IMG/VR virus record: IMGVR_UViG_3300025141_000022
Coordinates: 1-64,000 of that record
DNA: 64,000 nucleotides
Strand: one strand, 5' to 3'
Source: a virus
In this document: positions 1-64,000 of the stretch, piece after piece
How the letters are laid out: each line of letters begins with the position of its first letter
Position numbering within the stretch: position 1 is the first letter of the stretch
The notes under the pieces: generated by a model
The model's database searches: none
Seen by the model: the letters and a program-made list of their open reading frames with translations, nothing else
Told to the model about the DNA's origin: nothing
Position numbers and translations under genes: made by a program

Positions 1-1
1 C

Positions 2-124
2 GCGGGTATCTTTCTGCGGTGGATTGAAGATCCCACAGACTTTAGGGATATTGTTGTGTTTCACAATGGAAGGGAAACACTCTGGTGCGCTTTCCAGTGC
101 GAGGTAATCAATGAAAGTCGGTGA
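2..124 (+). CDS. Small SH3-like (KVGDLV-family) protein, 3' part only
   Basis: The left edge cuts this gene. The frame beginning at base 2 is open to a TGA at 122-124 and ends in the residues EVINESR, the same C-terminal signature seen in the complete genes that follow, so it is the downstream part of another member of the tandem family. Its last 14 bases (111-124) are also the first 14 bases of the next gene in another frame. The visible 40 residues include a hydrophobic/aromatic stretch compatible with the last beta strands of a small SH3-like barrel. Its true start lies outside the window. Confidence 0.7.
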   Translation, partial: AGIFLRWIEDPTDFRDIVVFHNGRETLWCAFQCEVINESR

Positions 125-278
125 TCTGGTGCGGTGGCAATCCTGGGACAAGAGAGAGCGCGTGGGGCTCATCGTGCGTATGCGCCGATTGGAGCCAGCT
201 ATGATCCTGTGGGCATATACGCACACAGGCGAAGCTCTCAAGGCTGACGATCTGGAGGTAATCAATGAAAGTCGGTGA
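111..278 (+). CDS. Small SH3-like KVGDLV-family protein (55 aa), array member 1
   Basis: The product starts MKVGDLVRW and ends LEVINESR. The N-terminal K-V-G-D-L-V strand, a middle G-L-I-V segment and a C-terminal hydrophobic strand are the pattern of small KOW/SH3-like barrels common in marine phages; this fold is inferred from pattern. The start is fixed by GGAGGT-like sequence (GAGGT, 101-105) five bases upstream, which is itself coding sequence of the preceding gene. It overlaps the genes on both sides by 14 nt. No catalytic residues are visible; function unknown, perhaps a small host-takeover effector. It is too short for routine gene calling but the conserved junctions on both sides make it convincing. 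Confidence 0.75.
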   Translation: MKVGDLVRWQSWDKRERVGLIVRMRRLEPAMILWAYTHTGEALKADDLEVINESR

Positions 279-432
279 TCTGGTGCGTATGCGTAACGAA
301 ACGATGTGGCTTGTTACCTGTGTCGTTGGTGACGATGCGCTGCTACAAAATCTAAAGACGGGCTATCGGATATGGGCGACATGGAACCTTACACACGGCA
401 GGCTCAACTACGAAGTAGTGAGCGCAGCATGA
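265..432 (+). CDS. Small SH3-like KVGDLV-family protein (55 aa), array member 2
   Basis: The product starts MKVGDLVRMRN and has the family GDLV strand, but its C-terminus is NYEVVSAA rather than LEVI-S/N-ESR. Correspondingly the overlap with the next gene is the 4-nt ATGA type (429-432) rather than the 14-nt type. The Shine-Dalgarno sequence GGAGGT at 255-260 lies within the end of array member 1. Function unknown; it shares only the N-terminal strand and overall size with its neighbours, which suggests rapid divergence after duplication. Confidence 0.7.
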   Translation: MKVGDLVRMRNETMWLVTCVVGDDALLQNLKTGYRIWATWNLTHGRLNYEVVSAA

Positions 433-584
433 AAGTCGGTGATTTGGTAAAGTGTCACGATCAGGTTGGCTTGCTGATTAAGCAACTTCCTGGCACACCT
501 GCATACTGGATTGTCCAGTGGTCAAATGGTGTGCTGGATACGGTGAATCCCTATCTGCTGGAGTTGATCAATGAAAGTCGGTGA
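429..584 (+). CDS. Small SH3-like KVGDLV-family protein (51 aa), array member 3
   Basis: The product starts MKVGDLVKCHDQVGLLI and ends LELINESR. An upstream in-frame ATG at 372 exists, but residue alignment to the other members places the start at 429, where the ATG overlaps the TGA of the previous gene (ATGA). This is the most compact member: GDLVK, a V-G-L-L-I strand and the W-I-V-Q-W strand typical of SH3-like folds follow each other directly. The last 14 nt are shared with the next gene. Confidence 0.75.
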   Translation: MKVGDLVKCHDQVGLLIKQLPGTPAYWIVQWSNGVLDTVNPYLLELINESR

Positions 585-768
585 TATTGTTAAATATCGT
601 TCACGCTGGGGGCGGGTTACTTGCGGCATGATCGTTGAGCAAGGCGGGTGTCTGGCAACTACACCGATTTGGGTTGTTCAACGCATTAAAAGCGGCTATG
701 AAGGACAGCCAATCCGAGCGCATGTGCTACAGGGTGATATACTGGAGGTTATCAGTGAAAGTCGGTGA
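571..768 (+). CDS. Small SH3-like KVGDLV-family protein (65 aa), array member 4
   Basis: Starts MKVGDIVKYRSRWG and ends ILEVISESR. The family core (GDIV, then C-G-M-I-V, then W-V-V-Q) is present. It overlaps its neighbours by 14 nt on both sides, and its codons for L-E-V supply the GGAGGT ribosome binding site of the next gene. The cellular role cannot be inferred. Confidence 0.8.
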   Translation: MKVGDIVKYRSRWGRVTCGMIVEQGGCLATTPIWVVQRIKSGYEGQPIRAHVLQGDILEVISESR

Positions 769-964
769 CTTGGTGAGAGTTTATGATTTCTCGCATGAGG
801 CGCGCAAGAGGCTATCCCCCGCGCGCGTCTTAGAGATCAATGCTCATTATGTCGGGCTCATCGTCGCGACCAGCGACAACGATCCCAAGCATCGCAGGGT
901 GCTCCGCTGCGTCGATGGCGAGTGGGAAGATTATCATGTGAATCGCTTGGAGGTGATCGCATGA
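755..964 (+). CDS. Small SH3-like KVGDLV-family protein (69 aa, GTG start), array member 5
   Basis: The reading frame is open from 635, but homology of the N-terminus (V/M-KVGDLVRVYD) and the GGAGGT at 745-750 place the start at the GTG at 755. The core V-G-L-I-V-A-T strand is followed by a charged loop and a C-terminal RLEVIA. The following gene starts in the last four bases (ATGA, 961-964). Use of GTG in the junction where other members use ATG shows that the junction tolerates only third-position-like drift. Confidence 0.75.
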   Translation: MKVGDLVRVYDFSHEARKRLSPARVLEINAHYVGLIVATSDNDPKHRRVLRCVDGEWEDYHVNRLEVIA

Positions 965-1164
965 ATCCCGGCGATTTGGTTATAACTAAGCGTGCTTCTG
1001 TCGGCGTACCAACCGGCACTTACGGGCTGATTGTAAAGTCATTTATGCCTCATGACTGGGAGAAAGACGGTGAGAAGATCCACGAACTTCAGCTTATCGG
1101 CACGAAGGGTGCGAACCGTCGCTATCTGGCTAGAGATTTGAAGGTTATAAATGCAAGTCGGTGA
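961..1164 (+). CDS. Small SH3-like GDLV-family protein (67 aa), array member 6
   Basis: Starts MNPGDLVITKRASVG and ends LKVINASR. The frame is open from 922, but the ATGA overlap at 961-964 and alignment to the other members fix the start at 961. The family pattern is kept (GDLV, Y-G-L-I-V-K, H-E-L-Q-L-I). Its final 14 nt (1151-1164) carry a variant of the cassette (ATGCAAGTCGGTGA) and begin the next gene. Confidence 0.75.
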   Translation: MNPGDLVITKRASVGVPTGTYGLIVKSFMPHDWEKDGEKIHELQLIGTKGANRRYLARDLKVINASR

Positions 1165-1345
1165 TCTAGTGCGTATGTGCTGCATGGGGCGAAGTCGCGA
1201 CTGGAACAGGTCTGGTGTTGTAGTGGGCATCGAAAAGGGCGGGCTCGATGATCAGGCAACGATCCAAGTTATGTGGTCTTTTCTCGGAGGAGAAATCAGG
1301 TGGGAATGCCCACAGGATATAGAGGTGATCAGTGAAAGTCGGTGA
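1151..1345 (+). CDS. Small SH3-like KVGDLV-family protein (64 aa), array member 7
   Basis: Starts MQVGDLVRMCCMG and ends IEVISESR. The core strands GVVVGIEKGG and IQVMWSF match the other members. It overlaps both neighbours by 14 nt. Function unknown. Confidence 0.78.
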   Translation: MQVGDLVRMCCMGRSRDWNRSGVVVGIEKGGLDDQATIQVMWSFLGGEIRWECPQDIEVISESR

Positions 1346-1598
1346 TCTGGTTAAAGTTATTTATGATGGATCCACTGGCCTCGTTATTGGTATCGAGCAG
1401 GGAGTCAAGAGCATAGAAGAGTGTGACTTTGGCGACACCGCTTGGGTTTATCTGCATACCGGCGAGAGCTTCAGAGCCGACAAGCTGGAGGTGATCAGCA
1501 CTGCACTGACCGATGAGCAACTTGATAATGTCGTCGGAGGCATGAGCCCGCAGAAGTTTAGTAACTGGCGAGCCGAGAAGTTGAACGAAGGCCAGTGA
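1332..1598 (+). CDS. KVGDLV-family protein with C-terminal double-glycine-leader-like extension (88 aa)
   Basis: The last array member starts at a GTG (VKVGDLVKVIYDG), has the family core (GLVIGIEQG, AWVYLHTGE, KLEVIS) and then continues about 33 residues beyond the usual end. The extension contains LTDEQLDNVVGG (Gly69-Gly70), which matches the L-S/T-x-E-x-L-x-x-V-x-G-G pattern of double-glycine bacteriocin/Nif11-type leader peptides, followed by a basic/polar tail. In bacteriocins this motif is N-terminal; here it is internal, so a processing role is speculative. It closes the array: after it comes a promoter and a single gene. Confidence 0.75.
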   Translation: MKVGDLVKVIYDGSTGLVIGIEQGVKSIEECDFGDTAWVYLHTGESFRADKLEVISTALTDEQLDNVVGGMSPQKFSNWRAEKLNEGQ

Positions 1599-1645
1599 TC
1601 CGATCATCAGTAAAGTCTCTTGACATTTTCTTGACAACTTTCCTG

Positions 1646-1674
1646 TTGACTTCTGCCTTCGCATATGAGATAAT
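1646..1674 (+). promoter_or_regulatory. Sigma-70-type promoter with upstream tandem TTGACA boxes
   Basis: TTGACT (1646-1651), 17-bp spacer, GATAAT (1669-1674), so transcription should start near 1681, before the gene at 1698. Immediately upstream are two further TTGACA copies (about 1619-1636), as in the other promoters of this region. Confidence 0.75.
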
Positions 1675-1697
1675 ACAGAAGTAATCAAGGAGTACAC

Positions 1698-1997
1698 ATG
1701 CTTTCAGACCGCGACAATCTTATCTCTCTTGCTTCCGATCTCTTCAAGGATGCCAATGGCTTCCGTCCACGCGGGATCTTCAACTGGGAGGCCATGAGCA
1801 TCGCAGATCTTGAGGATCTGGTTGACTGCCTTGGTCATGAGCTTGAGGCGATCATCGTCGCAGAGCGCGAGTGGAAGGTCGAAGAGGATCGCATGTGGCG
1901 CGAAGACGTTGCCCTTGGCATCGTTCCTCCGACTCCCGATGTGGAGCTTGAGTCGTGGGAGATTTGGGAGGCCCGTGCTGAAGCAGCCGGGTTTTAA
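1698..1997 (+). CDS. Conserved phage hypothetical protein (99 aa)
   Basis: Acidic, Trp-rich, probably all-helical protein starting MLSDRDNLISLASDLFKDAN. The segment D-L-F-K-D-A-N-G-F-R-P-R-G resembles a motif I recognise from many unannotated marine phage proteins, but no function is known to me. RBS AAGGAG at 1687-1692 precedes the ATG. It is a single-gene transcription unit: promoter directly upstream, another promoter directly downstream. Codon use is G+C-rich like the rest of the first 7 kb. Confidence 0.75.
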   Translation: MLSDRDNLISLASDLFKDANGFRPRGIFNWEAMSIADLEDLVDCLGHELEAIIVAEREWKVEEDRMWREDVALGIVPPTPDVELESWEIWEARAEAAGF

Positions 1998-2030
1998 ACC
2001 TTTCTTGACATTTTCTTGACATTATTAACC

Positions 2031-2059
2031 TTGACTTCCCCGTAATATCATGCTATATT
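2031..2059 (+). promoter_or_regulatory. Sigma-70-type promoter with upstream tandem TTGACA boxes
   Basis: TTGACT (2031-2036), exactly 17 bp, TATATT (2054-2059). Two additional TTGACA copies lie at about 2004-2020, preceded by the conserved AAACCTTTC. Drives the zinc-knuckle gene at 2108. Confidence 0.8.
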
Positions 2060-2107
2060 ATTAGGGTAAGACAGAGAAATCATTAACCTTCATCAGAGGT
2101 AAAGCAC

Positions 2108-2863
2108 ATGGGTAACTGGAATGGAACCGTCCGTTGTGGACATTGTTATGGAAGAGGGCACAATAGAACAACCTGCGAGAAGTTGACAGAACAACTTCAG
2201 GATCGCTTCAACCGACTGCAACAGGCAGTCAAAGACGGTAGCCGTTCGGAGGATGACTATACCTTCGCACACGTTCGCCAGCAGCTTTCTAAGCGCACCG
2301 GCGAAGATCCCGTGACTGGCGAGAAGGTTCGCCGTCGCCGCGAATCGTATGGTGGCCGCGTGTGCTCCTACTGTCAAGAGAGTGGACACAACCGGCGAAC
2401 ATGCCCTCAGTTCAAGAAGGACAAGGCCACGTTCGTAGAACACTCCAAGCAGGCCCGTGCTGCCCTTCTGAGCCGCTTGCAAGAGCACGGAGTAGGTACG
2501 GGCGCGTTGCTGACCAAAGAGGACTACGATGGCGAAAAGCACGCTTATCTCGTCACTGGATTTTCATGGGGCAGTGTCCATCGCAAGAGCTATTGCGACG
2601 GATCGACTGGAAACGCTTGGCTCAAGTGCCGCGATGCTAAGAAGCTGCGGGATCACTTCCTTCACGTTCCTGCATCGTGTTCCGGTAATGAGTCTTACAA
2701 CAACAAGTTTACTATTGCTGGTCCTGTCCCCGTCGTGCAGCCGCCCGATGGATGGTTGGATTGTGAAGACTTGGATGTGAGTACGGTCGGATTGTTCGAC
2801 AAGGGTGAGCACCGCGATTATTACTTCTGGCGTGACATTGATCAAGAAGCTGCTGCCGAGTAG
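2108..2863 (+). CDS. Two-zinc-knuckle (CCHC) protein, 251 aa
   Basis: Two CCHC zinc knuckles are visible: CGHCYGRGHNRTTC near residues 11-24 and CSYCQESGHNRRTC near residues 85-98, each C-x2-C-x4-H-x4-C. Between them is a charged helical linker, and the C-terminal 130 residues form a separate mixed domain without a motif I recognise. CCHC knuckles usually bind single-stranded nucleic acid, so an RNA- or ssDNA-binding role is likely (inference). It has its own promoter upstream and a terminator hairpin downstream, so it is monocistronic. Zinc knuckles are common in eukaryotic retroelements and less usual in phages. Confidence 0.8.
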   Translation: MGNWNGTVRCGHCYGRGHNRTTCEKLTEQLQDRFNRLQQAVKDGSRSEDDYTFAHVRQQLSKRTGEDPVTGEKVRRRRESYGGRVCSYCQESGHNRRTCPQFKKDKATFVEHSKQARAALLSRLQEHGVGTGALLTKEDYDGEKHAYLVTGFSWGSVHRKSYCDGSTGNAWLKCRDAKKLRDHFLHVPASCSGNESYNNKFTIAGPVPVVQPPDGWLDCEDLDVSTVGLFDKGEHRDYYFWRDIDQEAAAE

Positions 2864-2882
2864 ATTATAAACCTTTTTTCAA

Positions 2883-2908
2883 GGCGGTCAAAATCTGACC
2901 GCCTCTTT
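2883..2908 (+). terminator. Rho-independent terminator
   Basis: GGCGGTC (2883-2889), seven-base loop, GACCGCC (2897-2903), then a short T-rich run. It sits 20 nt after the zinc-knuckle stop codon and before the next promoter. Confidence 0.75.
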
Positions 2909-2919
2909 CCGCACTCCCA

Positions 2920-2928
2920 TGTTATAAT
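2920..2928 (+). promoter_or_regulatory. Extended -10 promoter
   Basis: TGT followed by a perfect TATAAT (2923-2928) and no good -35 box at 17 bp, which is the extended -10 layout. It lies directly behind the terminator and 30 nt before the TTG-started gene at 2959. Unlike its neighbours it lacks the tandem TTGACA boxes. Confidence 0.55.
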
Positions 2929-2958
2929 ACTGGGGTAAGTCAAACAAAGGAGACTACA

Positions 2959-3465
2959 TTGACCTTCGACCTTGAAACACTTTCTGACCTTAAACTGACC
3001 ATGAGCGAGTGGTTTACCTTGTCCTCCATGGTGGCATCCGAGAAGGATGGCCGATCCCTCTGGGACGGTGATCATGCCCGTTGTGATATGCTGGTGCTGG
3101 CAGGACTGGTCAAGAAGATTGACCATCGCCTTCACATCACCGAGTCTGGCCGCGATGCTGCCGAGGCCATTGATCAGATCTTTGACTGGGACGGCTTCTG
3201 CTATCCAGAAGAAGAGGTTTTCCTGAATGGCGAGTCCATTACGCGCACTGAGGCCATGACCGAGTATTCTGAGCCCAAGCGCATCACGGTGGGATCGCTT
3301 GTGCGCCACCAGCATCACGGTGAAGGTCTGGTGACCGATCACTTCATGTGGGATGGCGACTGGGGCGGCTTCAGGATTAAACTTCTTAAGCCTGCTCAAA
3401 CTGGTGCTACAACCTCGATTACCGAGTTTAGCGACCGCGCAGATGCCTTTGAACTGGTAAGTTAA
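2959..3465 (+). CDS. Hypothetical protein with C-terminal SH3-like segment (168 aa)
   Basis: Starts at TTG behind a good AAGGAG (2947-2952); no ATG fits better. The N-terminal about 90 residues are helical and resemble a winged-helix-like arrangement (weak). The C-terminal part has V-G-S-L-V-R-H followed by H-G-E-G-L-V-T-D, which recalls the GDLV proteins of the array fused to a helical domain. Function unknown. It is followed immediately by the first copy of the 74-bp promoter repeat. Confidence 0.65.
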   Translation: MTFDLETLSDLKLTMSEWFTLSSMVASEKDGRSLWDGDHARCDMLVLAGLVKKIDHRLHITESGRDAAEAIDQIFDWDGFCYPEEEVFLNGESITRTEAMTEYSEPKRITVGSLVRHQHHGEGLVTDHFMWDGDWGGFRIKLLKPAQTGATTSITEFSDRADAFELVS

Positions 3466-3536
3466 ACCTTTCTTGACATTTTCTTGACAACTTCACTATT
3501 GATTTTTCCTGTCCAGCATGCTATATTATATATGTA
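3463..3536 (+). promoter_or_regulatory. 74-bp promoter repeat, copy 1
   Basis: Identical over 74 bases to 4681-4754. It contains two TTGACA boxes 11 bp apart, then TTGATT (3499-3504), a 17-bp spacer and TATATT (3522-3527). It drives the AAA+ gene at 3583. Identical copies in front of two partner genes imply co-regulation and recent duplication or gene conversion. Confidence 0.8.
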
Positions 3537-3582
3537 AGGTAAGGAAACTTTTCAACAACCCTCTCTTCTCTGGAGAACATTC

Positions 3583-4656
3583 ATGTCCATCGACTTCGCA
3601 ACTTTCGTTTCTATCGTCCCTCACGTCCTCAATGTCAAGAAGCCTGTTCTTGTCCGAGGTCGCCACGGCATCGGCAAGTCCTGTGTCGTCTATCAGACCG
3701 CCGACGCGATGGGCATGCCCGTCATCGAGCGTCGAGCTTCCCAGATGACCGAGGGCGATCTTCTTGGTCTGCCTTCGACTGATGGCGAAGTGACCTCTTG
3801 GAACCCACCTGAGTGGTTCAAGACCGCTTGTGAGACTCCCGTTGTCCTCTTTCTGGACGAGGTTGATCGTGCGACCATCGAGGTCCGTCAGGGCATCTTT
3901 GAGTTGACCGATAGCCGCAAGCTGGCTGGTTTCTCGCTCCACGAGGGTACGCTGATCATGGCGGCTGTCAACGGTGGCGAGCATGGCGAGCAGTACCAAG
4001 TCGGTGAAATGGATCCGGCAGAGCTTGACCGCTGGACCGTGTTTGACGTTGAGCCGTCTGTCGAAGACTGGCTCGCATGGGCCAAGGAAGCTGGCATCGA
4101 TGGTGTGATCTGGGACTTCATTAACCAGAATCACAACCACTTGGAGCACACTAGCGATTACGAGCCAAACAAGGTTTATCCTTCTCGTCGTAGCTGGGAG
4201 CGTGTCAACGAGTGCCTGACTGGTGCGGGCCTGCTTCAAGAGGATGGTTATAACTCCTCTGTGCTGTTCCAGCTTACGGGCGCGTTCGTCGGGTTTGAAG
4301 CTGCTGTTGCCTTCAACGACTTCGTTGCTAACTATGAGCGACAAGTGACCATCGAGCAGATCATCGATGAGGGTCAGATTGATAAGACTTCTGACTTCAC
4401 GATCAACGATCACTCTGCGATGGTTGAGAAGATGGAAGCCAGTGAGACTTTCGCTGATGCACTGACTGAGGATCAGGTTGCTAACCTTGCCACCTACTTC
4501 GTCACGCTGCCGTCTGAAGTGGCTATGAAGCTGTGGACGGTGATGGGTAACGGTGCCATCGAGAACACGGTTGCGCTCCATCAGGCGACCACTGCTGACG
4601 GTGTGTCGGTGTCTGGCTACCTCGTTGAACTCCTGACCGGCGAAGCGCAGAGCTAG
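3583..4656 (+). CDS. MoxR-type AAA+ ATPase (357 aa)
   Basis: Walker A is GRHGIGKS (residues about 26-33), Walker B VVLFLDEVDRA (about 87-97), followed by an AAA+ sensor region and a helical C-terminal half. The compact N-terminal P-loop, the M-P-V-I-E-R-R-A-S-Q segment and the sequence after Walker B are typical of MoxR-family ATPases. MoxR proteins act as chaperones or remodelling motors together with VWA-domain partners; the next gene is such a VWA protein with the same promoter, so the two very likely form one complex. The C-terminal half probably determines the phage-specific target, which cannot be read from sequence. ATG chosen because it follows TGGAGAACATTC. Confidence 0.9.
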   Translation: MSIDFATFVSIVPHVLNVKKPVLVRGRHGIGKSCVVYQTADAMGMPVIERRASQMTEGDLLGLPSTDGEVTSWNPPEWFKTACETPVVLFLDEVDRATIEVRQGIFELTDSRKLAGFSLHEGTLIMAAVNGGEHGEQYQVGEMDPAELDRWTVFDVEPSVEDWLAWAKEAGIDGVIWDFINQNHNHLEHTSDYEPNKVYPSRRSWERVNECLTGAGLLQEDGYNSSVLFQLTGAFVGFEAAVAFNDFVANYERQVTIEQIIDEGQIDKTSDFTINDHSAMVEKMEASETFADALTEDQVANLATYFVTLPSEVAMKLWTVMGNGAIENTVALHQATTADGVSVSGYLVELLTGEAQS

Positions 4657-4680
4657 TCTCTGCCTTGCCGGAAGGCATTA

Positions 4681-4754
4681 TAAACCTTTCTTGACATTTT
4701 CTTGACAACTTCACTATTGATTTTTCCTGTCCAGCATGCTATATTATATATGTA
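4681..4754 (+). promoter_or_regulatory. 74-bp promoter repeat, copy 2
   Basis: Perfect copy of 3463-3536. The core promoter is TTGATT (4717-4722), 17 bp, TATATT (4740-4745), with two TTGACA boxes upstream. It drives the VWA/zincin gene at 4769. Confidence 0.8.
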
Positions 4755-4768
4755 CTAAGGAGATCCCT

Positions 4769-6001
4769 ATGACCGATTCTACTCCCAAGCCCTTTGACCT
4801 TAATCTGCACACGGCACGCCTTCTTATGAGCGAGCCGTTCTTCGCCGCTCTTTCGCGCCGAATCAACAAGTCTTCGTCTTCCGCTGTTCCGACAGCGGGT
4901 GTCAAGGTTGATAAGGATTCTGGTCAGTTTGTGATGATTTATAATCCCAAGTTCTTTGAGGGTCTGACCGACAAAGAGCGTGCCGGTGTGCTGAAGCATG
5001 AGTTTTATCACTTGGTTTTTGAGCATGTTACTGGCCGACTTCCTGAAGAGGGCATGTCACGTCTTTGGAATGTCGCTACTGACCTTTCAATCAACTCCCA
5101 TCTTCAGGGTGAGTTGCCCGATGGTTGCTGTATGCCCGGTCAAGGCCCGTTCGCTGATATGCCGCTTGGCAAGTCTGCTGAGTGGTATTTTGCTGAGTTG
5201 AAGAAGAAACAGAACGACGAGCCTGAAGACGGTGACGGTGATTCTGGCGACGGTTCTGGTGATCCTTCCGAGGATAGCGGTTCTGGACAGCCCGGTGACG
5301 GACAGCCCGATAGCTTTGACGACCATAGCGGTTGGGGCGAAGTCGATCAGGCTACTCGCGATATGGCGAAAGAGCGTCTGAAGGAGACTGTAAAGAAGGC
5401 AGCGGAAGAGGCCGCAAAGTCTAACTCATGGGGATCCGTGTCGGGTCAGGTTCGTCGGGACATCATGGAGCGTCTTCAGTCTAAGGTTGATTGGCGCAAG
5501 GTGCTTCGTTACTTCGTCAAGACCACCCAGCGTGCTAACAAGACGAGCACAGTGCGCCGAATCAACAAGCGTTACCCTTACATCCACGCTGGCAAGCGTG
5601 TCAATCGTACTGCAAAGATCGCGATCAGCATTGATCAGTCTGGTTCTGTTGACGATGGTATGCTTACCGCGTTCTTCTCCGAGTTGAACAAGCTGGCCGA
5701 TCTTGCCGAGTTTACTGTTATCCCCTTCGACACCGAGGTTGCAGAGGATAAGATTTATGTTTGGAAGAAGGGACAGCACAAGAAGGCCGAACGAGTCCTT
5801 TGCGGGGGCACCTGCTTCAACGCGCCGACCAAGTATGTCAACGCTGGCAACTTCGACGGTCACATCGTCTTGACTGACCTCTGTGCTCCTAAGCCGGTGG
5901 CTTCCAAGTGCCAACGCATGTGGATGACCACTAAGGAATATGCTCGACGCCCGTACTTCCAGACGAACGAGCGAATCATCGCTATCGACTCTAAAGTCTA
6001 A
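4769..6001 (+). CDS. VWA-like protein with N-terminal putative metallopeptidase domain (410 aa)
   Basis: The start is the ATG at 4769 behind AAGGAG (4757-4762); an earlier in-frame ATG at 4736 falls inside the promoter. Domain order: N-terminal zincin-like domain with HEFYH (near residues 77-81) in the context K-H-E-F-Y-H-L-V-F-E-H; a disordered Asp/Gly/Ser-rich linker (about 150-190); a helical segment; and a C-terminal VWA-like domain with the metal-site motif DQSGS (about residues 287-291). This matches the DUF2201-type arrangement that is paired with MoxR ATPases in bacteria. Together with the AAA+ protein encoded upstream it probably forms a two-part ATP-driven remodelling system. Confidence 0.88.
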   Translation: MTDSTPKPFDLNLHTARLLMSEPFFAALSRRINKSSSSAVPTAGVKVDKDSGQFVMIYNPKFFEGLTDKERAGVLKHEFYHLVFEHVTGRLPEEGMSRLWNVATDLSINSHLQGELPDGCCMPGQGPFADMPLGKSAEWYFAELKKKQNDEPEDGDGDSGDGSGDPSEDSGSGQPGDGQPDSFDDHSGWGEVDQATRDMAKERLKETVKKAAEEAAKSNSWGSVSGQVRRDIMERLQSKVDWRKVLRYFVKTTQRANKTSTVRRINKRYPYIHAGKRVNRTAKIAISIDQSGSVDDGMLTAFFSELNKLADLAEFTVIPFDTEVAEDKIYVWKKGQHKKAERVLCGGTCFNAPTKYVNAGNFDGHIVLTDLCAPKPVASKCQRMWMTTKEYARRPYFQTNERIIAIDSKV

Positions 6002-6019
6002 ACATTAACCTTTACTCGT

Positions 6020-6039
6020 GGACCGGAATCGCCCGGTCC
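6020..6039 (+). terminator. Hairpin, probable terminator
   Basis: GGACCGG (6020-6026) and CCGGTCC (6033-6039) flank a six-base loop just after the VWA gene. The T-run behind it is poor (ACTTTAACC), so it may be a weak terminator or an RNA-stabilising hairpin. Confidence 0.5.
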
Positions 6040-6061
6040 ACTTTAACCATGGAGATCAATA

Positions 6062-6151
6062 ATGATCGTTTCCACTATCGCCGCTTGCACTCTTCTCACC
6101 CTTTGGGGCTGTCTGCCCGTAGTCATGGCTGTCGGCCTTGCGCGGGCCTGA
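6062..6151 (+). CDS. 29-aa hydrophobic peptide
   Basis: A short frame starting at ATG 6062 behind TGGAGATCAATA. It encodes a peptide beginning MIVSTIAACTLLTLW with a single hydrophobic segment and a C-terminal LARA, compatible with a tiny one-pass membrane peptide. It sits between a hairpin and a strongly structured non-coding segment. Length alone gives little statistical support; the RBS and composition argue for it. Confidence 0.4.
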   Translation: MIVSTIAACTLLTLWGCLPVVMAVGLARA

Positions 6152-6163
6152 TCTTACCCCTTA

Positions 6164-6214
6164 CTGCTCCTAGAAGCCCTTCTGAGCGTCTGTAGAACAC
6201 TCGGAGGGCAGCAG
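6164..6214 (+). ncRNA. Strong two-part hairpin, possible structured RNA
   Basis: CTGCT (6164-6168) pairs with AGCAG (6210-6214), and inside it an 11-base arm starting at 6176 pairs with CTCGGAGGGC (6200-6209) with one bulge. It is G+C-rich, lies in a non-coding gap and is not followed by a T-run, so it is not an ordinary terminator. It could be a small RNA, a 3'-UTR element or a protein-binding site; only the pairing is seen directly. Confidence 0.4.
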
Positions 6215-6302
6215 GATGCAGAGAGGTTGCGAGGGCTCAGAAAGGCTCTAAGGGGCTCTCATGGACATTAACCTTTCTTGACATTTACTTGACATTTTAC
6301 CC

Positions 6303-6343
6303 TTGACTTATAGTTACTGGTGTGATATATTTGTTTATATCAC
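6303..6343 (+). promoter_or_regulatory. Sigma-70-type promoter with palindromic operator over the -10
   Basis: TTGACT (6303-6308), 17 bp, TATATT (6326-6331), preceded by two TTGACA-type boxes. An inverted repeat GTGATATA (6322-6329) / TATATCAC (6336-6343) overlaps the -10 hexamer and start region, a placement typical for repressor binding. Drives the gene at 6359. Confidence 0.7.
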
Positions 6344-6358
6344 GAAGGAGTTTTATTC

Positions 6359-7165
6359 ATGCCCCGATTCACTTACGCCAATCGCCTTGAAGCCATTATC
6401 TCTAACCCGCACGCGACGAAGCGTGACCGGGACTTTGCTGGTTCGTTGTTGAGCTTCTACAAGCGCAAAGGAAGGCTCACACCGGGCCGTGCTCGCTGTG
6501 TGAAGGACTTGGAGGCTCGCTATAGCCCCGAGGCCATCGCAGAGCGTCAGAACAACGCCAAGCCCGTTGTAGCGCGTATCCGAGCCTTGATCGACAGCAC
6601 GCCCGGTCTGTCTGAGTGGGAAGGTGACTTTCTCAACAGCTTGATGGTGCAGGCACAGTATAAGGATCTGTCCGAGGCTCAAAATAAAACTTTGGATAAG
6701 ATCGTAAACCGGCACAGCCCGCATGCGGTAGCCGAGCGTAAAGCATGGAATAGCAGCTATATTTCAGACGGATGCCGCGACAAGGCTATCGTTGCCGCTC
6801 GCTACTATGCCACCACTGGATATTTCAGCGACTTGGCACACAAGATCATCGAGGATGACAGCTTCGTGCCGACTCTGAAGCAGTACAAGGCAATCACCGG
6901 CAACAAGTACGCATCCAAGGTGCTGTCGGCATGGTTTGCCGAGCCGAAATACGCTCTCAAATCGCTTGTGACGCTTCGCACTGGTGCTCCCTATGCTGCA
7001 CGTCGAGGAGCAGGCGACAAGCCCTGTATCGTCATCCAGCACAACGCTGGACCCGTTGTGAGTGCTGCTAGCGGGGCCAAGGTCTACAAGCTGCTGCCTT
7101 TCGGTGCTCCGACTCCGATTCTGGTCGAGGAAAGACATATTAAGAAAGCGAGGAAGACAGCGTGA
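6359..7165 (+). CDS. Helical-repeat phage hypothetical protein (268 aa)
   Basis: Contains imperfect helical repeats: residues about 20-60 (D-R-D-F-A-G-S-L-L-S-F-Y...L-T-P-G-R) and about 80-125 (G-D-F-L-N-S-L-M-V-Q-A-Q-Y-K-D-L-S-E-A-Q), each ending near R-H/Y-S-P-x-A. A third partial copy may lie at 140-185. I recognise the repeat style from unannotated phage proteins but not a function. The C-terminal about 70 residues form a separate basic domain. It is the last G+C-rich gene; the next gene starts inside its stop codon (GTGA) but is A+T-rich, so the composition break falls exactly here. Confidence 0.7.
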   Translation: MPRFTYANRLEAIISNPHATKRDRDFAGSLLSFYKRKGRLTPGRARCVKDLEARYSPEAIAERQNNAKPVVARIRALIDSTPGLSEWEGDFLNSLMVQAQYKDLSEAQNKTLDKIVNRHSPHAVAERKAWNSSYISDGCRDKAIVAARYYATTGYFSDLAHKIIEDDSFVPTLKQYKAITGNKYASKVLSAWFAEPKYALKSLVTLRTGAPYAARRGAGDKPCIVIQHNAGPVVSAASGAKVYKLLPFGAPTPILVEERHIKKARKTA

Positions 7166-7665
7166 CCATGGATAAAGACAAGATCGAGGATACAGAAGAT
7201 AATGTTGTTTATCTAGATGAGTATCGCAGAGCTATAGAAGAAGAAAGAAAAGAAGAGGAGAAAAGAAAGAGCCTCGACGAGGAGCAAGAAAGTTATTTTC
7301 TTATGGATGATCTAAGCTCGATGTCTAAGGGTGATGCTAAAAGGTTTACTGATAGCGTGATGGCACTGATCGAAACGCTCGCTGGGATCGACCACATCGA
7401 TGACCCGACTGATGATGTATCGGAGCGACCACCATTCGTTGACTATCAAGATAGAGATTTGCCCGAGGAAGAAAATGATGTGGAGGCTCAGAATAATAAA
7501 AGTATCAAAACCGATACGACTGGTAGGAAGACCACAATCATAGCAATACCACTTCACCCATTGGATACATTTATGAGTGAGGGTATTAAAAGGTATCAGG
7601 ATAAAGAAAGAAATAGTATCGATAAAGATAACACTCAAGAAGAGGAAGGTGACATAGAGGAGTAG
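7162..7665 (+). CDS. Acidic hypothetical protein (167 aa)
   Basis: Starts at GTG 7162 overlapping the previous stop (alternatively at ATG 7168, MDKDKIEDT). It is very rich in Asp, Glu and Lys with an N-terminal helix (E-E-E-R-K-E-E-E-K-R-K) and a middle segment with M-A-L-I-E-T-L-A-G-I; most of the rest looks disordered. It has no recognisable domain. A+T-rich codon use contrasts with the gene it overlaps. Confidence 0.65.
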   Translation: MTMDKDKIEDTEDNVVYLDEYRRAIEEERKEEEKRKSLDEEQESYFLMDDLSSMSKGDAKRFTDSVMALIETLAGIDHIDDPTDDVSERPPFVDYQDRDLPEEENDVEAQNNKSIKTDTTGRKTTIIAIPLHPLDTFMSEGIKRYQDKERNSIDKDNTQEEEGDIEE

Positions 7666-7709
7666 CATAAGTAACATACATAACATGAGACAGTGTTAGT
7701 TTGTGTGAC

Positions 7710-7739
7710 AAAGTGGTACAAAGTGGAGTAAAGTGGATC
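7710..7739 (+). repeat. Three 10-bp direct repeats (iterons)
   Basis: AAAGTGG begins at 7710, 7720 and 7730, each followed by three variable bases, giving an exact 10-bp period, so the sites face the same side of the helix. An inverted AAAGTG half site follows at 7752-7757. Confidence 0.7.
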
Positions 7740-8276
7740 CACCTAAGTGATCACTTTGGTTATAAAGGTAACTGTAAGTGTATGGGTTTGTATACAAGTA
7801 TTCAATCTGTACGCTAAAATGGTTTAGTCTTAATACATACACGCTACGCTTTGTCAAGTGACTCAAAATGTATACGGACATATATAGACCGTATCACATA
7901 ACATACGGACAACCAATGACCGTATCAAATCATATACACTTGACAACCGAACTGCACCGTGTTATAGGGCGAGGGCAGATGTATATAAATGTATACACGC
8001 GCTCACACTGTCGCATATGTACACAATGCGATGTGACACACTAAATGCTCGCGAGGTAAGGGAAACATTCGCGAGGGTAATAAAATAAATAATGTAAACA
8101 AACATAAGAAACACTGTTACAAAAAGAGAGGGAGAGAGTAATAGTATATAAGAGTATACAGTAAGGGATAGCCCAGTTATAACCTATGTTACCACTGTAG
8201 CATCATATATGATACATAAACCTTTGTATACATAAATGCTACAACGCGAAACGTCAGGTTACAAGTATGTTATCAA

Positions 8277-8302
8277 GGGGGGGGAGTACCCCCCTACCCC
8301 CC
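8277..8302 (+). repeat. G8 / C6 / C6 hairpin-forming tract
   Basis: Eight G (8277-8284), AGTA, six C (8289-8294), TA, six C (8297-8302). The G tract can pair with either C tract. It is an unusual feature in an A+T-rich region and may also be an assembly-sensitive homopolymer. Confidence 0.6.
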
Positions 8303-8404
8303 TAGGGCCGGAATCTATGTCCCTAGCGTATTGACCTGTCAAGTGGCGATTAAATACATTCACGATACGCACAGAAATTTTCCAGATTTTAGCATATATA
8401 CTAC

Positions 8405-8617
8405 ATGGGAGTAATAAGAACAGAGAAGAATACCTGCCCGCGTTGCGGTAGTCCGATTATATGGATGTGTTATGGCAAAACCGGGTTCGCATACTGCTCA
8501 AGGTCGCCAAAGGCAACCATGGAGTTTAAACTCGGCTCTACAAGGCCCCGGTTCTGTCATTGGGAAGGGAAGTGTCAGCGAATGAAGAATGGTAGGATCG
8601 AATTCGTTTATGAATAA
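8405..8617 (+). CDS. Zinc-ribbon-like small protein (70 aa)
   Basis: ATG at 8405 opens the first gene after the non-coding region. The motif CPRCGSPI near residues 11-18 is half a zinc ribbon; further cysteines at C-Y-G, C-S-R-S and C-H-W-E-G-K-C could complete the site. The context C-x2-C-G-x-P-I-I-W-M-C-Y recalls small nucleic-acid-binding zinc ribbons. Specific role unknown. Confidence 0.65.
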   Translation: MGVIRTEKNTCPRCGSPIIWMCYGKTGFAYCSRSPKATMEFKLGSTRPRFCHWEGKCQRMKNGRIEFVYE

Positions 8618-8698
8618 GAGGGTTTGTAAAAAAAAACGCAAATAAAAATTCGGAATCGTAAGCTAATCCATAGTTAGAAGAGAGGGAGAAATACCGCT

Positions 8699-8869
8699 AT
8701 GTTAACAAAGGAAGAGATTATGCGCTTTCAGGCTCAATTAGCAGCATGTACGTCAGTGATTGATCAAATGCAAGATAAGTTAGAGCAAATTACCGAAAGA
8801 CTTAATGAAAATATAAAAGCAGCCAAAATGCCAGTTAAATGCGATTCGGTTAATGGCAAAGCAAAATAA
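8699..8869 (+). CDS. Small coiled-coil protein (56 aa)
   Basis: ATG 8699 behind GAGAGGGAGAAA. The product (MLTKEEIMRFQAQLAACTSV...) has heptad-like spacing over residues 8-42, so it is probably a short coiled coil. The next gene starts within its last 17 bases in another frame, which supports translation of both. Function unknown. Confidence 0.6.
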   Translation: MLTKEEIMRFQAQLAACTSVIDQMQDKLEQITERLNENIKAAKMPVKCDSVNGKAK

Positions 8870-9242
8870 GAAGAAAGAGAAAGAAAAAAAGAAAGCAGAA
8901 AAGAAGCGCGTATTTAAAAGAACGAAAGCGGCGACCCAGCAACAGACAGCATTCTTCGTTGCGGGTGACTTAGTGAAGATTAGAACGGCCAGTTTTGCAA
9001 AGATAGAAGACACCATGGATCTAGATGTAGTATATGGAACACACAACATGGGGAAAACAGGCGTAGTGATTAAACAGATGGGAGAGGAGTATAATACTAT
9101 GCGGAGGACGATGTATGTCGATGACATGTTAGAGTGGTGGTATAATGGCTCAGGAAGAGGACCGTATTACAAAGTATACGTTGATGGAGAGAACTACATT
9201 TACTCCAGGCAAGAATTAGAGTTAATATCTGAAGCTTGGTGA
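8853..9242 (+). CDS. Lys-rich protein with GDLV-type SH3-like domain (129 aa)
   Basis: An N-terminal run of about 28 mostly Lys/Glu residues (K-K-K-E-K-E-K-K-K-A-E-K-K) precedes a domain with V-A-G-D-L-V-K-I, a K-T-G-V-V-I-K-Q strand and the C-terminus ELELISEAW. This is the same layout as the array genes at 111-1598 (GDLV at the start, LEVIS-E at the end) in an A+T-rich version. The basic tail could bind nucleic acid. Function unknown. Confidence 0.7.
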   Translation: MAKQNKKKEKEKKKAEKKRVFKRTKAATQQQTAFFVAGDLVKIRTASFAKIEDTMDLDVVYGTHNMGKTGVVIKQMGEEYNTMRRTMYVDDMLEWWYNGSGRGPYYKVYVDGENYIYSRQELELISEAW

Positions 9243-9293
9243 GTTATAGTGTTTTATAGTGTTAGCACACTATATACTTTAAGGAGCCTAGTT

Positions 9294-9599
9294 ATGGACG
9301 AATTCCCCAGTGGATCTGATGCTTTAGAGGCAGCAACCATGCAAACTGTTAAAGAGTTGCTAGAATATGCAACTGGCGGTCTTTCGGATAAGGAACCGAT
9401 ACCGTATCAATTATTATCTGGCTCAGGCGATGCGTGGTATTACGACACCAAAGAACGTATCCCGGTCAGAGTTTCCAGAGGTTCGGAAGTTATGGTGATG
9501 AGTTCAAAACCCGATTCTCAAGGACGGATTTTAGTTTATGTTCCACATAGGCTTATCCTAGTTCCTGAAGAAGACCTTATCACTGTTGGCTTTAATTAG
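9294..9599 (+). CDS. Hypothetical protein (101 aa)
   Basis: The frame is open from a GTG at 9249, but AAGGAG at 9281-9286 selects the ATG at 9294 (MDEFPSGSDALEAA). It has an N-terminal helical half, then a beta-rich half (R-V-S-R-G-S-E-V-M-V-M ... I-L-V-Y-V-P-H-R-L-I-L-V). No domain recognised. The next gene's GTG overlaps its stop codon (TAGTG). Confidence 0.65.
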   Translation: MDEFPSGSDALEAATMQTVKELLEYATGGLSDKEPIPYQLLSGSGDAWYYDTKERIPVRVSRGSEVMVMSSKPDSQGRILVYVPHRLILVPEEDLITVGFN

Positions 9600-9823
9600 T
9601 GAACCAATTGAACCTCCATGGTGTTCGGCACAATGATGTCGAACACCTTCTTCATTCTTTCTTATATCGTAATTTGGACAATCTTCCCGTAGAGGTTATA
9701 ACAGGCAAATCTGACCAAATGAGAAATATTGTTAAGTCTGTTATTAAAGAATACGGGTTTTTTTGTCATAATCAACACTGGGTTAACGAAGGGTGTTTAA
9801 TCATAACCGACTCCGAGGTGTAA
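9599..9823 (+). CDS. Smr-domain protein (74 aa)
   Basis: GTG start overlapping the preceding TAG. The protein is essentially a minimal Smr domain: the N-terminal LNLHGVRHNDVEHLL matches the L-D-L-H-G motif, and PVEVITGKSDQMRNIV corresponds to the family's T-G-x-G...L-x-x-x-V region. Smr domains in MutS2 and related proteins nick DNA or RNA. The usual GKG is GKS here, so the activity is uncertain. A stand-alone Smr domain of this size is typical of marine phages. Confidence 0.8.
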   Translation: MNQLNLHGVRHNDVEHLLHSFLYRNLDNLPVEVITGKSDQMRNIVKSVIKEYGFFCHNQHWVNEGCLIITDSEV

Positions 9824-9964
9824 ATGCACATAGATGATGAAATCAAGTTAGAACGTCGAATAAAGAACACTGTTCTTTCTATTCCTTTCTTTGTTAGTTA
9901 CTGGGCCTTTGGGTTCGAATTCACTGTTTTACTACTACTGATATTTATCTTATTTAAAAAATAG
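9824..9964 (+). CDS. Small single-pass membrane protein (46 aa)
   Basis: ATG 9824 directly follows the Smr stop codon. Residues 18-45 form a hydrophobic span (S-I-P-F-F-V-S-Y-W-A-F-G ... L-L-L-L-I-F-I-L-F) ending in KK; the N-terminus is charged. Likely a small inner-membrane protein; role unknown. Confidence 0.55.
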   Translation: MHIDDEIKLERRIKNTVLSIPFFVSYWAFGFEFTVLLLLIFILFKK

Positions 9965-10015
9965 CAATTTTTCTGCCCTCAAGTCTATCTACTATAGAAT
10001 AACTGAGGTTTTGCT

Positions 10016-10678
10016 ATGTATAAAAAAAATTTTCTATCAACTTTTCTATGCGCATTGATGCTTATCGGCTGTAGCGCATGTTCGCCCGAATTAGAGAGCG
10101 AACCAACATCTGATTCTCAAGAGCCCGCGCCCGTCGTTGTAGATTCTGGCCCCTCTGTGGATTCAACTGAGCCTGAAGAGCCTGACCGGTCTTGGGTCAC
10201 ATGGACCGATTGCGGCGGTGCTGTTGGCGAGCACGCATGCGATTTTACATTTAAAGACCAAGACGACCTTGATTGGTCTTTATATGACCAACATGGCAAG
10301 CTAACTCTTCTGGACTTTTCCACGATGTGGTGCTCTGTCTGTAACAACATTGCTACTAAGGGTAACGAATTTGAGGCGAAATACGGGCAGAACAGTAGTG
10401 GCGCCGTTCAATTCGAATGGATTACGGTTCTTATTGATGATTCTACTGGGGGTACTGTGGATTTAGCTGATGTTCAAGCGTGGGTTAATAACTATGGCAT
10501 AAATGGCACCGTTTTAGCTGGGGATCGAAGTATTATCGATTTAACTGCTGCTGAAGGGTTTCCTATTAGCTCCTGGCCGACTCTCGTACTTGTTGGTGAA
10601 GAAATGGAGATTCTTGCAGGATGGCGTGGATGGAATGAATCTTGGGTTTCTACTGCCATTGAGGAACATCTAAACTAA
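10016..10678 (+). CDS. Thioredoxin/TlpA-like lipoprotein (220 aa)
   Basis: Signal peptide MYKKNFLSTFLCALMLIG followed by the lipobox-like L-I-G-C (Cys19), so it is probably a lipoprotein. Next comes a Ser/Pro/Glu-rich linker (20-60), then a thioredoxin fold: L-T-L-L-D-F-S-T-M-W-C-S-V-C (catalytic CxxC), a cis-Pro region S-S-W-P-T-L-V-L and a C-terminal helix. TlpA-like proteins reduce or isomerise disulfides outside the cytoplasm. Finding one on a phage suggests maturation of envelope proteins or protection from redox stress (inference). RBS upstream is weak (AACTGAGGTTTTGCT). Confidence 0.85.
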   Translation: MYKKNFLSTFLCALMLIGCSACSPELESEPTSDSQEPAPVVVDSGPSVDSTEPEEPDRSWVTWTDCGGAVGEHACDFTFKDQDDLDWSLYDQHGKLTLLDFSTMWCSVCNNIATKGNEFEAKYGQNSSGAVQFEWITVLIDDSTGGTVDLADVQAWVNNYGINGTVLAGDRSIIDLTAAEGFPISSWPTLVLVGEEMEILAGWRGWNESWVSTAIEEHLN

Positions 10679-10730
10679 TTATAAAAGACCCAAAGGGGTA
10701 AAAAATTTTTAGTAAAGGATTTTGATACAA

Positions 10731-11147
10731 ATGAGCATAAAACTAGATGAACTGCGAAAGATTATTTCTGAGGTCATAGCAGAGGGTAATCCATACAACC
10801 CAATTCAAACCATGCCGGCCGCACAACAACCGAGCCCTGGCGAGCAAGGAATCAGATCAACCTATCACATGGGCACCCACGGCGCAGTCGGTGATCCGAG
10901 AGACGATGAAGATCTTGAAGGGATATCTGATTCGGATAAGGCAGCGCTATTTGATGCTCTTATGCAAAATGTAAAAATTCTTCTTGAGAACTGGCGGGAG
11001 CGCGATCCGCAAACGACGGCTGGTAGCTACTTTCACGATGTGTTACATTTGGTCAAAAGTTATGACCCAGAATACTTCCCTCCCAGCGATGATCCATCAG
11101 CGATGTCGGATGACGCAATAGACCCTTTAAGTGGAATTGGTGAATAG
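10731..11147 (+). CDS. Hypothetical acidic protein, possible head-internal protein (138 aa)
   Basis: The start is ATG 10731 (MSIKLDELRKIISEVIAEG); a TTG at 10722 is possible but unneeded. The N-terminal amphipathic helix followed by V-I-A-E|G-N resembles T4 prohead-protease sites (L/I/V-x-E before a small residue). Residues 25-60 are Pro/Gly/Gln-rich and disordered, then a helical, acidic C-terminal part. Several genes downstream show the same N-terminal arrangement, so a shared packaging route is plausible. No enzymatic motif. Confidence 0.6.
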   Translation: MSIKLDELRKIISEVIAEGNPYNPIQTMPAAQQPSPGEQGIRSTYHMGTHGAVGDPRDDEDLEGISDSDKAALFDALMQNVKILLENWRERDPQTTAGSYFHDVLHLVKSYDPEYFPPSDDPSAMSDDAIDPLSGIGE

Positions 11148-11186
11148 TACCTTCACAGATTCAAATAAACACTATATACTTATGTA

Positions 11187-11663
11187 ATGAGTGATGATGT
11201 GTGGTTTACTGGTACAGGAATACAAATAGCATTCAACGATATTGTTGATTCGGTGAAGAGCCATTGCCAATTAGGTGGCAAAGTGTTTGTTGGCTCCGAT
11301 AGTTTTTTAAACAAAGACAAATGTACGTTCACAACTGCTATATGTCTACATGGAGCAAAAGGACAAAGTGGAGGCAATTATTTTGTTCGACGCAAGAAGT
11401 TTCCTAAATCCAAGTTTAATAGTTTAGTTCATCGCATAACTATTGAAGTCAACCAATCTGTAGAACTTGGTCTTCAGTTATTGGAGCACTGCCCTCGACT
11501 CAGTATCGAACTACACCTAGATGTCAGCGCCCCAGAAAAGAAGATGGCAACTAGTAAATTTTCCGATGCTTTAGTTGGTTACGCTCGTGGTGCTGGTTTT
11601 GAAACTAAAATTAAACCTAACTCTTGGGCAGCAGCTGCAGTTGCGGATAAACATTCAAAATAA
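11187..11663 (+). CDS. YkuK/DUF458-like RNase H-fold protein (158 aa)
   Basis: The sequence carries the family landmarks: V-F-V-G-S-D-S near residue 34 (first strand with the acidic residue), R-K-K-F-P-K, H-R-I-T-I-E-V-N-Q-S-V-E-L, E-L-H-L-D-V-S and the C-terminal K-I-K-P-N-S-W-A-A-A-A-V-A-D-K-H. This closely follows the YkuK (DUF458) pattern, a ribonuclease H-like fold of unproven activity. The conserved acidic residues suggest a metal-dependent nuclease (inference). Preceded by an A+T-rich leader, no clear RBS. Confidence 0.82.
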   Translation: MSDDVWFTGTGIQIAFNDIVDSVKSHCQLGGKVFVGSDSFLNKDKCTFTTAICLHGAKGQSGGNYFVRRKKFPKSKFNSLVHRITIEVNQSVELGLQLLEHCPRLSIELHLDVSAPEKKMATSKFSDALVGYARGAGFETKIKPNSWAAAAVADKHSK

Positions 11664-11672
11664 GGCATATTT

Positions 11673-12035
11673 ATGAGAACTTTAGAATCATTAAAATTAT
11701 ATAGCAAGAAAGTTGGCCGTATTAGAGGTGAAACCGTTAAAGAAAGAATACAATTTATTATCAGCCGATGTGAAAACGTTGAAGAGGCATGCCGCTTAGC
11801 TAGGCAAGAAAGGAGAGACTTAACCAATTACCGACTTGAATACTCCAACAAACACAAGCTCATCAGAGAACAGCTTTCAAGAATGCAATTTTCTGGTGGT
11901 ACAGACCTAGATATCTATATTGACAATCTTAAGCAAGAATTTTTAACTACCGATGTTGCAGCACATGTCGATACTTTGGGTTATCTAATTGTGGAACTGA
12001 GCAAAGCTAACCGAAGTTGGTGGGCAGACGAATAA
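11673..12035 (+). CDS. Helical hypothetical protein (120 aa)
   Basis: Predominantly helical, basic N-terminal half (L-Y-S-K-K-V-G-R-I-R-G-E-T-V-K-E-R-I) and a C-terminal half with Y-I-D-N-L-K-Q-E-F-L. It is only 9 nt downstream of the YkuK-like gene and the last gene before a promoter, so it is probably co-transcribed with it. No known domain recognised. Confidence 0.6.
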   Translation: MRTLESLKLYSKKVGRIRGETVKERIQFIISRCENVEEACRLARQERRDLTNYRLEYSNKHKLIREQLSRMQFSGGTDLDIYIDNLKQEFLTTDVAAHVDTLGYLIVELSKANRSWWADE

Positions 12036-12042
12036 AAAACAC

Positions 12043-12079
12043 TTGCCTTTTTGAGTATACTGTGTTATATTAATACAGT
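12043..12079 (+). promoter_or_regulatory. Sigma-70-type promoter flanked by a short inverted repeat
   Basis: TTGCCT (12043-12048), 17 bp, TATATT (12066-12071). ACTGT (12059-12063) and ACAGT (12075-12079) are symmetric around the -10, a possible operator. It precedes AGGAGG and the gene at 12094. Confidence 0.65.
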
Positions 12080-12093
12080 CATCAGGAGGCATT

Positions 12094-12411
12094 ATGTTCT
12101 ATAAACCGCTCAACTCAACCATCAGATGTGCTGATGGATTTTCTATGAGTGTGCAAGCTAGCTCAACAGCTTATTCTACACCAAGAAACAATGTAGGGCC
12201 ATACACCACAGCTGAGGTCGGATTCCCAAGTCAAGAAGAAGATCTTCTCATCGAATATGCAGACAATCGCATGGAGCCCACCGAGACTGTATATGGTTAT
12301 GTTCCGCGTCAAACAATTGTGAATGTTATTGTTAAGCACGGCGGGATTGTGGAAGGAGAGCTTCCCGAAGGTTTCCCTTTTCTAAAGGCGGCATCACATG
12401 ACTCTGAATGA
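12094..12411 (+). CDS. Conserved phage protein (105 aa)
   Basis: Has the pattern C-A-D-G-F-S-M-S-V-Q-A (near residue 12), Y-S-T-P-R-N-N-V-G-P-Y, V-E/G-F-P-S-x-E-E-D-L-L and T-V-Y-G-Y-V-P, which I recognise as a widespread unannotated phage family. It is often encoded among small host-takeover genes; the function is unknown. A strong AGGAGG (12084-12089) precedes the ATG. Its stop lies 13 nt inside the next gene. Confidence 0.75.
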   Translation: MFYKPLNSTIRCADGFSMSVQASSTAYSTPRNNVGPYTTAEVGFPSQEEDLLIEYADNRMEPTETVYGYVPRQTIVNVIVKHGGIVEGELPEGFPFLKAASHDSE

Positions 12412-12838
12412 AAGAAGAAGGTTGTTTAGCGCTAGTTTTAATATACTAGCAAATTGGCTCTATGACAAGGGCTATAATCTTCATGTTGATACTGATGAGA
12501 CAAATGCATTTTATCGGGAAGACAAACTTATCTGTATTGATTCTCGCATGGGAATTGAAAAGAGGCTGTACACACTTATACACGAGTGTGGGCACTTGCT
12601 AATAGAAGACAGATGGTCTGCGTATGCTAAAAAGTACTTGCACGCCGGTGTACGAGACGATGGAAGAAAAATGAGATCTGCAAAATATAGAGTTTCTATT
12701 ATTGAAGAAGAAGTAGAAGCTTGGGAAAAGGGATACCGACTAGCTAAAAGACTTAATCTTTACATTGATGAAGAGGGGTTCATTAAAGATAAAACTGAGG
12801 CTTTGATGAGTTATTTTGAATGGGCAAGCAAACCATAA
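12398..12838 (+). CDS. Zincin-like metallopeptidase, ImmA/IrrE style (146 aa)
   Basis: The motif Y-T-L-I-H-E-C-G-H-L-L-I-E near residues 58-70 is an HExxH zinc site. A downstream I-I-E-E-E-V-E-A-W-E-K-G-Y (about 106-118) provides the third-ligand glutamate, the spacing seen in ImmA/IrrE-like peptidases. ImmA-type enzymes cleave repressors or toxins; whether this one does so in the host is unknown. It overlaps the genes on both sides (14 and 19 nt). Confidence 0.75.
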   Translation: MTLNERRRLFSASFNILANWLYDKGYNLHVDTDETNAFYREDKLICIDSRMGIEKRLYTLIHECGHLLIEDRWSAYAKKYLHAGVRDDGRKMRSAKYRVSIIEEEVEAWEKGYRLAKRLNLYIDEEGFIKDKTEALMSYFEWASKP

Positions 12839-13146
12839 AAATAGGTTCACTAGTGTGGTATAATGTGGGCGGAGGCAAACAGAAATCCATAGGGCTAGTT
12901 GTAGACTATCGCTCTAAAGTACCCTCGCCGGGATTTGGCTGGGGCTTGACCGACTCGTATATGGAATGTATAAGAGTACATTGGGTTACAAAAGGAACAT
13001 ATATGCCCAAGCCAATTGACATTGAGTGTGGCAACCCGCTCATTGAGCAGATTGCGCCAGGACAAATTATAGTTTATGACATACCGCTATCAAATGATAA
13101 TTGGTATGAGGCTAAGTATTTTAAAATTATTTCGGAGGTTAAATGA
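12820..13146 (+). CDS. SH3-like GxLV-family protein (108 aa)
   Basis: Starts MGKQTIKIGSLVWYNVGGG, has an I-G-L-V-V-D-Y strand and ends F-K-I-I-S-E-V-K, i.e. the layout of the KVGDLV array with a longer middle insert. The last codons again contain GGAGGT, which acts as RBS for the next ATG (ATGA overlap, 13143-13146), echoing the cassette at 100-1345 in a diverged form. Confidence 0.7.
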   Translation: MGKQTIKIGSLVWYNVGGGKQKSIGLVVDYRSKVPSPGFGWGLTDSYMECIRVHWVTKGTYMPKPIDIECGNPLIEQIAPGQIIVYDIPLSNDNWYEAKYFKIISEVK

Positions 13147-13373
13147 CAAGCTTAATGCTAACAATAATAATTGCAGCCACGCAGTATGCCGGCACAGTAG
13201 ACATGATTGAAGAGGACATTGCTGTGGTTGAAATGATATCAGAAGATTCAGAACCTATCACTCTGGAACTGCCTGTTGCTATATTTCCATGCGAAATTAA
13301 AGAGGGCGACTGGTTTTACATGGAACAAATTGATGGGGTCACCGAGTTGCGGTGCGGGGAGCCGCCACTATGA
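13143..13373 (+). CDS. Small protein resembling DUF3006 (76 aa)
   Basis: A short hydrophobic N-terminus (MTSLMLTIIIAATQ) is followed by A-G-T-V-D-M-I-E-E-D-I-A-V-V-E and I-K-E-G-D-W-F-Y, the pattern of DUF3006-like beta barrels (weak). The N-terminus might be a signal peptide or simply a strand. ATGA overlaps connect it to the genes on both sides, so all three are translationally coupled. Confidence 0.6.
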   Translation: MTSLMLTIIIAATQYAGTVDMIEEDIAVVEMISEDSEPITLELPVAIFPCEIKEGDWFYMEQIDGVTELRCGEPPL

Positions 13374-13825
13374 AAATTGTATTTCTACATGGATTGAACT
13401 CTTCACCAAACAGTTTTAAGCGGCAACTCTTAGAGAACGAAGGGCACCAAGTATCTGCGCCGTTTCTGAAGGCTGATGACTGGGAAGCTTCCGTTATGGC
13501 AGCAAGGACATACATTGATTTGGCCAAGCCAGATGTTGTTATTGGCTCTAGTCGAGGCGGCGCCGTTGCAATGTGTGCTAACACGAACACTCCGCTAATT
13601 CTTATCGCACCAGCATGGAGCAAGTATTGCCCATGGGGCACGATTTCTGCAGCTACTACGATCATTCATTCTAAAACAGACGAGATTATTCCGTTTTCTG
13701 ATAGTGAACTTTTAGCAAAGACGTTTGGCGCTTCATTGGTTCAAGCCGGCGTCGATCACAGAATGAACGACGAAGAGGCAACGAGCGCCCTATTAAGAGT
13801 GCTTGAGGGAACATATGAGGTATAA
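13370..13825 (+). CDS. Small alpha/beta-hydrolase, YqiA/YcfP-like esterase (151 aa)
   Basis: The start is ATG 13370 (MKIVFLHGLNSSPNS), overlapping the previous TGA. It has the oxyanion/His-Gly motif F-L-H-G-L-N-S-S, the nucleophile elbow G-S-S-R-G-G (Ser near residue 63), the acid loop H-S-K-T-D-E-I-I-P-F and the catalytic His in D-H-R-M. At 151 residues it is slightly shorter than bacterial YqiA. The substrate is unknown; candidates are thioester or ester bonds of the host envelope. Confidence 0.8.
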   Translation: MKIVFLHGLNSSPNSFKRQLLENEGHQVSAPFLKADDWEASVMAARTYIDLAKPDVVIGSSRGGAVAMCANTNTPLILIAPAWSKYCPWGTISAATTIIHSKTDEIIPFSDSELLAKTFGASLVQAGVDHRMNDEEATSALLRVLEGTYEV

Positions 13826-13967
13826 AAAAGCAGACAGGGAAATAATTCTTTCTCAAGTACTCAAACATTCTATATTTAGTTTATGTTTAGGCGCTATTAT
13901 TGTTATAGCAGCAATGAAGCATGGCCCAGACTTTTCAGGCAAGCCGGATAATGAAAAAAACATCTGA
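13815..13967 (+). CDS. Small single-pass membrane protein (50 aa)
   Basis: ATG 13815 overlaps the esterase by 11 nt. The product has a charged N-terminus (MRYKKADRE), one hydrophobic span at about residues 18-34 (H-S-I-F-S-L-C-L-G-A-I-I-V-I-A-A-M) and a hydrophilic tail. No known family; accepted because of the tight overlaps on both sides. Confidence 0.5.
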   Translation: MRYKKADREIILSQVLKHSIFSLCLGAIIVIAAMKHGPDFSGKPDNEKNI

Positions 13968-14238
13968 ACAAAATGTATTAGGCGGATTACTATTAGAGCG
14001 TTATGACGTTGGTGATTTAGTTTCGTGGTCGGTTCAAGTAAATGAGCATGGGAACAAGATTAAAGAACTAGGAGTCATATCAGATTTATATGTAGCTGAA
14101 CGAGGCGATAGAGATGTAGCTATAGCAAAAGTTCTTCCTTTAGAAAATTCTTTAATTGAAAAGGAGCTACTTATTATGAGTGTTGAATTGGTTTCAAAAG
14201 CGAAAAAGAAGAATGGAGACAAAACTGAAATCTGGTGA
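13951..14238 (+). CDS. SH3-like VGDLV-family protein (95 aa)
   Basis: The start at ATG 13951 (MKKTSEQNVLGGLL) is preferred to ATG 13921, which would overlap the membrane protein too far. The core is Y-D-V-G-D-L-V-S-W-S, L-G-V-I-S-D-L-Y, R-D-V-A-I-A-K-V and a C-terminal V-E-L-V-S-K. I recognise this longer subtype from other marine myoviruses; function unknown. Third family member in this block. Confidence 0.72.
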   Translation: MKKTSEQNVLGGLLLERYDVGDLVSWSVQVNEHGNKIKELGVISDLYVAERGDRDVAIAKVLPLENSLIEKELLIMSVELVSKAKKKNGDKTEIW

Positions 14239-14482
14239 TTTAGTTGTAGTTGAAAATAGAATTGGTATACTATTAAATCGATTTGATTTTTCACTAAATC
14301 CATTCTTGTACGATCCGCCTGCACGCGATGTAGAGTGGTGTTGGACCATTTATTGGAATTCAACTCCGCCCATGCGTTATAGCTATGAAAGCGGATACAA
14401 GGAAGAGTCTCTATTAGAAAATATACAGTGCGGTATAATAGATTACTATCCGTGCTCGACTCGACTCGATGAGATACCATGA
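14213..14482 (+). CDS. SH3-like GDLV-family protein (89 aa)
   Basis: The start at ATG 14213 (METKLKSGDLVVVENRIGILL) is chosen because it aligns with the family; an upstream in-frame TTG/ATG at 14180 would add a basic leader. After the GDLV and G-I-L-L strands comes a Tyr/Trp-rich middle (W-C-W-T-I-Y-W). Overlaps its neighbours by 26 and 4 nt. Confidence 0.7.
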   Translation: METKLKSGDLVVVENRIGILLNRFDFSLNPFLYDPPARDVEWCWTIYWNSTPPMRYSYESGYKEESLLENIQCGIIDYYPCSTRLDEIP

Positions 14483-14694
14483 GTATAGACGTAGGAGATC
14501 TGGTTATATTAAAAGATTTCTTCTCGTATCTTGGAGAATGTTTAGAAAAACATATTCACTCACCATGTGTTGGGGTTATTGTAAAATATGAAGAGTCAAG
14601 AGTTAAGGTGCTGTGGACAGAAATAAATGAATACACATGGGAGCATGAACTCGATGTAATAATCATCTCTGGACACAAAAGAAATGGTCAATAA
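14479..14694 (+). CDS. SH3-like VGDLV-family protein (71 aa)
   Basis: Starts MSIDVGDLVILKDF, has C-V-G-V-I-V-K-Y and V-K-V-L-W-T-E strands and ends V-I-I-I-S-G-H-K. ATGA overlap with the preceding family member. It is the last of the family seen in the window. Confidence 0.72.
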   Translation: MSIDVGDLVILKDFFSYLGECLEKHIHSPCVGVIVKYEESRVKVLWTEINEYTWEHELDVIIISGHKRNGQ

Positions 14695-14722
14695 GTAGTT
14701 TACGTTCATAGTTACTAATGAG

Positions 14723-14911
14723 ATGAATTCTGATTACTATGCCTATATTTTGGCCCTCATTGACAAAGAGGCCGCCCAAGAGAAGTTCGAAATGGAGCGC
14801 CTCTGGCTACATGCACCAGAGCCTGTAGAGCCATCTAATGAAGAAGTAGTCGATACGGAAGAAGATGAACACAAACAAAGAGGTTTTACTATAGTAGATT
14901 TTACAATATAA
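14723..14911 (+). CDS. Acidic small hypothetical protein (62 aa)
   Basis: Residues 1-33 are helical (MNSDYYAYILALIDKEAAQ), followed by a Pro/Glu-rich segment and a C-terminal G-F-T-I-V-D-F-T-I strand. The last gene before a clear terminator. No recognised domain. Confidence 0.55.
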   Translation: MNSDYYAYILALIDKEAAQEKFEMERLWLHAPEPVEPSNEEVVDTEEDEHKQRGFTIVDFTI

Positions 14912-14926
14912 ATAAAAATATTATGT

Positions 14927-14957
14927 ACCGCTCGTTAAAAGGGGCGGTGTTTTTTTT
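14927..14957 (+). terminator. Rho-independent terminator
   Basis: ACCGCTC (14927-14933) pairs with GGGCGGT (14942-14948) including one G-T pair, followed directly by G and eight T. It ends the block of small genes. Confidence 0.85.
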
Positions 14958-14962
14958 GGCAA

Positions 14963-14970
14963 CTATTTAT
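14963..14970 (+). promoter_or_regulatory. CTATTTAT box, candidate late promoter
   Basis: CTATTTAT lies right behind the terminator and 17 nt upstream of the ATG at 14987, with no -35 box. The same octamer recurs before other genes (see 18569, 32025, 36112, 36746). Confidence 0.4.
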
Positions 14971-14986
14971 ATGTGGAGCATTGTAT

Positions 14987-15328
14987 ATGAGTGTTGTTGA
15001 CCACATTGCCGTCTTAGTGGATGATTTAGATGAAGCACTAGATTGGTGGCAAGAGCGTCTAGGCGCGGCCGTTACACATAGAGATGAGTTTTATTATCGT
15101 TTAAGTGTGAATAACACTAACATAGCACTCATAAGCAAAAATAAGTATCCATCAGCACACATTGGAATACTTTGCGATAGTTATCACGAATTACCAAAAG
15201 AAGGTACAAAGGTTGAACATAGAGACGGAACAGTCGGAGTTTACCAAGAAGATCCTTCAGGTAATGTTGTTGAGTTTATTTGGTACAATAAAGAATGCAG
15301 GGAGAAATTTTTAAATGAAGAATCTTAA
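14987..15328 (+). CDS. VOC-fold (glyoxalase/bleomycin-resistance-like) protein (113 aa)
   Basis: Starts MSVVDHIAVLVDDLDEALDWW, the classical first half of a VOC beta-alpha-beta module; later E-F-Y-Y-R-L-S and N-V-V-E-F-I-W complete the metal-site pattern (His, Glu, Glu). Family members are glyoxalases, dioxygenases or antibiotic-binding proteins; which activity applies cannot be told. ATG 14987 is preferred over the TTG at 14981. The next gene starts 14 nt inside it. Confidence 0.8.
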   Translation: MSVVDHIAVLVDDLDEALDWWQERLGAAVTHRDEFYYRLSVNNTNIALISKNKYPSAHIGILCDSYHELPKEGTKVEHRDGTVGVYQEDPSGNVVEFIWYNKECREKFLNEES

Positions 15329-17198
15329 TCAAATTATTTTGGAAGAGCTACAGAAAGCAGGAATGATAAGCGCTGATACAACTTTAGCTGAGGTTGCAGG
15401 TGATCGCTTTGAACCCGGCGGTGAAAAGAGAGTCGCAAAGAAGGAGTGGTCACGAGGACAGAGGAAGAAAAATCTTACTGCATTTAAAACAAAAGCTAGT
15501 ACTGTATATGTACCAAAAGTTGTAGAATTATTAAGAGGTCTTGAAGAAAAATATGGTGAAGAAGAAGTCAATGTAGAGCGATATGTAAGTGAGTTCATTA
15601 ACGATTTTAACGATTTGTTTGACGAATACTTTACAAAGAGAAGATATGGCTACACCGGCGAAATCGCTCTAGGAAGTTTATCAGGTATACCAGATGAAGA
15701 AGTTCCTGCAGAAGAGGCCCCCGCAGAGGAAGAGCCAAGTGCCCCAGAAGACGATGCACCAGAAGAGGAAGGCGGTGACGCACTAGAAGAAGAAGAACTG
15801 TTGCCAGGGAGTCTTCCGCCGGTGGACGATCCAACATCTAGAACAGGAGCTACGCTTGAAGAGGCAGGCTCGCGATCAGAACGTGCGGCCGGCAGCGGAG
15901 CAGCAGCCTCGGATGGCGCGTCAACCGGCGGTGGCAGTTCTGAACTTAAGCAGGCATATAGCGATATCGTAAGAATTAGAAGGCAAGTCTGGAAGGAATT
16001 AACAAACTATCGTATTGAGAAATATTTAAAAGTTGGGCCGCGTCGAGAGTTTATGAAAACCTTTAGCCAACTCTTTGATGACATCCAAGAACTATATACA
16101 GAATTAATACAAAAATTCCCCAACGTAGACCCGACCCCAGGCCCTGATCCTGAAGAAGAGACAGGGACAGTAGATGATTCAGGGCACGTTCCACTTTTCA
16201 AATATGCTCAAGCCAAGGAACCAGTAGTAGATCCAGAAACTGGCGAAGAAAAGATGAAAAGAAAACAGCCCCTTAGTAGCAAGCTGGCTAAGGCTGGACT
16301 ACCGAAGCATGCCATTAATACTGTAATGAGAAACATCAAAGCCCAACTTCAAGCAAATGATATTCAGTTTACCGAAAGTACAATTAAACGAATTGAAACG
16401 TTATTAACAGAAAGACTTTTGCTCAGCGAAAGAAGGCTCGAATGGGGGGAAGAGCACCAAGACAAAGTAGACGCACTTGCGAAAGCTCACGACCTAAAAC
16501 CCGGCGAGGCCAAGAAAATAGATAAGAAGCTTCGGCATCATTTAAAAGGCTTTGAATCAAAAGATAAGAAAGGTCAGCCAAAGGCGATAGCAATGAACAA
16601 AGACGGAGATGTTCGATTGTATAAGGATCCTAATGCTGAGAAGGAGGCGGCGCTGCATGCAGAAACTGGTGAAGGCAAACCTGCAGAACCAGAAGCAGCC
16701 GCAAAAGAAGAGCCTGCAACAAAAGGACCACCAGAAAAATGGGTTACCCAAGGTGGCACCCAAGAAGAGTGGGACGCTCTTGATAACAAAGAAAAGTTTG
16801 TATTTCTTAAAATGGATCCTAAAAAACAAAGCAAGTTTTTTAAGATGAGTTCCGAACAAAGGCTTGATATGTATAATCAAATGAAGGCGGGCGGACCTAC
16901 GAAACGCAGCAAAGGAGACGCAGAAACTGCTGCAGTCCAAGCTGCGGATAGAGAAAAAGCGGCAGAACGAGGAATAGAGCCAGAATCTGGCACAATCAAG
17001 GTCAGTACCTTGAATCATCAACTAAAAACAATTAATCCTCCAATTGACGATGCTACTAGAAATAACACTATGAACGTGGTGCGAAAACACTTGGCGCCAT
17101 ATCTAAAGGCTGCAGGTATTAAACTTTCTGAACAACAAGTTAAGATTATTAGAGATAGATTGTTACAAGAATTGAAAACCAGAGACTTATTAAAATGA
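15315..17198 (+). CDS. Large acidic, partly disordered virion-type protein (627 aa)
   Basis: Begins MKNLNQIILEELQKAGMI, a short amphipathic helix, with L-A-E|V-A-G near residue 27. An acidic Pro/Glu-rich linker occupies about 125-215 and a helical domain about 215-270. Charged linkers follow (390-560) and a C-terminal helical domain ends L-L-Q-E-L-K-T-R. The alternation of small helical modules and disordered linkers with L-x-E sites suggests a protein packaged in and processed inside the prohead (inference from T4 rules). No enzymatic motif. Next gene overlaps by ATGA. Confidence 0.65.
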   Translation: MKNLNQIILEELQKAGMISADTTLAEVAGDRFEPGGEKRVAKKEWSRGQRKKNLTAFKTKASTVYVPKVVELLRGLEEKYGEEEVNVERYVSEFINDFNDLFDEYFTKRRYGYTGEIALGSLSGIPDEEVPAEEAPAEEEPSAPEDDAPEEEGGDALEEEELLPGSLPPVDDPTSRTGATLEEAGSRSERAAGSGAAASDGASTGGGSSELKQAYSDIVRIRRQVWKELTNYRIEKYLKVGPRREFMKTFSQLFDDIQELYTELIQKFPNVDPTPGPDPEEETGTVDDSGHVPLFKYAQAKEPVVDPETGEEKMKRKQPLSSKLAKAGLPKHAINTVMRNIKAQLQANDIQFTESTIKRIETLLTERLLLSERRLEWGEEHQDKVDALAKAHDLKPGEAKKIDKKLRHHLKGFESKDKKGQPKAIAMNKDGDVRLYKDPNAEKEAALHAETGEGKPAEPEAAAKEEPATKGPPEKWVTQGGTQEEWDALDNKEKFVFLKMDPKKQSKFFKMSSEQRLDMYNQMKAGGPTKRSKGDAETAAVQAADREKAAERGIEPESGTIKVSTLNHQLKTINPPIDDATRNNTMNVVRKHLAPYLKAAGIKLSEQQVKIIRDRLLQELKTRDLLK

Positions 17199-18169
17199 AA
17201 TTTTCTGTAGTTAATAAGTCTAATCAAGACATGTCAAAACTTGAACCGTTTGTTAACGACTTCATTCCATATGCTCAAAAGTATATGAAATTTGATAGAG
17301 CACCAACAATTCAATATCTATCAGATCAAGATAACGCTGCAAAAACACTGGGTCGGACGGCATACTATGATCCAAACAGCTATACCGTAGGATTGTATGT
17401 TGATGGAAGGCACCCCAAGGACGTTCTAAGGTCTTTGTCGCACGAGTTGGTACATCATACCCAAAACTGTCGCGGCGACCTCTCAGGGCCGAATGTGGCC
17501 GCCGAAGAGGGGTATGCTCAAAGCAATCCGCATATGAGAGAAATGGAGCGCGAAGCATACGAAACAGGAAATTTATGTTTTCGTGACTGGGAAGATGTAA
17601 GAAGAGACTATTTACAAGAGAACAATTATTTTGGAAGGAGAAACGTAATGTCTACAAAACGATGGAAAGATAAAGAGCTTAATCGCCTTTTAATGGAAAA
17701 GTGGGGATATAAGAGCGAGGGCGAAAAGGAAGTCCTAGCCGAAGGAAAGGGAATGAGCCCAGGACGTGCGACCGGTCATCCTTTCTTTAAAAGTAAAGAA
17801 GAGGGCGGATATGATCCGGTCGCTATGGATAAAGAAAGAGGTGGGCCACCCACAGACGATGATGATAAAAAGAAAGACGAAGATGATGATAAAAAGAAAC
17901 TTAAGGAAACAAACTCAGACGAAATGGGGGCCCTCGCTAAGAGAGTAAAATCGGGCGAGATGTCTCATGATGAGGCCATGGCTGAGTTTCAAGCCTTTTT
18001 GGACAAACATGCTTCACAGGAGGTGTCCGTCGAGCCAGACGAAGACGATTGGCCCGAAGCTTCTTGGGAGCAAGACCAAAGCTGGCAAGAAGAAGAAAGA
18101 GACATCGAGGGGCAGCTAAAGGAAGGCCCGAAAGCGAAAAAGAAGGAAAAGAAGGACGACGATAAATGA
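17195..18169 (+). CDS. Zincin-like metallopeptidase with disordered C-terminal half (324 aa)
   Basis: Residues 1-150 form a zincin-like domain: S-L-S-H-E-L-V-H-H-T-Q (HExxH near residues 83-87), then A-A-E-E-G-Y and R-E-M-E-R-E-A-Y-E-T, which provides candidate third ligands. The rest contains L-N-R-L-L-M-E-K-W, V-L-A-E|G-K-G-M-S-P-G and long Asp/Lys runs. Presence of an L-x-E type site inside suggests the enzyme itself could be packaged and trimmed. Whether it acts on virion or host proteins is unknown. Overlaps both neighbours by 4 nt. Confidence 0.75.
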   Translation: MKFSVVNKSNQDMSKLEPFVNDFIPYAQKYMKFDRAPTIQYLSDQDNAAKTLGRTAYYDPNSYTVGLYVDGRHPKDVLRSLSHELVHHTQNCRGDLSGPNVAAEEGYAQSNPHMREMEREAYETGNLCFRDWEDVRRDYLQENNYFGRRNVMSTKRWKDKELNRLLMEKWGYKSEGEKEVLAEGKGMSPGRATGHPFFKSKEEGGYDPVAMDKERGGPPTDDDDKKKDEDDDKKKLKETNSDEMGALAKRVKSGEMSHDEAMAEFQAFLDKHASQEVSVEPDEDDWPEASWEQDQSWQEEERDIEGQLKEGPKAKKKEKKDDDK

Positions 18170-18366
18170 CCAGAAAAACAGAAACGTCACAGGTAGTGAC
18201 GGAAGAGAAAGAGCCGTCCACACAAGAAGCAACTTCATGGGATCCAAGCAAGGGTCCACAAAAGAAAAAAACTAGTTCAGGTTATGTCCCAAGGCGACAA
18301 AGAATTAGAAGAAATATAAGCCGGCGGAAGCGCGGAGGATGTAACTGTAAAGGTAGGCGCAAATAA
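18166..18366 (+). CDS. Basic protein with C-terminal CNCKGRR motif (66 aa)
   Basis: An acidic/polar N-terminal half (T-S-Q-V-V-T-E-E-K-E) is followed by a strongly basic half (P-R-R-Q-R-I-R-R-N-I-S-R-R-K-R) ending G-G-C-N-C-K-G-R-R-K. ATGA overlap with the zincin gene. The basic tail would bind nucleic acid or an acidic partner protein; no family recognised. Confidence 0.6.
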   Translation: MTRKTETSQVVTEEKEPSTQEATSWDPSKGPQKKKTSSGYVPRRQRIRRNISRRKRGGCNCKGRRK

Positions 18367-18578
18367 TGTCAAAAAGAAAGTTTTCTTTTGGCGTTACATA
18401 CGTCAATGAGGTTGGCGACACAGGCTATGAGCTTTTTAATGATGAAAAAGAAGCGTATAGTTTTATGACAAGTAAGTTAGGCGAAGGTCTTTACGCAGTT
18501 ATGTGGAAGAGAGGAAAAGGTCCAAATATATTCTATGGACAAAAGAATGATAAACGAGATTTAAACAACTATTTATAG
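18366..18578 (+). CDS. Small hypothetical protein (70 aa)
   Basis: Compact mixed alpha/beta protein (F-G-V-T-Y-V-N-E-V-G-D-T-G-Y-E-L-F, then Y-A-V-M-W-K-R-G-K-G). Its ATG overlaps the last base of the previous stop. No domain recognised. The codons at its end also contain the CTATTTAT box. Confidence 0.6.
   Translation: MSKRKFSFGVTYVNEVGDTGYELFNDEKEAYSFMTSKLGEGLYAVMWKRGKGPNIFYGQKNDKRDLNNYL
18569..18576 (+). promoter_or_regulatory. CTATTTAT box, candidate late promoter
   Basis: The octamer lies over the end of the 70-aa gene and about 34 nt before ATG 18610. Weak on its own; listed because of the recurrence. Confidence 0.3.
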
Positions 18579-18609
18579 TTACCATATTATCATCAAGGAG
18601 GAAGTTAAA

Positions 18610-18789
18610 ATGGGTAAAAAATTAAGAACACTAAAAAGACTAGCTAGAATTGGTCGTGGCAGAGCAGCAAAACCAGCGGCCCCCGCACCAGCGCCGGCAG
18701 CAAAGCCAGCACCAGCACCCGTTGCCGAAGAGGCGCCAAAGAAGGCACCTAGAAAGCGTGCGGCCCGTGTAGCAGAACCAGAGGAATAG
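18610..18789 (+). CDS. Ala/Pro/Lys-rich histone-H1-like peptide (59 aa)
   Basis: ATG 18610 behind AAGGAGGAAGTTAAA, an excellent RBS. A basic N-terminus (K-K-L-R-T-L-K-R-L-A-R-I-G-R-G-R) is followed by Ala-Pro-Lys repeats (P-A-P-A-P-A-A-K-P-A-P-A) and K-K-A-P-R-K-R. This composition resembles histone H1-type tails and bacterial AlgP/HctB-like DNA-compacting proteins; a DNA-binding or DNA-condensing role in the head is plausible but inferred from composition only. Confidence 0.65.
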   Translation: MGKKLRTLKRLARIGRGRAAKPAAPAPAPAAKPAPAPVAEEAPKKAPRKRAARVAEPEE

Positions 18790-18796
18790 ATAGTAT

Positions 18797-19060
18797 ATGT
18801 TTGATTTAAGAAGTATGACAAGAAACTTTCTTTTAGGAGAAGGTAAATCGCCAACAGTTTTCAGCTATCTTCAGAATTTATCTGAGACTTTGGAGCAGTT
18901 TAGGCCAAGATCCCAACAAGAAACTAGAAGGCTTGAAATGGCGAAGTATCACCTGAAAGAAATAAAGAAAAGAGTTCGCCAGTTGAACGAGAGGGTCAAT
19001 ACTCTTGAAGAGCAAGTAAAGATTCTAGAGGAGCGGAGGAATGAAAAAATTACTTCTTGA
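18797..19060 (+). CDS. Coiled-coil protein with N-terminal LLGEG site (87 aa)
   Basis: Starts MFDLRSMTRNFLLGEGKSP; F-L-L-G-E|G near residue 15 looks like a prohead-protease site. Residues about 45-85 form a strong coiled coil (V-R-Q-L-N-E-R-V-N-T-L-E-E-Q-V-K-I-L-E). Next gene starts 20 nt before its end. Likely a small head-associated or scaffold-type protein (inference). Confidence 0.65.
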   Translation: MFDLRSMTRNFLLGEGKSPTVFSYLQNLSETLEQFRPRSQQETRRLEMAKYHLKEIKKRVRQLNERVNTLEEQVKILEERRNEKITS

Positions 19061-21704
19061 AGGAGGTGTCGGAGGACATCTCATGCATCTCCATGACAAT
19101 AGAAACTTAACATTTAATAAGATTGGTAAGATTCTGTCAATGGCATCGAATGGTGAACTATCTGGTACTGAAAAGACCGATGGTTACAACATTTATTTAG
19201 GTGTAAAGAGCGAAGCGGGAGCATGGGCGCCGGCGTATGCCAGAAACAAGGGCGATATGCAAGCTAATGGCAAAACATTTGCTGATTTAGCCGCCAGAGA
19301 ATTCAAAGGCGGACCTCAAGTACGAAAAGTATATTTAGATGCTTTTGATGCTTATACAGCAGCCATTGAAAGTTTAAATCCTTCTGAAAGAGACAGAATT
19401 TTTGGCCCAGATGGCGATATCTTTTATAATACAGAGATTCAAGGCCCTGGCGCCTCCAATGTTGTTAATTACGATGCAAATGTTGTATCGATTCATCGTG
19501 GAGGACACAAAAGGTACAATGCTGACACAAATCGTTTAGAAGTTGTCGATGCTGAAGAAAATGAAAAGATTCTCGATAGAATGTTGGACCGATTCGAAGC
19601 GGCAACAGCAGAAAAAGATTTTTCTGTACAAAGAACCGCTGTCATAAAATTACAACAACTAGATAGTGATCACGACCTTAAAATCTGTCTTGAGAAAATC
19701 AAAAGGGCTGGCCTAAGCGGCCAAATGACAATTGAGCAATTTCTAGAAGAAAAGTTAAATGAAGTAATAGAGCGAAAATTCGCTTATATGAATTCTGAAA
19801 CCAAGCAAGATATCATTGATAAGATTTTAGGAAAGGAAGGTGCTAAAAACTTAAGGTTAATATACAAGGGTTTCCCTCCTGAGCAAAAAGTCCTTATTAG
19901 AGATACAGTAAATGGTGGCGGAAAGTTAATTTCTGATGCAATTTTTCCAATCGAAGACGCAATTCATGACTTTGCGGTCGAAATGTTGCGAGGATTAGAG
20001 AGTGCATATATTCTGGACAACACAAAGGAACTTAAAAGACTCAGGTCTGAGGTTCAAGATGCAATTGCATCCATTCAAGCCTATGAAGGGCCAGGAAAAG
20101 AAGAGGCCCAGTCCGTTCTATCTAAGCAATTACGCAAAATTAAGAAATTTGACAACATTTCCACGGCCGCAGAAGGGTTTGTTTTCCAACATGAGGGCCA
20201 AATGTACAAATTTACCGGAAACTTTGCTCCGGTTAACCAAATTTTAGGTCTTTTTAGGTACGGAAGGGGGTCTGTACCAGCAATTTCACGAGATAAGGGC
20301 GGTGAAGCCCAAGAATTAAGCGGAACTGAGGCAGAAAAGCAAGTAATTGCCGTGGTACCGGGCGCATTTAAGCCCCCGCACCGTGGTCATCTCGCAATGG
20401 TGTCTCATTATTCAGAAATTGCGAAAGAAGTACGCGTTTTAATCAGTCCTCTATCCAGAAAAGCGGATAACGGGCTTGAATTTACCTTCCCACAGTCAAA
20501 AAAGGTGTGGGAAATGTACATTCAAGCCGAAGGGTTGCCAAATGTACGCGTTTATAAGTCTCCCCAGAACTCTCCCGTTGGTGCATCTTATGATTTTATC
20601 ATGAATAAAGAAAATAAGGCCGAATACGCACAGCCAGGAGATCAGGTTATACTTGGCGCTAGTACAAAAGACGATTCAAAGGGTGTACCCGACTATATGA
20701 GGTTCCAAGACGCTCCATCTAAGGCCCGATCTGGCGTTGAGGTGCTAGATACTGAAAAATATGCCTTTACTCCAGTTGAGGATGTCCCATTAAGCGCCAG
20801 AAACTTTAGAAATGCCGTAGAACAGAAAAATATGACCCTAATCAAGCAATATTTGCCCGATTCTGTTAAATCTGCAGGCTTAGAGAGTCAATTTTTAGAT
20901 ATTTATGGCTTAAACCAAGGAGAATCACCCATGTCATCACCTGAACCTATAATGGAATTATTGTATAAAATGATTAACGATTTATACGACGAGAAGGAGG
21001 TTTTGGCTGAACAGAAAGGTGCAGATCCTAAAGATTTGGTTCGCAAAGCAAAATTGGCACAAAGGAAGCAAGATGCTGACGAAAATAGAGCGAAATTAGA
21101 TGTTAAAAGAGCAAAAATATCTAAAAAACTCTCCGATGCCGAGATCGATATCGCTGATGCTGAGGCTGATGCTGCAAAAGAGAAAGAAAAGGAACTTGGA
21201 CTGGAGCCAGACATTCAAGCTGATGTGGCACCACAAGATCCTAAAGAAGCAGAACGTGAGGACGCCGAAAAAGAGGTGGAAGATGAAAAAGCAGCCAAAG
21301 CAGCTGATGAGGAAGCCGAAGAACAGCGCGAAGAAGATAAAGTAGCTGCTAAAGAAGAAAGGGGTCAGGAAATGGAAGAATTTCAAGCAGAAATGGAACA
21401 GAACGCAGCGACCGAAAGAGAAAACATGAGATCAGAAATGGAAGCCGAACGAGCGAAGCGCGAACAAGAGAAAAGGGATCAGTCAGACGAAAATACCCAG
21501 AGCGCTGCGGGTGAGGAACAACAATTAGCTTCGATTGGACTGTCAGAACTATCAGCAGCCGGCGGAGGAGGACTAGCCGGCCATAATGACGTATCAGTGG
21601 CGAAACGCAAAAAGAATAAAAAGAAAAGGAAATATAATCCGTGGAAAGACGAAAAAGATAAAATTGTTAACAAAGTTATGGAAAAGCTTGTATCTTGTAA
21701 CTAA
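19041..21704 (+). CDS. Ligase-like nucleotidyltransferase fused to HxGH cytidylyl/adenylyltransferase (887 aa)
   Basis: After the N-terminal M-K-K-L-L-L-E|G-G (L-x-E site), residues about 30-410 show nucleotidyltransferase/ligase motifs: motif I E-K-T-D-G (K-x-D-G, near residue 43), motif IV E-G-F-V-F (near 377) and motif V Y-K-F-T-G (near 390). Residues about 430-620 are a second domain of the NMNAT/cytidylyltransferase superfamily: V-P-G-A-F-K-P-P-H-R-G-H (H-x-G-H near 446-449) and the S-A-R-N-F-R motif (near 585). The C-terminal 230 residues are a charged coiled coil (A-A-K-E-K-E-K-E-L) ending in a basic patch. It could repair or cap nucleic acids and process NAD or related nucleotides. 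The N-terminal protease site hints at delivery with the virion. Substrates unknown. Confidence 0.75.
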   Translation: MKKLLLEGGVGGHLMHLHDNRNLTFNKIGKILSMASNGELSGTEKTDGYNIYLGVKSEAGAWAPAYARNKGDMQANGKTFADLAAREFKGGPQVRKVYLDAFDAYTAAIESLNPSERDRIFGPDGDIFYNTEIQGPGASNVVNYDANVVSIHRGGHKRYNADTNRLEVVDAEENEKILDRMLDRFEAATAEKDFSVQRTAVIKLQQLDSDHDLKICLEKIKRAGLSGQMTIEQFLEEKLNEVIERKFAYMNSETKQDIIDKILGKEGAKNLRLIYKGFPPEQKVLIRDTVNGGGKLISDAIFPIEDAIHDFAVEMLRGLESAYILDNTKELKRLRSEVQDAIASIQAYEGPGKEEAQSVLSKQLRKIKKFDNISTAAEGFVFQHEGQMYKFTGNFAPVNQILGLFRYGRGSVPAISRDKGGEAQELSGTEAEKQVIAVVPGAFKPPHRGHLAMVSHYSEIAKEVRVLISPLSRKADNGLEFTFPQSKKVWEMYIQAEGLPNVRVYKSPQNSPVGASYDFIMNKENKAEYAQPGDQVILGASTKDDSKGVPDYMRFQDAPSKARSGVEVLDTEKYAFTPVEDVPLSARNFRNAVEQKNMTLIKQYLPDSVKSAGLESQFLDIYGLNQGESPMSSPEPIMELLYKMINDLYDEKEVLAEQKGADPKDLVRKAKLAQRKQDADENRAKLDVKRAKISKKLSDAEIDIADAEADAAKEKEKELGLEPDIQADVAPQDPKEAEREDAEKEVEDEKAAKAADEEAEEQREEDKVAAKEERGQEMEEFQAEMEQNAATERENMRSEMEAERAKREQEKRDQSDENTQSAAGEEQQLASIGLSELSAAGGGGLAGHNDVSVAKRKKNKKKRKYNPWKDEKDKIVNKVMEKLVSCN

Positions 21705-21731
21705 TTATATGCATAAGCGGAGATTTTTAAT

Positions 21732-22538
21732 ATGAAAAGAACACAATTGGCAGAAGAAATTAAGCTTAGAGGCTATATTCGCGAAGCCATTAGAGCAGTT
21801 AAGGCTCAAAGAGCAACAAAGAAAAAGACAGAGTGGCTTGAAGAACAAAAGCTTCGGTCGCTTGTTCGAAGTTTGTTAACTGAAGCGGCAGCTTCTGGCG
21901 GAACACCTGAAACCCCACACCGCTCAACTGGTATTAATGTTTTAGAAGATCTTCTGAAGAAGATTGTACCAATTTTAGAAGACGAATATAAAATTCTAAC
22001 AACAAACCCAGATCAAAGAAAATCTTATAGAGCACACATAGTCAATGCAGTGCAAAATGCATTAGCACCAGAAATTGCTATAGCCGATGCTGGCAAAGAA
22101 GGGTCTGATGCAGAGGCTGAAGAGATTGCCTTACAAGAGCAGGATATCGAAGTCGAAATCGGTGATGATGAGGAACAATTCATCGATGTTCGTGGAGAAA
22201 ACCAGCCAGCAGCTGATCCAGAAGAAGAGTTTGGTGCTGGATTAGAAAACGAAGATGTCACTGGTAGAAACTTTGCTATGAAAACATTCGAAAAAGTTGA
22301 AAAGGTTATTGTGGATGCATATGCTGTTTTATCTGATGATGAAGACCGTGAAATGTTTTATGATTACTTGCTGACAAATCTTAAGCTGTACTTTGATAAA
22401 TTCGAAGAGGAACTAGCTGCTGAACTAGAGGAGCCAACCACGCCTGAGTATGAAGAGGAAAGCGAGGCTGCTAGTGAGTACGATGCTGAAGAAGTAGGTG
22501 GTGAAGAAGTAGGTGGTGATCTTGATCTAGAGCTATAA
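21732..22538 (+). CDS. Acidic helical protein, possible prohead/scaffold protein (268 aa)
   Basis: Basic N-terminal helices (R-G-Y-I-R-E-A-I-R-A-V-K, L-R-S-L-V-R-S-L-L-T-E|A-A-A-S-G) with an L-x-E site near residue 51. A helical domain follows (N-V-L-E-D-L-L-K-K-I-V-P-I-L-E-D), then a strongly acidic linker and a second helical domain (M-K-T-F-E-K-V-E-K-V-I). The tail contains two copies of E-E-V-G-G. Its length and acidity fit scaffold/core proteins of T4-like heads, but no homology is evident. Confidence 0.6.
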   Translation: MKRTQLAEEIKLRGYIREAIRAVKAQRATKKKTEWLEEQKLRSLVRSLLTEAAASGGTPETPHRSTGINVLEDLLKKIVPILEDEYKILTTNPDQRKSYRAHIVNAVQNALAPEIAIADAGKEGSDAEAEEIALQEQDIEVEIGDDEEQFIDVRGENQPAADPEEEFGAGLENEDVTGRNFAMKTFEKVEKVIVDAYAVLSDDEDREMFYDYLLTNLKLYFDKFEEELAAELEEPTTPEYEEESEAASEYDAEEVGGEEVGGDLDLEL

Positions 22539-22565
22539 ATTATTTCAAAGAACTAAATGATGATC

Positions 22566-22595
22566 TATAGATTAGTATAGATTAGTATAGATTAG
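22566..22595 (+). repeat. Three exact 10-bp direct repeats
   Basis: TATAGATTAG occurs at 22566, 22576 and 22586 without gaps, followed by the inverted repeat TTAGT (22593-22597) / ACTAA and a further A+T-only stretch up to about 22635. It lies in the leader of the gene at 22656 and could be a helically phased regulator site or a curved-DNA element. Confidence 0.7.
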
Positions 22596-22655
22596 TATTA
22601 ACTAATATAATATATTATAATATACTATCTATACAATTGTTAAAAGGAATTGATC

Positions 22656-23018
22656 ATGTCTTGGAATAAAATTAATAAAAGATCTGGAGCTAACAAAAAT
22701 TACTCTCTATCTAAAAAACTCAGAAGGGATAACAAAAGCACCGATGAATTTGAGGTTATGCTTAATCAGCTTAGCTTAGAAGAGGTCATTGGGCTGAAAT
22801 TAGAGCTAGCCTCTAGAGCCGCTGGCAACAAATTATATGGATTACCGCTATGGAAATCCTTGACATGTATCTCAAAAGATGCTACTCTTAAGTATGCTTT
22901 CTCAGCATGTCGCACCAAAGGAGAGGTGGCTACATTTTTGGGAATTTCAAAATCTGATTTAAGAAAATCAGATAGAAAATATGATACTTCATCGTACTTT
23001 GAGGAGAGTACAGAATAA
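22656..23018 (+). CDS. Conserved phage protein with HTH-like C-terminal part (120 aa)
   Basis: The start is ATG 22656 behind AAAGGAATTGATC. The pattern E-E-V-I-G-L-K-L-E-L-A-S-R, L-Y-G-L-P-L-W-K-S-L and K-Y-A-F-S-A-C-R-T-K-G-E-V-A-T-F-L-G-I belongs to a family I recognise from T4-like marine phages. The last segment (T-K-G-E-V-A-T-F-L-G-I-S-K-S-D-L-R-K) reads like a Fis-type helix-turn-helix, so it may regulate transcription. It stands alone between the 10-bp repeats and the tmRNA. Confidence 0.75.
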   Translation: MSWNKINKRSGANKNYSLSKKLRRDNKSTDEFEVMLNQLSLEEVIGLKLELASRAAGNKLYGLPLWKSLTCISKDATLKYAFSACRTKGEVATFLGISKSDLRKSDRKYDTSSYFEESTE

Positions 23019-23161
23019 TTATAGACTACAAGGTTTTAAGAACGTAAGTAGGGGTTCCATGTCTCTAACGAACCTAGATTAGAAAATAGAATCAAATTTT
23101 GAAGGGAGACTGGCAGGGTGGGAGCGAGGAGGACCACCAACCTTGTGGTTCAGAAACATAA

Positions 23162-23569
23162 GGGAGCGAAATGGCTTCGACAGGGTAAGAAAGAGGAATA
23201 GTGCAAGTAGGTTAGATACGACCTTAACAGTTCAAAAACAATAGTTGCAAATAACAACAACCACTTTGAAGCAGTCGCCTTAGCGGCTTAATCAACGGGG
23301 TTTCCAATAACCTTGTTTACCAATATTGGATATCAGGTAGGATCCTGTGAAAAGAAAAAACACAATGGTAACCTCGGCTTTAAAAAAACATCTTCGGGTG
23401 GATTACCTCGCTACATGCGAGAAAGGTGAGTGGGGGCGCAACAGGTCAGTAAGCGCCGGCGGGTTAACTGACTACCTTTGTTGATTTGTGATAGTAAATC
23501 AACTAAACTTGTGAATGACTAGAATTGGACTTATTGTGGACGCGGGTTCGATTCCCGCCGCTTCCACCA
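23162..23569 (+). ncRNA. ssrA: tmRNA (transfer-messenger RNA), 408 nt
   Basis: The tRNA-like ends pair: GGGAGCG (23162-23168) with CGCTTCC (23559-23565), followed by A and an encoded CCA (23567-23569). The T arm is GCGGG-TTCGATT-CCCGC, and the 5' part has the hallmark AATGGCTTCGACAGGG. In between is a tag frame starting at GCA 23247 behind the typical TAGTT and ending TAA at 23289-23291, encoding ANNNNHFEAVALAA, with the canonical ALAA degradation signal. Length fits one-piece bacterial tmRNAs (about 350-410 nt). tmRNA with SmpB rescues stalled ribosomes and tags the products for proteolysis. No smpB gene is visible in this window, so the host protein would be used. Confidence 0.96.
23247..23291 (+). 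other. tmRNA proteolysis-tag reading frame
   Basis: Resume codon GCA, then 13 further codons and TAA give the tag ANNNNHFEAVALAA. The Ala-Asn start and the hydrophobic ALAA end match bacterial SsrA tags recognised by ClpXP-type proteases. Confidence 0.93.
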
Positions 23570-23585
23570 TTTAAAGGAGAGTAAA

Positions 23586-23744
23586 ATGATAAATTTTTTA
23601 AGTTCTAAGCATGTAAGTCTAGGATGCGCAGTGATCAATGTAGTAATTGCCGCTAGTTGCGTTGTTGACGGCAGATTGGGTTGGGCAGTATTTTCTGCTG
23701 GACTCGGACTGTTTTGCTACAATAATTATTTGAAGGCTGACTGA
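23586..23744 (+). CDS. Small membrane protein with two hydrophobic spans (52 aa)
   Basis: ATG 23586 behind AAAGGAGAGTAAA, 17 nt after the tmRNA. Two hydrophobic segments (about 10-26 and 31-45) flank the charged D-G-R. The style S-K-H-V-S-L-G-C-A-V-I-N-V-V-I-A-A recalls small membrane proteins of other marine phages. The TGA overlaps the next ATG (TGATG). Confidence 0.65.
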   Translation: MINFLSSKHVSLGCAVINVVIAASCVVDGRLGWAVFSAGLGLFCYNNYLKAD

Positions 23745-24178
23745 TGATAGTACTAATGCTATTGGCATGTTCTCTATCAGAAGGTCCTTCGGCTCCAGTT
23801 GTAACAGACTCAGCAACTGTAGCTCCGATTCAAAGAGGTGAAAATAAAATTGAACCCATTCCTGTAGAATTGCAAATACATGTATCTGTTTCTTCTGAAT
23901 CTCAGCTAATTGAAGAGGGGCCGGGATGCCCAGGAGAAGAATTGTATACAGAGCAGGATTTAGAGTCTTTGAGGCCACGACAAGAAGTATATACACCACC
24001 AGTTGAAAATTCAGAACAATCAACAGAATCAGAAGAGGAAGAAGATGTGATTTGTGTGGGTTGCGATGATAATGTGGAAGAAGAGCCACAGAATGAATCA
24101 GCAAGGGTGGATGTAAAGATTAATCCTGTCACTGGTGAAATTGAGTATGTAATTAGGGATCTTGAGATAGATTTATAA
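23744..24178 (+). CDS. Acidic lipoprotein (144 aa)
   Basis: A very short signal sequence MIVLMLLAC with lipobox L-L-A-C (Cys9), then a Ser/Pro/Glu-rich, largely disordered chain with two short Cys motifs (G-P-G-C-P-G, I-C-V-G-C-D-D) and a C-terminal segment V-D-V-K-I-N-P-V-T-G-E-I-E-Y-V. Probably anchored in the outer or inner membrane. Translationally coupled to the membrane protein before it. Confidence 0.65.
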   Translation: MIVLMLLACSLSEGPSAPVVTDSATVAPIQRGENKIEPIPVELQIHVSVSSESQLIEEGPGCPGEELYTEQDLESLRPRQEVYTPPVENSEQSTESEEEEDVICVGCDDNVEEEPQNESARVDVKINPVTGEIEYVIRDLEIDL

Positions 24179-24195
24179 AAAGATGATAAAACCGC

Positions 24196-24224
24196 TTGAC
24201 ATCGTGGTGAAATGTGATTATATT
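24196..24224 (+). promoter_or_regulatory. Sigma-70-type promoter
   Basis: TTGACA (24196-24201), 17 bp, TATATT (24219-24224). Transcription would start near 24231, i.e. just ahead of a perfect 11-bp hairpin. Confidence 0.75.
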
Positions 24225-24242
24225 TGTAGTGTAAGCAGATTT

Positions 24243-24270
24243 AATGACCACTTTTTTATAAGTGGTCATT
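24243..24270 (+). terminator. 11-bp perfect hairpin, terminator or leader structure
   Basis: AATGACCACTT (24243-24253) and AAGTGGTCATT (24260-24270) enclose TTTTAT and are followed by TATTCTTT. It could end the upstream lipoprotein transcript; for transcripts from the promoter at 24196 it would form the extreme 5' end. Confidence 0.6.
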
Positions 24271-24351
24271 TATTCTTTACAAATAGTAATAACAGATATA
24301 CAATATAATATATGAGATAAAACTCATCTAATAAGAGGAAAAATAAAAAAA

Positions 24352-24816
24352 ATGAAAGTAACAAATGGAAACATCGTAGAAGTACATTACAAGGGTACTT
24401 TTGCAAATGGTGAGGTGTTTGATGATTCGCGAAGTCGCGGAACACCATTTACAGTCATCGTGGGCCAAGGGCAAGTCATCAAAGGGTTTGAAAATGCTTT
24501 GTTTGGAATGTCTAAAGGTCAGACCAAAAATGTTAATCTCACAGCTGATGAGGCATACGGACAACCAGATCCTAATGCAGTCATGACAGTGAGCAAAGAG
24601 CAATTCCCAGCGGATTATGTGTTTGAGAATGGCACAATGGTTCATGGCGCTGGCGGCGATGGCCGACCAGTTCTCGCAAAGATTGTATCTTCTTCAGAAC
24701 AAGAAGTGGTACTAGACATGAATCACCCATTGGCCGGAAAAGACATTAATTTCGAAATTGAATTACTTGATATTACCGATGGCGCAGATACAACGGACAC
24801 AACAGAAAATGGATGA
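24352..24816 (+). CDS. FKBP-type peptidyl-prolyl isomerase, SlyD-like (154 aa)
   Basis: The first 70 residues show the FKBP core: V-E-V-H-Y-K-G-T-F-A-N-G-E-V-F-D-D-S, G-Q-V-I-K-G-F-E-N-A-L-F-G-M. Then A-Y-G-Q-P-D-P leads to an inserted flap-like domain (residues about 75-125) and the closing strand N-H-P-L-A-G-K-D-I-N-F-E-I-E-L, which is the SlyD-type arrangement. It catalyses prolyl cis/trans isomerisation and can act as chaperone. It has no signal peptide, so it is cytoplasmic, and lacks the His-rich SlyD tail. Phage-encoded FKBPs are uncommon. Confidence 0.92.
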   Translation: MKVTNGNIVEVHYKGTFANGEVFDDSRSRGTPFTVIVGQGQVIKGFENALFGMSKGQTKNVNLTADEAYGQPDPNAVMTVSKEQFPADYVFENGTMVHGAGGDGRPVLAKIVSSSEQEVVLDMNHPLAGKDINFEIELLDITDGADTTDTTENG

Positions 24817-25015
24817 GAGGCCCCAAAAGGTCAAGTGGACCAAAGTTGCAATCTATGATACATATGTAGATGCTGATGAGAAGAGAAATTCTCTTAATGA
24901 AGAAGGAAAACTAACAAAGATTCGCAGATGCGGAACACGCGGCCTACGGTTTAAGGTTTTAACTGGGCAACCTATCGAAAAACCAAAGGAAAAGAAAAAA
25001 GGAACTAAACGATGA
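24809..25015 (+). CDS. Conserved small phage protein (68 aa)
   Basis: ATG 24809 lies 8 nt inside the FKBP gene. The core V-K-W-T-K-V-A-I-Y-D-T-Y-V-D-A-D-E-K-R-N and T-K-I-R-R-C-G-T-R-G-L-R-F-K-V belongs to a small family I recognise from marine myoviruses; the tail is Lys-rich. Function unknown. The following ATG (25012) overlaps its stop but is probably not used. Confidence 0.68.
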   Translation: MDERPQKVKWTKVAIYDTYVDADEKRNSLNEEGKLTKIRRCGTRGLRFKVLTGQPIEKPKEKKKGTKR

Positions 25016-25035
25016 ATAATAGAGAAGGAGACACT

Positions 25036-25272
25036 ATGAAGACATTGTTATTTGTTTTTGCACTAACATTGAGTGCATGTGGAGAAGAAGAGGTCACAGA
25101 AACCGAAGCAACATCGACAACCCCAGCGGAACAGGTTGAGGTGCAGACTACTGAAAACGTAGAAAATGGAGTAGAACAAACTACCACCACGACTACGATT
25201 GAAGAAAAGGATGTAACTAACACCGGATTCACAGAGGTTGAAGAAGCTTCAACAGAGACTGTTAACGAATAG
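25036..25272 (+). CDS. Small acidic Thr/Glu-rich lipoprotein (78 aa)
   Basis: The start is ATG 25036 behind AGAAGGAGACACT; an upstream ATG at 25012 has no RBS. Signal peptide MKTLLFVFALTLSAC with lipobox L-S-A-C, followed by a low-complexity Thr/Glu chain. Second of four lipoproteins in 10-28 kb apart from the thioredoxin one. Probably a surface-exposed spacer protein. Confidence 0.7.
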   Translation: MKTLLFVFALTLSACGEEEVTETEATSTTPAEQVEVQTTENVENGVEQTTTTTTIEEKDVTNTGFTEVEEASTETVNE

Positions 25273-25296
25273 TAAACAGTTAAAATAAATTATACA

Positions 25297-25320
25297 GGGG
25301 GGCTATAAGCCCCCCGTATT
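25297..25320 (+). terminator. Rho-independent terminator
   Basis: GGGGGGCT (25297-25304), loop ATA, AGCCCCCC (25308-25315), then GTATTTAT. Strong stem after the lipoprotein gene. Confidence 0.75.
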
Positions 25321-25335
25321 TATAGGAGATTGAAA

Positions 25336-25527
25336 ATGAGTGTATATGAAAAACTTAAAAACCTTTTTAGAAAAAGGGCCCCTACGCGTAGCGAAGATTC
25401 AGCACCTACGAATTATTTGGATGATTTAAAGCTGTCCGAACTAAGGACTGTCGCAAAAGAACGAGGACTTAGAGGATATACTAAATTACGAAAGGCTGAT
25501 TTACTTCAACTTCTTAAAGAAGGGTGA
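25336..25527 (+). CDS. Rho_N/SAP-like domain protein (63 aa)
   Basis: The start is ATG 25336 behind TAGGAGATTGAAA. A basic N-terminus is followed by L-D-D-L-K-L-S-E-L-R-T-V-A-K-E-R-G-L-R-G-Y-T-K-L-R-K-A-D-L-L-Q-L-L, which is the Rho N-terminal/SAP-type helix-extended-helix that binds DNA or RNA (sequence abbreviated by residue order; positions about 30-62). Its TGA (25525-25527) directly abuts the stop codon of the opposing gene, with no terminator between. Confidence 0.75.
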   Translation: MSVYEKLKNLFRKRAPTRSEDSAPTNYLDDLKLSELRTVAKERGLRGYTKLRKADLLQLLKEG

Positions 25528-26355
25528 TTATCTGAGTGTACGCACAGTAATGTTTTTTCGACGGGCTAAATTAGTTATTATCTGACGCTCGTTAGGACTA
25601 AGCGGAACGTTTGAGTCAAAATCAGAAATAATGAGCAACGTCTGGTTTGGCTGCATCTGCGTTAACACATAATAGTAAGAGTACCATATTTCAGTACCAG
25701 AACGAGGCGAGATACTATTTAATCGTTGACCATTATAACAACCATTCATCATTGAAACATAGATTGTACTATTTGGTTTAAGTGAAGCATTGATCACATC
25801 GGTCCAATTTCTCCACCCATCCCACATAGAGCCTGACGCGTCAATTAGATAGACATCAGCAGGAATTCTTTCTATTCTGGTTGTAAAGGAATTATCACCG
25901 TGAACAACGACCTCGACAATTCTAGCATTTGGAGAATGATCCCCGGTCTTTTCACCGTGGATTATTGTATTAAATCTTGCATTTGGAATATCTTGTTCTA
26001 TGGCTCGCTTTACTTGCTGTACTCTTTGAGCAGCTAGTCTTCTGTTGTATGCTTCACCACCACAGCCATCTGTGTAACCAATTAATGTTATACTTCTTTG
26101 ATCTGTGCGTCTAATCCGCTCAATGAATGAGGATAGGGAAGTATCTTGAGAAGAAGTAATTTCTGACTCATCCTCTCTAAAATAAATTGTATGTTGTCTT
26201 CTTATTTGAACCGAATTGGCTGTGATGGTCGGCGCCGGCCCTCTTCTCACTTCACATGTGCAGTGGGCTACCGCACATCGGTCTATACTAGTGTCTGCAC
26301 TCGCAACATGCACATCTGCACGAAATAGCAGTAAAAAAAGCCAAAAAAGATACAT
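25528..26355 (-). CDS. OmpA-like plus VWA-like secreted protein (275 aa), only minus-strand gene
   Basis: Signal peptide MYLFWLFLLLFRADVHVASA, a Cys-containing segment, then an OmpA C-terminal-like domain: I-T-L-I-G-Y-T-D-G-C-G-G-E-A-Y-N-R-R-L-A-A-Q-R-V (residues about 92-115), which binds peptidoglycan in the family. The second half is VWA-like with the metal site D-A-S-G-S (near residue 172) and L-L-I-I-S-D-F-D. It is the only convincing gene on this strand and converges tail-to-tail with the Rho_N gene, stop to stop. The best Shine-Dalgarno (GGAGG) fits a different ATG seven bases upstream (26362) that would give a 24-aa peptide, so its translation may be coupled. Probably periplasmic; likely acquired separately. 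Confidence 0.85.
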   Translation of the reverse strand: MYLFWLFLLLFRADVHVASADTSIDRCAVAHCTCEVRRGPAPTITANSVQIRRQHTIYFREDESEITSSQDTSLSSFIERIRRTDQRSITLIGYTDGCGGEAYNRRLAAQRVQQVKRAIEQDIPNARFNTIIHGEKTGDHSPNARIVEVVVHGDNSFTTRIERIPADVYLIDASGSMWDGWRNWTDVINASLKPNSTIYVSMMNGCYNGQRLNSISPRSGTEIWYSYYYVLTQMQPNQTLLIISDFDSNVPLSPNERQIITNLARRKNITVRTLR

Positions 26356-26483
26356 CCCTCATGATATCCTCCCTCATAATAACTAGTGTTTTAAAAAAAA
26401 ATAAAAAATTAAGAGTGAGTTAAAAAAATGCTAATATATATTACAGGTGGCGCTTTTTTGATATTGATGAGGTAAGTTGTACG

Positions 26484-27014
26484 GTGAAAGTAAAAATTGC
26501 TTTTTATAAAGCAAAGGGAAATTGGCAAAATAAGATAATACGGTGGTGGACCAAGAGCCCGTACAGCCATGCAGAGTTGGTGCTACCGGATGGTAAAACA
26601 TGGATAGGAATTAGTCCATTTTTAACTTCAAAAGTTTCCTCAAGAGAGAATCCAACATTCAATGAAGATAATTGGGATTTTGTAGAGCTAGAAATAACCG
26701 AAGAGCAATATGACGTTATTTTGGATTTTTATAATGAAACTAAAGGATGTAAGTATGATTGGATTGGAATGCTGCTGTCACAGTTCTTGCCATTTCACAT
26801 TAAACGACGAGAAAAGTGGTACTGTAGTGAGTGGATAGCATATGCTTTAAGGATCGCCAATGTAGTACACTGGAAGGTGGTTAAGATATACGACCGTTGC
26901 GATTTATCCCCTGGCGTACTATATAATATAGCGCAAAGCGTTAACGTAGTGACAAAAAACGTTATGGTCATCGAAATACCTGAACCTCCAGATACAACGG
27001 TGGCAATAGGATAA
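26484..27014 (+). CDS. Permuted papain-like amidase fold (YiiX-like) protein (176 aa)
   Basis: GTG start behind GATGAGGTAAGTTGTAC. Motifs: S-P-Y-S-H-A-E-L-V-L (catalytic-type His near residue 27) and W-Y-C-S-E-W-I-A-Y-A-L (Cys near 113) in the His-before-Cys order of permuted NlpC/P60 (YiiX/YebB) proteins. C-D-W-I-G-M style residues between them (K-Y-D-W-I-G-M-L) also match. Such enzymes hydrolyse peptidoglycan peptides or lipid-linked bonds. No signal peptide, so it may act in lysis or inside the cytoplasm. Confidence 0.75.
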   Translation: MKVKIAFYKAKGNWQNKIIRWWTKSPYSHAELVLPDGKTWIGISPFLTSKVSSRENPTFNEDNWDFVELEITEEQYDVILDFYNETKGCKYDWIGMLLSQFLPFHIKRREKWYCSEWIAYALRIANVVHWKVVKIYDRCDLSPGVLYNIAQSVNVVTKNVMVIEIPEPPDTTVAIG

Positions 27015-27016
27015 AA

Positions 27017-27346
27017 ATGAAAAAATTATTATTAATTCTGGCTTTGTCGGTAGGATGTGCCGCCAAACAGCCACAGATTACGGGCCCAGATTATGAATCT
27101 TCTGGGATACCATGTTTGGATGCATTACAAATAAACATCGATGCATCTGGATGTACACAATTACGATTGGAGCAAGTTAGCCCATCAATAGAAAAGATTA
27201 CATGTGCCGAAAGAGAACCATATAGTGCAGACCCGTGGAACATGTTTGAGTTTGTTATACATGCCCGCGCCTTTGGCGAAGCACCACTAGAATATCAGTG
27301 GATGTGTTCAGACCCGTTTGTAGATGTTTATGTTAATATGGAGTAA
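27017..27346 (+). CDS. Small Cys-containing lipoprotein (109 aa)
   Basis: Signal peptide MKKLLLILALSVGC with lipobox S-V-G-C (Cys14). The mature part has five further cysteines (G-I-P-C-L-D, A-S-G-C-T, I-T-C-A-E, W-M-C-S-D), enough for disulfides, which fits the thioredoxin-like lipoprotein at 10016. Two bases after the amidase-fold gene. Confidence 0.7.
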   Translation: MKKLLLILALSVGCAAKQPQITGPDYESSGIPCLDALQINIDASGCTQLRLEQVSPSIEKITCAEREPYSADPWNMFEFVIHARAFGEAPLEYQWMCSDPFVDVYVNME

Positions 27347-27348
27347 AA

Positions 27349-27570
27349 ATGACAGATCGATTTAGGAGCCTGAGAATTAAAAACAGAAATCTTCAGGAAG
27401 AAACGACTTCTTATTCAATAGATGAAGTAGAAGAAATAACAGATGAAATAGAAAAAGCTTTAGTTGAGTTGAAAGAAAATCTAGATTTGCCAACTGAAGA
27501 AGTTGAAAAATCAATTCAAAGTCGTAGAAAATTTAAATTTGCAAATTTGTTTGACAAAGCTAGCAAATAA
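27349..27570 (+). CDS. Helical hypothetical protein (73 aa)
   Basis: Charged, mainly helical (I-D-E-V-E-E-I-T-D-E-I-E-K-A-L-V-E-L-K-E), starting two bases after the preceding stop. No domain recognised; may have a coiled coil at residues 25-55. Confidence 0.55.
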   Translation: MTDRFRSLRIKNRNLQEETTSYSIDEVEEITDEIEKALVELKENLDLPTEEVEKSIQSRRKFKFANLFDKASK

Positions 27571-27605
27571 TGTTATGTTATTAACATCAACTTATCGAGG
27601 ATGAT

Positions 27606-28490
27606 ATGCAATCAATCGTCTTGTTTGATCTCGATGGCACACTTACGCCACCAAGAGGCAAAATTACCGATGCTGTTATTCAGACTTTAGTGGCTTTGTC
27701 AGAACGCGCCACGCTGGGAATCGTAACTGGCAGCGGCATGGAATATGTACGAGAACAAGCTACAGAGTTGTTACAAAATAAAGAGATTCGATCAAATTCT
27801 GAATTACATGTATTTCCTTGCAATGGAACAGAGCATTGGAAACTCTCAGATACGGGGGCTTATGATAAGGTATATGGAATCTCCATGGAAGAGCATATGG
27901 GTTCCGATAAGTTTAGAGACATGTTAGCTGTTTTGTGTACCTTGCAGTCAGATATTGTCCAATTAGCTCGACAGATGCCCCTTAGCGGTCACTTTGTGTC
28001 TAATAGGCAGTCGATGGTTAATTGGTGTCCAATTGGCAGAAATGCATCTACTGAACAGAGAGAGCAATTTGTAGAGCAAGACGCACTACAACATATTCGA
28101 TTTAATTATATCACCAGCTTAATAGATTCATTTTTAGCTAATGATATCGCCGGCCTGACAGTTACTTTGGGCGGCGACACATCGTTCGATATCTATCCAA
28201 CAGGATGGGATAAAACATATGTATTAAAACATGAGCCCTGTAAGCAAAAAAATCTCTATTTTATTGGTGACCGGTGTCATGGCAATGGAAACGATAAGAC
28301 CCTACATGATTTACTCAATCATCCTGATGGGCCAGACTCTTGGAAATCTTCTGTCACAGCAGAAGGTCCAAAACAAAAGTGGAATATTCCACGTTCAGGT
28401 CGTGCATGGCAAACTTCAGGCCCAGAAGAGACAATAAGAATACTAGAAGGGGAAATAATACCAAAATTACCATGTTTGACTGATAGTTAG
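27606..28490 (+). CDS. Eukaryotic-type phosphomannomutase, HAD superfamily (294 aa)
   Basis: Motif I F-D-L-D-G-T-L-T-P-P-R (residues 7-17) is the eukaryotic-type PMM signature (D-x-D-G-T-L-T-x-P-R). Further landmarks are F-P-C-N-G-T-E, S-G-H-F-V-S-N-R-Q-S-M-V-N-W-C-P-I-G-R, G-G-D-T-S-F-D-I-Y-P-x-G-W-D-K and G-D-R-C-H-G-N-G-N-D (motif IV). The enzyme converts mannose-6-phosphate to mannose-1-phosphate for GDP-mannose. It is longer than typical PMM (about 250 aa) through insertions and a C-terminal extension. It lies apart from the glycan operon at 40-51 kb but would supply its sugar precursor (GDP-mannose, then deoxy sugars or fucose). Confidence 0.88.
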   Translation: MQSIVLFDLDGTLTPPRGKITDAVIQTLVALSERATLGIVTGSGMEYVREQATELLQNKEIRSNSELHVFPCNGTEHWKLSDTGAYDKVYGISMEEHMGSDKFRDMLAVLCTLQSDIVQLARQMPLSGHFVSNRQSMVNWCPIGRNASTEQREQFVEQDALQHIRFNYITSLIDSFLANDIAGLTVTLGGDTSFDIYPTGWDKTYVLKHEPCKQKNLYFIGDRCHGNGNDKTLHDLLNHPDGPDSWKSSVTAEGPKQKWNIPRSGRAWQTSGPEETIRILEGEIIPKLPCLTDS

Positions 28491-28494
28491 TTAT

Positions 28495-28749
28495 ATGAAT
28501 CCAGACTCCATTGCCAGAACAATTGCCGCCGGCATCGTTATTATGGATGATGCAGCAGCTGCAGCAAGATATATTTATAATATGAGCGACAAGCATCTTA
28601 CGGTAGAGCGCGGTGACAAAAAGACGATAGAAGATTTCATCATCAGGATAATTGAGATTGTTAGCACATATGACGAACTCTATTCAGTTAAGATCGCTTC
28701 CGAATATATGAAGATAATATTTGAAGGCCCCGATAGCTCAGTTGGATAG
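28495..28749 (+). CDS. Hypothetical protein running into a tRNA gene (84 aa)
   Basis: Alpha-helical, Ala-rich N-terminal part (M-D-D-A-A-A-A-A-R-Y-I-Y-N-M), otherwise mixed. Its last eight codons (E-G-P-D-S-S-V-G and stop) are read from the first 23 bases of the tRNA-Arg gene. Probably the original C-terminus was replaced when the tRNA was inserted or duplicated. No known family. Confidence 0.55.
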   Translation: MNPDSIARTIAAGIVIMDDAAAAARYIYNMSDKHLTVERGDKKTIEDFIIRIIEIVSTYDELYSVKIASEYMKIIFEGPDSSVG

Positions 28750-28803
28750 AGCAACAGCCTTCTAAGCTGTGGGCCGTAGGTTCGAATCCTACTCGGGGTA
28801 CCA
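28727..28803 (+). tRNA. tRNA-Arg (anticodon TCT)
   Basis: Acceptor GCCCCGA / TCGGGGT, anticodon loop CTTCTAA (TCT, reads AGA), T arm GTAGG-TTCGAAT-CCTAC, encoded CCA at 28801-28803. AGA is frequent in the A+T-rich genes of this phage, which gives a rationale for carrying it. Confidence 0.95.
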
Positions 28804-28805
28804 TT

Positions 28806-29084
28806 ATGAAAATATACAAATACTTTGCTGAAGATGAAAAAATAAGATATACTTTTCTATACACATTTAAAGCAAGTAAGCAGGAGATAATACAACACTT
28901 AAAGTCAATAGAGGGAGATGGTATTATAATATTTGATATCTTCCCTGAAATACATTTTGAAAAAGTAGTATTAGAAGATATACTATCCGTTATAACTGAA
29001 TCAGGCAAAGAAATGTATATTCCTGCAGGCTTAGAAGTTGAGTATCACACAGTATCAAGAATATTATATAGCAAAGAGGATTAA
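28806..29084 (+). CDS. Hypothetical protein (92 aa)
   Basis: ATG 28806 two bases after the tRNA-Arg CCA. Mixed charged protein (Y-K-Y-F-A-E-D-E-K-I-R-Y-T-F ... H-L-K-S-I-E-G-D-G). It ends directly before the ClpP-like gene. No domain recognised. Confidence 0.55.
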   Translation: MKIYKYFAEDEKIRYTFLYTFKASKQEIIQHLKSIEGDGIIIFDIFPEIHFEKVVLEDILSVITESGKEMYIPAGLEVEYHTVSRILYSKED

Positions 29085-29696
29085 ATGAAAGATATAATTT
29101 GGAAATTATCATCAAATTCGGATGATAGGCCACCTACGAATAGTAATTCTGATGACCACAATATTGTGTCTTCTGTAAATAATGATATATATTTTTATTC
29201 AGAAGTCAATCGGCCAAAGAATTTAGATTTAAACAAGAGATTGGTTTCTATGGGCAAGACATTAATAAACAGAGCAAACTCACTAGGAATAGAAACTCCT
29301 CCCCCTATTAGGCTACATATTAATAGCTATGGTGGAAGTGTATTCGCCGGATTTTCTACAGTTGATTATATCTTAAATTCTCCGGTCCCTGTGCATAGTA
29401 TTATTGATGGATGTGCCGCCTCTGCAGCCACCGTTATGAGTGTTGTGGCTGAAAAGAGATTCATGAACAAGCATGCATATATGCTGATTCACCAGTTGTC
29501 TTCTGGAATATGGGGTAAGTACGAAGAACTGAAAGATGATATGGAAAATTGTGACTTATTGATGGAAACAATAAGACAAATATATGTAGAACACACCAAG
29601 ATACCTAAAAAGACTTTAGATCAGATGTTAAAGAGAGATCTTTGGTTTGATGCTGAGACTTGCCTAAAATATGGATTGGTGGATGAAATTATCTAA
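29085..29696 (+). CDS. clpP: ClpP-like serine protease (203 aa)
   Basis: N-terminal part up to residue 60 is phage-specific. Then come the ClpP landmarks: I-R-L-H-I-N-S-Y-G-G-S-V-F-A-G, G-C-A-A-S-A-A-T-V-M (catalytic Ser near 113), Y-M-L-I-H-Q-L-S-S (His near 135) and K-R-D-L-W-F-D-A-E (Asp). All three residues of the triad are present. It could degrade proteins together with a host Clp ATPase, possibly including products tagged by the phage tmRNA, or act as a prohead protease; S14-type proteases serve as head proteases in some phages. Size matches bacterial ClpP. Confidence 0.9.
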   Translation: MKDIIWKLSSNSDDRPPTNSNSDDHNIVSSVNNDIYFYSEVNRPKNLDLNKRLVSMGKTLINRANSLGIETPPPIRLHINSYGGSVFAGFSTVDYILNSPVPVHSIIDGCAASAATVMSVVAEKRFMNKHAYMLIHQLSSGIWGKYEELKDDMENCDLLMETIRQIYVEHTKIPKKTLDQMLKRDLWFDAETCLKYGLVDEII

Positions 29697-29772
29697 TAGA
29701 ATTAAAGATTTTATTATTTTTGTTAGTCTGGGATTGCTGTTAGGTTATTGTACACTTGGAATTCCAAATTGA
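29683..29772 (+). CDS. 29-aa hydrophobic peptide
   Basis: ATG 29683 overlaps the ClpP end by 14 nt; the peptide begins MKLSNRIKDFIIFVSLG and is mostly one hydrophobic span ending G-Y-C-T. Its stop codon overlaps the TTG proposed as the TK start (TTGA at 29769-29772), the classical coupling geometry, which argues that it is translated. Short and otherwise unsupported. Confidence 0.4.
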   Translation: MKLSNRIKDFIIFVSLGLLLGYCTLGIPN

Positions 29773-30311
29773 ACAATCCTGAATTTATTATTTTTACCGG
29801 ACCAATGTTTGGTTCTAAAACTACACGAATGCTAGCTGCGATTGATAGATATCGATATCAAAATAAAAACTTTTTGGCATTTAAACCAAAAATGGATGAA
29901 AGGTATTCATCTTCCTTTATTTCTACTCATTCTGGCGGAAAGATTCCTGCCAATTGTGTCGAAACGGGAGATGATGTCCTTCAGGCTTTGTGGAAACATG
30001 CAGGCCCCATTGATATAATAGCTGTAGATGAAGCATTTATGATACCCAATATTGCTAAAGCTCTTATAAAGTTGTTTCAAGATGGTTATACAATTATAAC
30101 TTCCTCAATCCAACTATCTGCAAGCAATAAGATATTTGAAGAAATTAGAGACATGATGCCTTGGGCTACAAAAATTGAAGTCTGCCCAGCAGTGTGTCCA
30201 ATCTGTGGCGCCGACGCTTACTATACTCATCGAAAAGTAAAGGATATAGAGGAAATTGCAGTCGGCGGCTCGGAGCTATACGAACCAAGATGTTGGAAGC
30301 ATCAAACATAA
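29769..30311 (+). CDS. tk: Thymidine kinase, type II (180 aa)
   Basis: P-loop F-T-G-P-M-F-G-S-K-T-T-R (residues about 8-19), Walker B I-D-I-I-A-V-D-E-A-F-M-I, the lasso loop, and zinc-ligand cysteines C-P-A-V-C-P-I-C-G plus a late Cys. It phosphorylates thymidine for phage DNA synthesis. No ATG lies before the P-loop; of two in-frame TTGs (29748, 29769) the second is favoured because it overlaps the preceding stop (TTGA) and gives the usual short N-terminus (M-N-N-P-E-F-I-I-F). Confidence 0.92.
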   Translation: MNNPEFIIFTGPMFGSKTTRMLAAIDRYRYQNKNFLAFKPKMDERYSSSFISTHSGGKIPANCVETGDDVLQALWKHAGPIDIIAVDEAFMIPNIAKALIKLFQDGYTIITSSIQLSASNKIFEEIRDMMPWATKIEVCPAVCPICGADAYYTHRKVKDIEEIAVGGSELYEPRCWKHQT

Positions 30312-30341
30312 CAATAAAACTATAACTAAAAGGAAAAACAA

Positions 30342-30863
30342 ATGGCATATCACTACGGAGACTTTCGCGGAATGGGCCCCGGTTCACCCTATGACATCAT
30401 TATGGTCAGCGGCGGATTTGACCCAATACACATCGGACACGTCAGAATGATTCAAGAAGCAGCACAATATGGAAATGTAGTTGTCGTAGCCAATTCGGAC
30501 GAATGGCTAATGAGAAAGAAGGGATACGTTTTCATGCCTTTTGAAGAAAGGGCAGAAATTTTACACTCCATTAAGGGTGTGCGCAGAGTAGAAAAAGTAG
30601 ATGATTCAGACGGGACTGTCTGCGAAGCACTAAGAAGGATTAAACCAACTCATTTTGCAAACGGGGGAGATCGTACAAATGAGAACACTCCAGAAATGGA
30701 TGTATGTAAAGAATTGGGGATTACTATGGTCTGGGAAATGGGCGGAGGTAAAATCCAAAGCAGTAGCGACCTAGTTGCCAATGCTGAAGATACAAAACTT
30801 AAAAACCAATTGGAAAAGGTTGACTCGCTAGATCCGAAGGAAAGAAAAGTTCCTGTTTGTTAA
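30342..30863 (+). CDS. Cytidylyltransferase-like protein (173 aa)
   Basis: After about 18 extra residues: I-I-M-V-S-G-G-F-D-P-I-H-I-G-H-V-R-M-I (H-x-G-H), V-V-V-V-A-N-S-D-E-W-L, F-M-P-F-E-E-R-A-E-I-L and F-A-N-G-G-D-R. This matches the glycerol-3-phosphate cytidylyltransferase / HldE-C (ADP-heptose) / FAD-synthase-like group. With a phosphomannomutase and a sugar operon nearby, formation of a nucleotide-activated sugar or glycerol is the best guess. RBS AAAAGGAAAAACAA upstream. Confidence 0.88.
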   Translation: MAYHYGDFRGMGPGSPYDIIMVSGGFDPIHIGHVRMIQEAAQYGNVVVVANSDEWLMRKKGYVFMPFEERAEILHSIKGVRRVEKVDDSDGTVCEALRRIKPTHFANGGDRTNENTPEMDVCKELGITMVWEMGGGKIQSSSDLVANAEDTKLKNQLEKVDSLDPKERKVPVC

Positions 30864-30871
30864 AAAACAGG

Positions 30872-30900
30872 TTGACTTATATATGCAAAGCTGGTATATT
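30872..30900 (+). promoter_or_regulatory. Sigma-70-type promoter for the tRNA block
   Basis: TTGACT (30872-30877), 17 bp, TATATT (30895-30900). It lies 12 nt before the tRNA-Leu 5' end, so it probably transcribes both following tRNA genes and the small genes behind them. Confidence 0.75.
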
Positions 30901-30912
30901 AATACTATGAGG

Positions 30913-30998
30913 GGCCGAATGGTGGAATCGGTAGACACGCTAGACTTAAAATCTGGTGCTATTAAGGCGTGTGGGTTCGAGTCCCACTTCGGCTACCA
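30913..30998 (+). tRNA. tRNA-Leu (anticodon TAA)
   Basis: Acceptor GGCCGAA / TTCGGCT, anticodon loop CTTAAAA (TAA, reads UUA), class II variable arm, T arm GTGGG-TTCGAGT-CCCAC, encoded CCA at 30996-30998. Total 86 nt. Confidence 0.93.
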
Positions 30999-31004
30999 CT
31001 TTAC

Positions 31005-31089
31005 GGGGGCGTATCCCAGCCGTCTTATAAGCGGTGCATAAAACTCGGGTAATTGGTGCATGCGGGTTCAAGTCCCGTCGCCCCTACCA
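31005..31089 (+). tRNA. tRNA-like gene with aberrant D-arm (apparent anticodon TAT, Ile)
   Basis: The ends are sound: acceptor GGGGGCG (31005-31011) with CGCCCCT, discriminator A, encoded CCA (31087-31089), T arm GCGGG-TTCAAGT-CCCGT. A good anticodon-type hairpin GCCGT-CTTATAA-GCGGT sits at 31019-31035, immediately after ATCCCA, leaving no room for a D arm. A 26-nt stretch then separates it from the T arm. Read literally it is a D-armless tRNA-Ile(TAT) with a long variable region, or a rearranged/decaying tRNA. Confidence 0.55.
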
Positions 31090-31132
31090 TTTTATCATTA
31101 ACAACAAAAACAAAGAGAGATATACTGTAATA

Positions 31133-31321
31133 ATGAAAAAACCAATTTATGAAACAATTTTTGAAGTAAGAGAATATAACAAAGCAACAAACACATATGA
31201 ACTTAAAGATTCTGTTACCGCTACTTCTTCAGAAGAAGCAAAAGAAATCTTTATCAAAGAGAATAAATGGAAGCCAAGAAAGAATATTGTGCTTTTCGTA
31301 AAACCGCCAAATTGCAAATAA
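31133..31321 (+). CDS. Small hypothetical protein (62 aa)
   Basis: The start at ATG 31133 excludes an upstream extension that would be read from the tRNA-like gene. Product MKKPIYETIFEVREYNKATN with a beta-rich first half and E-E-A-K-E-I-F-I-K-E-N helix. No recognised family. Confidence 0.6.
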   Translation: MKKPIYETIFEVREYNKATNTYELKDSVTATSSEEAKEIFIKENKWKPRKNIVLFVKPPNCK

Positions 31322-31333
31322 AGGAGAAAGAGA

Positions 31334-31573
31334 ATGGCCGCAACAAAGAAGTCAACCACGACAAGAGTTACTGCAACCAATGCAGCACCCGAACTTGAGA
31401 GTCAAGTTAAGAACTTGAAGTCTCGCGTCAGCGAACTAAATGATGAACTAAAAGTACTTCGTCAAGAGGTAGAGCAGTTTAAGACAAGGGTTAGTAAGGA
31501 TGTAGGCTACTTGTTAGAAGGGTTTGATTACATTAATCGTAATAGCCCGCCTATCACGCGATACACGAAATAA
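31334..31573 (+). CDS. Coiled-coil protein (79 aa)
   Basis: A Thr/Ala-rich N-terminus (A-A-T-K-K-S-T-T-T-R) is followed by a coiled coil at about residues 22-55 (Q-V-K-N-L-K-S-R-V-S-E-L-N-D-E-L-K-V-L). RBS AAAGGAGAAAGAGA. Role unknown. Confidence 0.6.
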   Translation: MAATKKSTTTRVTATNAAPELESQVKNLKSRVSELNDELKVLRQEVEQFKTRVSKDVGYLLEGFDYINRNSPPITRYTK

Positions 31574-31835
31574 TCATGCTGCTTCTTGCTCAGCGGCGAT
31601 GTAGCGCTCGCCAAACGTGCAGGCCATCATGAAGAGTATAAGTTGAGGGTGACACTCCCAATGAAACATATGCTCCCCGAATTGGTGCTGGAGAAGCGAT
31701 TGTTTCGAAAATAGGGTAACTAGTAGTGGTGTTCATCCATGATATTTTTATTCCGTTAGCAATAGAACATAGATTCTGTATTGCTGCCGGTATTGCTGTA
31801 TTTATCGGCTGGTTAGTTACCAATGATTAGCAAAA
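31574..31835 (+). other. 262-nt stretch without a convincing gene
   Basis: No plus-strand frame of useful length. On the minus strand a 77-codon frame (31590-31823) starts only at TTG and has no Shine-Dalgarno; its residues (I-K-I-S-W-M-N-T-T-T-S-Y-P-I-F-E-T-I) vaguely resemble structural protein fragments. Possibly the remnant of a gene displaced by the tRNAs that follow. Confidence 0.4.
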
Positions 31836-31910
31836 GCGGGTGTAGCTCAGTGGTAGAGCCCCACGTTGCCAACGTGGCTGTCGCTGGTTCGAATCCAGTC
31901 ACCCGCTCCA
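31836..31910 (+). tRNA. tRNA-Gly (anticodon GCC)
   Basis: Acceptor GCGGGTG / CACCCGC, anticodon stem-loop CCACG-TTGCCAA-CGTGG (GCC), T arm with TTCGAAT, encoded CCA at 31908-31910. Confidence 0.95.
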
Positions 31911-31911
31911 T

Positions 31912-31988
31912 CGGGGTATGGCGCAGCCTGGTAGCGCATCTGCTTTGGGAGCAGAGGGTCGTTGGTTCAAATCCAGCTACCCCGACCA
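31912..31988 (+). tRNA. tRNA-Pro (anticodon TGG)
   Basis: Acceptor CGGGGTA / TACCCCG, anticodon loop TTTGGGA (TGG), T arm GTTGG-TTCAAAT-CCAGC, encoded CCA at 31986-31988. One base separates it from tRNA-Gly, so both come from one precursor. Confidence 0.95.
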
Positions 31989-32024
31989 TTTTAAAATTTA
32001 TATGACATCTTTCAATAAATAAAA

Positions 32025-32032
32025 CTATTTAT
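32025..32032 (+). promoter_or_regulatory. CTATTTAT box, candidate late promoter
   Basis: Located 28 nt before the start of a tail-fibre-type gene (32060), a position where a late promoter is expected. Confidence 0.4.
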
Positions 32033-32059
32033 TGCGTAAGACTCTAAAGGGAGAAGAAC

Positions 32060-32626
32060 ATGTCATATAATTTTAGCACAGGAAGCCTGAAGGTTGGAGA
32101 TTTATACTTTGAGAACGATTCCGATGGTGATACCGTAATTGATTTTAGTGAAGATACTATAGATTTTAAAATCAATAACGCCGTAATGGTTTCACTAAAT
32201 ACAGCAGGACCACAAATTCGACATTCGGCCATCTCAAACGTTTCTAATGATACCATGGGCGGTGGTCAAGTTATATATGATGGAGCCGGCTCTTTAACTG
32301 CTGGTCAACTCTATTATATGCATACGAGTTCTGCAACATGGACAGCGGCAAAAGCTTTACCAACAGGTAGTGAACAAGCCTTGCTGGGAATCGCTTTAGG
32401 CTCCGCTGTATCTGATGGATTATTAGTCCAGGGCTCTTTCGATGTTTACAGTCACTTGAGTGGTGGGTTTGCTCCCGGTAAGCCGGTTTATTTGAGCACT
32501 GCCGCAGGCAAACTTCAAACCATTCCACCATCTGGTTCTGGTGAGATTTTAAGACTTGTTGGATATTGTATGAGTAGCACTAATGTAGTTTGGTTTAGCC
32601 CAAGCTCAACATGGATTGAATACTAA
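32060..32626 (+). CDS. Tail fibre/virion-type protein (188 aa)
   Basis: Beta-rich, Gly/Ser/Thr-rich. The N-terminal G-S-L-K-V-G-D-L-Y-F and I-D-F-K-I-N-N-A-V-M-V-S segments are typical of fibre subunits. The C-terminal G-E-I-L-R-L-V-G-Y-C-M-S-S-T-N-V-V-W-F-S-P motif is a common ending of phage fibre/decoration domains (compact beta domain). Next gene follows after 2 nt. Likely part of the host-recognition apparatus. Confidence 0.75.
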   Translation: MSYNFSTGSLKVGDLYFENDSDGDTVIDFSEDTIDFKINNAVMVSLNTAGPQIRHSAISNVSNDTMGGGQVIYDGAGSLTAGQLYYMHTSSATWTAAKALPTGSEQALLGIALGSAVSDGLLVQGSFDVYSHLSGGFAPGKPVYLSTAAGKLQTIPPSGSGEILRLVGYCMSSTNVVWFSPSSTWIEY

Positions 32627-32628
32627 AA

Positions 32629-33768
32629 ATGCCTGATATTGATGAAATAAATGGAGTAGATACAGATAATATCGCCAAAGTCAACGGCGTAGCCAAGTCT
32701 AGCGTGGACGAGTTTATGCTTGGAGAGATGCCGTCAGGAGAAATAGCTACACGCTGGCTAATTGGCAGCACAAGTGGTAAAATGTATCACAGCACTCAAG
32801 CTATGCCGGCATCATGGTCTGAATTGGTTGATTTGGGAGGAAATACTCATAAAGATGTTGTCATCGGGCAAGATAACAGTGGCAATAAGCGATGGCTAAT
32901 TCACGCGTCCAATACTACTAACGAACTCATGTATGTTAATGATAGTGCCGATATGACCGATGCTAACAACTGGACGGCAAAAGATTTCGATCCAAACGCA
33001 AACAAAAATCAGGGAACTGGTGGACCAGCTGCCGCATGGGGGAATGGAGTTTGGATCCTCGGCGGTACAACTTCTGCTGAAACCCGCGATTCAACCACTT
33101 ATTATGACGGTCCTCAGAGGTCAACCGATGGTGGCGCAAATTGGACCAAATTAGATGTTGACAATACCGTAAATGATGGTATAAAGGTCGTGGCTTATAA
33201 GGGCGCAACGAGCAATCTTTGGTTTATGGGGATTGACAGGTATCTTTGGAAGTCTACCAACAACGGAGCATCTTGGGCACAGCCCACTGGCTGGCCAATC
33301 CAAATTGAATCCGGCAAGGATATTCATTGTTTGGCTTATGATGGAACTAATCGTTGGGTTGCCGCTTTGACCGGCGATAATATATGGTACAGCGACGACG
33401 ACTGCGAGACATGGACTGAAGCTGGTACTGGTGCATGGGCTGGAAACTGGGGCCCCCAATGCCTTGTTTACGCCGGCGGCAGTATTAATAAATGGATTCT
33501 GGCTGGTAATAACGGTAGATTGGCGTATAGCTCAGATGGTCAAAATTGGACAGCAATCTGGACAGGGAACGATTCTACTTGGAGTACCTCTCACATATAT
33601 GATGTAGCAACGGATGGCAGCACAGTTGTTATTGTTGGTGCTAGCGGCAAAATTGCAACAAGCACAAATGGAACTAGCTTTACTAATCGTTCTATTAGTG
33701 GCGTAAGCACCACTTTCTGGTCGATAGATTGCAATGTTATTGGAGCCGGCGCACGAGGCGGTGCGTAG
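32629..33768 (+). CDS. BNR/Asp-box beta-propeller fibre protein (379 aa)
   Basis: At least five Asp-box-type repeats are visible: R-S-T-D-G-G-A-N-W-T, K-S-T-N-N-G-A-S-W, Y-S-D-D-D-C-E-T-W-T, Y-S-S-D-G-Q-N-W-T and T-S-T-N-G-T-S-F-T, spaced roughly 35-60 residues, as in sialidase-like or Ycf48-like propellers. It follows the fibre-type gene by 2 nt and precedes the endolysin with a stop/start overlap. A receptor-binding or glycan-binding role on the tail is likely; sialidase catalytic residues are not evident. Confidence 0.82.
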   Translation: MPDIDEINGVDTDNIAKVNGVAKSSVDEFMLGEMPSGEIATRWLIGSTSGKMYHSTQAMPASWSELVDLGGNTHKDVVIGQDNSGNKRWLIHASNTTNELMYVNDSADMTDANNWTAKDFDPNANKNQGTGGPAAAWGNGVWILGGTTSAETRDSTTYYDGPQRSTDGGANWTKLDVDNTVNDGIKVVAYKGATSNLWFMGIDRYLWKSTNNGASWAQPTGWPIQIESGKDIHCLAYDGTNRWVAALTGDNIWYSDDDCETWTEAGTGAWAGNWGPQCLVYAGGSINKWILAGNNGRLAYSSDGQNWTAIWTGNDSTWSTSHIYDVATDGSTVVIVGASGKIATSTNGTSFTNRSISGVSTTFWSIDCNVIGAGARGGA

Positions 33769-34709
33769 TGCCTGTTGATAAGGTATTCTATAATCAATCT
33801 TCATCGGCTAAGCTGGGATGGGAACCATCTTGGTTTGGGTGTAAATACAATGATGATGAATTAGTTGAAGCTGTCGAGCTATGGCAAAGAGAGAGAGGTC
33901 TGGATGACGACGGTCTAGTAGGGCCAGCAACATATAGAAGAATCTGGACCGACCGAGAATCAGAAATATCAGATTATAAACCTTCCCCTGGTGGATACCG
34001 ATGGACAAAACAACGCTGTGACGAACAAAAGCATATTGTACATAATGGTAAATTTTATGAAATTGATTGGGACAAGGTGGTACTTTGGGACGAAGACGAT
34101 GGTTTAACCACAGATGATGGCAACTATTACGATTATGCCGGAAAGGAAGACCGCAAGCCAACCATATTTGTTAATCATTGGGATGTGTGTTTATCCTCCG
34201 AATCATGCTCAAAAGTATTGTCGAGAAGAGGAATTTCAGTTCATTTCTGCATAGATAACGATGGTACAATTTATCAGCTATTAGATACTCAACATGGCGC
34301 TTGGCATGCCGGTATTGGTAGAGTAAATCATGCTTCTGTAGGAGTAGAAATTAGTAACGCTTACTATACCAAACATCAAGATTGGTATGAAAGAAATGGA
34401 TTCGGCAAACGTCCAGTTGTTAAAAAGGGTGAGGCAAGAGTGCATGGGCGAGGGTTAGATGAGCATTTAGACTTTTATCCAATTCAAATAGAAGCCTTAA
34501 AAGCTTTGTGGAAAGCAGTACATCAAGCTCTAGATATTCCCTTGGAAGTGCCTATGGATGGCGATGAGTTATTAACTGCTGTTCATAAGGATTCTTCGCG
34601 AGCTAAGTTTAAAGGATTTGTAAATCACTATAATTTAACTGAAAGAAAGATTGATTGCGCCGGCCTGGATTTATTACAAATTGCAAACGATGTAAAAGAC
34701 GAATTATAG
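33768..34709 (+). CDS. Amidase_2-type endolysin with peptidoglycan-binding domain (313 aa)
   Basis: The start is the GTG at 33768 overlapping the previous TAG. Residues about 20-60 form a peptidoglycan-binding module (L-V-E-A-V-E-L-W-Q-R-E-R-G-L-D-D-D-G-L-V). The catalytic part follows: F-V-N-H-W-D-V (first zinc His), V-H-F-C-I-D-N-D-G-T-I-Y-Q, A-W-H-A-G and N-H-A-S-V-G-V-E-I-S-N, as in N-acetylmuramoyl-L-alanine amidases of the Amidase_2/PGRP family. It cuts the bond between MurNAc and the stem peptide, either for lysis or, given its place behind fibre genes, during entry. Confidence 0.9.
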   Translation: MPVDKVFYNQSSSAKLGWEPSWFGCKYNDDELVEAVELWQRERGLDDDGLVGPATYRRIWTDRESEISDYKPSPGGYRWTKQRCDEQKHIVHNGKFYEIDWDKVVLWDEDDGLTTDDGNYYDYAGKEDRKPTIFVNHWDVCLSSESCSKVLSRRGISVHFCIDNDGTIYQLLDTQHGAWHAGIGRVNHASVGVEISNAYYTKHQDWYERNGFGKRPVVKKGEARVHGRGLDEHLDFYPIQIEALKALWKAVHQALDIPLEVPMDGDELLTAVHKDSSRAKFKGFVNHYNLTERKIDCAGLDLLQIANDVKDEL

Positions 34710-34726
34710 AATTTATTAAAAAAACG

Positions 34727-34755
34727 TTGACAGTCGCCTATAAATGGGATATAAT
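34727..34755 (+). promoter_or_regulatory. Sigma-70-type consensus promoter
   Basis: TTGACA (34727-34732), 17 bp, TATAAT (34750-34755): a perfect consensus. Drives the TTG-started gene at 34778. Confidence 0.85.
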
Positions 34756-34777
34756 ATAACCAAATATAGGAGAAAAA

Positions 34778-35293
34778 TTGAATATCTTTGCATTAGAAGG
34801 AAAAGACAATACCATAGATTGGGTAGCATCTGCAAAATCACAAGACAATTATCGTGTTGTTAAAATGATATTAGAGTCATGTCAAATGCTCTGTACAGCA
34901 ATTAACGAATTGTCTGGCGATCACGTTGCCCCATATCGTTCAACCCATAAACACCATCCAAGTACGAAGTGGGTTATGGCTTCATCTGCAAATTTTGAAG
35001 CTCTGGTTGAACACACGGAAGCGATGTTACAAGAATATACCGAACGTTTCAACAAGGTACATAAATGTGCCTCTGTGTTGGTAAAGTGTATAGACTTGTA
35101 TGATCCGAATCTATTTCCTCAAAGCAAGCCAACGAAATTGCCGTTAGCTATGCCGTATGAATTTCATAGTGATGATATCATAGAATCATATCGCAAGTTC
35201 TATGCTTCAAAACCAAGAATCAGGTATCCTGAAAATAAGATTCCATCATGGTTTGTACAATATCGCGGAAATAAAAAATATCAAGTGGTGTAA
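34778..35293 (+). CDS. Conserved phage protein of the 'VVKMxLE' family (171 aa)
   Basis: TTG start behind TAGGAGAAAAA. The pattern R-V-V-K-M-I-L-E-S-C-Q-M-L-C-T-A near residue 27, T-H-K-H-H-P-S-T-K-W-V and L-P-L-A-M-P-Y-E-F matches a family widespread in T4-like phages. It is often annotated as a pyrimidine-dimer-glycosylase-like or hypothetical protein; its role is not established. Its stop shares bases with the next ATG. Confidence 0.72.
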   Translation: MNIFALEGKDNTIDWVASAKSQDNYRVVKMILESCQMLCTAINELSGDHVAPYRSTHKHHPSTKWVMASSANFEALVEHTEAMLQEYTERFNKVHKCASVLVKCIDLYDPNLFPQSKPTKLPLAMPYEFHSDDIIESYRKFYASKPRIRYPENKIPSWFVQYRGNKKYQVV

Positions 35294-35814
35294 TGCGAGA
35301 TAAAACAAGAAAAGAAAGGTATGATAACAAAAAAAGACTGGCTAAAACTTATCCTATTGGCCTCTGCTGTGTTAATTTCAAGTATGACGGTAACTTCGCT
35401 TATCTTATCAGAGCCGCCGCATGTTTTGGGGCTGATACAATTCATGTTATAGGTTCTACACCACCGAGAGCGGTACTGAATCCGCTTTCAGGAAGTTTAT
35501 ACGATTATGTCAAAATTAAAGAATACAGTTCGCCAATGGCTTTTCTCGATTATACTAGAGACAACCAGACTAGATTGGTGGCTGCGGAAATATGTCAAGG
35601 TGCAGAGCCCATTGCGTCTTATCATTTCGATTTCCGCAGCCCTACTGTTTTGGTGGTGGGTCACGAAGAATTAGGAATCCCAGTAGAGATTCTAAAGAAC
35701 AGTGATAAGGTATATATTCCTATGCCTGGAATTGGGTATTGCTTAAATACTTCTCAAGCAGCAAATATAATGTTGTATGAAGCCACCAAACGATTTGAAC
35801 AGCAAGCGAGGTAA
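35293..35814 (+). CDS. SpoU/TrmH-type RNA 2'-O-methyltransferase (173 aa)
   Basis: Shows the SPOUT landmarks: N-F-A-Y-L-I-R-A-A-A-C-F-G-A (motif 1 Arg), T-V-L-V-V-G-H-E-E-L-G-I-P (motif 2) and V-Y-I-P-M-P-G-I-G-Y-C-L-N-T-S-Q-A-A-N (motif 3). These knotted enzymes methylate ribose 2'-OH in tRNA or rRNA. With six tRNA-type genes in 28-36 kb, modification of phage or host tRNAs is the likely job. Confidence 0.88.
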   Translation: MRDKTRKERYDNKKRLAKTYPIGLCCVNFKYDGNFAYLIRAAACFGADTIHVIGSTPPRAVLNPLSGSLYDYVKIKEYSSPMAFLDYTRDNQTRLVAAEICQGAEPIASYHFDFRSPTVLVVGHEELGIPVEILKNSDKVYIPMPGIGYCLNTSQAANIMLYEATKRFEQQAR

Positions 35815-35815
35815 T

Positions 35816-36010
35816 ATGGACACTAGAGATTTATGGGAAGAACACATAAACGGTTTGACGAAACAGGTTGCATATCTGTTACACAAAGTAAAAGAAATGG
35901 AAGAGAGGGCCCAGTATTTTGAAGAGGTGGTGATAACATTGATTACTGCTTTGAAAAATGCTGGCGTTATTGTGGACGATGAGTCTGGCGACAACCAAAT
36001 GCCATCGTAG
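35816..36010 (+). CDS. Small coiled-coil protein ending inside tRNA-Thr (64 aa)
   Basis: Starts MDTRDLWEEHINGLTKQ; helical with hydrophobic heptads (residues 10-50). The last codons M-P-S and the TAG stop use the first ten bases of the tRNA-Thr gene. Stop 2 nt before its ATG belongs to the methylase gene. Function unknown. Confidence 0.6.
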   Translation: MDTRDLWEEHINGLTKQVAYLLHKVKEMEERAQYFEEVVITLITALKNAGVIVDDESGDNQMPS

Positions 36011-36076
36011 CTCAGTTGGTAGAGCAGCTGATTTGTAATCAGCCGGTCGTAGGTTCGAATCCTATCGATGGCTCCA
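36001..36076 (+). tRNA. tRNA-Thr (anticodon TGT)
   Basis: Acceptor GCCATCG / CGATGGC, anticodon stem-loop GCTGA-TTTGTAA-TCAGC (TGT, reads ACA), T arm GTAGG-TTCGAAT-CCTAT, encoded CCA at 36074-36076. The 5' end overlaps the preceding gene. Confidence 0.95.
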
Positions 36077-36111
36077 CAATCTATATTTTGTGCTTTAAGT
36101 TTTTTTAATAT

Positions 36112-36119
36112 CTATTTAT
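36112..36119 (+). promoter_or_regulatory. CTATTTAT box, candidate late promoter
   Basis: Located 11 nt before ATG 36130, after a T-rich stretch. Same octamer as at 14963, 32025 and 36746. Confidence 0.35.
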
Positions 36120-36129
36120 ACTTAGAATA

Positions 36130-36378
36130 ATGGAACTGATTGTAGGAATATTCTTTGGCTTCTTCTTTGGGTTGTGTGTAGGGCTTCTATACGAGAACCA
36201 GAGAAAAAAACGAGTTAGCGAGCTAAGCCAAAAGCAAGAATTGTATCTTTATATGAAAGAACTTGAATTACAAAAGATGCTATATGATATGGAACATGAG
36301 CAAGTGACACAAGAACCAATTAAAGATAATGTGTTACCATTTAAAAATGTTTCTGACACCGATAAAAAACGTAAATAA
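36130..36378 (+). CDS. Small membrane-anchored coiled-coil protein (82 aa)
   Basis: The N-terminal span (MELIVGIFFGFFFGLCVGLLY) is hydrophobic and Gly/Phe-rich, followed by a charged helix (R-V-S-E-L-S-Q-K-Q-E-L-Y-L-Y-M-K-E) and a short tail. One-pass membrane protein with a cytoplasmic helical domain; role unknown. Confidence 0.65.
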   Translation: MELIVGIFFGFFFGLCVGLLYENQRKKRVSELSQKQELYLYMKELELQKMLYDMEHEQVTQEPIKDNVLPFKNVSDTDKKRK

Positions 36379-36393
36379 AAAATAGGAGCTAAA

Positions 36394-36732
36394 ATGCGAA
36401 ATCATATAAATTTTCCCGTCTCTGAGCTTAAAGAAAAGCTATTAGAGGAGTTGGAACAGTGGCGTTCAGACGCCCTATTGATTCCAAAGGGGACAACTGT
36501 ATGTAGAAATAAGTGGGGCCACAATAACTTTGGCTATCCTAGAGAAGCGGAACCTGTCAAATTAGGAAAGGACATACATGCTAAAAAACTATCCTGGGTA
36601 GGAGGTTCAACTGATTGGATTCCATATCAGATTAAAGATGATGCACCATGTCTCAAACAAGAGGTAGACGAGCTTACTAATGAACCAAAAGTAATAGTTA
36701 TTGGCAATGTTATGTGGGTAAAGAAAGAATAA
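36394..36732 (+). CDS. Hypothetical protein (112 aa)
   Basis: Starts MRNHINFPVSELKEKLLEEL behind ATAGGAGCTAAA. Helical N-terminal third, then a mixed domain with C-R-N-K-W-G-H-N-N-F-G-Y and a terminal V-I-V-I-G-N-V-M-W-V strand. No domain recognised. Confidence 0.6.
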   Translation: MRNHINFPVSELKEKLLEELEQWRSDALLIPKGTTVCRNKWGHNNFGYPREAEPVKLGKDIHAKKLSWVGGSTDWIPYQIKDDAPCLKQEVDELTNEPKVIVIGNVMWVKKE

Positions 36733-36745
36733 TATTCTATTCACA

Positions 36746-36753
36746 CTATTTAT
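36746..36753 (+). promoter_or_regulatory. CTATTTAT box, candidate late promoter
   Basis: Located 22 nt upstream of the PhoH gene (36775). Confidence 0.35.
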
Positions 36754-36774
36754 TTACAAGACCAAGAAGTACTA

Positions 36775-38109
36775 ATGGCAAAAAAAACATACGTCCTAGA
36801 TACTAGCGTTTATCTAACAGACCACAATTCAATTTATAGTTATAAGAACAACGATATCATTGTGCCCTTAAAGGTACTTGAAGAGATCGATGCGCATAAA
36901 AAAAGACAAGACAGCGTTGGCACAAATGCACGCTCAATTATAAGAACCTTGGACTCCTTGCGCGAACGAGGGAATCTCTGCCACGGTGTGAGATTAGGAA
37001 AAGGTCGCGGCATCGTCAGTGTGTGTAAAGGTAAAACTAGCTTACTCCCAGCAGACTTAAATTCTTCTCACCCAGATCATGTTATAATCTCTACTGCTTT
37101 AGCAGCTAAGGAAGAGAATCCATCACGAAAAATAATTGTCGTCACCCGCGATATAAACATGCGAGTCATTTGCGATTCACTATCGCTGGAGTGTGAAGAT
37201 TATATACACTCTCAGGCTGTAGAACAAGTTGAAAATGTATATAGCGGATTTGCTGAACATTTGGTGGATGATCCAATTATCGATCAGTTTTATGAAGGCG
37301 AAAAAATATACATTGAAGGCAACTTTTATCCTAACCAATTTGTTATGCTCATATCCAATGCCAATGAGAAAAAAACGGCATTAGCTAGATATATGGGCTC
37401 TGATAGAGCATTGCTTCAAGCCGGCTTTTATAAAGAGGGAGTCTGGGGTATAAACCCAAGAAATAAAGAACAAGTGTTTGCAATGGACTTGTTGATGGAC
37501 CAAAGTGTGAACGTAATCACTCTAGTTGGTCAAGCAGGCTCCGGTAAGACGCTCTGTGCCATTGCTGCTGGCTTGCAGCAGACATTACAGGCACCAAGTG
37601 GTAATAACAAGCGGAACGCCTTAGAACCGAAATATAAGCGCTTAATCGTATCCCGACCAGTTCAGCCTCTTGGCAGAGACATTGGGTTCTTGCCCGGCTC
37701 AATGGAGGAGAAGATGTCTCCTTGGTTGCGGCCCATTCAAGATAACCTTCAGTTTCTTATGGGAAATGACAGAGAAACACTCGAAATGTATATGAGTAAG
37801 GGCGTAATTGATATTGAGGCGCTAACTTATATTAGGGGTCGTTCTATTTCGAATGCATTTATTATTATTGATGAAGCGCAGAACTTAACAAGTCACGAAC
37901 TTAAGACTATAGTTACACGAGTTGGTGAAAATACAAAAATTGTTTTTACTGGTGACATTGAGCAAATAGATAATGTCTATATTGATGAAACGACGAATGG
38001 CCTAACAAACGCGGTAGAGAAATTTAAACATTATGATCTATCTGGCCATATTACGCTTATTAAAGGCGAGCGTTCCAAGGTAGCGACCTTGGGCGCAAAA
38101 ATATTATAA
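36775..38109 (+). CDS. phoH: PIN-PhoH ATPase (444 aa)
   Basis: N-terminal PIN domain: Y-V-L-D-T-S-V-Y-L (first acidic residue), V-L-E-E-I-D-A-H-K, and D near V-V-T-R-D-I-N-M. C-terminal PhoH domain: Walker A V-G-Q-A-G-S-G-K-T (near 247-255), F-I-I-I-D-E-A-Q-N (near 361-369), then T-G-D-I-E-Q-I-D. The full two-domain form (YlaK/PhoH2-like) combines RNase-type and helicase-type halves that unwind and cleave RNA. PhoH is a hallmark of marine phages, though most carry only the ATPase half. Confidence 0.93.
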   Translation: MAKKTYVLDTSVYLTDHNSIYSYKNNDIIVPLKVLEEIDAHKKRQDSVGTNARSIIRTLDSLRERGNLCHGVRLGKGRGIVSVCKGKTSLLPADLNSSHPDHVIISTALAAKEENPSRKIIVVTRDINMRVICDSLSLECEDYIHSQAVEQVENVYSGFAEHLVDDPIIDQFYEGEKIYIEGNFYPNQFVMLISNANEKKTALARYMGSDRALLQAGFYKEGVWGINPRNKEQVFAMDLLMDQSVNVITLVGQAGSGKTLCAIAAGLQQTLQAPSGNNKRNALEPKYKRLIVSRPVQPLGRDIGFLPGSMEEKMSPWLRPIQDNLQFLMGNDRETLEMYMSKGVIDIEALTYIRGRSISNAFIIIDEAQNLTSHELKTIVTRVGENTKIVFTGDIEQIDNVYIDETTNGLTNAVEKFKHYDLSGHITLIKGERSKVATLGAKIL

Positions 38110-38116
38110 AAAAAAC

Positions 38117-38145
38117 TTGACATAACCATGTAGTATGGTTATACT
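38117..38145 (+). promoter_or_regulatory. Sigma-70-type promoter with inverted repeat in the spacer
   Basis: TTGACA (38117-38122), 17 bp, TATACT (38140-38145). TAACCAT (38123-38129) and ATGGTTA (38135-38141) form a 7-bp inverted repeat between the boxes, a possible operator. Drives the gene at 38164. Confidence 0.7.
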
Positions 38146-38163
38146 AAGATTGGAGTATACACT

Positions 38164-38448
38164 ATGGAACAAAATCCTGACTTAACCAAAGCAATTGAGA
38201 AAGACTCGCCAATTAAAGAATGGCTAGTTGATTATGTTGGACAAGAGCACGATCCAGAAGATGGTGACGTAACTGTAGAAATGATTATCGATACCATGGC
38301 AAATGAGTTTCCAGAATTCTTGATGGTCTTGGCCGAGGAGAACTGGATCCGAGGATATCAACAGGCCATGTTTGATATTGATGACGCTGAAAAAGAAATT
38401 GCAAAGTTAGAGCATCAAAATGAATTAACCAATGACACAAAATCCTGA
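38164..38448 (+). CDS. Conserved acidic phage protein (94 aa)
   Basis: Helical, acidic. The segment M-V-L-A-E-E-N-W-I-R-G-Y-Q-Q-A-M-F-D-I-D resembles a motif found in other marine phage proteins, function unknown. It overlaps the following zincin gene by 17 nt, so the two are co-translated. Confidence 0.65.
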   Translation: MEQNPDLTKAIEKDSPIKEWLVDYVGQEHDPEDGDVTVEMIIDTMANEFPEFLMVLAEENWIRGYQQAMFDIDDAEKEIAKLEHQNELTNDTKS

Positions 38449-39154
38449 CACAAGAACACATCTAGAAGAGTATTTAAAAGAGAGCACTGAACGAAATATG
38501 TCTGAGCGAAAAGAATATTCTCTATATAACCGTATGCCGGTATATGTAAAAGACGCTCTTCCGCAAAAGGTAAGTTTGGTGAGCGTTATTCAAAAAATTG
38601 AAGATTTCATTCCGGTCCATCTATTATCTCATCTAGAAATGATTATAGTAGCACACTTACCAGAATTTGATGAAAGGGATATTACGGCAGTATTTAAGGA
38701 CGGTGCTATATATGTTTCGAATCAGCAGGAAGATGAGCAAGAGTTGTTTGAAGATATGGTTCATGAGATTGCCCACGCTGTAGAACATGCTTACCCGCAA
38801 GATATATATGCTGACGGAAAAATAGAGGGAGAGTTTTTAGTTAAACGCAGAACGCTATATCAGACACTAAAAACAAACAATTATTTAAATGATAAGGTGA
38901 TTGCAAAACATTTTTTCGATGTGGAATATTCACAAAAGCTAGATATGTTTTTCTATAGGGATGTTGGGTACGATGCATTGAGCATGTTAACTGTTGGTTT
39001 ATTTGTGTCACCATATGGCGCCACGTCCCTTAGAGAATACTTCGCAAATGGATTTGAAGAATACTTTACTGGCGAACCACACAATCTAAAGAAAATATCG
39101 CCACAACTCTATATAAAGTTTCAGAATTTGGTAGAAAAAGGAGAGATGTACTAA
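38432..39154 (+). CDS. Zincin-like metallopeptidase (240 aa)
   Basis: The motif M-V-H-E-I-A-H-A-V-E-H (HExxH near residues 111-115) with later acidic candidates (S-L-R-E-Y-F-A-N-G-F-E-E-Y, E near 205-213) gives a gluzincin-like site. The context 'D-G-A-I-Y-V-S-N ... L-F-E-D-M-V-H-E-I-A-H' recalls anthrax-toxin-lethal-factor/M34- or DUF-type zincins of phages. Substrate unknown. Confidence 0.72.
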   Translation: MTQNPDTRTHLEEYLKESTERNMSERKEYSLYNRMPVYVKDALPQKVSLVSVIQKIEDFIPVHLLSHLEMIIVAHLPEFDERDITAVFKDGAIYVSNQQEDEQELFEDMVHEIAHAVEHAYPQDIYADGKIEGEFLVKRRTLYQTLKTNNYLNDKVIAKHFFDVEYSQKLDMFFYRDVGYDALSMLTVGLFVSPYGATSLREYFANGFEEYFTGEPHNLKKISPQLYIKFQNLVEKGEMY

Positions 39155-39155
39155 A

Positions 39156-39443
39156 ATGAAATATACAATTAAAAAGAATGCTAAAAAGAAGACAGTCGAA
39201 CTGCACATGAAGTGTGAACTAGTATCTGGTTCACGTTATGCTAGTAAGCAAAAATACCGTACAGAAGATGCATGTCGAATCTTAGAAGAAAATGGAATAA
39301 CGGTGGGCGCATGTTTACAGAAGGCCACTGTTAGTAATTGGTACGAGGATAGAACCGAGGGCACTTGGGTGTTTGAAATGAAGGGTGCTTCAGCGCCGAA
39401 GACCGCCCCTAAAGCCACTACAACTACAACTGCACAAAAATAG
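39156..39443 (+). CDS. Hypothetical protein with Thr/Ala-rich tail (95 aa)
   Basis: One base after the zincin stop. Compact N-terminal domain (Y-T-I-K-K-N-A-K-K-K-T-V-E-L-H ... G-T-W-V-F-E-M), then a low-complexity tail P-K-A-T-T-T-T-T-A. No recognised family. Confidence 0.6.
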   Translation: MKYTIKKNAKKKTVELHMKCELVSGSRYASKQKYRTEDACRILEENGITVGACLQKATVSNWYEDRTEGTWVFEMKGASAPKTAPKATTTTTAQK

Positions 39444-39452
39444 AGGTGTTAT

Positions 39453-40235
39453 GTGCCACATATATCATTTTCAGAATTAAAGAATTGGTGTCAGTGTCCC
39501 TTTTATCATAAAATTGTAAATCTTGATAAAATTAGAATATTCAAAGGAAATGAGTATACTGCGTTTGGAACAGCAATCCACGATGTATGCGAAAATCATT
39601 TGTTGGGAAAAAACGATATCAATTCTGAAAAAACATTAGATTTTTTTGAATTAAGGTTCGCTGAAGAATTAAAAAAACTGCCAAAAGATGTTATTCTTAG
39701 GGAAAGTCTGATAAATCAGATGCGCCCACAGGGGAGAGAGATAATTCCTCACATAGAACCAGCACTAAAAGAATATTTCAATTCTTATGAGACTGTTTCA
39801 ACGGAAGAGTCGATCATGATCCCAATTGATGACACTGAATATAATTTCAAAGGATTTATAGACGCTGTTATAAAGACTTCGGACGGCATATATCATATTA
39901 TAGATTGGAAAACGTGCTCTTGGGGTTGGGATAACAGAAAAAAGAATGACGCGATTACAACATATCAGTTAACTTTGTATAAGTACTTTTATGCGAAAAA
40001 GCACAATATAAGTCTTGATAAGATTGAAACACACTTTGCGCTTCTTAAGCGCACGGGAAAGAAGAATAGGGTTGAGCTTTTTAGAGTATCAAGTGGCAAG
40101 AGAAAAGTTGATAATGCTATCAAATTAGTAAACAAGGCTATCACCAACATCGAAAAAAAGAGATATATTAAAAATCGTTTAGCTTGCACATCTGGATATG
40201 GATGCCCGCTCTATAAAACAGAACACTGCCCATAA
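39453..40235 (+). CDS. PD-(D/E)XK nuclease, RecB/Cas4-like (260 aa)
   Basis: GTG start. It has the N-terminal I-S-F-S-E-L-K-N-W-C-Q-C-P-F-Y-H-K, G-T-A-I-H-D-V-C-E-N-H, the metal-site Asp in F-K-G-F-I-D-A-V-I, then I-I-D-W-K-T-C (D-x-K) and T-Y-Q-L-T-L-Y-K-Y-F-Y (QxxxY). Cysteines at the N-terminus (C-Q-C) and C-terminus (C-T-S-G-Y-G-C-P...C-P) could hold an Fe-S cluster as in Cas4/AddB-type exonucleases. Probably an exonuclease in DNA recombination or degradation. Confidence 0.88.
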   Translation: MPHISFSELKNWCQCPFYHKIVNLDKIRIFKGNEYTAFGTAIHDVCENHLLGKNDINSEKTLDFFELRFAEELKKLPKDVILRESLINQMRPQGREIIPHIEPALKEYFNSYETVSTEESIMIPIDDTEYNFKGFIDAVIKTSDGIYHIIDWKTCSWGWDNRKKNDAITTYQLTLYKYFYAKKHNISLDKIETHFALLKRTGKKNRVELFRVSSGKRKVDNAIKLVNKAITNIEKKRYIKNRLACTSGYGCPLYKTEHCP

Positions 40236-40249
40236 GGAAAATTAAAAAC

Positions 40250-41521
40250 ATGAATGAAGAACAAAGAATAAAGATCCTAACCTTATCGGATCATCCGTTA
40301 TCACCATCAGGTGTTGGAACACAGACAAGGTATATGATTGAAGGACTGCTCGATACTAACAAGTATGATGTGATATCCCTTGGAGGCGCGATTAAGCACA
40401 ATGACTACACGCCACAAAAGACAGACAAGTACGGAGATCACTGGAGGATATTCCCAGTTGATAATTACGGTACTCAAGAGCATGTTCGCCAAATACTTAG
40501 AGCCGAACGCCCTGATATTATCTGGTTCATGACCGATCCAAGATTCTGGCCATGGCTGTGGGATATCGAAAACGAAATCAGGCCGATGGTGCCGCTGGTA
40601 TATTATCATGTTTGGGACAACTTTCCACCGCCTAGGTTCAACCAGCATTTTTATGAATCTAATGATGTGATCGTTACTATTTCTAAAGTGACAGATGAAA
40701 TAGTAAAACAGGTGGCGCCCAATGTTAAGCGTATTCATCTGCCCCATGCAGTCACCGCTGATGTATTTAAACCCTTTCCAGAAGAAGAAATTCAAAGGAT
40801 TAAGGGTCTTAGTCTTGCAGATCATCCTCAACATGAGGGCAAACTTATGTTCTTTTGGAACAATAGAAACGCCAGAAGAAAGCAGAGTGGTACACTTATT
40901 TGGTGGTTTAAGGAATGGTTAGATAAGGTAGGCCATGATAAGGCTTATTTGATTATGCACACCGATCCTAAAGATCCAAATGGGCAAGACTTACAGGTAA
41001 TTATTAAAGAGCTAGGGTTGTCTGAAGGGCAGGTTCTATTGTCTACGGCAAAATACCCACCACAAGAATTGGCCGCGATGTATAATATGGCTGATTGTAC
41101 TATCAATATTTCTGATGCAGAAGGATTTGGGTTGGCCACATTAGAATCTCTATCATGTGGAACTCCAATTATTGTTAATATGACCGGCGGCCTACAGGAG
41201 CAAGTAACCAATGGTAAAGACTGGTTTGGAATTGGAATTGAACCTTCATCTAAAGCAATTATTGGTTCTCAGGCGGTGCCTTGGATTTATGAGGATAGGG
41301 TTTCAAAAGAGGACTTCCTCAAGGCACTTGATGATATTTATGCGATGTCTGATGAAGAGCGTAAAGCTTTAGGCGCCGCCGGCCGTAAGCATGTTTTAAA
41401 AAATTACGGTTTTGAGAAATACCAAAAAGAATGGGATAAGATTATGTCGGACATACACGAACAAAACGGTTCTTGGAAAACAAGAAAAAATTATAAAAGT
41501 TGGGAGCATTTGGAATTTTAA
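40250..41521 (+). CDS. Glycosyltransferase, GT4-type (423 aa)
   Basis: N-terminal Rossmann half with S-P-S-G-V-G-T-Q-T-R-Y-M-I-E (acceptor-binding loop) and a C-terminal half with W-N-N-R-N-A-R-R-K-Q, D-A-E-G-F-G-L-A-T-L-E-S-L-S-C-G-T-P-I-I (E-x7-E of GT-B enzymes). First gene of the glycan operon and only 14 nt after the nuclease. The donor is probably a nucleotide sugar; the linkage is unknown. Confidence 0.9.
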   Translation: MNEEQRIKILTLSDHPLSPSGVGTQTRYMIEGLLDTNKYDVISLGGAIKHNDYTPQKTDKYGDHWRIFPVDNYGTQEHVRQILRAERPDIIWFMTDPRFWPWLWDIENEIRPMVPLVYYHVWDNFPPPRFNQHFYESNDVIVTISKVTDEIVKQVAPNVKRIHLPHAVTADVFKPFPEEEIQRIKGLSLADHPQHEGKLMFFWNNRNARRKQSGTLIWWFKEWLDKVGHDKAYLIMHTDPKDPNGQDLQVIIKELGLSEGQVLLSTAKYPPQELAAMYNMADCTINISDAEGFGLATLESLSCGTPIIVNMTGGLQEQVTNGKDWFGIGIEPSSKAIIGSQAVPWIYEDRVSKEDFLKALDDIYAMSDEERKALGAAGRKHVLKNYGFEKYQKEWDKIMSDIHEQNGSWKTRKNYKSWEHLEF

Positions 41522-42787
41522 ATGAGAAAGCGTATATTAGTTAGAGGCCCAGCCCTGTCCTTATCAGGCTACGGAGAACAAACAAGGTTTGCTCTCAGAT
41601 CGTTAAAAGCTTACGAAGAGTTATTCGATATTTACCTTCAAGTGATTCCATGGGGCCGCACAGGCTGGATTTGGAATGATAATGAAGAAAGGGAATGGAT
41701 GGATTCTCTTCTACAGAAGACGGCGATATATCAGGCACAAGGTGGTCAATTTGATATGTCTTTGCAAATTACAATTCCTAATGAGTGGGAAAAGCTAGCA
41801 CCAGTAAACGTTGGTTATACAGCAGGAATTGAGACAGATAGAATTGCTGCTCAATGGATTGAAAAGAGTGCATTAATGGATCGAATAATCGTGATATCAA
41901 ATCACTCTAAGCATGGTTTTGACAATACAACTTATATTGCCGAGCACCCGAATGGACAGAAAACCCCCTTTAAGTGTACGACTCCTGTAACGGTTGTGAA
42001 CTATCCAGTGCGAGAGTATGAGGCCGCACCAATGAAGTTAAAGTTGAAGCATGATTTTAACTTTCTAGCTGTAGCTCAATGGAGTCCTCGCAAGAATATT
42101 GAAAATTTAGTAAGATGGTGGGTAGAAGAATTCATTGATCAAGAGGTGGGTCTGGTATTAAAGACATTTAGATTAAACACATCGCACGGCGATAAGATGT
42201 TTAGCAAACACATGATAGAAACACTGTTGGCTGAATACCCCGACCGTAAATGTTCTGTAAACCTTATTCATGGCTCGCTAACCGACGAGGAGATGACAGC
42301 ACTGTATCAGCATCCGAAGATTAAAGCCTTTATAACATTGGCCCACGGAGAAGGTTTCGGCCTGCCAATCTTTGAGGCAGCCTACAATGGCATGCCCGTA
42401 ATTGCTCCAGCATGGAGTGGTCAATGCGACTTTCTCTATGCTCCAGTTAAGAGGGGTAAGCAAAAGAAGGCTAAGGTTCGTCCACTTTTCGCTAGAGTAG
42501 AATACACTATTAATCAAGTACAGCCAGAGGTTGTTTGGGATGGAGTACTGACAAAAGATTCTATGTGGTGTTACCCAGAACAGGGCAGCTACAAGATGAA
42601 GCTAAGAGATGTGTACAAGAATTATTCTAGGTACAAGGGCGATGCTAAAAAGCTACAAAAATATGTTTCAGAACGATTTTCAGCAACCAATCAATACAAA
42701 GCATTTGCTGACGCTGTATATGGCGAGAAGATCGATGTTCAGACATGGTTTGAGCAGTTAAGTGAAGACGTGGTGAATTATGACTAA
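41522..42787 (+). CDS. Glycosyltransferase, GT-B fold (421 aa)
   Basis: Starts directly after the preceding stop (TAAATG). Shows L-S-L-S-G-Y-G-E-Q-T-R near the start (like the previous gene), Q-W-S-P-R-K-N-I-E-N-L in the hinge and H-G-E-G-F-G-L-P-I-F-E-A-A-Y-N-G-M-P-V as the donor-site E-x7-E. Probably a paralogue of the previous enzyme, perhaps adding the next sugar. The following ATG lies 8 nt inside its end. Confidence 0.88.
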   Translation: MRKRILVRGPALSLSGYGEQTRFALRSLKAYEELFDIYLQVIPWGRTGWIWNDNEEREWMDSLLQKTAIYQAQGGQFDMSLQITIPNEWEKLAPVNVGYTAGIETDRIAAQWIEKSALMDRIIVISNHSKHGFDNTTYIAEHPNGQKTPFKCTTPVTVVNYPVREYEAAPMKLKLKHDFNFLAVAQWSPRKNIENLVRWWVEEFIDQEVGLVLKTFRLNTSHGDKMFSKHMIETLLAEYPDRKCSVNLIHGSLTDEEMTALYQHPKIKAFITLAHGEGFGLPIFEAAYNGMPVIAPAWSGQCDFLYAPVKRGKQKKAKVRPLFARVEYTINQVQPEVVWDGVLTKDSMWCYPEQGSYKMKLRDVYKNYSRYKGDAKKLQKYVSERFSATNQYKAFADAVYGEKIDVQTWFEQLSEDVVNYD

Positions 42788-43658
42788 AAAGTTTGTATTT
42801 ATCGCAGACTTCTTTTCTGATGAAGTACCCGGCGGTGGAGAATTAAACAACGATGAATTGGCCAACCTTTTAATTGAGCGCGGCCATTATGTTCTTAAAT
42901 TGAAGAGCCAAAACGTAAATTTTCCTATGCTGTCTGCTATAGAGTCGGATGGGATTCCTGCTAATTTTATTATTAGCAATTTTATTAATCTTTCCGAAGA
43001 AGCAAAAAGGTTTTTTTATGGCGCACCAATGGCGTCGATGCGACCAAGGTATGTTATCTATGAGCACGATCACAAGTATTTGCAGAATAGAAACCCAGCA
43101 CTTTATGATAATTATGTTGCTCCGAAATCTCACATTGTCAATAGGCCATTTTATGAAGGAGCCAAAGCAATCATTTGTCAATCAGAATTCCATGCTAAAA
43201 TTGTAAAAGCTAATTTGGGATTGGATAACATCATTAATATTGGGGGCAATTTATGGTCAGAAGCCGTGCTTGAAGTATGTACAATTTTGGCAGATCGAGA
43301 TAAGCATCCGATGGCCTCCATAATGGGATCCGACATAGAACACAAAAACACGCACGAAGCAATTGCATATTGCAAGTATCACGGAAATGATTACCGAGTT
43401 ATAAAGCCATGTCCTCACATAGAATTTCTGGATAAATTAGGCTCAAATATGCAATTAGTTTTTCTGCCAAAAACACCAGAAACTTTGTCTAGAATCGTGG
43501 TAGAGGCCAGAATGATGGGCATGGCTATTGCTACAAATGGCAATGTTGGAGCCTGTGGTGAGCCATGGTTTAAACTTAGAGGCAAAGAACTGATTGAAGA
43601 AGTTCGCACTTGGCGTCAAACAATTCCCGACAGAGTTGAAGAAATATTTAATGGCTAA
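42780..43658 (+). CDS. Glycosyltransferase, shorter GT-B-like (292 aa)
   Basis: The N-terminal F-S-D-E-V-P-G-G-G-E-L-N-N-D-E-L (glycan-acceptor loop typical of GT4), a middle E-H-D-H-K-Y and a C-terminal R-I-V-V-E-A-R-M-M-G-M-A-I-A-T-N-G (donor-site region). It is about 100 residues shorter than the two before it, so one half is reduced; activity is probable but not certain. Confidence 0.75.
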   Translation: MTKKFVFIADFFSDEVPGGGELNNDELANLLIERGHYVLKLKSQNVNFPMLSAIESDGIPANFIISNFINLSEEAKRFFYGAPMASMRPRYVIYEHDHKYLQNRNPALYDNYVAPKSHIVNRPFYEGAKAIICQSEFHAKIVKANLGLDNIINIGGNLWSEAVLEVCTILADRDKHPMASIMGSDIEHKNTHEAIAYCKYHGNDYRVIKPCPHIEFLDKLGSNMQLVFLPKTPETLSRIVVEARMMGMAIATNGNVGACGEPWFKLRGKELIEEVRTWRQTIPDRVEEIFNG

Positions 43659-45681
43659 TCATTTCAAAATAATAGTCCCTTTTTATAATGTAGAAAAATG
43701 GATCAAGGTGTGCATCAGAAGTATCAGAGCACAAGACTATACCAATTTTCAGTGTATTTTAATTGATGATATTTCAACAGATAATACAGTTGAGATAATT
43801 AAAAAAGAAATTGGCGATGATAAACGATTTAAGCTGATCGTCAACAAACAAAAAAAGCTGGCCCTAAAGAATATTTACGATGGGATTATAGAGTCCCAGC
43901 CAGATGATGAAGATGTTATTGTTACATTAGATGGTGACGACTGGTTTGCAAATCAAGCCGTCCTGTCAAGGCTTAATGATGAATATGAAAATCAAGACGC
44001 TTGGATAACGTATGGTAGTTATGCGGAATTTCCAACATCTGTCAGGGGCAAATTTGCTCAACAGATTCCAGCACAGGTAATTGATAATGGCTTGTTAAGA
44101 CGTGCTGTATGGATGAGTTCTCATCTTCGCAGTTTTAAATATAAACTTTGGCGCCGTATTGACAAGAAAGATATGCTTGACACCGAAGGCAATTTCTATA
44201 AAATGGCTTGGGATTTAGCCTTTATGTTTCCTATGTTGGAGATGGCTGGTAACAAAAGTAGATATATTAAGGATATTTTATATGTATACAATGTTTCCAA
44301 TCCCTTAAACGACCACAAAGTAGACAACACTCTACAAATAAATTTAGAAAAAGAAATAAGAGAAAAGCCCCCTTATGCTAGAATAGATTTAGATGGTACC
44401 CATCCAGCACTTCTGTTAACGCCGCTAAGGTACGATATTGTAGCTAAGACAATGTACGCGAGGTATAAACTCAAGCAGATTGATAGCTCATGGGCTAACG
44501 AAGTGTATGCACAGCATCTAAAGGTGTGGAATGATTTTAAAGAAAAAGACCCAGAAAAAAATAGGTTGGCTGATTTTACTAATAGTTTTGATTCTCTTTT
44601 AAGTTCAATGGAGCAAGAAGGGTTCAGCCGCGATCCTGCTAACGCTATTCCTTTGTACGCTGGTTCTCCCCTTAATGGAGCCCACAGAGTAGCTGCAGCC
44701 ATAGCGTTGAACAAGAGAGTATATACTACCGGACCAACCCCCGAAGGACAGCTTGATTGTAGTTCAGAATACTTTAGAAATAAAGATAATTTTGTAAGCG
44801 GGGGATTAGACGTAAAGTTTCTTGACGATATGGCATTAGAGTATTGCAAGCTAAAGGGTAACGTATACACGGTTACTTTGTTTCCGGCAGCAAATATCGA
44901 AAAGAATAATGCTGAGCAAATTCTATCTGAATATGCAACAGTTGTGTATAAAAAAGAAGCAGCCCTAAGTGAGCTTGGAGCTACAAACTATATTCTCTCA
45001 CTCTACCAAGGAGAGCCATGGCTTGGCACTGTCCAGAATGACTTCCCAGGAGCCCACGAGAAAAAGGCAGGCTGCTTTGGTGCAGAAAATGAAGGAACAA
45101 TAACTGTTTATTTGGTAGAGACAGATGAACCAGAAAAGCTAAATATAGCCAAGAAAAGAATCAGAGATGTCTGCAATGTAGGCAACCACTCTATTCATAT
45201 TAATGATACACATGTAGAAACATGGAGAATAGCATCAAGCGTCTTTAATAAAAATAGTTTACACTTTCTAAACAATTCCAATCCGCACAGATACGGAAGA
45301 TTTACTCACCTGTTTACTCAATTTAAGACTTGGCTCATTTCGCACTTAGCACACATAACTCAATTAGAGGATTATTGTGTGGACGCTAGCGCAGTTCTTA
45401 GTGTTTATGGCTTAAGAGAGTGTAGAGATTTAGACTTTTTATATCGAGGTGAAAATATAGAGACAAACGTATTGGATGTTAATTGTCATAATTTCGATGC
45501 TCATGATTACATAATTGGAAAAGATGAGATAATTTTCAATCCTGAGAATCATTTTTATTATGAAGGGATTAAGTTTGCTACACTGGAAACGATCCGAGAT
45601 ATGAAAATAAACAGAAACGAAGAAAAGGACCGACGTGATGTGGCCTTAATAAATTCATGCTTAGGAGAAGACAATGAATGA
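43651..45681 (+). CDS. Multidomain protein: GT2 glycosyltransferase plus ParB-like and nucleotidyltransferase-like parts (676 aa)
   Basis: The start at ATG 43651 is in line with the GT2 N-terminus (MANHFKIIVPFYNVEKWI). Residues 1-220 are GT-A: I-I-V-P-F-Y-N-V-E, L-I-D-D-I-S-T-D-N-T, T-L-D-G-D-D-W (DxD). Residues about 320-370 contain G-S-P-L-N-G-A-H-R-V-A-A-A-I-A-L, a ParB/sulfiredoxin-like motif. The C-terminal part (about 580-676) has L-S-V-Y-G-L-R-E-C-R-D-L-D-F-L-Y and N-P-E-N-H-F-Y-Y-E-G, resembling nucleotidyltransferase-type modules found in glycan gene clusters. An unusual fusion; probably both makes and modifies a sugar chain. Confidence 0.8.
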   Translation: MANHFKIIVPFYNVEKWIKVCIRSIRAQDYTNFQCILIDDISTDNTVEIIKKEIGDDKRFKLIVNKQKKLALKNIYDGIIESQPDDEDVIVTLDGDDWFANQAVLSRLNDEYENQDAWITYGSYAEFPTSVRGKFAQQIPAQVIDNGLLRRAVWMSSHLRSFKYKLWRRIDKKDMLDTEGNFYKMAWDLAFMFPMLEMAGNKSRYIKDILYVYNVSNPLNDHKVDNTLQINLEKEIREKPPYARIDLDGTHPALLLTPLRYDIVAKTMYARYKLKQIDSSWANEVYAQHLKVWNDFKEKDPEKNRLADFTNSFDSLLSSMEQEGFSRDPANAIPLYAGSPLNGAHRVAAAIALNKRVYTTGPTPEGQLDCSSEYFRNKDNFVSGGLDVKFLDDMALEYCKLKGNVYTVTLFPAANIEKNNAEQILSEYATVVYKKEAALSELGATNYILSLYQGEPWLGTVQNDFPGAHEKKAGCFGAENEGTITVYLVETDEPEKLNIAKKRIRDVCNVGNHSIHINDTHVETWRIASSVFNKNSLHFLNNSNPHRYGRFTHLFTQFKTWLISHLAHITQLEDYCVDASAVLSVYGLRECRDLDFLYRGENIETNVLDVNCHNFDAHDYIIGKDEIIFNPENHFYYEGIKFATLETIRDMKINRNEEKDRRDVALINSCLGEDNE

Positions 45682-46426
45682 TTTAAAAGTATATGTATCA
45701 ACCTCAGACAACTATTTGCATGTATTGAAGCCGTTTAGTTATTTGTTTAATAAGTTCTGGTCACCCGAACAGAAGGTGACTGTAGTTGGATTTAAGGAGC
45801 CTGATTTTAGCTTACCAAGTAATTTTGATTTTATTTCACTAGGCAAGCAGCGAGGTATACAATATTGGTCTGATGATTATATAGAGTTTTTGAATCTGGT
45901 CGAAGATGATTATTTTATCCACATGGTGGAAAATGAATTTCTCCTAAGACCGGTCAACTTTGAACTCATAAAGACACTCTCAGGACACTTAAATGAAAGT
46001 GTTGGAAGGATTGATTTGACCCCAGGACCATCGTTACGATCATGGGAGCCAGTAGAAACACACGACAATTATGATGTTATTCAATTGACGCAGGAAGCTC
46101 AATACAGATTGGCCATTCGATTAAACATTTGGAATAAAGAATATTTTCTTAAGAATTTACATTCTGGTGAAGATGCGTGGCAATTCGAAATTAATGGATT
46201 AGAACGGGCAAAAAACGATGGATATAAAATTTTAGCTACAAATAGAAGATATCCGTGTTATATTATGGATGGAACTAAAGCAGAGAACCCACGACTTCTT
46301 GATTTAAGAGCAAAGAATCCAGAGATAAGCTCTTTTAGTCTTCCACTCGATGAAGGAACGATAAAAGAAATGTGCGAAAGTAACATTATAACAGAAAGGA
46401 GAAAGGGATTTTTCTCTGTATGTTAG
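45674..46426 (+). CDS. Glycan-operon protein, possible glycosyltransferase (250 aa)
   Basis: Overlaps the previous gene by 8 nt. Pattern: L-K-V-Y-V-S-T-S-D-N-Y near the start, Q-Y-W-S-D-D-Y-I-E-F-L and E-D-D-Y-F-I-H-M-V-E-N-E-F (D-D-x-x-x motif where GT-A enzymes bind metal). Resembles small GT-A-like proteins of LPS clusters. No firm family. Confidence 0.6.
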   Translation: MNDLKVYVSTSDNYLHVLKPFSYLFNKFWSPEQKVTVVGFKEPDFSLPSNFDFISLGKQRGIQYWSDDYIEFLNLVEDDYFIHMVENEFLLRPVNFELIKTLSGHLNESVGRIDLTPGPSLRSWEPVETHDNYDVIQLTQEAQYRLAIRLNIWNKEYFLKNLHSGEDAWQFEINGLERAKNDGYKILATNRRYPCYIMDGTKAENPRLLDLRAKNPEISSFSLPLDEGTIKEMCESNIITERRKGFFSVC

Positions 46427-46435
46427 GGATATATT

Positions 46436-47416
46436 ATGGACGAGTTAAACAAAATAGTAGAAAGCAACTTAAAAACTGAACTTGAAAGGAATCTAAAACT
46501 AAGAGAACTGCAGCGCGCGGCAATTAGAGAATATGGCATGATCAGGTTTGAGCCTCAAAGGGAGCTTCGACAGCACATGATAGAGGGTGACCCTGGATCC
46601 GATTTGCCAAAAGAATCAAATATTGATTTAGGCGAGTACAAGCACGGCGACTTTTTACCAGAATTAACTTACTTGATCACCTACCCCAGAAGTGGTGCCA
46701 ACTGGCTACGATATTGCTTAGAAGCTATTTATTTGTTGCCGACGTATGGCGTAGCTCCACAGCAACCGCTAACGTGGCTAGATTTAACAATTGAAGATGC
46801 GTGTAGAAAATTGGTAGGTGTGTCACTTGGCGTAGATAGAACTGACGGTGCGCTGTTTCAACATTCGCACAGATTTAAAGCTGCACATGATTCAACGAGA
46901 ATATTCACAATCCTTAGAAATCCGAAGGAAGCGATCTTAAGAGAATTTAGGGGCCAGTATGGCGATGAACAAACCAGGGTGTTGGCCAAAAAAGATAGCC
47001 TCAGAATCTTGGAGTTTGAAGATGGGCTAAGGGACTATAAAGCACTTATAGATGGATACCATCAGCACAAGGGCGAAAAACATATAATATATTATGAAGA
47101 TTTGTTATCAGATCCCCTCAACACGTTGTTGACCTTTCATGATTCTAATGTAGATTTTTTTCCGCATGTTATGAATCCAAAAAGATTATTTAAGAGAATT
47201 CTTAGCTTTGTAGAACATATAGATGAGCACACCAAAGTCTCCATATCCATTTATAATAATGGGGTCGCCAAATCATATACTTCTGGTAAAAGCACAAGTT
47301 TGTCAAAGCACTCAAATGAGTTTCTCTCCAAAGAAGAGAAGCTTAAGTGGGATGAGCGACTAAAAGAGGTATTTGATAAAGAGACGACTCCATACATCAA
47401 GAGGTATTTCGAATGA
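46436..47416 (+). CDS. Sulfotransferase (326 aa)
   Basis: The 5'-phosphosulfate-binding loop L-I-T-Y-P-R-S-G-A-N-W-L-R-Y (near residue 83), the 3'-phosphate loop F-T-I-L-R-N-P-K-E-A-I-L-R-E (near 160) and I-I-Y-Y-E-D-L-L-S-D-P are the classic features of PAPS-dependent sulfotransferases. It would transfer sulfate from PAPS to a sugar hydroxyl of the glycan assembled by the neighbouring enzymes. The N-terminal about 70 residues are helical and phage-specific. The next gene begins in its stop codon (ATGA). Confidence 0.88.
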   Translation: MDELNKIVESNLKTELERNLKLRELQRAAIREYGMIRFEPQRELRQHMIEGDPGSDLPKESNIDLGEYKHGDFLPELTYLITYPRSGANWLRYCLEAIYLLPTYGVAPQQPLTWLDLTIEDACRKLVGVSLGVDRTDGALFQHSHRFKAAHDSTRIFTILRNPKEAILREFRGQYGDEQTRVLAKKDSLRILEFEDGLRDYKALIDGYHQHKGEKHIIYYEDLLSDPLNTLLTFHDSNVDFFPHVMNPKRLFKRILSFVEHIDEHTKVSISIYNNGVAKSYTSGKSTSLSKHSNEFLSKEEKLKWDERLKEVFDKETTPYIKRYFE

Positions 47417-48342
47417 TAAAAGCATATTTCATGCCCGCCTGGGGAGACTCCCCAGAGGTGATCCTAGACACACTTAAGTTACAAACGCCAAGTAATTCTG
47501 GTCAGTGGAAAGATTTGATAGGAGTTTCAAATATTGCCGATGCGGACTGTTTTATAATTCAAGATTATACAGACAAAGAACACATAAAATTCTTAAAAAG
47601 TAAAAATATGATAGATAAGGCATTTTATTTCGCTCGCGAGGTTCCCGGCGGTGGCCCAATGGAAGAATATGAAGGAGTCAAGAGGTTTTCTTACCTAGAC
47701 AAAAATTCATATCTTTATACAAAATGGGCCTACCCAAGAAGCATCAGTGGTGGAACTGGCCAAACGTATGATGATTTAGTTAATTTTGAAGCTCCCAATA
47801 AGACTAAATCTTTGATATGTGTTCAATCGAATAAAATGTTTTTAGAAGGCCATCGAGTCCGAGTTAAATTCATTAGAGAATTTTGTGAATATACACCAGA
47901 TGATTTAGATCTCTTTGGGAGTATTATGAAAAACCCTTATTTTACGGCTTTGCCAAGTTGTAATAATGCACCAAAAATGGTGGATGATGATAAATTTAAG
48001 ACGATGCAAGAATACAAATATTGCCTCGCTTTTGATAATGGCCAATATGAGAACTATTTTGGAACGCAGTTCACTGATGCTATATTAAGCTGGACCGTAC
48101 CAATTTACTGGGGAGCGCCCAACATTGCTGATTTCTTTCCAGAGGGCTCTTACATTTCGTTTGATGCGAGAAACTATGAAGAAATTGATAGAATACTAGA
48201 AGTGATTGAAGATGAATCAGACTACCAATCAAGATTACCGGCCCTGAGAGAAGCCAGAGAACTAATTTTAAATAAATATAATGCATGGGATACAATCCAT
48301 GAGGCAATCACCACAGGAAAAAATACCTGGGGTTTTAAGTAA
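47413..48342 (+). CDS. GT10-type fucosyltransferase (309 aa)
   Basis: The C-terminal part shows the family signature Y-K-Y-C-L-A-F-D-N-G-Q-Y-E-N-Y-F-G-T-Q-F ... W-T-V-P-I-Y-W-G-A-P-N-I ... G-S-Y-I-S-F-D (residues about 200-250), as in alpha-1,3/4-fucosyltransferases (GDP-fucose donors). The N-terminal half is less conserved. Combined with the phosphomannomutase at 27606, which makes a precursor of GDP-fucose, fucosylation is a coherent prediction. Gene order places it right after the sulfotransferase. Confidence 0.85.
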   Translation: MIKAYFMPAWGDSPEVILDTLKLQTPSNSGQWKDLIGVSNIADADCFIIQDYTDKEHIKFLKSKNMIDKAFYFAREVPGGGPMEEYEGVKRFSYLDKNSYLYTKWAYPRSISGGTGQTYDDLVNFEAPNKTKSLICVQSNKMFLEGHRVRVKFIREFCEYTPDDLDLFGSIMKNPYFTALPSCNNAPKMVDDDKFKTMQEYKYCLAFDNGQYENYFGTQFTDAILSWTVPIYWGAPNIADFFPEGSYISFDARNYEEIDRILEVIEDESDYQSRLPALREARELILNKYNAWDTIHEAITTGKNTWGFK

Positions 48343-48400
48343 ATTCACGTTAAAAAATCATAACTTTTAAGTTAAAATAAAAATACAATTAGGAGATTAA

Positions 48401-49528
48401 ATGAAAGTACCACAGTTTATGCCATACGTTGATATGGAAGAATATGAGGCAATTAAACACTGCTTTGAGATCAATTGGATTACCGAGGGTCCAAAAGCAA
48501 AAGAATTCTGTCAACAAGTGTGTGACATGGTTGGCGCAAAGTATGGGGTTTTCGCCCCCAACGGAACTCTTGCACTCTATCTGGGATTAAGGGCCATAGG
48601 TGTTGGTCCTGGCGATGAAGTGATTGTTCCAAATTTCACATTCATTGCTTCTGCCAATGCAGTAGAGATGGTTGGTGCAACACCTGTGTTTGTAGATGTC
48701 AACGAGGACGATTTACAAATCAATGTAGACGACTGTAAGCGTGTCTTATCAGGAAAAACCAAAGCCATTATGCCTGTGCATCTTTATGGATTTACGGCAG
48801 ACATGGATAAAGTAATGGAGTTTGCTAACGACAATGACCTATTGGTAATTGAAGATGCAGCGCAAGCTCTTGGAATTAAGTGGAAAGGACAAGGCTGCGG
48901 AAGTTTTGGAGATGTAGCAACATTTTCCTTCTTCGCAGACAAGACACTCACAACCGGTGAGGGTGGATTTGTATGTACCAACAATAAAGAGATATACGAC
49001 AAGCTCCTGTTTTTAAGAAATCAGGGCCGCGTAAATCGGGGAACCTTTGTACACCCAATGATTGGGTATAATTTCAGGATGAACGATATTCAAATGGCTA
49101 TTGGCTTAACACAGATGAAAAAGTTCAATAAGATTGTTGCCTTGAAACAGAGAAACTATAGCTTATATTCTAATCTACTATCTGATGTGTCGGAAGTAGA
49201 GATTATTGGCCCCAAGAGTGAAGTGTCACCATACATTCCTTTTAGAGTTGTGTTGAGAACGCTCACAGAGCCTTCTGAATCGCTTATGAATTATATGAAG
49301 GACAACGGAGTAGAGACTCGCACATTCTTTTATCCTCTGCATAAGCAGCCGTGTTTCTCATGTTGGCAAGAAGATGAGCAACGTCGATATGCAGATGAGA
49401 ACTTTCCAGTAACCAATCATGCATTTGAGCATGGCGTGTGCCTGCCATCATTCGCTGCGCTGACAGTAGAAGAGGTTACATATGTGTGCGATGTCATTAG
49501 AAAGTATTACGAGGAAAAGAATGCATAA
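48401..49528 (+). CDS. DegT/DnrJ/EryC1/StrS sugar aminotransferase (375 aa)
   Basis: N-terminal P-N-F-T-F-I-A-S-A-N-A-V, cofactor region I-E-D-A-A-Q-A-L-G and the PLP-Lys motif F-S-F-F-A-D-K-T-L-T-T-G-E-G-G (Lys near 186) are diagnostic. Closest function style is a GDP-perosamine or similar 4-amino-sugar synthase acting on keto sugars. Standard length (about 370 aa). RBS TAGGAGATTAA; the following gene starts 8 nt before its end. Confidence 0.92.
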   Translation: MKVPQFMPYVDMEEYEAIKHCFEINWITEGPKAKEFCQQVCDMVGAKYGVFAPNGTLALYLGLRAIGVGPGDEVIVPNFTFIASANAVEMVGATPVFVDVNEDDLQINVDDCKRVLSGKTKAIMPVHLYGFTADMDKVMEFANDNDLLVIEDAAQALGIKWKGQGCGSFGDVATFSFFADKTLTTGEGGFVCTNNKEIYDKLLFLRNQGRVNRGTFVHPMIGYNFRMNDIQMAIGLTQMKKFNKIVALKQRNYSLYSNLLSDVSEVEIIGPKSEVSPYIPFRVVLRTLTEPSESLMNYMKDNGVETRTFFYPLHKQPCFSCWQEDEQRRYADENFPVTNHAFEHGVCLPSFAALTVEEVTYVCDVIRKYYEEKNA

Positions 49529-50027
49529 AATTCATGAAGGGGTAACAGAACCCCAATTATTAAAAGTGCAGAGCATCTCTGATGATAGGGGTTATTTAAT
49601 ACCATTTACAGACCATATCGATCATGAGTTATTTCACCGTTGCTACGTTGTGGGAGATTATGGAAAAGGAGTGATTAGAGGTCTTCATTACCATAAAGAA
49701 GAAATGAAAATCTTCACAATTGTTTCCGGCGCCGCAAAGTTTGTAACAACTGATCTTCCAGAAGAATTAGCAGACCGAAACGATTCTGCAGAGATAGAAA
49801 TTTATTTAAAAGAACACCCAGAGGCTGTTAAGACGTTTGTGCTTAGTTCTAGACATCATGGTGTTGTTATAGTACCCGCTTATTACGCCAATGGGTGGGT
49901 TAGCTTAGAGGATAATACTATTCTAGTATCCCTCAGCAATCTTAGATTTGAGAGGGCGATGCATGATGATATCAGAATCGACCCATATGTAATTGATAAA
50001 AAATACTGGGAGGTAATAGGAAGATAA
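49521..50027 (+). CDS. RmlC-like cupin, sugar epimerase/isomerase (168 aa)
   Basis: The start at ATG 49521 removes an upstream extension inside the aminotransferase gene. I-S-D-D-R-G-Y-L-I-P-F, V-I-R-G-L-H-Y-H-K-E-E (metal/catalytic His) and V-I-V-P-A-Y-Y-A-N-G-W-V match dTDP-4-dehydrorhamnose 3,5-epimerase-like (RmlC) and related ketoisomerase cupins. Probably acts on the same keto sugar as the aminotransferase or the next-gene SDR. Confidence 0.85.
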   Translation: MHKIHEGVTEPQLLKVQSISDDRGYLIPFTDHIDHELFHRCYVVGDYGKGVIRGLHYHKEEMKIFTIVSGAAKFVTTDLPEELADRNDSAEIEIYLKEHPEAVKTFVLSSRHHGVVIVPAYYANGWVSLEDNTILVSLSNLRFERAMHDDIRIDPYVIDKKYWEVIGR

Positions 50028-50956
50028 TGAAAATTTTAGTAACTGGTGGAGCGGGATATATCGGCAGCACCTTGGTTCCAGAATTACTGGCACTAGGTCA
50101 CGAAGTCACGGTATATGATAATTTGAGATTTGGGGGCCAAGGGATGCTTGGCCTATTTAAAAATCCTAAATTTAATTTGATTAAGGCAGATGTTAGAGAC
50201 ATTACCAAATTAAAGGAAGCTACAAAGAGTGTTGACGCTGTTATTCACTTAGCAGCAATTGTTGGATACCCAGCTTGTAAAAATGAGCCAGAATTGGCCA
50301 CAGCTGTCAATGTGGGTTCGACTAAAGCTTTGGCTAGCTTTTTAAGTAAAGATCAATATATTTTATTTGGCTCTACTGGAAGCAACTACGGAGTCATCAC
50401 TGATGGCGTTTGCACCGAGGAAACCCCTCTTAGTCCACTGAGCCACTATGGTAGAACTAAGACCGAAGCCGAACGCATTGTCATGAACGAATGTACAGCC
50501 ACAGCATACAGATTCGCCACTGCGTTTGGTTTGTCGCCACGTCTGCGTTTAGATTTGCTTGTTAATGATTTTGTTAATAAGGCACTCAATGATAGATATA
50601 TTGTTGTATACGAATCACACTTTATGAGAACATTTATTCATGTACACGATATAGCTCGTTCTTTTGTTTTCGCGTTAGAAAACCGTGATAACATGGAAGG
50701 TCAAGTTTATAACGTTGGAGCCGACAACATGAACTGTAGTAAAAAGGGCATATGTGAGATGATTGGCGACAAGGTAGATTATTATCTGCATTTGGCTGAT
50801 TTTGGTTCGGATGCGGATAAGAGAAATTACATTGTTTCTTATGATAAAATAGCATCCCTTGGATATAGAACTACCATCAATCTTGAAGCCGGCGTAGATG
50901 AATTAGTCGCTGGCCTTCAGGCAATCAAGGTAGCTAATCCGTATTCTAATGTATAA
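50027..50956 (+). CDS. NAD-dependent sugar epimerase/dehydratase (309 aa)
   Basis: Extended SDR: V-T-G-G-A-G-Y-I-G-S (G-x-x-G-x-x-G), F-G-S-T-G-S-N-Y-G, Y-G-R-T-K-T-E-A-E (Y-x-x-x-K) and F-I-H-V-H-D-I-A-R. It is one of the UDP/GDP/dTDP-hexose epimerase, dehydratase or reductase families; the exact reaction cannot be read. Its ATG overlaps the cupin stop codon (TAATGA), so the two are co-translated. Confidence 0.88.
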   Translation: MKILVTGGAGYIGSTLVPELLALGHEVTVYDNLRFGGQGMLGLFKNPKFNLIKADVRDITKLKEATKSVDAVIHLAAIVGYPACKNEPELATAVNVGSTKALASFLSKDQYILFGSTGSNYGVITDGVCTEETPLSPLSHYGRTKTEAERIVMNECTATAYRFATAFGLSPRLRLDLLVNDFVNKALNDRYIVVYESHFMRTFIHVHDIARSFVFALENRDNMEGQVYNVGADNMNCSKKGICEMIGDKVDYYLHLADFGSDADKRNYIVSYDKIASLGYRTTINLEAGVDELVAGLQAIKVANPYSNV

Positions 50957-50968
50957 AGGAGAAATAAC

Positions 50969-51295
50969 ATGGGTTTATTATTAGAAGATAAATATAAGAA
51001 TTTTGACGAATTCTACAGCTGGTATTTATCCCAGCATCAAAACGTGAACAATAGAAGGATGCACCTTTTAGGCGTATTAACTACTTTGGGTTTTATCGCT
51101 ACAGTATTGTTGACTGGGTTAAACCTTTGGTGGCTACTTTTAGCGCCTCTAATTGTGTATCCGTTTGCTTGGACGGGACATCTTGTACTTGAAGGTAATC
51201 GCCCTGCTGCCTGGAACTTTCGTCGCACACTACCATCTAAAGTAGCAGACATTAGAATGTGTACGGATATGTTAGTTGGTAACATACCGCTATAG
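50969..51295 (+). CDS. DUF962/Mpo1-like membrane protein (108 aa)
   Basis: Y-S-W-Y-L-S-Q-H-Q-N-V-N-N-R-R-M-H-L-L-G near residue 17, then hydrophobic spans (about 35-63), then Y-P-F-A-W-T-G-H-L-V-L-E-G-N-R-P-A. The H-x...H and G-H pattern is that of the DUF962/YGL010w family, whose yeast member Mpo1 is an iron-dependent dioxygenase of 2-hydroxy fatty acids. Why a phage carries it at the end of a glycan operon is unclear; it might modify lipid A or phospholipid acyl chains. RBS AAAGGAGAAATAAC. Confidence 0.82.
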   Translation: MGLLLEDKYKNFDEFYSWYLSQHQNVNNRRMHLLGVLTTLGFIATVLLTGLNLWWLLLAPLIVYPFAWTGHLVLEGNRPAAWNFRRTLPSKVADIRMCTDMLVGNIPL

Positions 51296-51297
51296 TT

Positions 51298-52041
51298 ATG
51301 TATCATTTAGAATACGCTGAAATATATGATAGACTGCATGAAAGTAAAGACTATCTGTATGAGGTAAATTTTATACAAGAAGCTCTTAAGAGAAACAAGA
51401 GTGATGCTGACAGGATATTAGATATTGGGTGTGGCACTGGAACACACTCTTTACTTTTATGCCAGCGTGATTATACTATTGTTGGAATAGATGATTCAAA
51501 ACAAATGATAGATATAGCAAATCGAAAAGCCGCAGGCCGACCAAATATTGAATTTAGCACAAAGCGTATAACACAAGTAGATGGCGATTTTGATTTGGCG
51601 ATAAGTATGTTTAATGTTGTTAATCATATACACGACATGGATCGGTTGACTGACTTCTATGATGACATAAGAACAAAGTTAGTTCCCGGCGGGCTTTTTA
51701 TATTTGATTGTTGGAACGGAGTCGCGGCTCTTCGTGATCCGCCAATAGATCGTGTTCTTGCAAAGAAGTGCCAAGACGGAACTATTATGGAAATAGAAAC
51801 GGTCTGTAAGACCGACTTGATGCGTCAAGAGACTGATATGTTAACAAATGTCCACATTAATGATAATATTGTAAAATATGGACTTAAACATACATTATGG
51901 ACACCTAGACAGCATATGAACATATTAGATACAGTTGGGTTTAAAATAATCAATATATGCAAAGCACATGATTTATCTTCCCCGGCCAACGCCGGTGATT
52001 ATAAAATAGCATTTGTTTGCGAGGTCTATGATGGCTACTGA
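51298..52041 (+). CDS. Class I SAM-dependent methyltransferase (247 aa)
   Basis: Motif I I-L-D-I-G-C-G-T-G-T-H-S-L-L-L (residues about 40-54), motif II V-G-I-D-D-S-K-Q-M-I, and D-F-D-L-A-I-S-M-F-N-V-V-N-H-I as motif IV. Small-molecule type (similar to sugar or quinone methylases). It starts 2 nt after the DUF962 stop and ends in an overlap with the YkgJ gene, so it likely belongs to the same operon and might methylate the glycan. Confidence 0.88.
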   Translation: MYHLEYAEIYDRLHESKDYLYEVNFIQEALKRNKSDADRILDIGCGTGTHSLLLCQRDYTIVGIDDSKQMIDIANRKAAGRPNIEFSTKRITQVDGDFDLAISMFNVVNHIHDMDRLTDFYDDIRTKLVPGGLFIFDCWNGVAALRDPPIDRVLAKKCQDGTIMEIETVCKTDLMRQETDMLTNVHINDNIVKYGLKHTLWTPRQHMNILDTVGFKIINICKAHDLSSPANAGDYKIAFVCEVYDGY

Positions 52042-52723
52042 CAATGATGGAAAATTACCAAAGGATACAAAATTTCCCTGCACTCAGTGTGGTATATGTT
52101 GTAAGACGACGGGTAGGATTCAAGAAGGAATCAGACGTGGAATCACACTCTGGACACCTACTAAGCTTGCTGGTCATGGATTCTATGATTACAACAAAAC
52201 TGAAGCAAAACGATTGGAAGAAGAGATTATGAGTTTGCCTCTTAAGGAGGATCAGCGTACATGTGGACACTTGTCAGACGACGGACCACCGTACACATGT
52301 GGAATATATGAATCCAGGCCATTATCGTGTCGGCTTCTAGGAAATGGAAACCAAAGCAATCCATGGAAACCTAAAGCGCTTACAGACAAAGAATGGCTGA
52401 TGAGTAATATCTTGTCATGCAATATAGGGATGGGCGCTGTCGCAAATGCTAAAGAAGTTGATCTTCTTGTGCAACAAGGTTCCCAAGAAATGCTCGATAC
52501 GGAGTTCTATCTTCAGGAAGATCGTGAAGGCGTTACCCCTATTGACATTCCAGAAAATCTACAACCTTTAGTGGTTGAGGCATATAGCAAATACACGGAA
52601 CTGATCAATGGGTTTGGTAATTTCTTAACTGAACTGAAGAATAAGTCACCCGCTTCTAAGCGCAAGCGCAGGAATAGGACGCGGAGTAAAAATAAAAAAA
52701 ACAATAGGAGAAACAAAACATGA
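52031..52723 (+). CDS. YkgJ-type cysteine-cluster protein (230 aa)
   Basis: F-P-C-T-Q-C-G-I-C-C-K-T (C-x2-C-G-x-C-C near residues 18-25), then Y-T-C-G-I-Y-E-S-R-P-L-S-C-R gives the YkgJ pattern of six or more metal-binding cysteines. The C-terminus is very basic (S-K-R-K-R-R-N-R-T-R-S-K-N-K-K). Start chosen at ATG 52031, six bases behind GAGG; ATG 52028 is possible. Binds Zn or Fe-S in related proteins; role unknown. Confidence 0.8.
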   Translation: MATDNDGKLPKDTKFPCTQCGICCKTTGRIQEGIRRGITLWTPTKLAGHGFYDYNKTEAKRLEEEIMSLPLKEDQRTCGHLSDDGPPYTCGIYESRPLSCRLLGNGNQSNPWKPKALTDKEWLMSNILSCNIGMGAVANAKEVDLLVQQGSQEMLDTEFYLQEDREGVTPIDIPENLQPLVVEAYSKYTELINGFGNFLTELKNKSPASKRKRRNRTRSKNKKNNRRNKT

Positions 52724-53058
52724 GTGATAAAATTAAAACAGATGGTGTCGGTATGGCCGGCGAATCGGAGTTTAGAACAGTAACGATGGACTATGCTAAG
52801 CCAACAAGAGTTGAGGCTATGACGTTATCAGATCAAGCGCTTGGTGCTGTAATGATGGCCTTGCAGCGTTCGCTAATGGAGCAGTCAGACATTGTACCTG
52901 TTCTAAAGGGGTTCGAATTTGTTAATTCAGAACATGGTCTAACGGTACGAAACCCCCCGGTGGTTAACCAGCCAGAACGGCACACTTTTGTGGGCATAGA
53001 GGAAGAAGAAGACAACAGCGGTGCAGTTTTTCAAGCTTACGTTGATGACCTACCTTAG
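52720..53058 (+). CDS. Hypothetical phage protein (112 aa)
   Basis: ATGA overlap with the YkgJ gene. A central helix R-V-E-A-M-T-L-S-D-Q-A-L-G-A-V-M-M-A-L-Q-R-S-L-M-E-Q-S is followed by a beta-like stretch and an acidic C-terminus. I recognise the arrangement D-I-V-P-V-L-K-G-F-x-F as common in marine phage proteins of unknown function. Confidence 0.65.
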   Translation: MSDKIKTDGVGMAGESEFRTVTMDYAKPTRVEAMTLSDQALGAVMMALQRSLMEQSDIVPVLKGFEFVNSEHGLTVRNPPVVNQPERHTFVGIEEEEDNSGAVFQAYVDDLP

Positions 53059-53071
53059 AGGATAACAACTG

Positions 53072-53353
53072 ATGCCTAAGTATTCTTATAAATGTAAACA
53101 ATGCGAATACATGTTTGAGACATATCACGGCATCAGTGAAAAATTATTATTTTGCGATAAATGCAAACTTGATTCATTGATAAGAATTCCATATAATATT
53201 AATTTTAAATTGCCAAACAGAGATTATTCCGAGATTTTGACGCAAAGTCAGGACCGCAATGTTGGTGATTTGGTAGAGAGATTTATTGAAGAATCAAGAG
53301 AAGAATTAAAACAACAACAAGACGATTTACAAAACAAAAGAGAAATTAAATGA
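53072..53353 (+). CDS. FmdB-type zinc-ribbon protein (93 aa)
   Basis: N-terminal M-P-K-Y-S-Y-K-C-K-Q-C-E-Y-M-F-E-T (C-x2-C) and L-F-C-D-K-C-K (C-x2-C) form the FmdB zinc ribbon, residues 1-40. The rest is helical with a Gln/Lys-rich C-terminus. FmdB-like proteins are putative regulators; in phages they often accompany structural gene regions. Neighbours are the membrane and sigma factor genes. Confidence 0.8.
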   Translation: MPKYSYKCKQCEYMFETYHGISEKLLFCDKCKLDSLIRIPYNINFKLPNRDYSEILTQSQDRNVGDLVERFIEESREELKQQQDDLQNKREIK

Positions 53354-53709
53354 GTTTAACAGCCGGATTAGCAATTACTTGTACTATAACAACATTTTTA
53401 GTTGTGGTATTGGTGTGGTATATTAAACGAATACTAGCAAAATTATTTTTTGTCTCGGATAGTATGGGAGATTTATTAATTAAATTAATGGAATACTCTG
53501 ATCACTTAGAGACAGTATACTCGCTTGAGACGTACTATGGTGATACAACACTACAGGAACTTCTTCGTCATTCCAAAATAATAGTTGAAGATTTAAAAGA
53601 GTATGAAGAAATTTATTCTCTTACAACTGTAATAGAAGAAACCGATGACACAGAGAAGGATGGCGAAGAAGATGACAGAACAAGACAGCAGCGGCAGTCC
53701 GCCGATTAA
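53350..53709 (+). CDS. Membrane-anchored hypothetical protein (119 aa)
   Basis: N-terminal span L-A-I-T-C-T-I-T-T-F-L-V-V-V-L-V-W-Y (residues about 6-24), then a helical domain with M-E-Y-S-D-H-L-E-T-V-Y-S-L-E and an acidic C-terminus. ATGA overlap upstream and about 50-nt overlap with the sigma factor gene. Role unknown. Confidence 0.65.
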   Translation: MSLTAGLAITCTITTFLVVVLVWYIKRILAKLFFVSDSMGDLLIKLMEYSDHLETVYSLETYYGDTTLQELLRHSKIIVEDLKEYEEIYSLTTVIEETDDTEKDGEEDDRTRQQRQSAD

Positions 53710-54406
53710 AAAAAGACGTAGAAGAAGAAGATCTAAAAATGCTCGACACTATTTTACACAAGCTCATGAAGATGCGATTGTTAAATATGTTGCATCTAAT
53801 GACTTAAGAGAACGGACATATTTATATACAGAATATATACAACCAGCTTTTAACGAGATGGTAGATAAAATTGTATTTACCTATAAATTTACGACATTGC
53901 CAAATATTGATGACTTAAGAGCAGAATGTAAGATCTGGCTAACTACAATATTGGACAAATATGATCAATCTAAAGGCTCCAAAGCCTTTTCTTATTTTTC
54001 AGTAATTACAAAAAATTGGTTTATACACAAAACTAAAAAGACTGCCGATAGAAACCGAAAAGAATTTGCAATTGATGAGATTAGAGACTTTTCCGAACAC
54101 GATGTCTTAATAGTAGAGCACGGCTATCAATCAGACCGCGAAGAAAAAGAATTTTGGTTATCCCTGTGGAAAGAGATTGATACTTGGGATACTGGCAATC
54201 TAAAAGTCAACGAAAAGAAAGTACTAGAGGCTATCAAAATTCTACTTAATAATCCAGACGACATAGAAATTTTTAATAAAAAAGCTATTTACTTATATCT
54301 GAGAGAAATTACTGGCTTAAACACCAAACAGGTGGTTAACAATCTTAATAAATTGAGGATAAAATATTTTAACTTCAAAAAGAAGTGGAATAAAGGTGAG
54401 ATATGA
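53645..54406 (+). CDS. T4 gp55-like late sigma factor (up to 253 aa)
   Basis: Y-F-T-Q-A-H-E-D-A-I-V-K-Y (near residue 36), L-Y-T-E-Y-I-Q-P-A-F-N-E-M-V, F-T-Y-K-F and D-Q-S-K-G-S-K-A-F-S-Y-F-S-V-I-T-K-N-W-F-I follow the pattern of T4-type gp55, the phage sigma factor that redirects host RNA polymerase to late promoters. The start is uncertain: ATGs at 53645, 53660 and 53672 are in frame and none has an ideal RBS. A basic N-terminus (K-K-R-R-R-R-R-R-S-K) precedes the sigma core. Confidence 0.82.
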   Translation: MTQRRMAKKMTEQDSSGSPPIKKRRRRRRSKNARHYFTQAHEDAIVKYVASNDLRERTYLYTEYIQPAFNEMVDKIVFTYKFTTLPNIDDLRAECKIWLTTILDKYDQSKGSKAFSYFSVITKNWFIHKTKKTADRNRKEFAIDEIRDFSEHDVLIVEHGYQSDREEKEFWLSLWKEIDTWDTGNLKVNEKKVLEAIKILLNNPDDIEIFNKKAIYLYLREITGLNTKQVVNNLNKLRIKYFNFKKKWNKGEI

Positions 54407-54409
54407 TTT

Positions 54410-54700
54410 ATGAAGACAAGTTTGGAAAAATGCTTAGAAGAAGCACTCGATAATATAAGGAAAGATCGCGAAGTTACAAAAGAATTGCTCAACGATGCAA
54501 TTGCCTATTTAGCTAAAGATGATGGCCGTCACAAAGAGATCGGAGTCATTCTGGCCAAGTATGTAGAAACCCTCCAGCGCTCCAATGAGCAATTGGTGAA
54601 AGTCGCAGCACTTAAGCAGAAGAAAGAAGGTGCCTCTGTCGGGCTGACTGAGCACGATAAGAACGAGTTATTTGACATAATCAAAGGGGGCTCAGAATAA
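54410..54700 (+). CDS. Conserved helical phage protein (96 aa)
   Basis: Starts 3 nt after the sigma factor. All-helical: L-E-K-C-L-E-E-A-L-D-N-I-R-K-D-R-E-V-T, L-A-K-Y-V-E-T-L-Q-R-S-N-E-Q-L-V-K-V and G-L-T-E-H-D-K-N-E-L-F-D-I-I-K. By position next to gp55 it could be a late-transcription partner or a small terminase-type protein; sequence alone does not decide. Stop overlaps the next ATG. Confidence 0.65.
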   Translation: MKTSLEKCLEEALDNIRKDREVTKELLNDAIAYLAKDDGRHKEIGVILAKYVETLQRSNEQLVKVAALKQKKEGASVGLTEHDKNELFDIIKGGSE

Positions 54701-56172
54701 TGTCGTTAACAGTTGTACCTATTAATCCTGCAGGCAACACTAGTGCCGCTGGCGTCAATGCTGACACTCCAGCCACTGTGCAGCCAAATGAAACTACTTC
54801 GAACACCGTTGATGGCCTTTCGGGAGATCCGGCTAGACATGCATTCGGTGAATTGAACGCAATCACAGAAATTCCAAATGCGCCATTGCCCCCTGGAATT
54901 CACAATCCAGACGGCCCCGGTGATCCTTTTGGGGCCCACCGTGCCGCCACTCGCGCCGCGCTGACACCACAATCAATCCAGCAGGCTAATATTAGTGGTT
55001 GGCTCGGTACCGTCCTTCGCGTCGAAGATGTTCAGCAAGATAGTGGTACAGATGATGGTACATGGGTAAGCGCGGTTAGTCGCACATCGGCTAGCCAACA
55101 ACCCAGGGTACATATTAAAGTTAGAATACCAGAGTTACATGTTGGTATGCCAGAGCCAGAAATGTATGGTCCTGACGCGCCCGATTCTGATCAAGCAATA
55201 ATGGACGGGTATCCAACGTTTATTGGTGAGGTGCCAGGACTACCAACTCCCCAGCCCGGCGATATCGTCAGAGTTACGTTTGGAAACTTAGCAACTCAAT
55301 CTGATCCAAAATACCTAGGCGGCCAGACTCCCGGTGTCGGCGGAGTCGGCGGTGTTGGAGCCTTCGGCGCCTTTGGTGCAGGCGCCGCATCATTGGTGGG
55401 GAATGAATCTCAATGGGAAACCGGCACCGGCGAAATTGAATCTTACAGAGTTGTATTAACTGGAGCCCAAGCTACTACTGCTGTTTCAGCCTTTAGAACT
55501 GTTATACAAAATATGGGACTCGAATGGCAAGAGCCTGGAGGTGAGCATTCAAGTGGGCCAATTGCAATGAATTGTATTGGTGTTCGTTCTGCGACTTTAG
55601 AAGCAAATAAGTTTAGAGACAGATTCAATTGTTGTTGGTATGAAAATGGCCAGTGGACGGTGTATAGTTGGCCAAACACAACTACACCGGGATATAATGG
55701 ACTGACCGATCCTAGTTATCGTTCAGGGCAAGGCGTAGCAATCATGGTCCCTGGTCAATATAGGGCTTGGAAAATCCGTAATCATGGCTCCAGCAACCCT
55801 TATCCAGCCGGCGGACAGACCATGGGATCGGTAAGAATATATCGCGATGCGAATGTTGGCACTACATTGGATATGGATGCTTCAACTATTACAGAAGGGT
55901 ACTTTGGTATCAACCTTCACAGATCAAGAGCTTCAGGTCGTACACCAAGTGTTGGTCCGTGGAGTCTGGGATGTCAAGTGTTTCAAGAAAATCAACAAGG
56001 CTTTGCCGAGTGGATGACATTGTTTTATAAACTTGAGGAAGCCTATGGACAAGTGGGAGTGTATTATACTCTAATGCCAGAAACAGCGTTCAGCGGCTAT
56101 AACGGAACTGCTGGCTCTGGACAACCAATTCCAGGCCGTCCCGATCCATCGGCCGCAGCTAGCGAGACTTAA
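54700..56172 (+). CDS. gp5-like baseplate spike protein with L,D-transpeptidase-like C-terminal domain (490 aa)
   Basis: Residues about 95-205 resemble the OB-fold of the T4 gp5/VgrG-type hub (W-L-G-T-V-L-R-V-E-D ... R-V-H-I-K-V-R-I-P-E-L-H, G-D-I-V-R-V-T-F-G-N-L). A Gly-rich hinge follows (G-V-G-G-V-G-G-V-G-A-F). The C-terminal 250 residues include G-I-N-L-H-R-S-R-A near 403 and W-S-L-G-C-Q-V-F near 425, i.e. His ... S-x-G-C as in YkuD-type L,D-transpeptidases, which here may digest peptidoglycan instead of T4's lysozyme domain. Confidence 0.78.
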   Translation: MSLTVVPINPAGNTSAAGVNADTPATVQPNETTSNTVDGLSGDPARHAFGELNAITEIPNAPLPPGIHNPDGPGDPFGAHRAATRAALTPQSIQQANISGWLGTVLRVEDVQQDSGTDDGTWVSAVSRTSASQQPRVHIKVRIPELHVGMPEPEMYGPDAPDSDQAIMDGYPTFIGEVPGLPTPQPGDIVRVTFGNLATQSDPKYLGGQTPGVGGVGGVGAFGAFGAGAASLVGNESQWETGTGEIESYRVVLTGAQATTAVSAFRTVIQNMGLEWQEPGGEHSSGPIAMNCIGVRSATLEANKFRDRFNCCWYENGQWTVYSWPNTTTPGYNGLTDPSYRSGQGVAIMVPGQYRAWKIRNHGSSNPYPAGGQTMGSVRIYRDANVGTTLDMDASTITEGYFGINLHRSRASGRTPSVGPWSLGCQVFQENQQGFAEWMTLFYKLEEAYGQVGVYYTLMPETAFSGYNGTAGSGQPIPGRPDPSAAASET

Positions 56173-56190
56173 TAGTAATAGGAGATATAT

Positions 56191-57144
56191 ATGGCATTTT
56201 CATTATTTGGAAAACCCTTCCCACCAAATAGAGCCGCCAAGGCACACGATCAAGAAGGTCTGTTAGAATCTACCCAAGCTATGAGGCAACTTTCCCAAGC
56301 AGTAACTGCGGGAATTGCCGGTACAGGCGCCTTTTGTGGAAGATTGGCAGAGCCGATTCCTGGGTTTATTGAGGCTGAATGTGAAACAATTAATTTTGGC
56401 GCTGGCGAGAATTCTTGGCAAAGCAACACATGGATTATATTAGGCCGCGACCGCCCCGGATCTCGCCTGACTGGATATGGCGGCAATGGCGAGACACAAG
56501 CCGGAATGATTGATATTGTTTGTGGCCGAGGTGGTCACGACCCCAACGCGGAAGAAGAGGTAGATCCAAGCTTTGTGTTAGATGCTGCAAGAGTATATGT
56601 ATCGCAAAAAACAGATGTGGATAGAAATTTTGAATTGGTAGCAGGCTCTGTTGGTTCAAAATCAAGTAAATATAAGTCTGCAGTCGCAATGAAGGCTGAT
56701 GGAATACGACTTATTGCAAGAGAGGGGATTAAGCTAGTCACGCTGTCCGAAGAAGCGAATTCCAGAGGACAAATTCCTGAATCGATTAAAGGCATCGATT
56801 TAATAGCTGGAAATGACGACAGAGACTTGCAGCCACTAGTAAAAGGTAACAATCTTGTCGAGTGCTTGAAATCAATGATGCAACACATCGATGAGTTAAA
56901 TGCACAAGTTGAAAGCCTAGCAAGGGAGAACTTGAAGCATGCTACTGCGATAGCTCTTCATGTTCATTCTTTTCATGGTACCCCTGGAACAAATATTGGT
57001 GTTTCTGCTGGACAGATTGTCAGAAGTGCTAGCACTATGCTCGATACATGGATTCATAAAGTAAATAACTTTACCGTAACTACAAGATATTTAGAACCTT
57101 TTGTAGACGGTTATATTTTAAGTAGACACAATCATACAAACTAA
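56191..57144 (+). CDS. Baseplate/tail structural protein (317 aa)
   Basis: Behind AATAGGAGATATAT. Contains A-Y-G/T-like beta segments (W-Q-S-N-T-W-I-I-L-G-R-D-R-P-G, G-M-I-D-I-V-C-G-R-G-G), then beta-strands with K-A-D-G-I-R-L-I-A-R-E-G-I-K-L-V-T and a C-terminal helix/His-rich end. The middle resembles the beta-helical spike modules of baseplate proteins (I-R-L-I-A-R-E-G). Located between the spike protein and the giant tail protein. Confidence 0.7.
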   Translation: MAFSLFGKPFPPNRAAKAHDQEGLLESTQAMRQLSQAVTAGIAGTGAFCGRLAEPIPGFIEAECETINFGAGENSWQSNTWIILGRDRPGSRLTGYGGNGETQAGMIDIVCGRGGHDPNAEEEVDPSFVLDAARVYVSQKTDVDRNFELVAGSVGSKSSKYKSAVAMKADGIRLIAREGIKLVTLSEEANSRGQIPESIKGIDLIAGNDDRDLQPLVKGNNLVECLKSMMQHIDELNAQVESLARENLKHATAIALHVHSFHGTPGTNIGVSAGQIVRSASTMLDTWIHKVNNFTVTTRYLEPFVDGYILSRHNHTN

Positions 57145-57155
57145 AAGACAAAACA

Positions 57156-60100
57156 ATGGCTGACATCGAAATTACACAACAAGAATATCTTAATATACTT
57201 TCTGCGTCAGCAGAGGTGTCCGAACTAGAAATTGTAGATGCTTCCAGAATAATAATTGCCGATCCATGCTCGTACACTGGAAGCCAAGAGGAACCCGAAG
57301 AAGAGCTTCCCTGTGGTTGCGAACCAGATCCAGAGGCGTATGTGCCGAACTGGTATGAGTTGGCCGGCGGATCAACCTTATTTGACCCAACACAGTGTAC
57401 AATGTTAACCGTAGTGCAGACTGAGTGGGCCGGCCCAGGCGGTGATCAATTTATGTCTAGAGTTACCGCTTCTATGACTACTGGAGTCGATCAATTTATC
57501 GATCATTATAATAAGGCTCCAACTATGACCGATCCAGATGAGGATTCAGATACATCAGGTTCGACCATAAACACGACTGATTATCTACTTCGCCATGCAT
57601 ATATGCCAATGCCAGATAGCACTAATGAACAACCAATTGGATATTATGTTGAGACGCGTCCTATTTTCCCGATGAAAATAAGGTTTGATATTCCGGTAGA
57701 TATAATACAAGGAGTAGAGGAAGTACCGGCCACATCCAGCATCAATGATATTATGTTTGCTGCTTCGGCTAGCGTCTATTCAGTTATTGCAGACACTTTG
57801 ACAGGAAACAGTGTTAAATTAAAATGGACAGACTTTGCCCACAAAATCCGCCGTGTCCGTCGCGCATTTGACATATATGGTGGTTATGTTAGTGCATATA
57901 AAATAACTAATGGCGGCGATGTTGAAGGTTTAGATTTACAACAAGAAAGGGACAACTTAAGTCGATTCAGACCGGCCCTTAAGGACTTCTTGATAGAAAA
58001 TGATATATATCCTAATTGGGCTCGATATGATGATGCAGAATATGAGTTTATATTCGATGACGAGTATCAACTAGAAGAAATACAGTTTTATAATCCTGGC
58101 TGTCCCCCGAAACCTCTTAAGAAAGGGCTGACTCGATTAAAGAAGACGCATCCATTTAACTGGCCAAGAACTATGGCCTACATTTCTGGCCTGCCAGCAA
58201 TGGATATATCCTTGACAGCTAGAGAGCCGATGCACTGGGTTGAGTTTCTTGAAACTTATACTTATCCAGCGATTGAGGTAAGAGATGGCCCAGAAGCTAC
58301 AACTGATGATGATATGAGCATGCTTGGTTGTGCGGTGGATGCCATGGCTGATAAGGCTAAGGCCGCACTCCTTAGTGCCATGTTTGAAATGGTTGACGCT
58401 ATTGCATTAGAGGTTCGAAGTCAGATTTGTACCGCGAAGCCTCGAAAAACAATATATGAGGTTAGAGAAGAAAATGCGATAATTGCAGATATGGGTAAAA
58501 TATTAGATTTATCCATGAATATAGAAGGATTGGAACATGCATTAAGTACGTTTTTTGGAGATCTGGAAGAGCATCTTGGTCGCATTGATACAATTGAAGA
58601 TCTATTTCAAGTTGGTCTTAATCCAATGGGTCGCTGCGGCTTCCAAGCTATGATCCAAGCCGCTTTGGGTTGCTTCGCACAAGGGTTTGGCTTTGATCAG
58701 ATGCTAGATAAAATTTTAGCCAAAGCAATCGAAGCAATGGACTCTCACGCAACTGAGTTTTTGTGTAAGATATTGCCACCAGAAGTTTGGGAAGAAATCA
58801 AAACTGAAGCCTTTAAGAAGATGTCATCAGCAGACGTGGCATATGCATTAGGAGAAGATTCATTTCCAAAGACATCTTCAGGTTCATTGATATCTTTGGA
58901 ATTATCAACCCAGCCAACAACCGGTACAACGTTTCAGATTTATGACGGCACGACTCAGGCTACTTTTACATTTGAAAAAACCATTTATATTGAGATTCCA
59001 TCGACTGTGCAGTACGGTGATGGATTAAGTTCTGAAAATGGCGACTCCAACGTAGAAAAGATGCAAACTATATTAGACCTGTTTGATTACCCATTGCCAG
59101 AATATGGGGTTGACGGAAAATTTGGTTCTGAAACTCAAGGTGCTGTTGAAAACTTTCAAGCATCAAATGGACTCACAGTTGATGGTATTTGTGGTCAAGA
59201 AACGTGGACCTACCTCCTAACAGGTGAAGCAGAATTAGAAGAGGGAGTGACAGAATATCTAGAGGAAGGTTCAGTCGTATATTACGCACCAGAAAATGTT
59301 AGCGATACTATTAGTAAAGCACTGGGCTCTGAAGGTGATTTGGTAACCGAATTGCAAGGTTTATTGTTAGATAAAGGATATGAACTTCCTGTATACGGAG
59401 CAGATGGCGACTTTGGCTCGGAGGCGGATTCAGCCGTAAAACAATACCAAGAAAAGAATAAGATGTCCGCTGATGGAGTTGTTGGGCCAAATACATGGCT
59501 ATCAATAAGATCATCCCGCGCCGCTCCCAATGTACCAGACACAATCCAGCACGGAGACTCAGGCGAAGCAGTTACCGAGATGCAGACATTGCTGGTTGAG
59601 AGTTTCTATTTTGAATTACCGGAACATGGCATCGATGGAGAGTTTGACGATGAAACAAAAGGTGTTGTTGAAGGATTTCAGCAGATTAATGATTTAACTG
59701 TAGACGGCATCTGCGGCCCTGAAACATGGACAGCCTTATACGATCCGACTTCAAATGATAATATAACTGGAGATTTGTTAGATCAACTGGAGGCAGAGTT
59801 TACTGCAACAATTCAAACTGGAGATACGCTAGCCGAAACCGCTGAGCATATATGCTGGGCAATAGACGCTATGGACTCTTTTAAGATGACTTCGTTGTTG
59901 GATGATGATAGTGGGCGAATGGTCAATCCAATAGAGACAGCTGATGCTGATATTGGTGGATTGATGGTGGAGCACAATGAGATTGGAGAAATCGAGGTCA
60001 CCGTTACAGATGATTCTGGAGCCTTCAGCAACATAGAAATAACTATGGGCGAAGCCGGTTGGGAAAATCTAGATTTACCAGATCCTTGGGGTGCCGGCGT

Positions 60101-63100
60101 CGAGTTTAATGGTGAAGCGGCTCTGGATGTAATTCTTGATTATATCAAGGAAGCTATCTTAGAATACTATGAAGACGCCATGGAAGATTTGATGGAGTTT
60201 GTCGAACAACTTCCAGGGTTTGCACTAGTGGCAAAAATTATGGCTATAATTGATTGTCCACGTCCTCCATTATTTTCTCCGCCTCTAGACAACTGGATCC
60301 AAGATATAGATCTGAATTTCTGCCGAGGTATCGATGCAATCGCATTACCACAAGCTCTATTTCCAAAGTTTTATACTCCAAATTTGCTAGCAATTATAGT
60401 TGAGATCGCCAAGCAAAAGCTAAAGGAGCTTATACTCAAATTAACAATAAAGATCACGATAAATATTTTGATACAACTCCAAAGCACTATGTGCCAGATG
60501 TTGGAGGATTTGGGACAGATGGCGGCTGGCACATACGAAAATCCCGCTACTGGGGTTGATATAATGGATCTTCTACGCCAATTGGCAGGCTGTGAAGACG
60601 AGGAAGGCACCGATGAAGAAGGCGTTGCTGCAGCGGCAGACGCCCTAGCAGCTGTGGGAGCAGAAGGCACAGAGGAATCGGCAGAGCAGCTAATGTTGTC
60701 TCTCGCGTCGGTCATTACATATCAAGAATATATGGATGTTATCAACTGTGAGGCATCTGAAGCAACGTATCAAATGATGGCCAACTTGGTGGCCTCAATA
60801 GCGGACTTAGCCGAAACCTATCCTGGGCTGACCACAGTAGCTGGAATTAAAGCCCTCTTCTGTGAAATTGGCGCCCAGCTTAACTTGGAAGAGTTTAATG
60901 ATCAAATGGAAGAACATGCTCGTTCTACAAACATGCTTCCAGTAGCACCTACCTTTTGTGATGTTGACGGGATAGAATTATTTAAACGATTGCGCGGCGA
61001 TCTATTGGCAGAAAAAGACCCTGATATGACAGATGAGCAGGTGGCAGATCAGGTGCAAGCTGCTGTTGATAGCTTAGAAGATCAGTTTGATTTACTGAGT
61101 GATTTACAGCAAGGTGGATTAGAAGCATATATTCAAGGTCAATTGCCACCATTGTTCCCCACAGATGGATGCGAAGAGAACGCGCTGCTGCCAGCCATAC
61201 CTCCCGCAATGGCCTTGGCGGCTTCTGCTGCAACAAAAGGCGCGTTAGCCAGCGTTCAAGATCAGTATTTTAGAGATATTGGCTATTCAAGAGGTGGATT
61301 TTTCGATTACATGTTGTGTGACAAAAAAGGAACCACATTTAGCACACACAATTGGGTTTATGAGTTATTTTATTCATTTAGATGGTTTGAAAGGCCGGTA
61401 GCAGTATACCCTAACACAATAGCTCAATATATGAGAGATCAAATGCGACAAAATGGCGGAGCATTTACGGATCTTTGCGGCGGCCAGAGCGGTTCAGTGG
61501 ACAGTAAAGATAATTTTACATTTGATTCACCAAGTTATATTAATAATGGCGGCACTGGAACATCATATAACAACAATACAAGAGATCCAGATGCCATATT
61601 GACATTTAATGATTCAGAAGGTACCTGGGCCAGCGACTTTTATGTCGAGGTGCAATATTGGAATTTTCTCACCTCTGATGAGGGCTCAACAGCCTCTACT
61701 GATAACACTTTTAGGTTAAAGGTGGTGGAAAACTGGTCAGAAGAAGAAACAATGGTAGATATCACAGGACAATCAGAGATGTCAGATGAGGTAGAAGAGT
61801 TCCTTACGGACTTAACCGAGGGTGCTTTAGATCTATCAGCAGGACACTCAAGACAAGCTGAGGCGTTTGCTCAAATGATCAAGAAGCAGCTTTCCGAAGC
61901 GCTAGGCGTAGCTGATGATAATGAGGCGCTAGGACAACTAACAGATCTATTCCGCACAAGAGTATTCAATAATATTTCCGAGAAAATGATTAAAGGATTA
62001 TTATTAGAGACATGTAGCCCGTTTGAATGGAACTCTACTGAATCCCCTTCCTGGTTTTGGGGAAAGAAATTTGGCGAAGAACCCGTACCAGATCCAATGA
62101 ACCCAGAAGAAAATCTCGAAATTGAACCAGATTACAAATATCCTTATGCGCCGTTATCGCAAAACAATGGTATGGTTGGGGTCGCATCAGTGTTCGTGCC
62201 TCCATGGGACGCATGTAATCCACCTGGGCCAGACGTTATGCAGTGGGATGAGATGTGCGATATTATAGATGAGCTACAGAAAACTTTGCCAGAAGATGAA
62301 AGGCTGGGCTACCTCCCAGATTGTCGTCAAGATCCACCCTTTGATCGAATCCAAGGAAAGTTTTGTCGCGGCGGAACTGAAGGTATGATTAAAGTGATTA
62401 TGCGTATCCACATCGTAGAGATAATGATCAAGAGCCTACATACATTTTTAAGGTTTCAATCATCTTATTCAGGAACTCATGATGATCTATTTCTTTCGTA
62501 TTTGGTTTCAAGAACTTCTTACAACCTTAAAGAAGATGGTAAGGGCTTTTGGGGGCAGGAGAACTGGTCATATTATTACGAATTCATTGAGCAATGTGCC
62601 AGAATTTGCCGAAGAAAAGTCGAAGCTGGAGAGATCGAGAATCCTTCCGAAGAATTAGAACAGGCCCTATCTACAATTGCAGACGAAGTAGAAAAATGGA
62701 AAACTGACCGAGTACAGCTAGAAATACCTCCCAAAATTTTAGATAGATTCATGGGAGTGTATAGAGAAAAGTGGGAAGAGGTCATTAGTAGAGCAGAGCC
62801 CGCAGCCTTAGTTTGTGTAAAAGAACTTTACAAATTAGAGTTGGGCCCAATGATGGATAATCTGCACTCAGCAGTTCAAGGATATCCAATTATTAACGCT
62901 AGTGAAGATTTTGGAACATTGCACAAATTATTGTTAGGATTGACAAACGATAACTGGGTTCCAACATTTGATGCCCCATCGCACTTAGCCCTTAAAGATG
63001 AAGAAGGGGAACTGTCAATAACCGAAGCTGATGATCGATTTGGAACGTTCTTGACTGAAGACAATGCCTTCAATGCGATCCAAACAGATCTTGAAGCTGA

Positions 63101-64000
63101 TGAAGAGGAGGGTAGAGCCGCTGTAAATGGACATGAAGCAACAGTCGATAGATTCGCAGATGGCTGGTTCTTCTTAGAGAGATATATTAGGGTTGATGAG
63201 AAGTGGACTACCGCAACAGAATATAGCGATGGTTGGATCGCCTCTGGAGAAAAATCCGTGTTTGATTTTAGTCTATCCGAGGCTATTTCATTTGGTATAG
63301 ATGAAACCACTGGAGAAAGTTCAGTTGTAGATGAGGAAACATTTGCCGTAGCCGCTGCTGAATTTTATGATGCTACCGGCCACACTGTTACTGCAGATTG
63401 GTCAGATGAGGGTGAAATGACGGCAATTTATGTCGATGGGGTATTAATTGAAAGCGCATCCACCATTAGCGACTTAATTGTGTATGAGCCTAATTCCAGA
63501 GATCCTAGGCTATATGGAATAATGAATATAGAAGCATGGAAAGATTTTATTCAGGCTTCGGGCTTAGAAGGCACCATCGCTGATTACTTTGAAAATTGGT
63601 ACTTTGGCTTAAGGTTATGTTATGTTCCATCATTAGCTGAAAGAACAGACTGGGGCGATGATTCTGTATCTATCCCTAGTCTAATTAAAACTTTAGTTGA
63701 TGATGAGTCTAACGCAGACTATGCTTACAATGCGATTACAAAAATGAAATCGATTGCAATTCCCGACGCTGGTAGATCACACGAAACAACCTCAACTAGT
63801 ACCAGCAGCACTAGTGATACTGTGGCGCGAGAAAGTCCTTATATCGGGTCGCCGCCGGATAGTTCAGCAGACTCATCTAAAAGGCTTTATGCAATCCCAC
63901 TTGTATCTGTAGAAGTAGCAATAGAGGAACAATATGTCCAAAACTATGCTGGTATGGATGATTATGACGAAGAGTGCATGCTCAGACTACTAAGGGCAAC
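57156..64000 (+). CDS. Giant virion protein with three peptidoglycan-binding domains, 3' end outside window
   Basis: Reading frame open from ATG 57156 to the window edge: at least 2281 residues, no stop seen in the positions I checked. Three PG_binding_1 modules in tandem lie at about residues 628-690, 722-785 and 798-864, each with the pattern Y-G-x-D-G-x-F-G/D-x-E-T/D...V-x-x-F/Y-Q...D-G-I/V-x-G-x-x-T-W. The N-terminal region contains a Cys-rich stretch near residue 40 (P-C-S-Y-T-G, C-G-C-E-P-D). The rest is a mosaic of helical and acidic segments. Size and position after the spike gene suggest a large baseplate or tail structural protein that touches the cell wall. Confidence 0.8.
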   Translation, partial: MADIEITQQEYLNILSASAEVSELEIVDASRIIIADPCSYTGSQEEPEEELPCGCEPDPEAYVPNWYELAGGSTLFDPTQCTMLTVVQTEWAGPGGDQFMSRVTASMTTGVDQFIDHYNKAPTMTDPDEDSDTSGSTINTTDYLLRHAYMPMPDSTNEQPIGYYVETRPIFPMKIRFDIPVDIIQGVEEVPATSSINDIMFAASASVYSVIADTLTGNSVKLKWTDFAHKIRRVRRAFDIYGGYVSAYKITNGGDVEGLDLQQERDNLSRFRPALKDFLIENDIYPNWARYDDAEYEFIFDDEYQLEEIQFYNPGCPPKPLKKGLTRLKKTHPFNWPRTMAYISGLPAMDISLTAREPMHWVEFLETYTYPAIEVRDGPEATTDDDMSMLGCAVDAMADKAKAALLSAMFEMVDAIALEVRSQICTAKPRKTIYEVREENAIIADMGKILDLSMNIEGLEHALSTFFGDLEEHLGRIDTIEDLFQVGLNPMGRCGFQAMIQAALGCFAQGFGFDQMLDKILAKAIEAMDSHATEFLCKILPPEVWEEIKTEAFKKMSSADVAYALGEDSFPKTSSGSLISLELSTQPTTGTTFQIYDGTTQATFTFEKTIYIEIPSTVQYGDGLSSENGDSNVEKMQTILDLFDYPLPEYGVDGKFGSETQGAVENFQASNGLTVDGICGQETWTYLLTGEAELEEGVTEYLEEGSVVYYAPENVSDTISKALGSEGDLVTELQGLLLDKGYELPVYGADGDFGSEADSAVKQYQEKNKMSADGVVGPNTWLSIRSSRAAPNVPDTIQHGDSGEAVTEMQTLLVESFYFELPEHGIDGEFDDETKGVVEGFQQINDLTVDGICGPETWTALYDPTSNDNITGDLLDQLEAEFTATIQTGDTLAETAEHICWAIDAMDSFKMTSLLDDDSGRMVNPIETADADIGGLMVEHNEIGEIEVTVTDDSGAFSNIEITMGEAGWENLDLPDPWGAGVEFNGEAALDVILDYIKEAILEYYEDAMEDLMEFVEQLPGFALVAKIMAIIDCPRPPLFSPPLDNWIQDIDLNFCRGIDAIALPQALFPKFYTPNLLAIIVEIAKQKLKELILKLTIKITINILIQLQSTMCQMLEDLGQMAAGTYENPATGVDIMDLLRQLAGCEDEEGTDEEGVAAAADALAAVGAEGTEESAEQLMLSLASVITYQEYMDVINCEASEATYQMMANLVASIADLAETYPGLTTVAGIKALFCEIGAQLNLEEFNDQMEEHARSTNMLPVAPTFCDVDGIELFKRLRGDLLAEKDPDMTDEQVADQVQAAVDSLEDQFDLLSDLQQGGLEAYIQGQLPPLFPTDGCEENALLPAIPPAMALAASAATKGALASVQDQYFRDIGYSRGGFFDYMLCDKKGTTFSTHNWVYELFYSFRWFERPVAVYPNTIAQYMRDQMRQNGGAFTDLCGGQSGSVDSKDNFTFDSPSYINNGGTGTSYNNNTRDPDAILTFNDSEGTWASDFYVEVQYWNFLTSDEGSTASTDNTFRLKVVENWSEEETMVDITGQSEMSDEVEEFLTDLTEGALDLSAGHSRQAEAFAQMIKKQLSEALGVADDNEALGQLTDLFRTRVFNNISEKMIKGLLLETCSPFEWNSTESPSWFWGKKFGEEPVPDPMNPEENLEIEPDYKYPYAPLSQNNGMVGVASVFVPPWDACNPPGPDVMQWDEMCDIIDELQKTLPEDERLGYLPDCRQDPPFDRIQGKFCRGGTEGMIKVIMRIHIVEIMIKSLHTFLRFQSSYSGTHDDLFLSYLVSRTSYNLKEDGKGFWGQENWSYYYEFIEQCARICRRKVEAGEIENPSEELEQALSTIADEVEKWKTDRVQLEIPPKILDRFMGVYREKWEEVISRAEPAALVCVKELYKLELGPMMDNLHSAVQGYPIINASEDFGTLHKLLLGLTNDNWVPTFDAPSHLALKDEEGELSITEADDRFGTFLTEDNAFNAIQTDLEADEEEGRAAVNGHEATVDRFADGWFFLERYIRVDEKWTTATEYSDGWIASGEKSVFDFSLSEAISFGIDETTGESSVVDEETFAVAAAEFYDATGHTVTADWSDEGEMTAIYVDGVLIESASTISDLIVYEPNSRDPRLYGIMNIEAWKDFIQASGLEGTIADYFENWYFGLRLCYVPSLAERTDWGDDSVSIPSLIKTLVDDESNADYAYNAITKMKSIAIPDAGRSHETTSTSTSSTSDTVARESPYIGSPPDSSADSSKRLYAIPLVSVEVAIEEQYVQNYAGMDDYDEECMLRLLRA

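Follow-up and report, generated by a model that had tools for sequence, protein, structure and literature searches.

A complete tmRNA gene at a fixed position in a group of environmental T4-like phages, and a covarying structured RNA beside it

Phage-borne tmRNA genes have been reported before: an earlier list comprises mycobacteriophages (Bxz1, Wildcat and others) and Bacillus phage G (PMC4131195), and one survey found tmRNA in 402 of 18,146 phage genomes (PMC9004378). Huge phages carry both tmRNA and SmpB (PMC7162821), and in mycobacteriophage Wildcat the tmRNA is the most highly expressed lytic gene (PMC7474061). Since such genes have been listed and surveyed, a phage tmRNA is in itself a kind of phage gene already known. 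Here we describe one in a window of 64,000 nucleotides (the whole stretch of DNA analysed, positions 1 to 64,000 of IMG/VR record IMGVR_UViG_3300025141_000022) from a 184,913-base virus contig. A first-pass annotation of the window had called phage tmRNAs rare, which stands across all phages by the survey above and fails within the T4-like group considered here, where the gene is common and fixed in position.

ARAGORN and the Rfam model RF00023 gave identical bounds for a one-piece tmRNA (ssrA) gene at 23162-23569 (+), the latter with 115.2 bits (gathering score, 47), E 2.6e-44 and the complete model, 1-374, aligned; this was the only match above cut-off in the contig. The concurrence of the two confirms the complete phage tmRNA that had been annotated, whose parts are as follows.

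23162..23569 (+): one-piece tmRNA (ssrA) gene (ARAGORN; RF00023 115.2 bits, full length; covariation)
23162..23168 (+): acceptor stem 5' strand GGGAGCG, including G3 of the G3-U70 alanine identity pair (sequence)
23209..23233 (+): PK1, AGGUU/GACCU plus GA[U]AC/GUUC (alignment; paired base changes in distant phages)
23247..23291 (+): tag reading frame ANNNNHFEAVALAA plus stop, resume codon GCA (ARAGORN; relatives)
23297..23329 (+): PK2, GGGGUU/AACCUU with CCAAU/AUUGG (sequence; covariation, helices 5 and 6)
23334..23347 (+): hairpin at the PK3 position, CAGG/CCUG (covariation set, helix 7)
23348..23432 (+): extra domain, hairpins CAUC-UUCG-GGUG and CUCGC/GCGAG (alignment; absent in 21 aligned relatives)
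23435..23472 (+): PK4, GGCGC/GCGCC with GUCAGU/ACUGAC (covariation, helices 8 and 9)
23542..23569 (+): T arm, acceptor 3' strand and encoded ACCA (sequence; RF00023 alignment)

The acceptor stem, T arm, encoded CCA and tag frame, all previously described as intact, can each be read in the sequence. The stem GGGAGCG/CGCUUCC forms seven pairs, the wobble G3-U70 (alanine identity) among them, and together with the T arm, GCGGGUUCGAUUCCCGC, and the CCA it makes up the tRNA-like domain of RF00023. The tag frame, GCA AAU AAC AAC AAC CAC UUU GAA GCA GUC GCC UUA GCG GCU UAA, supplies the resume codon, stop and C-terminal degron of the family in ANNNNHFEAVALAA. Pseudoknots PK1 (S1 AGGUU/GACCU; S2 GA[U]AC/GUUC, one base bulged), PK2 and PK4 are present, and at the PK3 site only a hairpin (helix 7) is supported, followed by the extra domain of ~80 nt. 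A weak match to RF04321, 'permuted tmRNA', at 23078-23291 was rejected as a second gene, its alignment being the shared 5' end, PK1 and tag.

The single-sequence minimum free energy of the RNA is ordinary (z -1.2), as is expected of a pseudoknotted RNA, and the pseudoknots were therefore tested by comparison. A scan with the tag start matched 39 IMG/VR contigs, and 22 phage tmRNAs, the present gene included, were aligned on a structure comprising the acceptor stem, T arm, PK1, PK2, the PK3-position hairpin, PK4 and an internal stem. Across this structure 96.9% of cells pair, and compensatory changes occur at 25 of 57 pairs, compared to 11.3 in shuffles and at most 9 in slid controls; PK2, PK4, the T arm and the internal stem all carry such changes, and G3-U70 is invariant in all 22 RNAs. 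The PK1 helices are near-invariant in this set (a single G-U change), and in distant phages both are built of other bases with pairing kept, as seen by eye and uncounted. The ~80-nt stretch that separates PK4 from the third hairpin is peculiar to the present gene, the aligned relatives lacking it. Rejection of the pseudoknots by a covariance model had been named in advance as what would speak against the gene, and the outcome was the opposite, with RF00023 aligned over its full length and PK2 and PK4 covarying. RF00023 also gave 76-nt side matches in relatives, which resemble ordinary tRNAs, since matches of this sort also turn up in bacterial genomes, with comparable or higher scores.

The tag itself was compared across phages and bacteria. 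In-frame tags ending in [L/M]AA are present in all 43 distinct phage tmRNAs called by ARAGORN, as in the series ANNNNHFEQRLAA, ANNNNHFDSVRLAA, ANNNNHFEAAALAA, ANNNNHFEYALAA, ANDNVEVDYALAA and ANDDVENFEDFALAA; length and middle differ, and frame, stop and final [L/M]AA are constant. As far as sequence can tell, this constancy is selection on the translated degron, and no other sequence evidence speaks as strongly for use of the RNA as a message and for the importance of the degron. Relatives found by tag have the ANNNNHF start built in; G024 and G007, which were found via other genes, share it. At least 80 ANNNNHF stretches occur in genome contigs; among the matches listed, two are tmRNAs, both of 'Deltaproteobacteria' MAGs, whose tags, ANNNNHFAA[A/T]AVA, are the nearest bacterial ones among those matches. 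The phylum of one such MAG has further tags (ANDNVE..., ANNNKHFALAA) that resemble other phage tags, at low RNA identity. ANNNNHFEA had zero matches in the bacterial genome contigs searched, and the tmRNA is 44-55% identical to the bacterial RNAs compared versus ~75% to phage relatives. On both counts the tag was set aside as a host marker, and the proposal that it identifies the host lineage is not borne out.

The phage is T4-like by its terminase, portal (phrog_213), major head protein (phrog_138) and head maturation protease (phrog_207). Its best cultured terminase match is Flavobacterium phage immuto (46%), which has no tmRNA match; Microcystis phage Mel-JY01 (42%) has just a 17-nt tmRNA match, below cut-off. 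In 50,697 phage records, no tmRNA homologous along its length was found, only the 3' 30-35 nt matching. Elsewhere in the genome, short blocks of ATCAATGAAAGTCGGTGAT[C/T]TGGT are repeated at the start of several small genes in window 1-600 and at genome ~184400-184600, which points to a tandem gene family at the two contig ends, and this family may be why the assembly broke there. An AAA_5 ATPase (window 3583-4656, +) adjoins a DUF2201 putative metallopeptidase with a VWA-like domain (4736-6001, +), and the proteins at genome 167511-169079 and 161616-162650 are, judged by eye, candidates for GroEL and IMP dehydrogenase. Around the tmRNA the following features were placed.

22656..23018 (+): F1, 120-aa helical protein, weakly Fis/HTH-like, upstream neighbour of tmRNA in 17 phages
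23025..23149 (+): structured RNA of ~125 nt (outer stem, loop pseudoknot, hairpin), 12 nt upstream of tmRNA (covariance model, covariation)
28727..28803 (+): tRNA-Arg(TCT) of the tmRNA module, then tRNA-Leu, Gly, Pro and Thr up to 36076
29085..29696 (+): ClpP-like serine protease, downstream in the tmRNA module (PF00574 99 bits; catalytic residues intact)
36775..38109 (+): PIN-PhoH protein, PIN_4 plus PhoH (domain matches)

Over 21 tmRNA loci, taken from metagenomic contigs of unstated completeness that were picked partly by tag or ClpP (which biases frequencies) and including one tmRNA placed by RF00023 only (G004, 97 bits, missed by ARAGORN), the gene order is kept as F0, F1, tmRNA, tRNAs, ClpP, PIN-PhoH (F2), F3, F4, F6, F7. 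Each of the 17 loci that have F1 carries the tmRNA downstream of it on the same strand, at a gap of -27 to 1639 nt, and the tmRNA is mostly ahead of the tRNAs, ClpP and PIN-PhoH. A TTGACA-17-TATACT promoter is read directly upstream of the tmRNA in the sequence of some relatives (G030, G033); the F1-to-tmRNA interval of the present phage has no sigma-70-like site on the + strand. Distances between tmRNAs correlate with those between terminases (Mantel r 0.50, p 0.0004, 16 genomes; r 0.31, p 0.03 upon adding two distant genomes), and, taken with the fixed locus, this correlation is consistent with a tmRNA that is mostly vertically inherited in the group. Four relatives (G025, G026, G034 and G037, whose records may be incomplete) gave no tmRNA match, and thus the gene would not be essential. 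The tmRNA appears as a stable, positioned component of one large environmental T4-like phage group and not as a stray acquisition.

Blocks of the 143 bases that separate F1 from the tmRNA recur at the corresponding position in G036, and the element within these bases (23025-23149) was sought by pattern searches and covariance models R1 and R2. It was found in further phages (G010, G011, G019, G012, G024, G025, G034, L135, L140, L144, L351-353), with weaker matches in G014, G015 and G016. Mapped homologues are as follows.

L153:5594-5710: element homologue
L351:9214-9335 (-): element homologue
L126:2108-2226: element homologue
L133:3511-3647: element homologue
L132:5068-5202: element homologue
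L136:5792-5950: element homologue
L137:6200-6376: element homologue
L135:3977-4137: element homologue
L144:501-664: element homologue

Covariation was seen at all nine pairs of the outer stem; the hairpin loop pairs with a downstream strand in a pseudoknot (core GUCUCUAACGAA...GGCUAG), and the third stem holds too. The covariation score over 17 distinct sequences is 0.78, whereas shuffles give 0.25 and slid controls no more than 0.18, in model-fitted alignments, which favour the structure; the first four sequences had the same stems unfitted. On 12 sequences the structure also holds with the loop hairpin included. Nothing meaningful was found for the element in Rfam 15 at E up to 5-10, and cultured phages gave no match to it and none to F1. 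The element follows F1 in every locus where F1 was found within the sequence examined. It is followed at once by tmRNA in G000 and G036 only, and it occurs in contigs with no tmRNA match (L351-353, L135 and L144; the L352 contig scanned in part). A ~80-aa conserved ORF of the MWKLWKEHNNYIQGELVSKHSSEAAAL type lies between element and tmRNA in G010 and G019 (L330, L337), with similar sequence in G014, G015 and G016, and in L351 a reverse-strand reading at ~934-1974 gives a tubulin/FtsZ-like protein (GGGGGTGSA, by eye) after the F1-RNA module, with no tmRNA. A riboswitch is the less likely reading of the element, because the downstream gene varies (tmRNA, tubulin-like, small proteins) and F1 upstream is constant. 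F1 is predicted to be all-helical (pLDDT 79), its top structural match being a weak one to Fis (E 0.3), alongside weak HTH matches.

F1 and the element thus read as a module of their own with the tmRNA behind it, the element being most likely a regulatory or protein-binding RNA. We think it probable that this RNA, kept in 17 or more distinct phage sequences, is the first of a new class of structured RNAs in phages, that F1 and the RNA form a protein-RNA pair in phage takeover, and that the tmRNA is one of several genes behind them. As a strongly covarying, pseudoknotted phage RNA outside the Rfam 15 families, the element is a separate, testable discovery.

For the tmRNA, comparison across the group shows, at the level of sequence, that the tRNA-like domain, pseudoknots, tag frame and degron are intact and under selection at a fixed locus. 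The reading we favour, at a probability of roughly 85%, is a working phage tmRNA gene, a stable inherited part of the enzyme/translation region of these T4-like phages, which would raise the tmRNA supply in infection. The RNA would be transcribed together with F1 and the RNA ahead of it, trimmed by host RNases and charged with alanine by host AlaRS. Host SmpB and EF-Tu would then bring it to stalled ribosomes, where unfinished proteins would receive ANNNNHFEAVALAA and, through its terminal LAA, pass to host ClpXP, and possibly also to complexes containing the phage ClpP. Its most likely use would be to provide more tmRNA during the cutting of host and phage mRNAs, thereby returning ribosomes to phage messages.

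The first-pass annotation had gone further, proposing that the phage runs a rescue and tag-degradation pathway of its own with its ClpP, while host mRNA is degraded, for example by PIN-PhoH. Both proteins are real: the one at 36775 has PIN_4 and PhoH domains, and the one at 29085 keeps the catalytic Ser, His and Asp in alignment with E. coli ClpP, as expected for that family. It was rejected as the capsid protease and is distinct from it, a T4-type head maturation protease (phrog_207) lying at ~109744-110352 between the portal and major head genes, more than 70 kb away; ClpP is accordingly free for another job. In a second ClpP-like protein (genome 164353-164994, L009:2853-3494), Asn aligns with the catalytic Asp. 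In the sample of loci described above, 12 of the 21 contain ClpP (F5), and in 11 of these it is encoded on the tmRNA strand 0.4-9 kb further downstream, an arrangement that would suit a tmRNA that passes tagged host proteins to the phage's own intact protease; yet such a shared neighbourhood can be simple synteny. Furthermore, the check for smpB and clpX that had been suggested for the complete genome came back negative: SmpB (PF01668) is missing from all 51 records searched (the phage genome and 50 related or co-selected phage records; control genomes were positive), and a ClpX/ClpA-type unfoldase (AAA_2, PF07724) is missing from the phage genome. F1 was considered as an SmpB substitute and set aside, being predicted all-helical and at best weakly Fis-like. 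Finally, tmRNA occurs without ClpP (G012, G019) and ClpP without tmRNA (G025, G026, G037), and the two are therefore separable. The absence of SmpB and of a ClpX-type ATPase and the independence of ClpP and tmRNA make the pathway mainly the host's, such that a self-contained phage pathway is unlikely, and T4-like phages of this group would rely on host SmpB and ClpX.

Two further readings deny the gene a tagging role in infection or a function altogether. ssrA is a frequent prophage integration site, and a host tmRNA fragment could be picked up by imprecise excision or kept as an attachment site. Fragments of tmRNA do occur in prophages (PMC9004378); here, though, the gene is complete and covarying and keeps its locus across many diverged phages, with a tag found in no bacterial genome searched and at most 55% identity to the bacterial tmRNAs compared, and we regard a passenger origin as scarcely credible. 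Slightly less remote, and still very improbable, is a decoy that mainly blocks host trans-translation through titration of SmpB. Molecules of the type found in mycobacteriophage DS6A, whose RNA consists of the tRNA-like domain only, do inhibit tmRNA (PMC4131195; PMC11915505), and a tag-less RNA of DS6A form is present in a distantly related huge phage; a decoy, however, requires no tag, and here the tag frame, stop and degron have been kept through changes in length.

Compared to known systems, the RNA at 23162-23569 shares with the one-piece form of RF00023 the G3-U70 tRNA-like domain, D-loop analogue, PK1, PK2, PK4, alanine resume codon and the tag end ALAA, and differs from it in the unusual ANNNNHF tag start and in the extra ~80-nt domain between the third hairpin and PK4; at 408 nt, it exceeds the 308-391 nt of its phage relatives. 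The cultured-phage tmRNAs of Bxz1, Wildcat and Bacillus phage G are likewise complete ssrA genes on phages, but belong to a different phage group. Methylophage Melnitz (PMC9004378) is also an environmental T4-like phage with a structured RNA element ahead of its tmRNA; there, however, the tmRNA is two-piece and permuted and the element a glutamine riboswitch, whereas the 23025-23149 element has no match among the Rfam families and is seen in the absence of tmRNA as well. In the uncultured 484-kb phage LR756508.1, a 112-nt RNA at 414804-414915 (L378; 58 bits to RF00023) has a tmRNA-like acceptor stem, D-loop analogue and T arm with no tag domain, resembling the tRNA-like-domain-only form of DS6A, and an additional long tmRNA match lies at 92434-92880. 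The DS6A RNA is a phage-borne tmRNA relative without the tag domain, whereas the RNA described here is complete.
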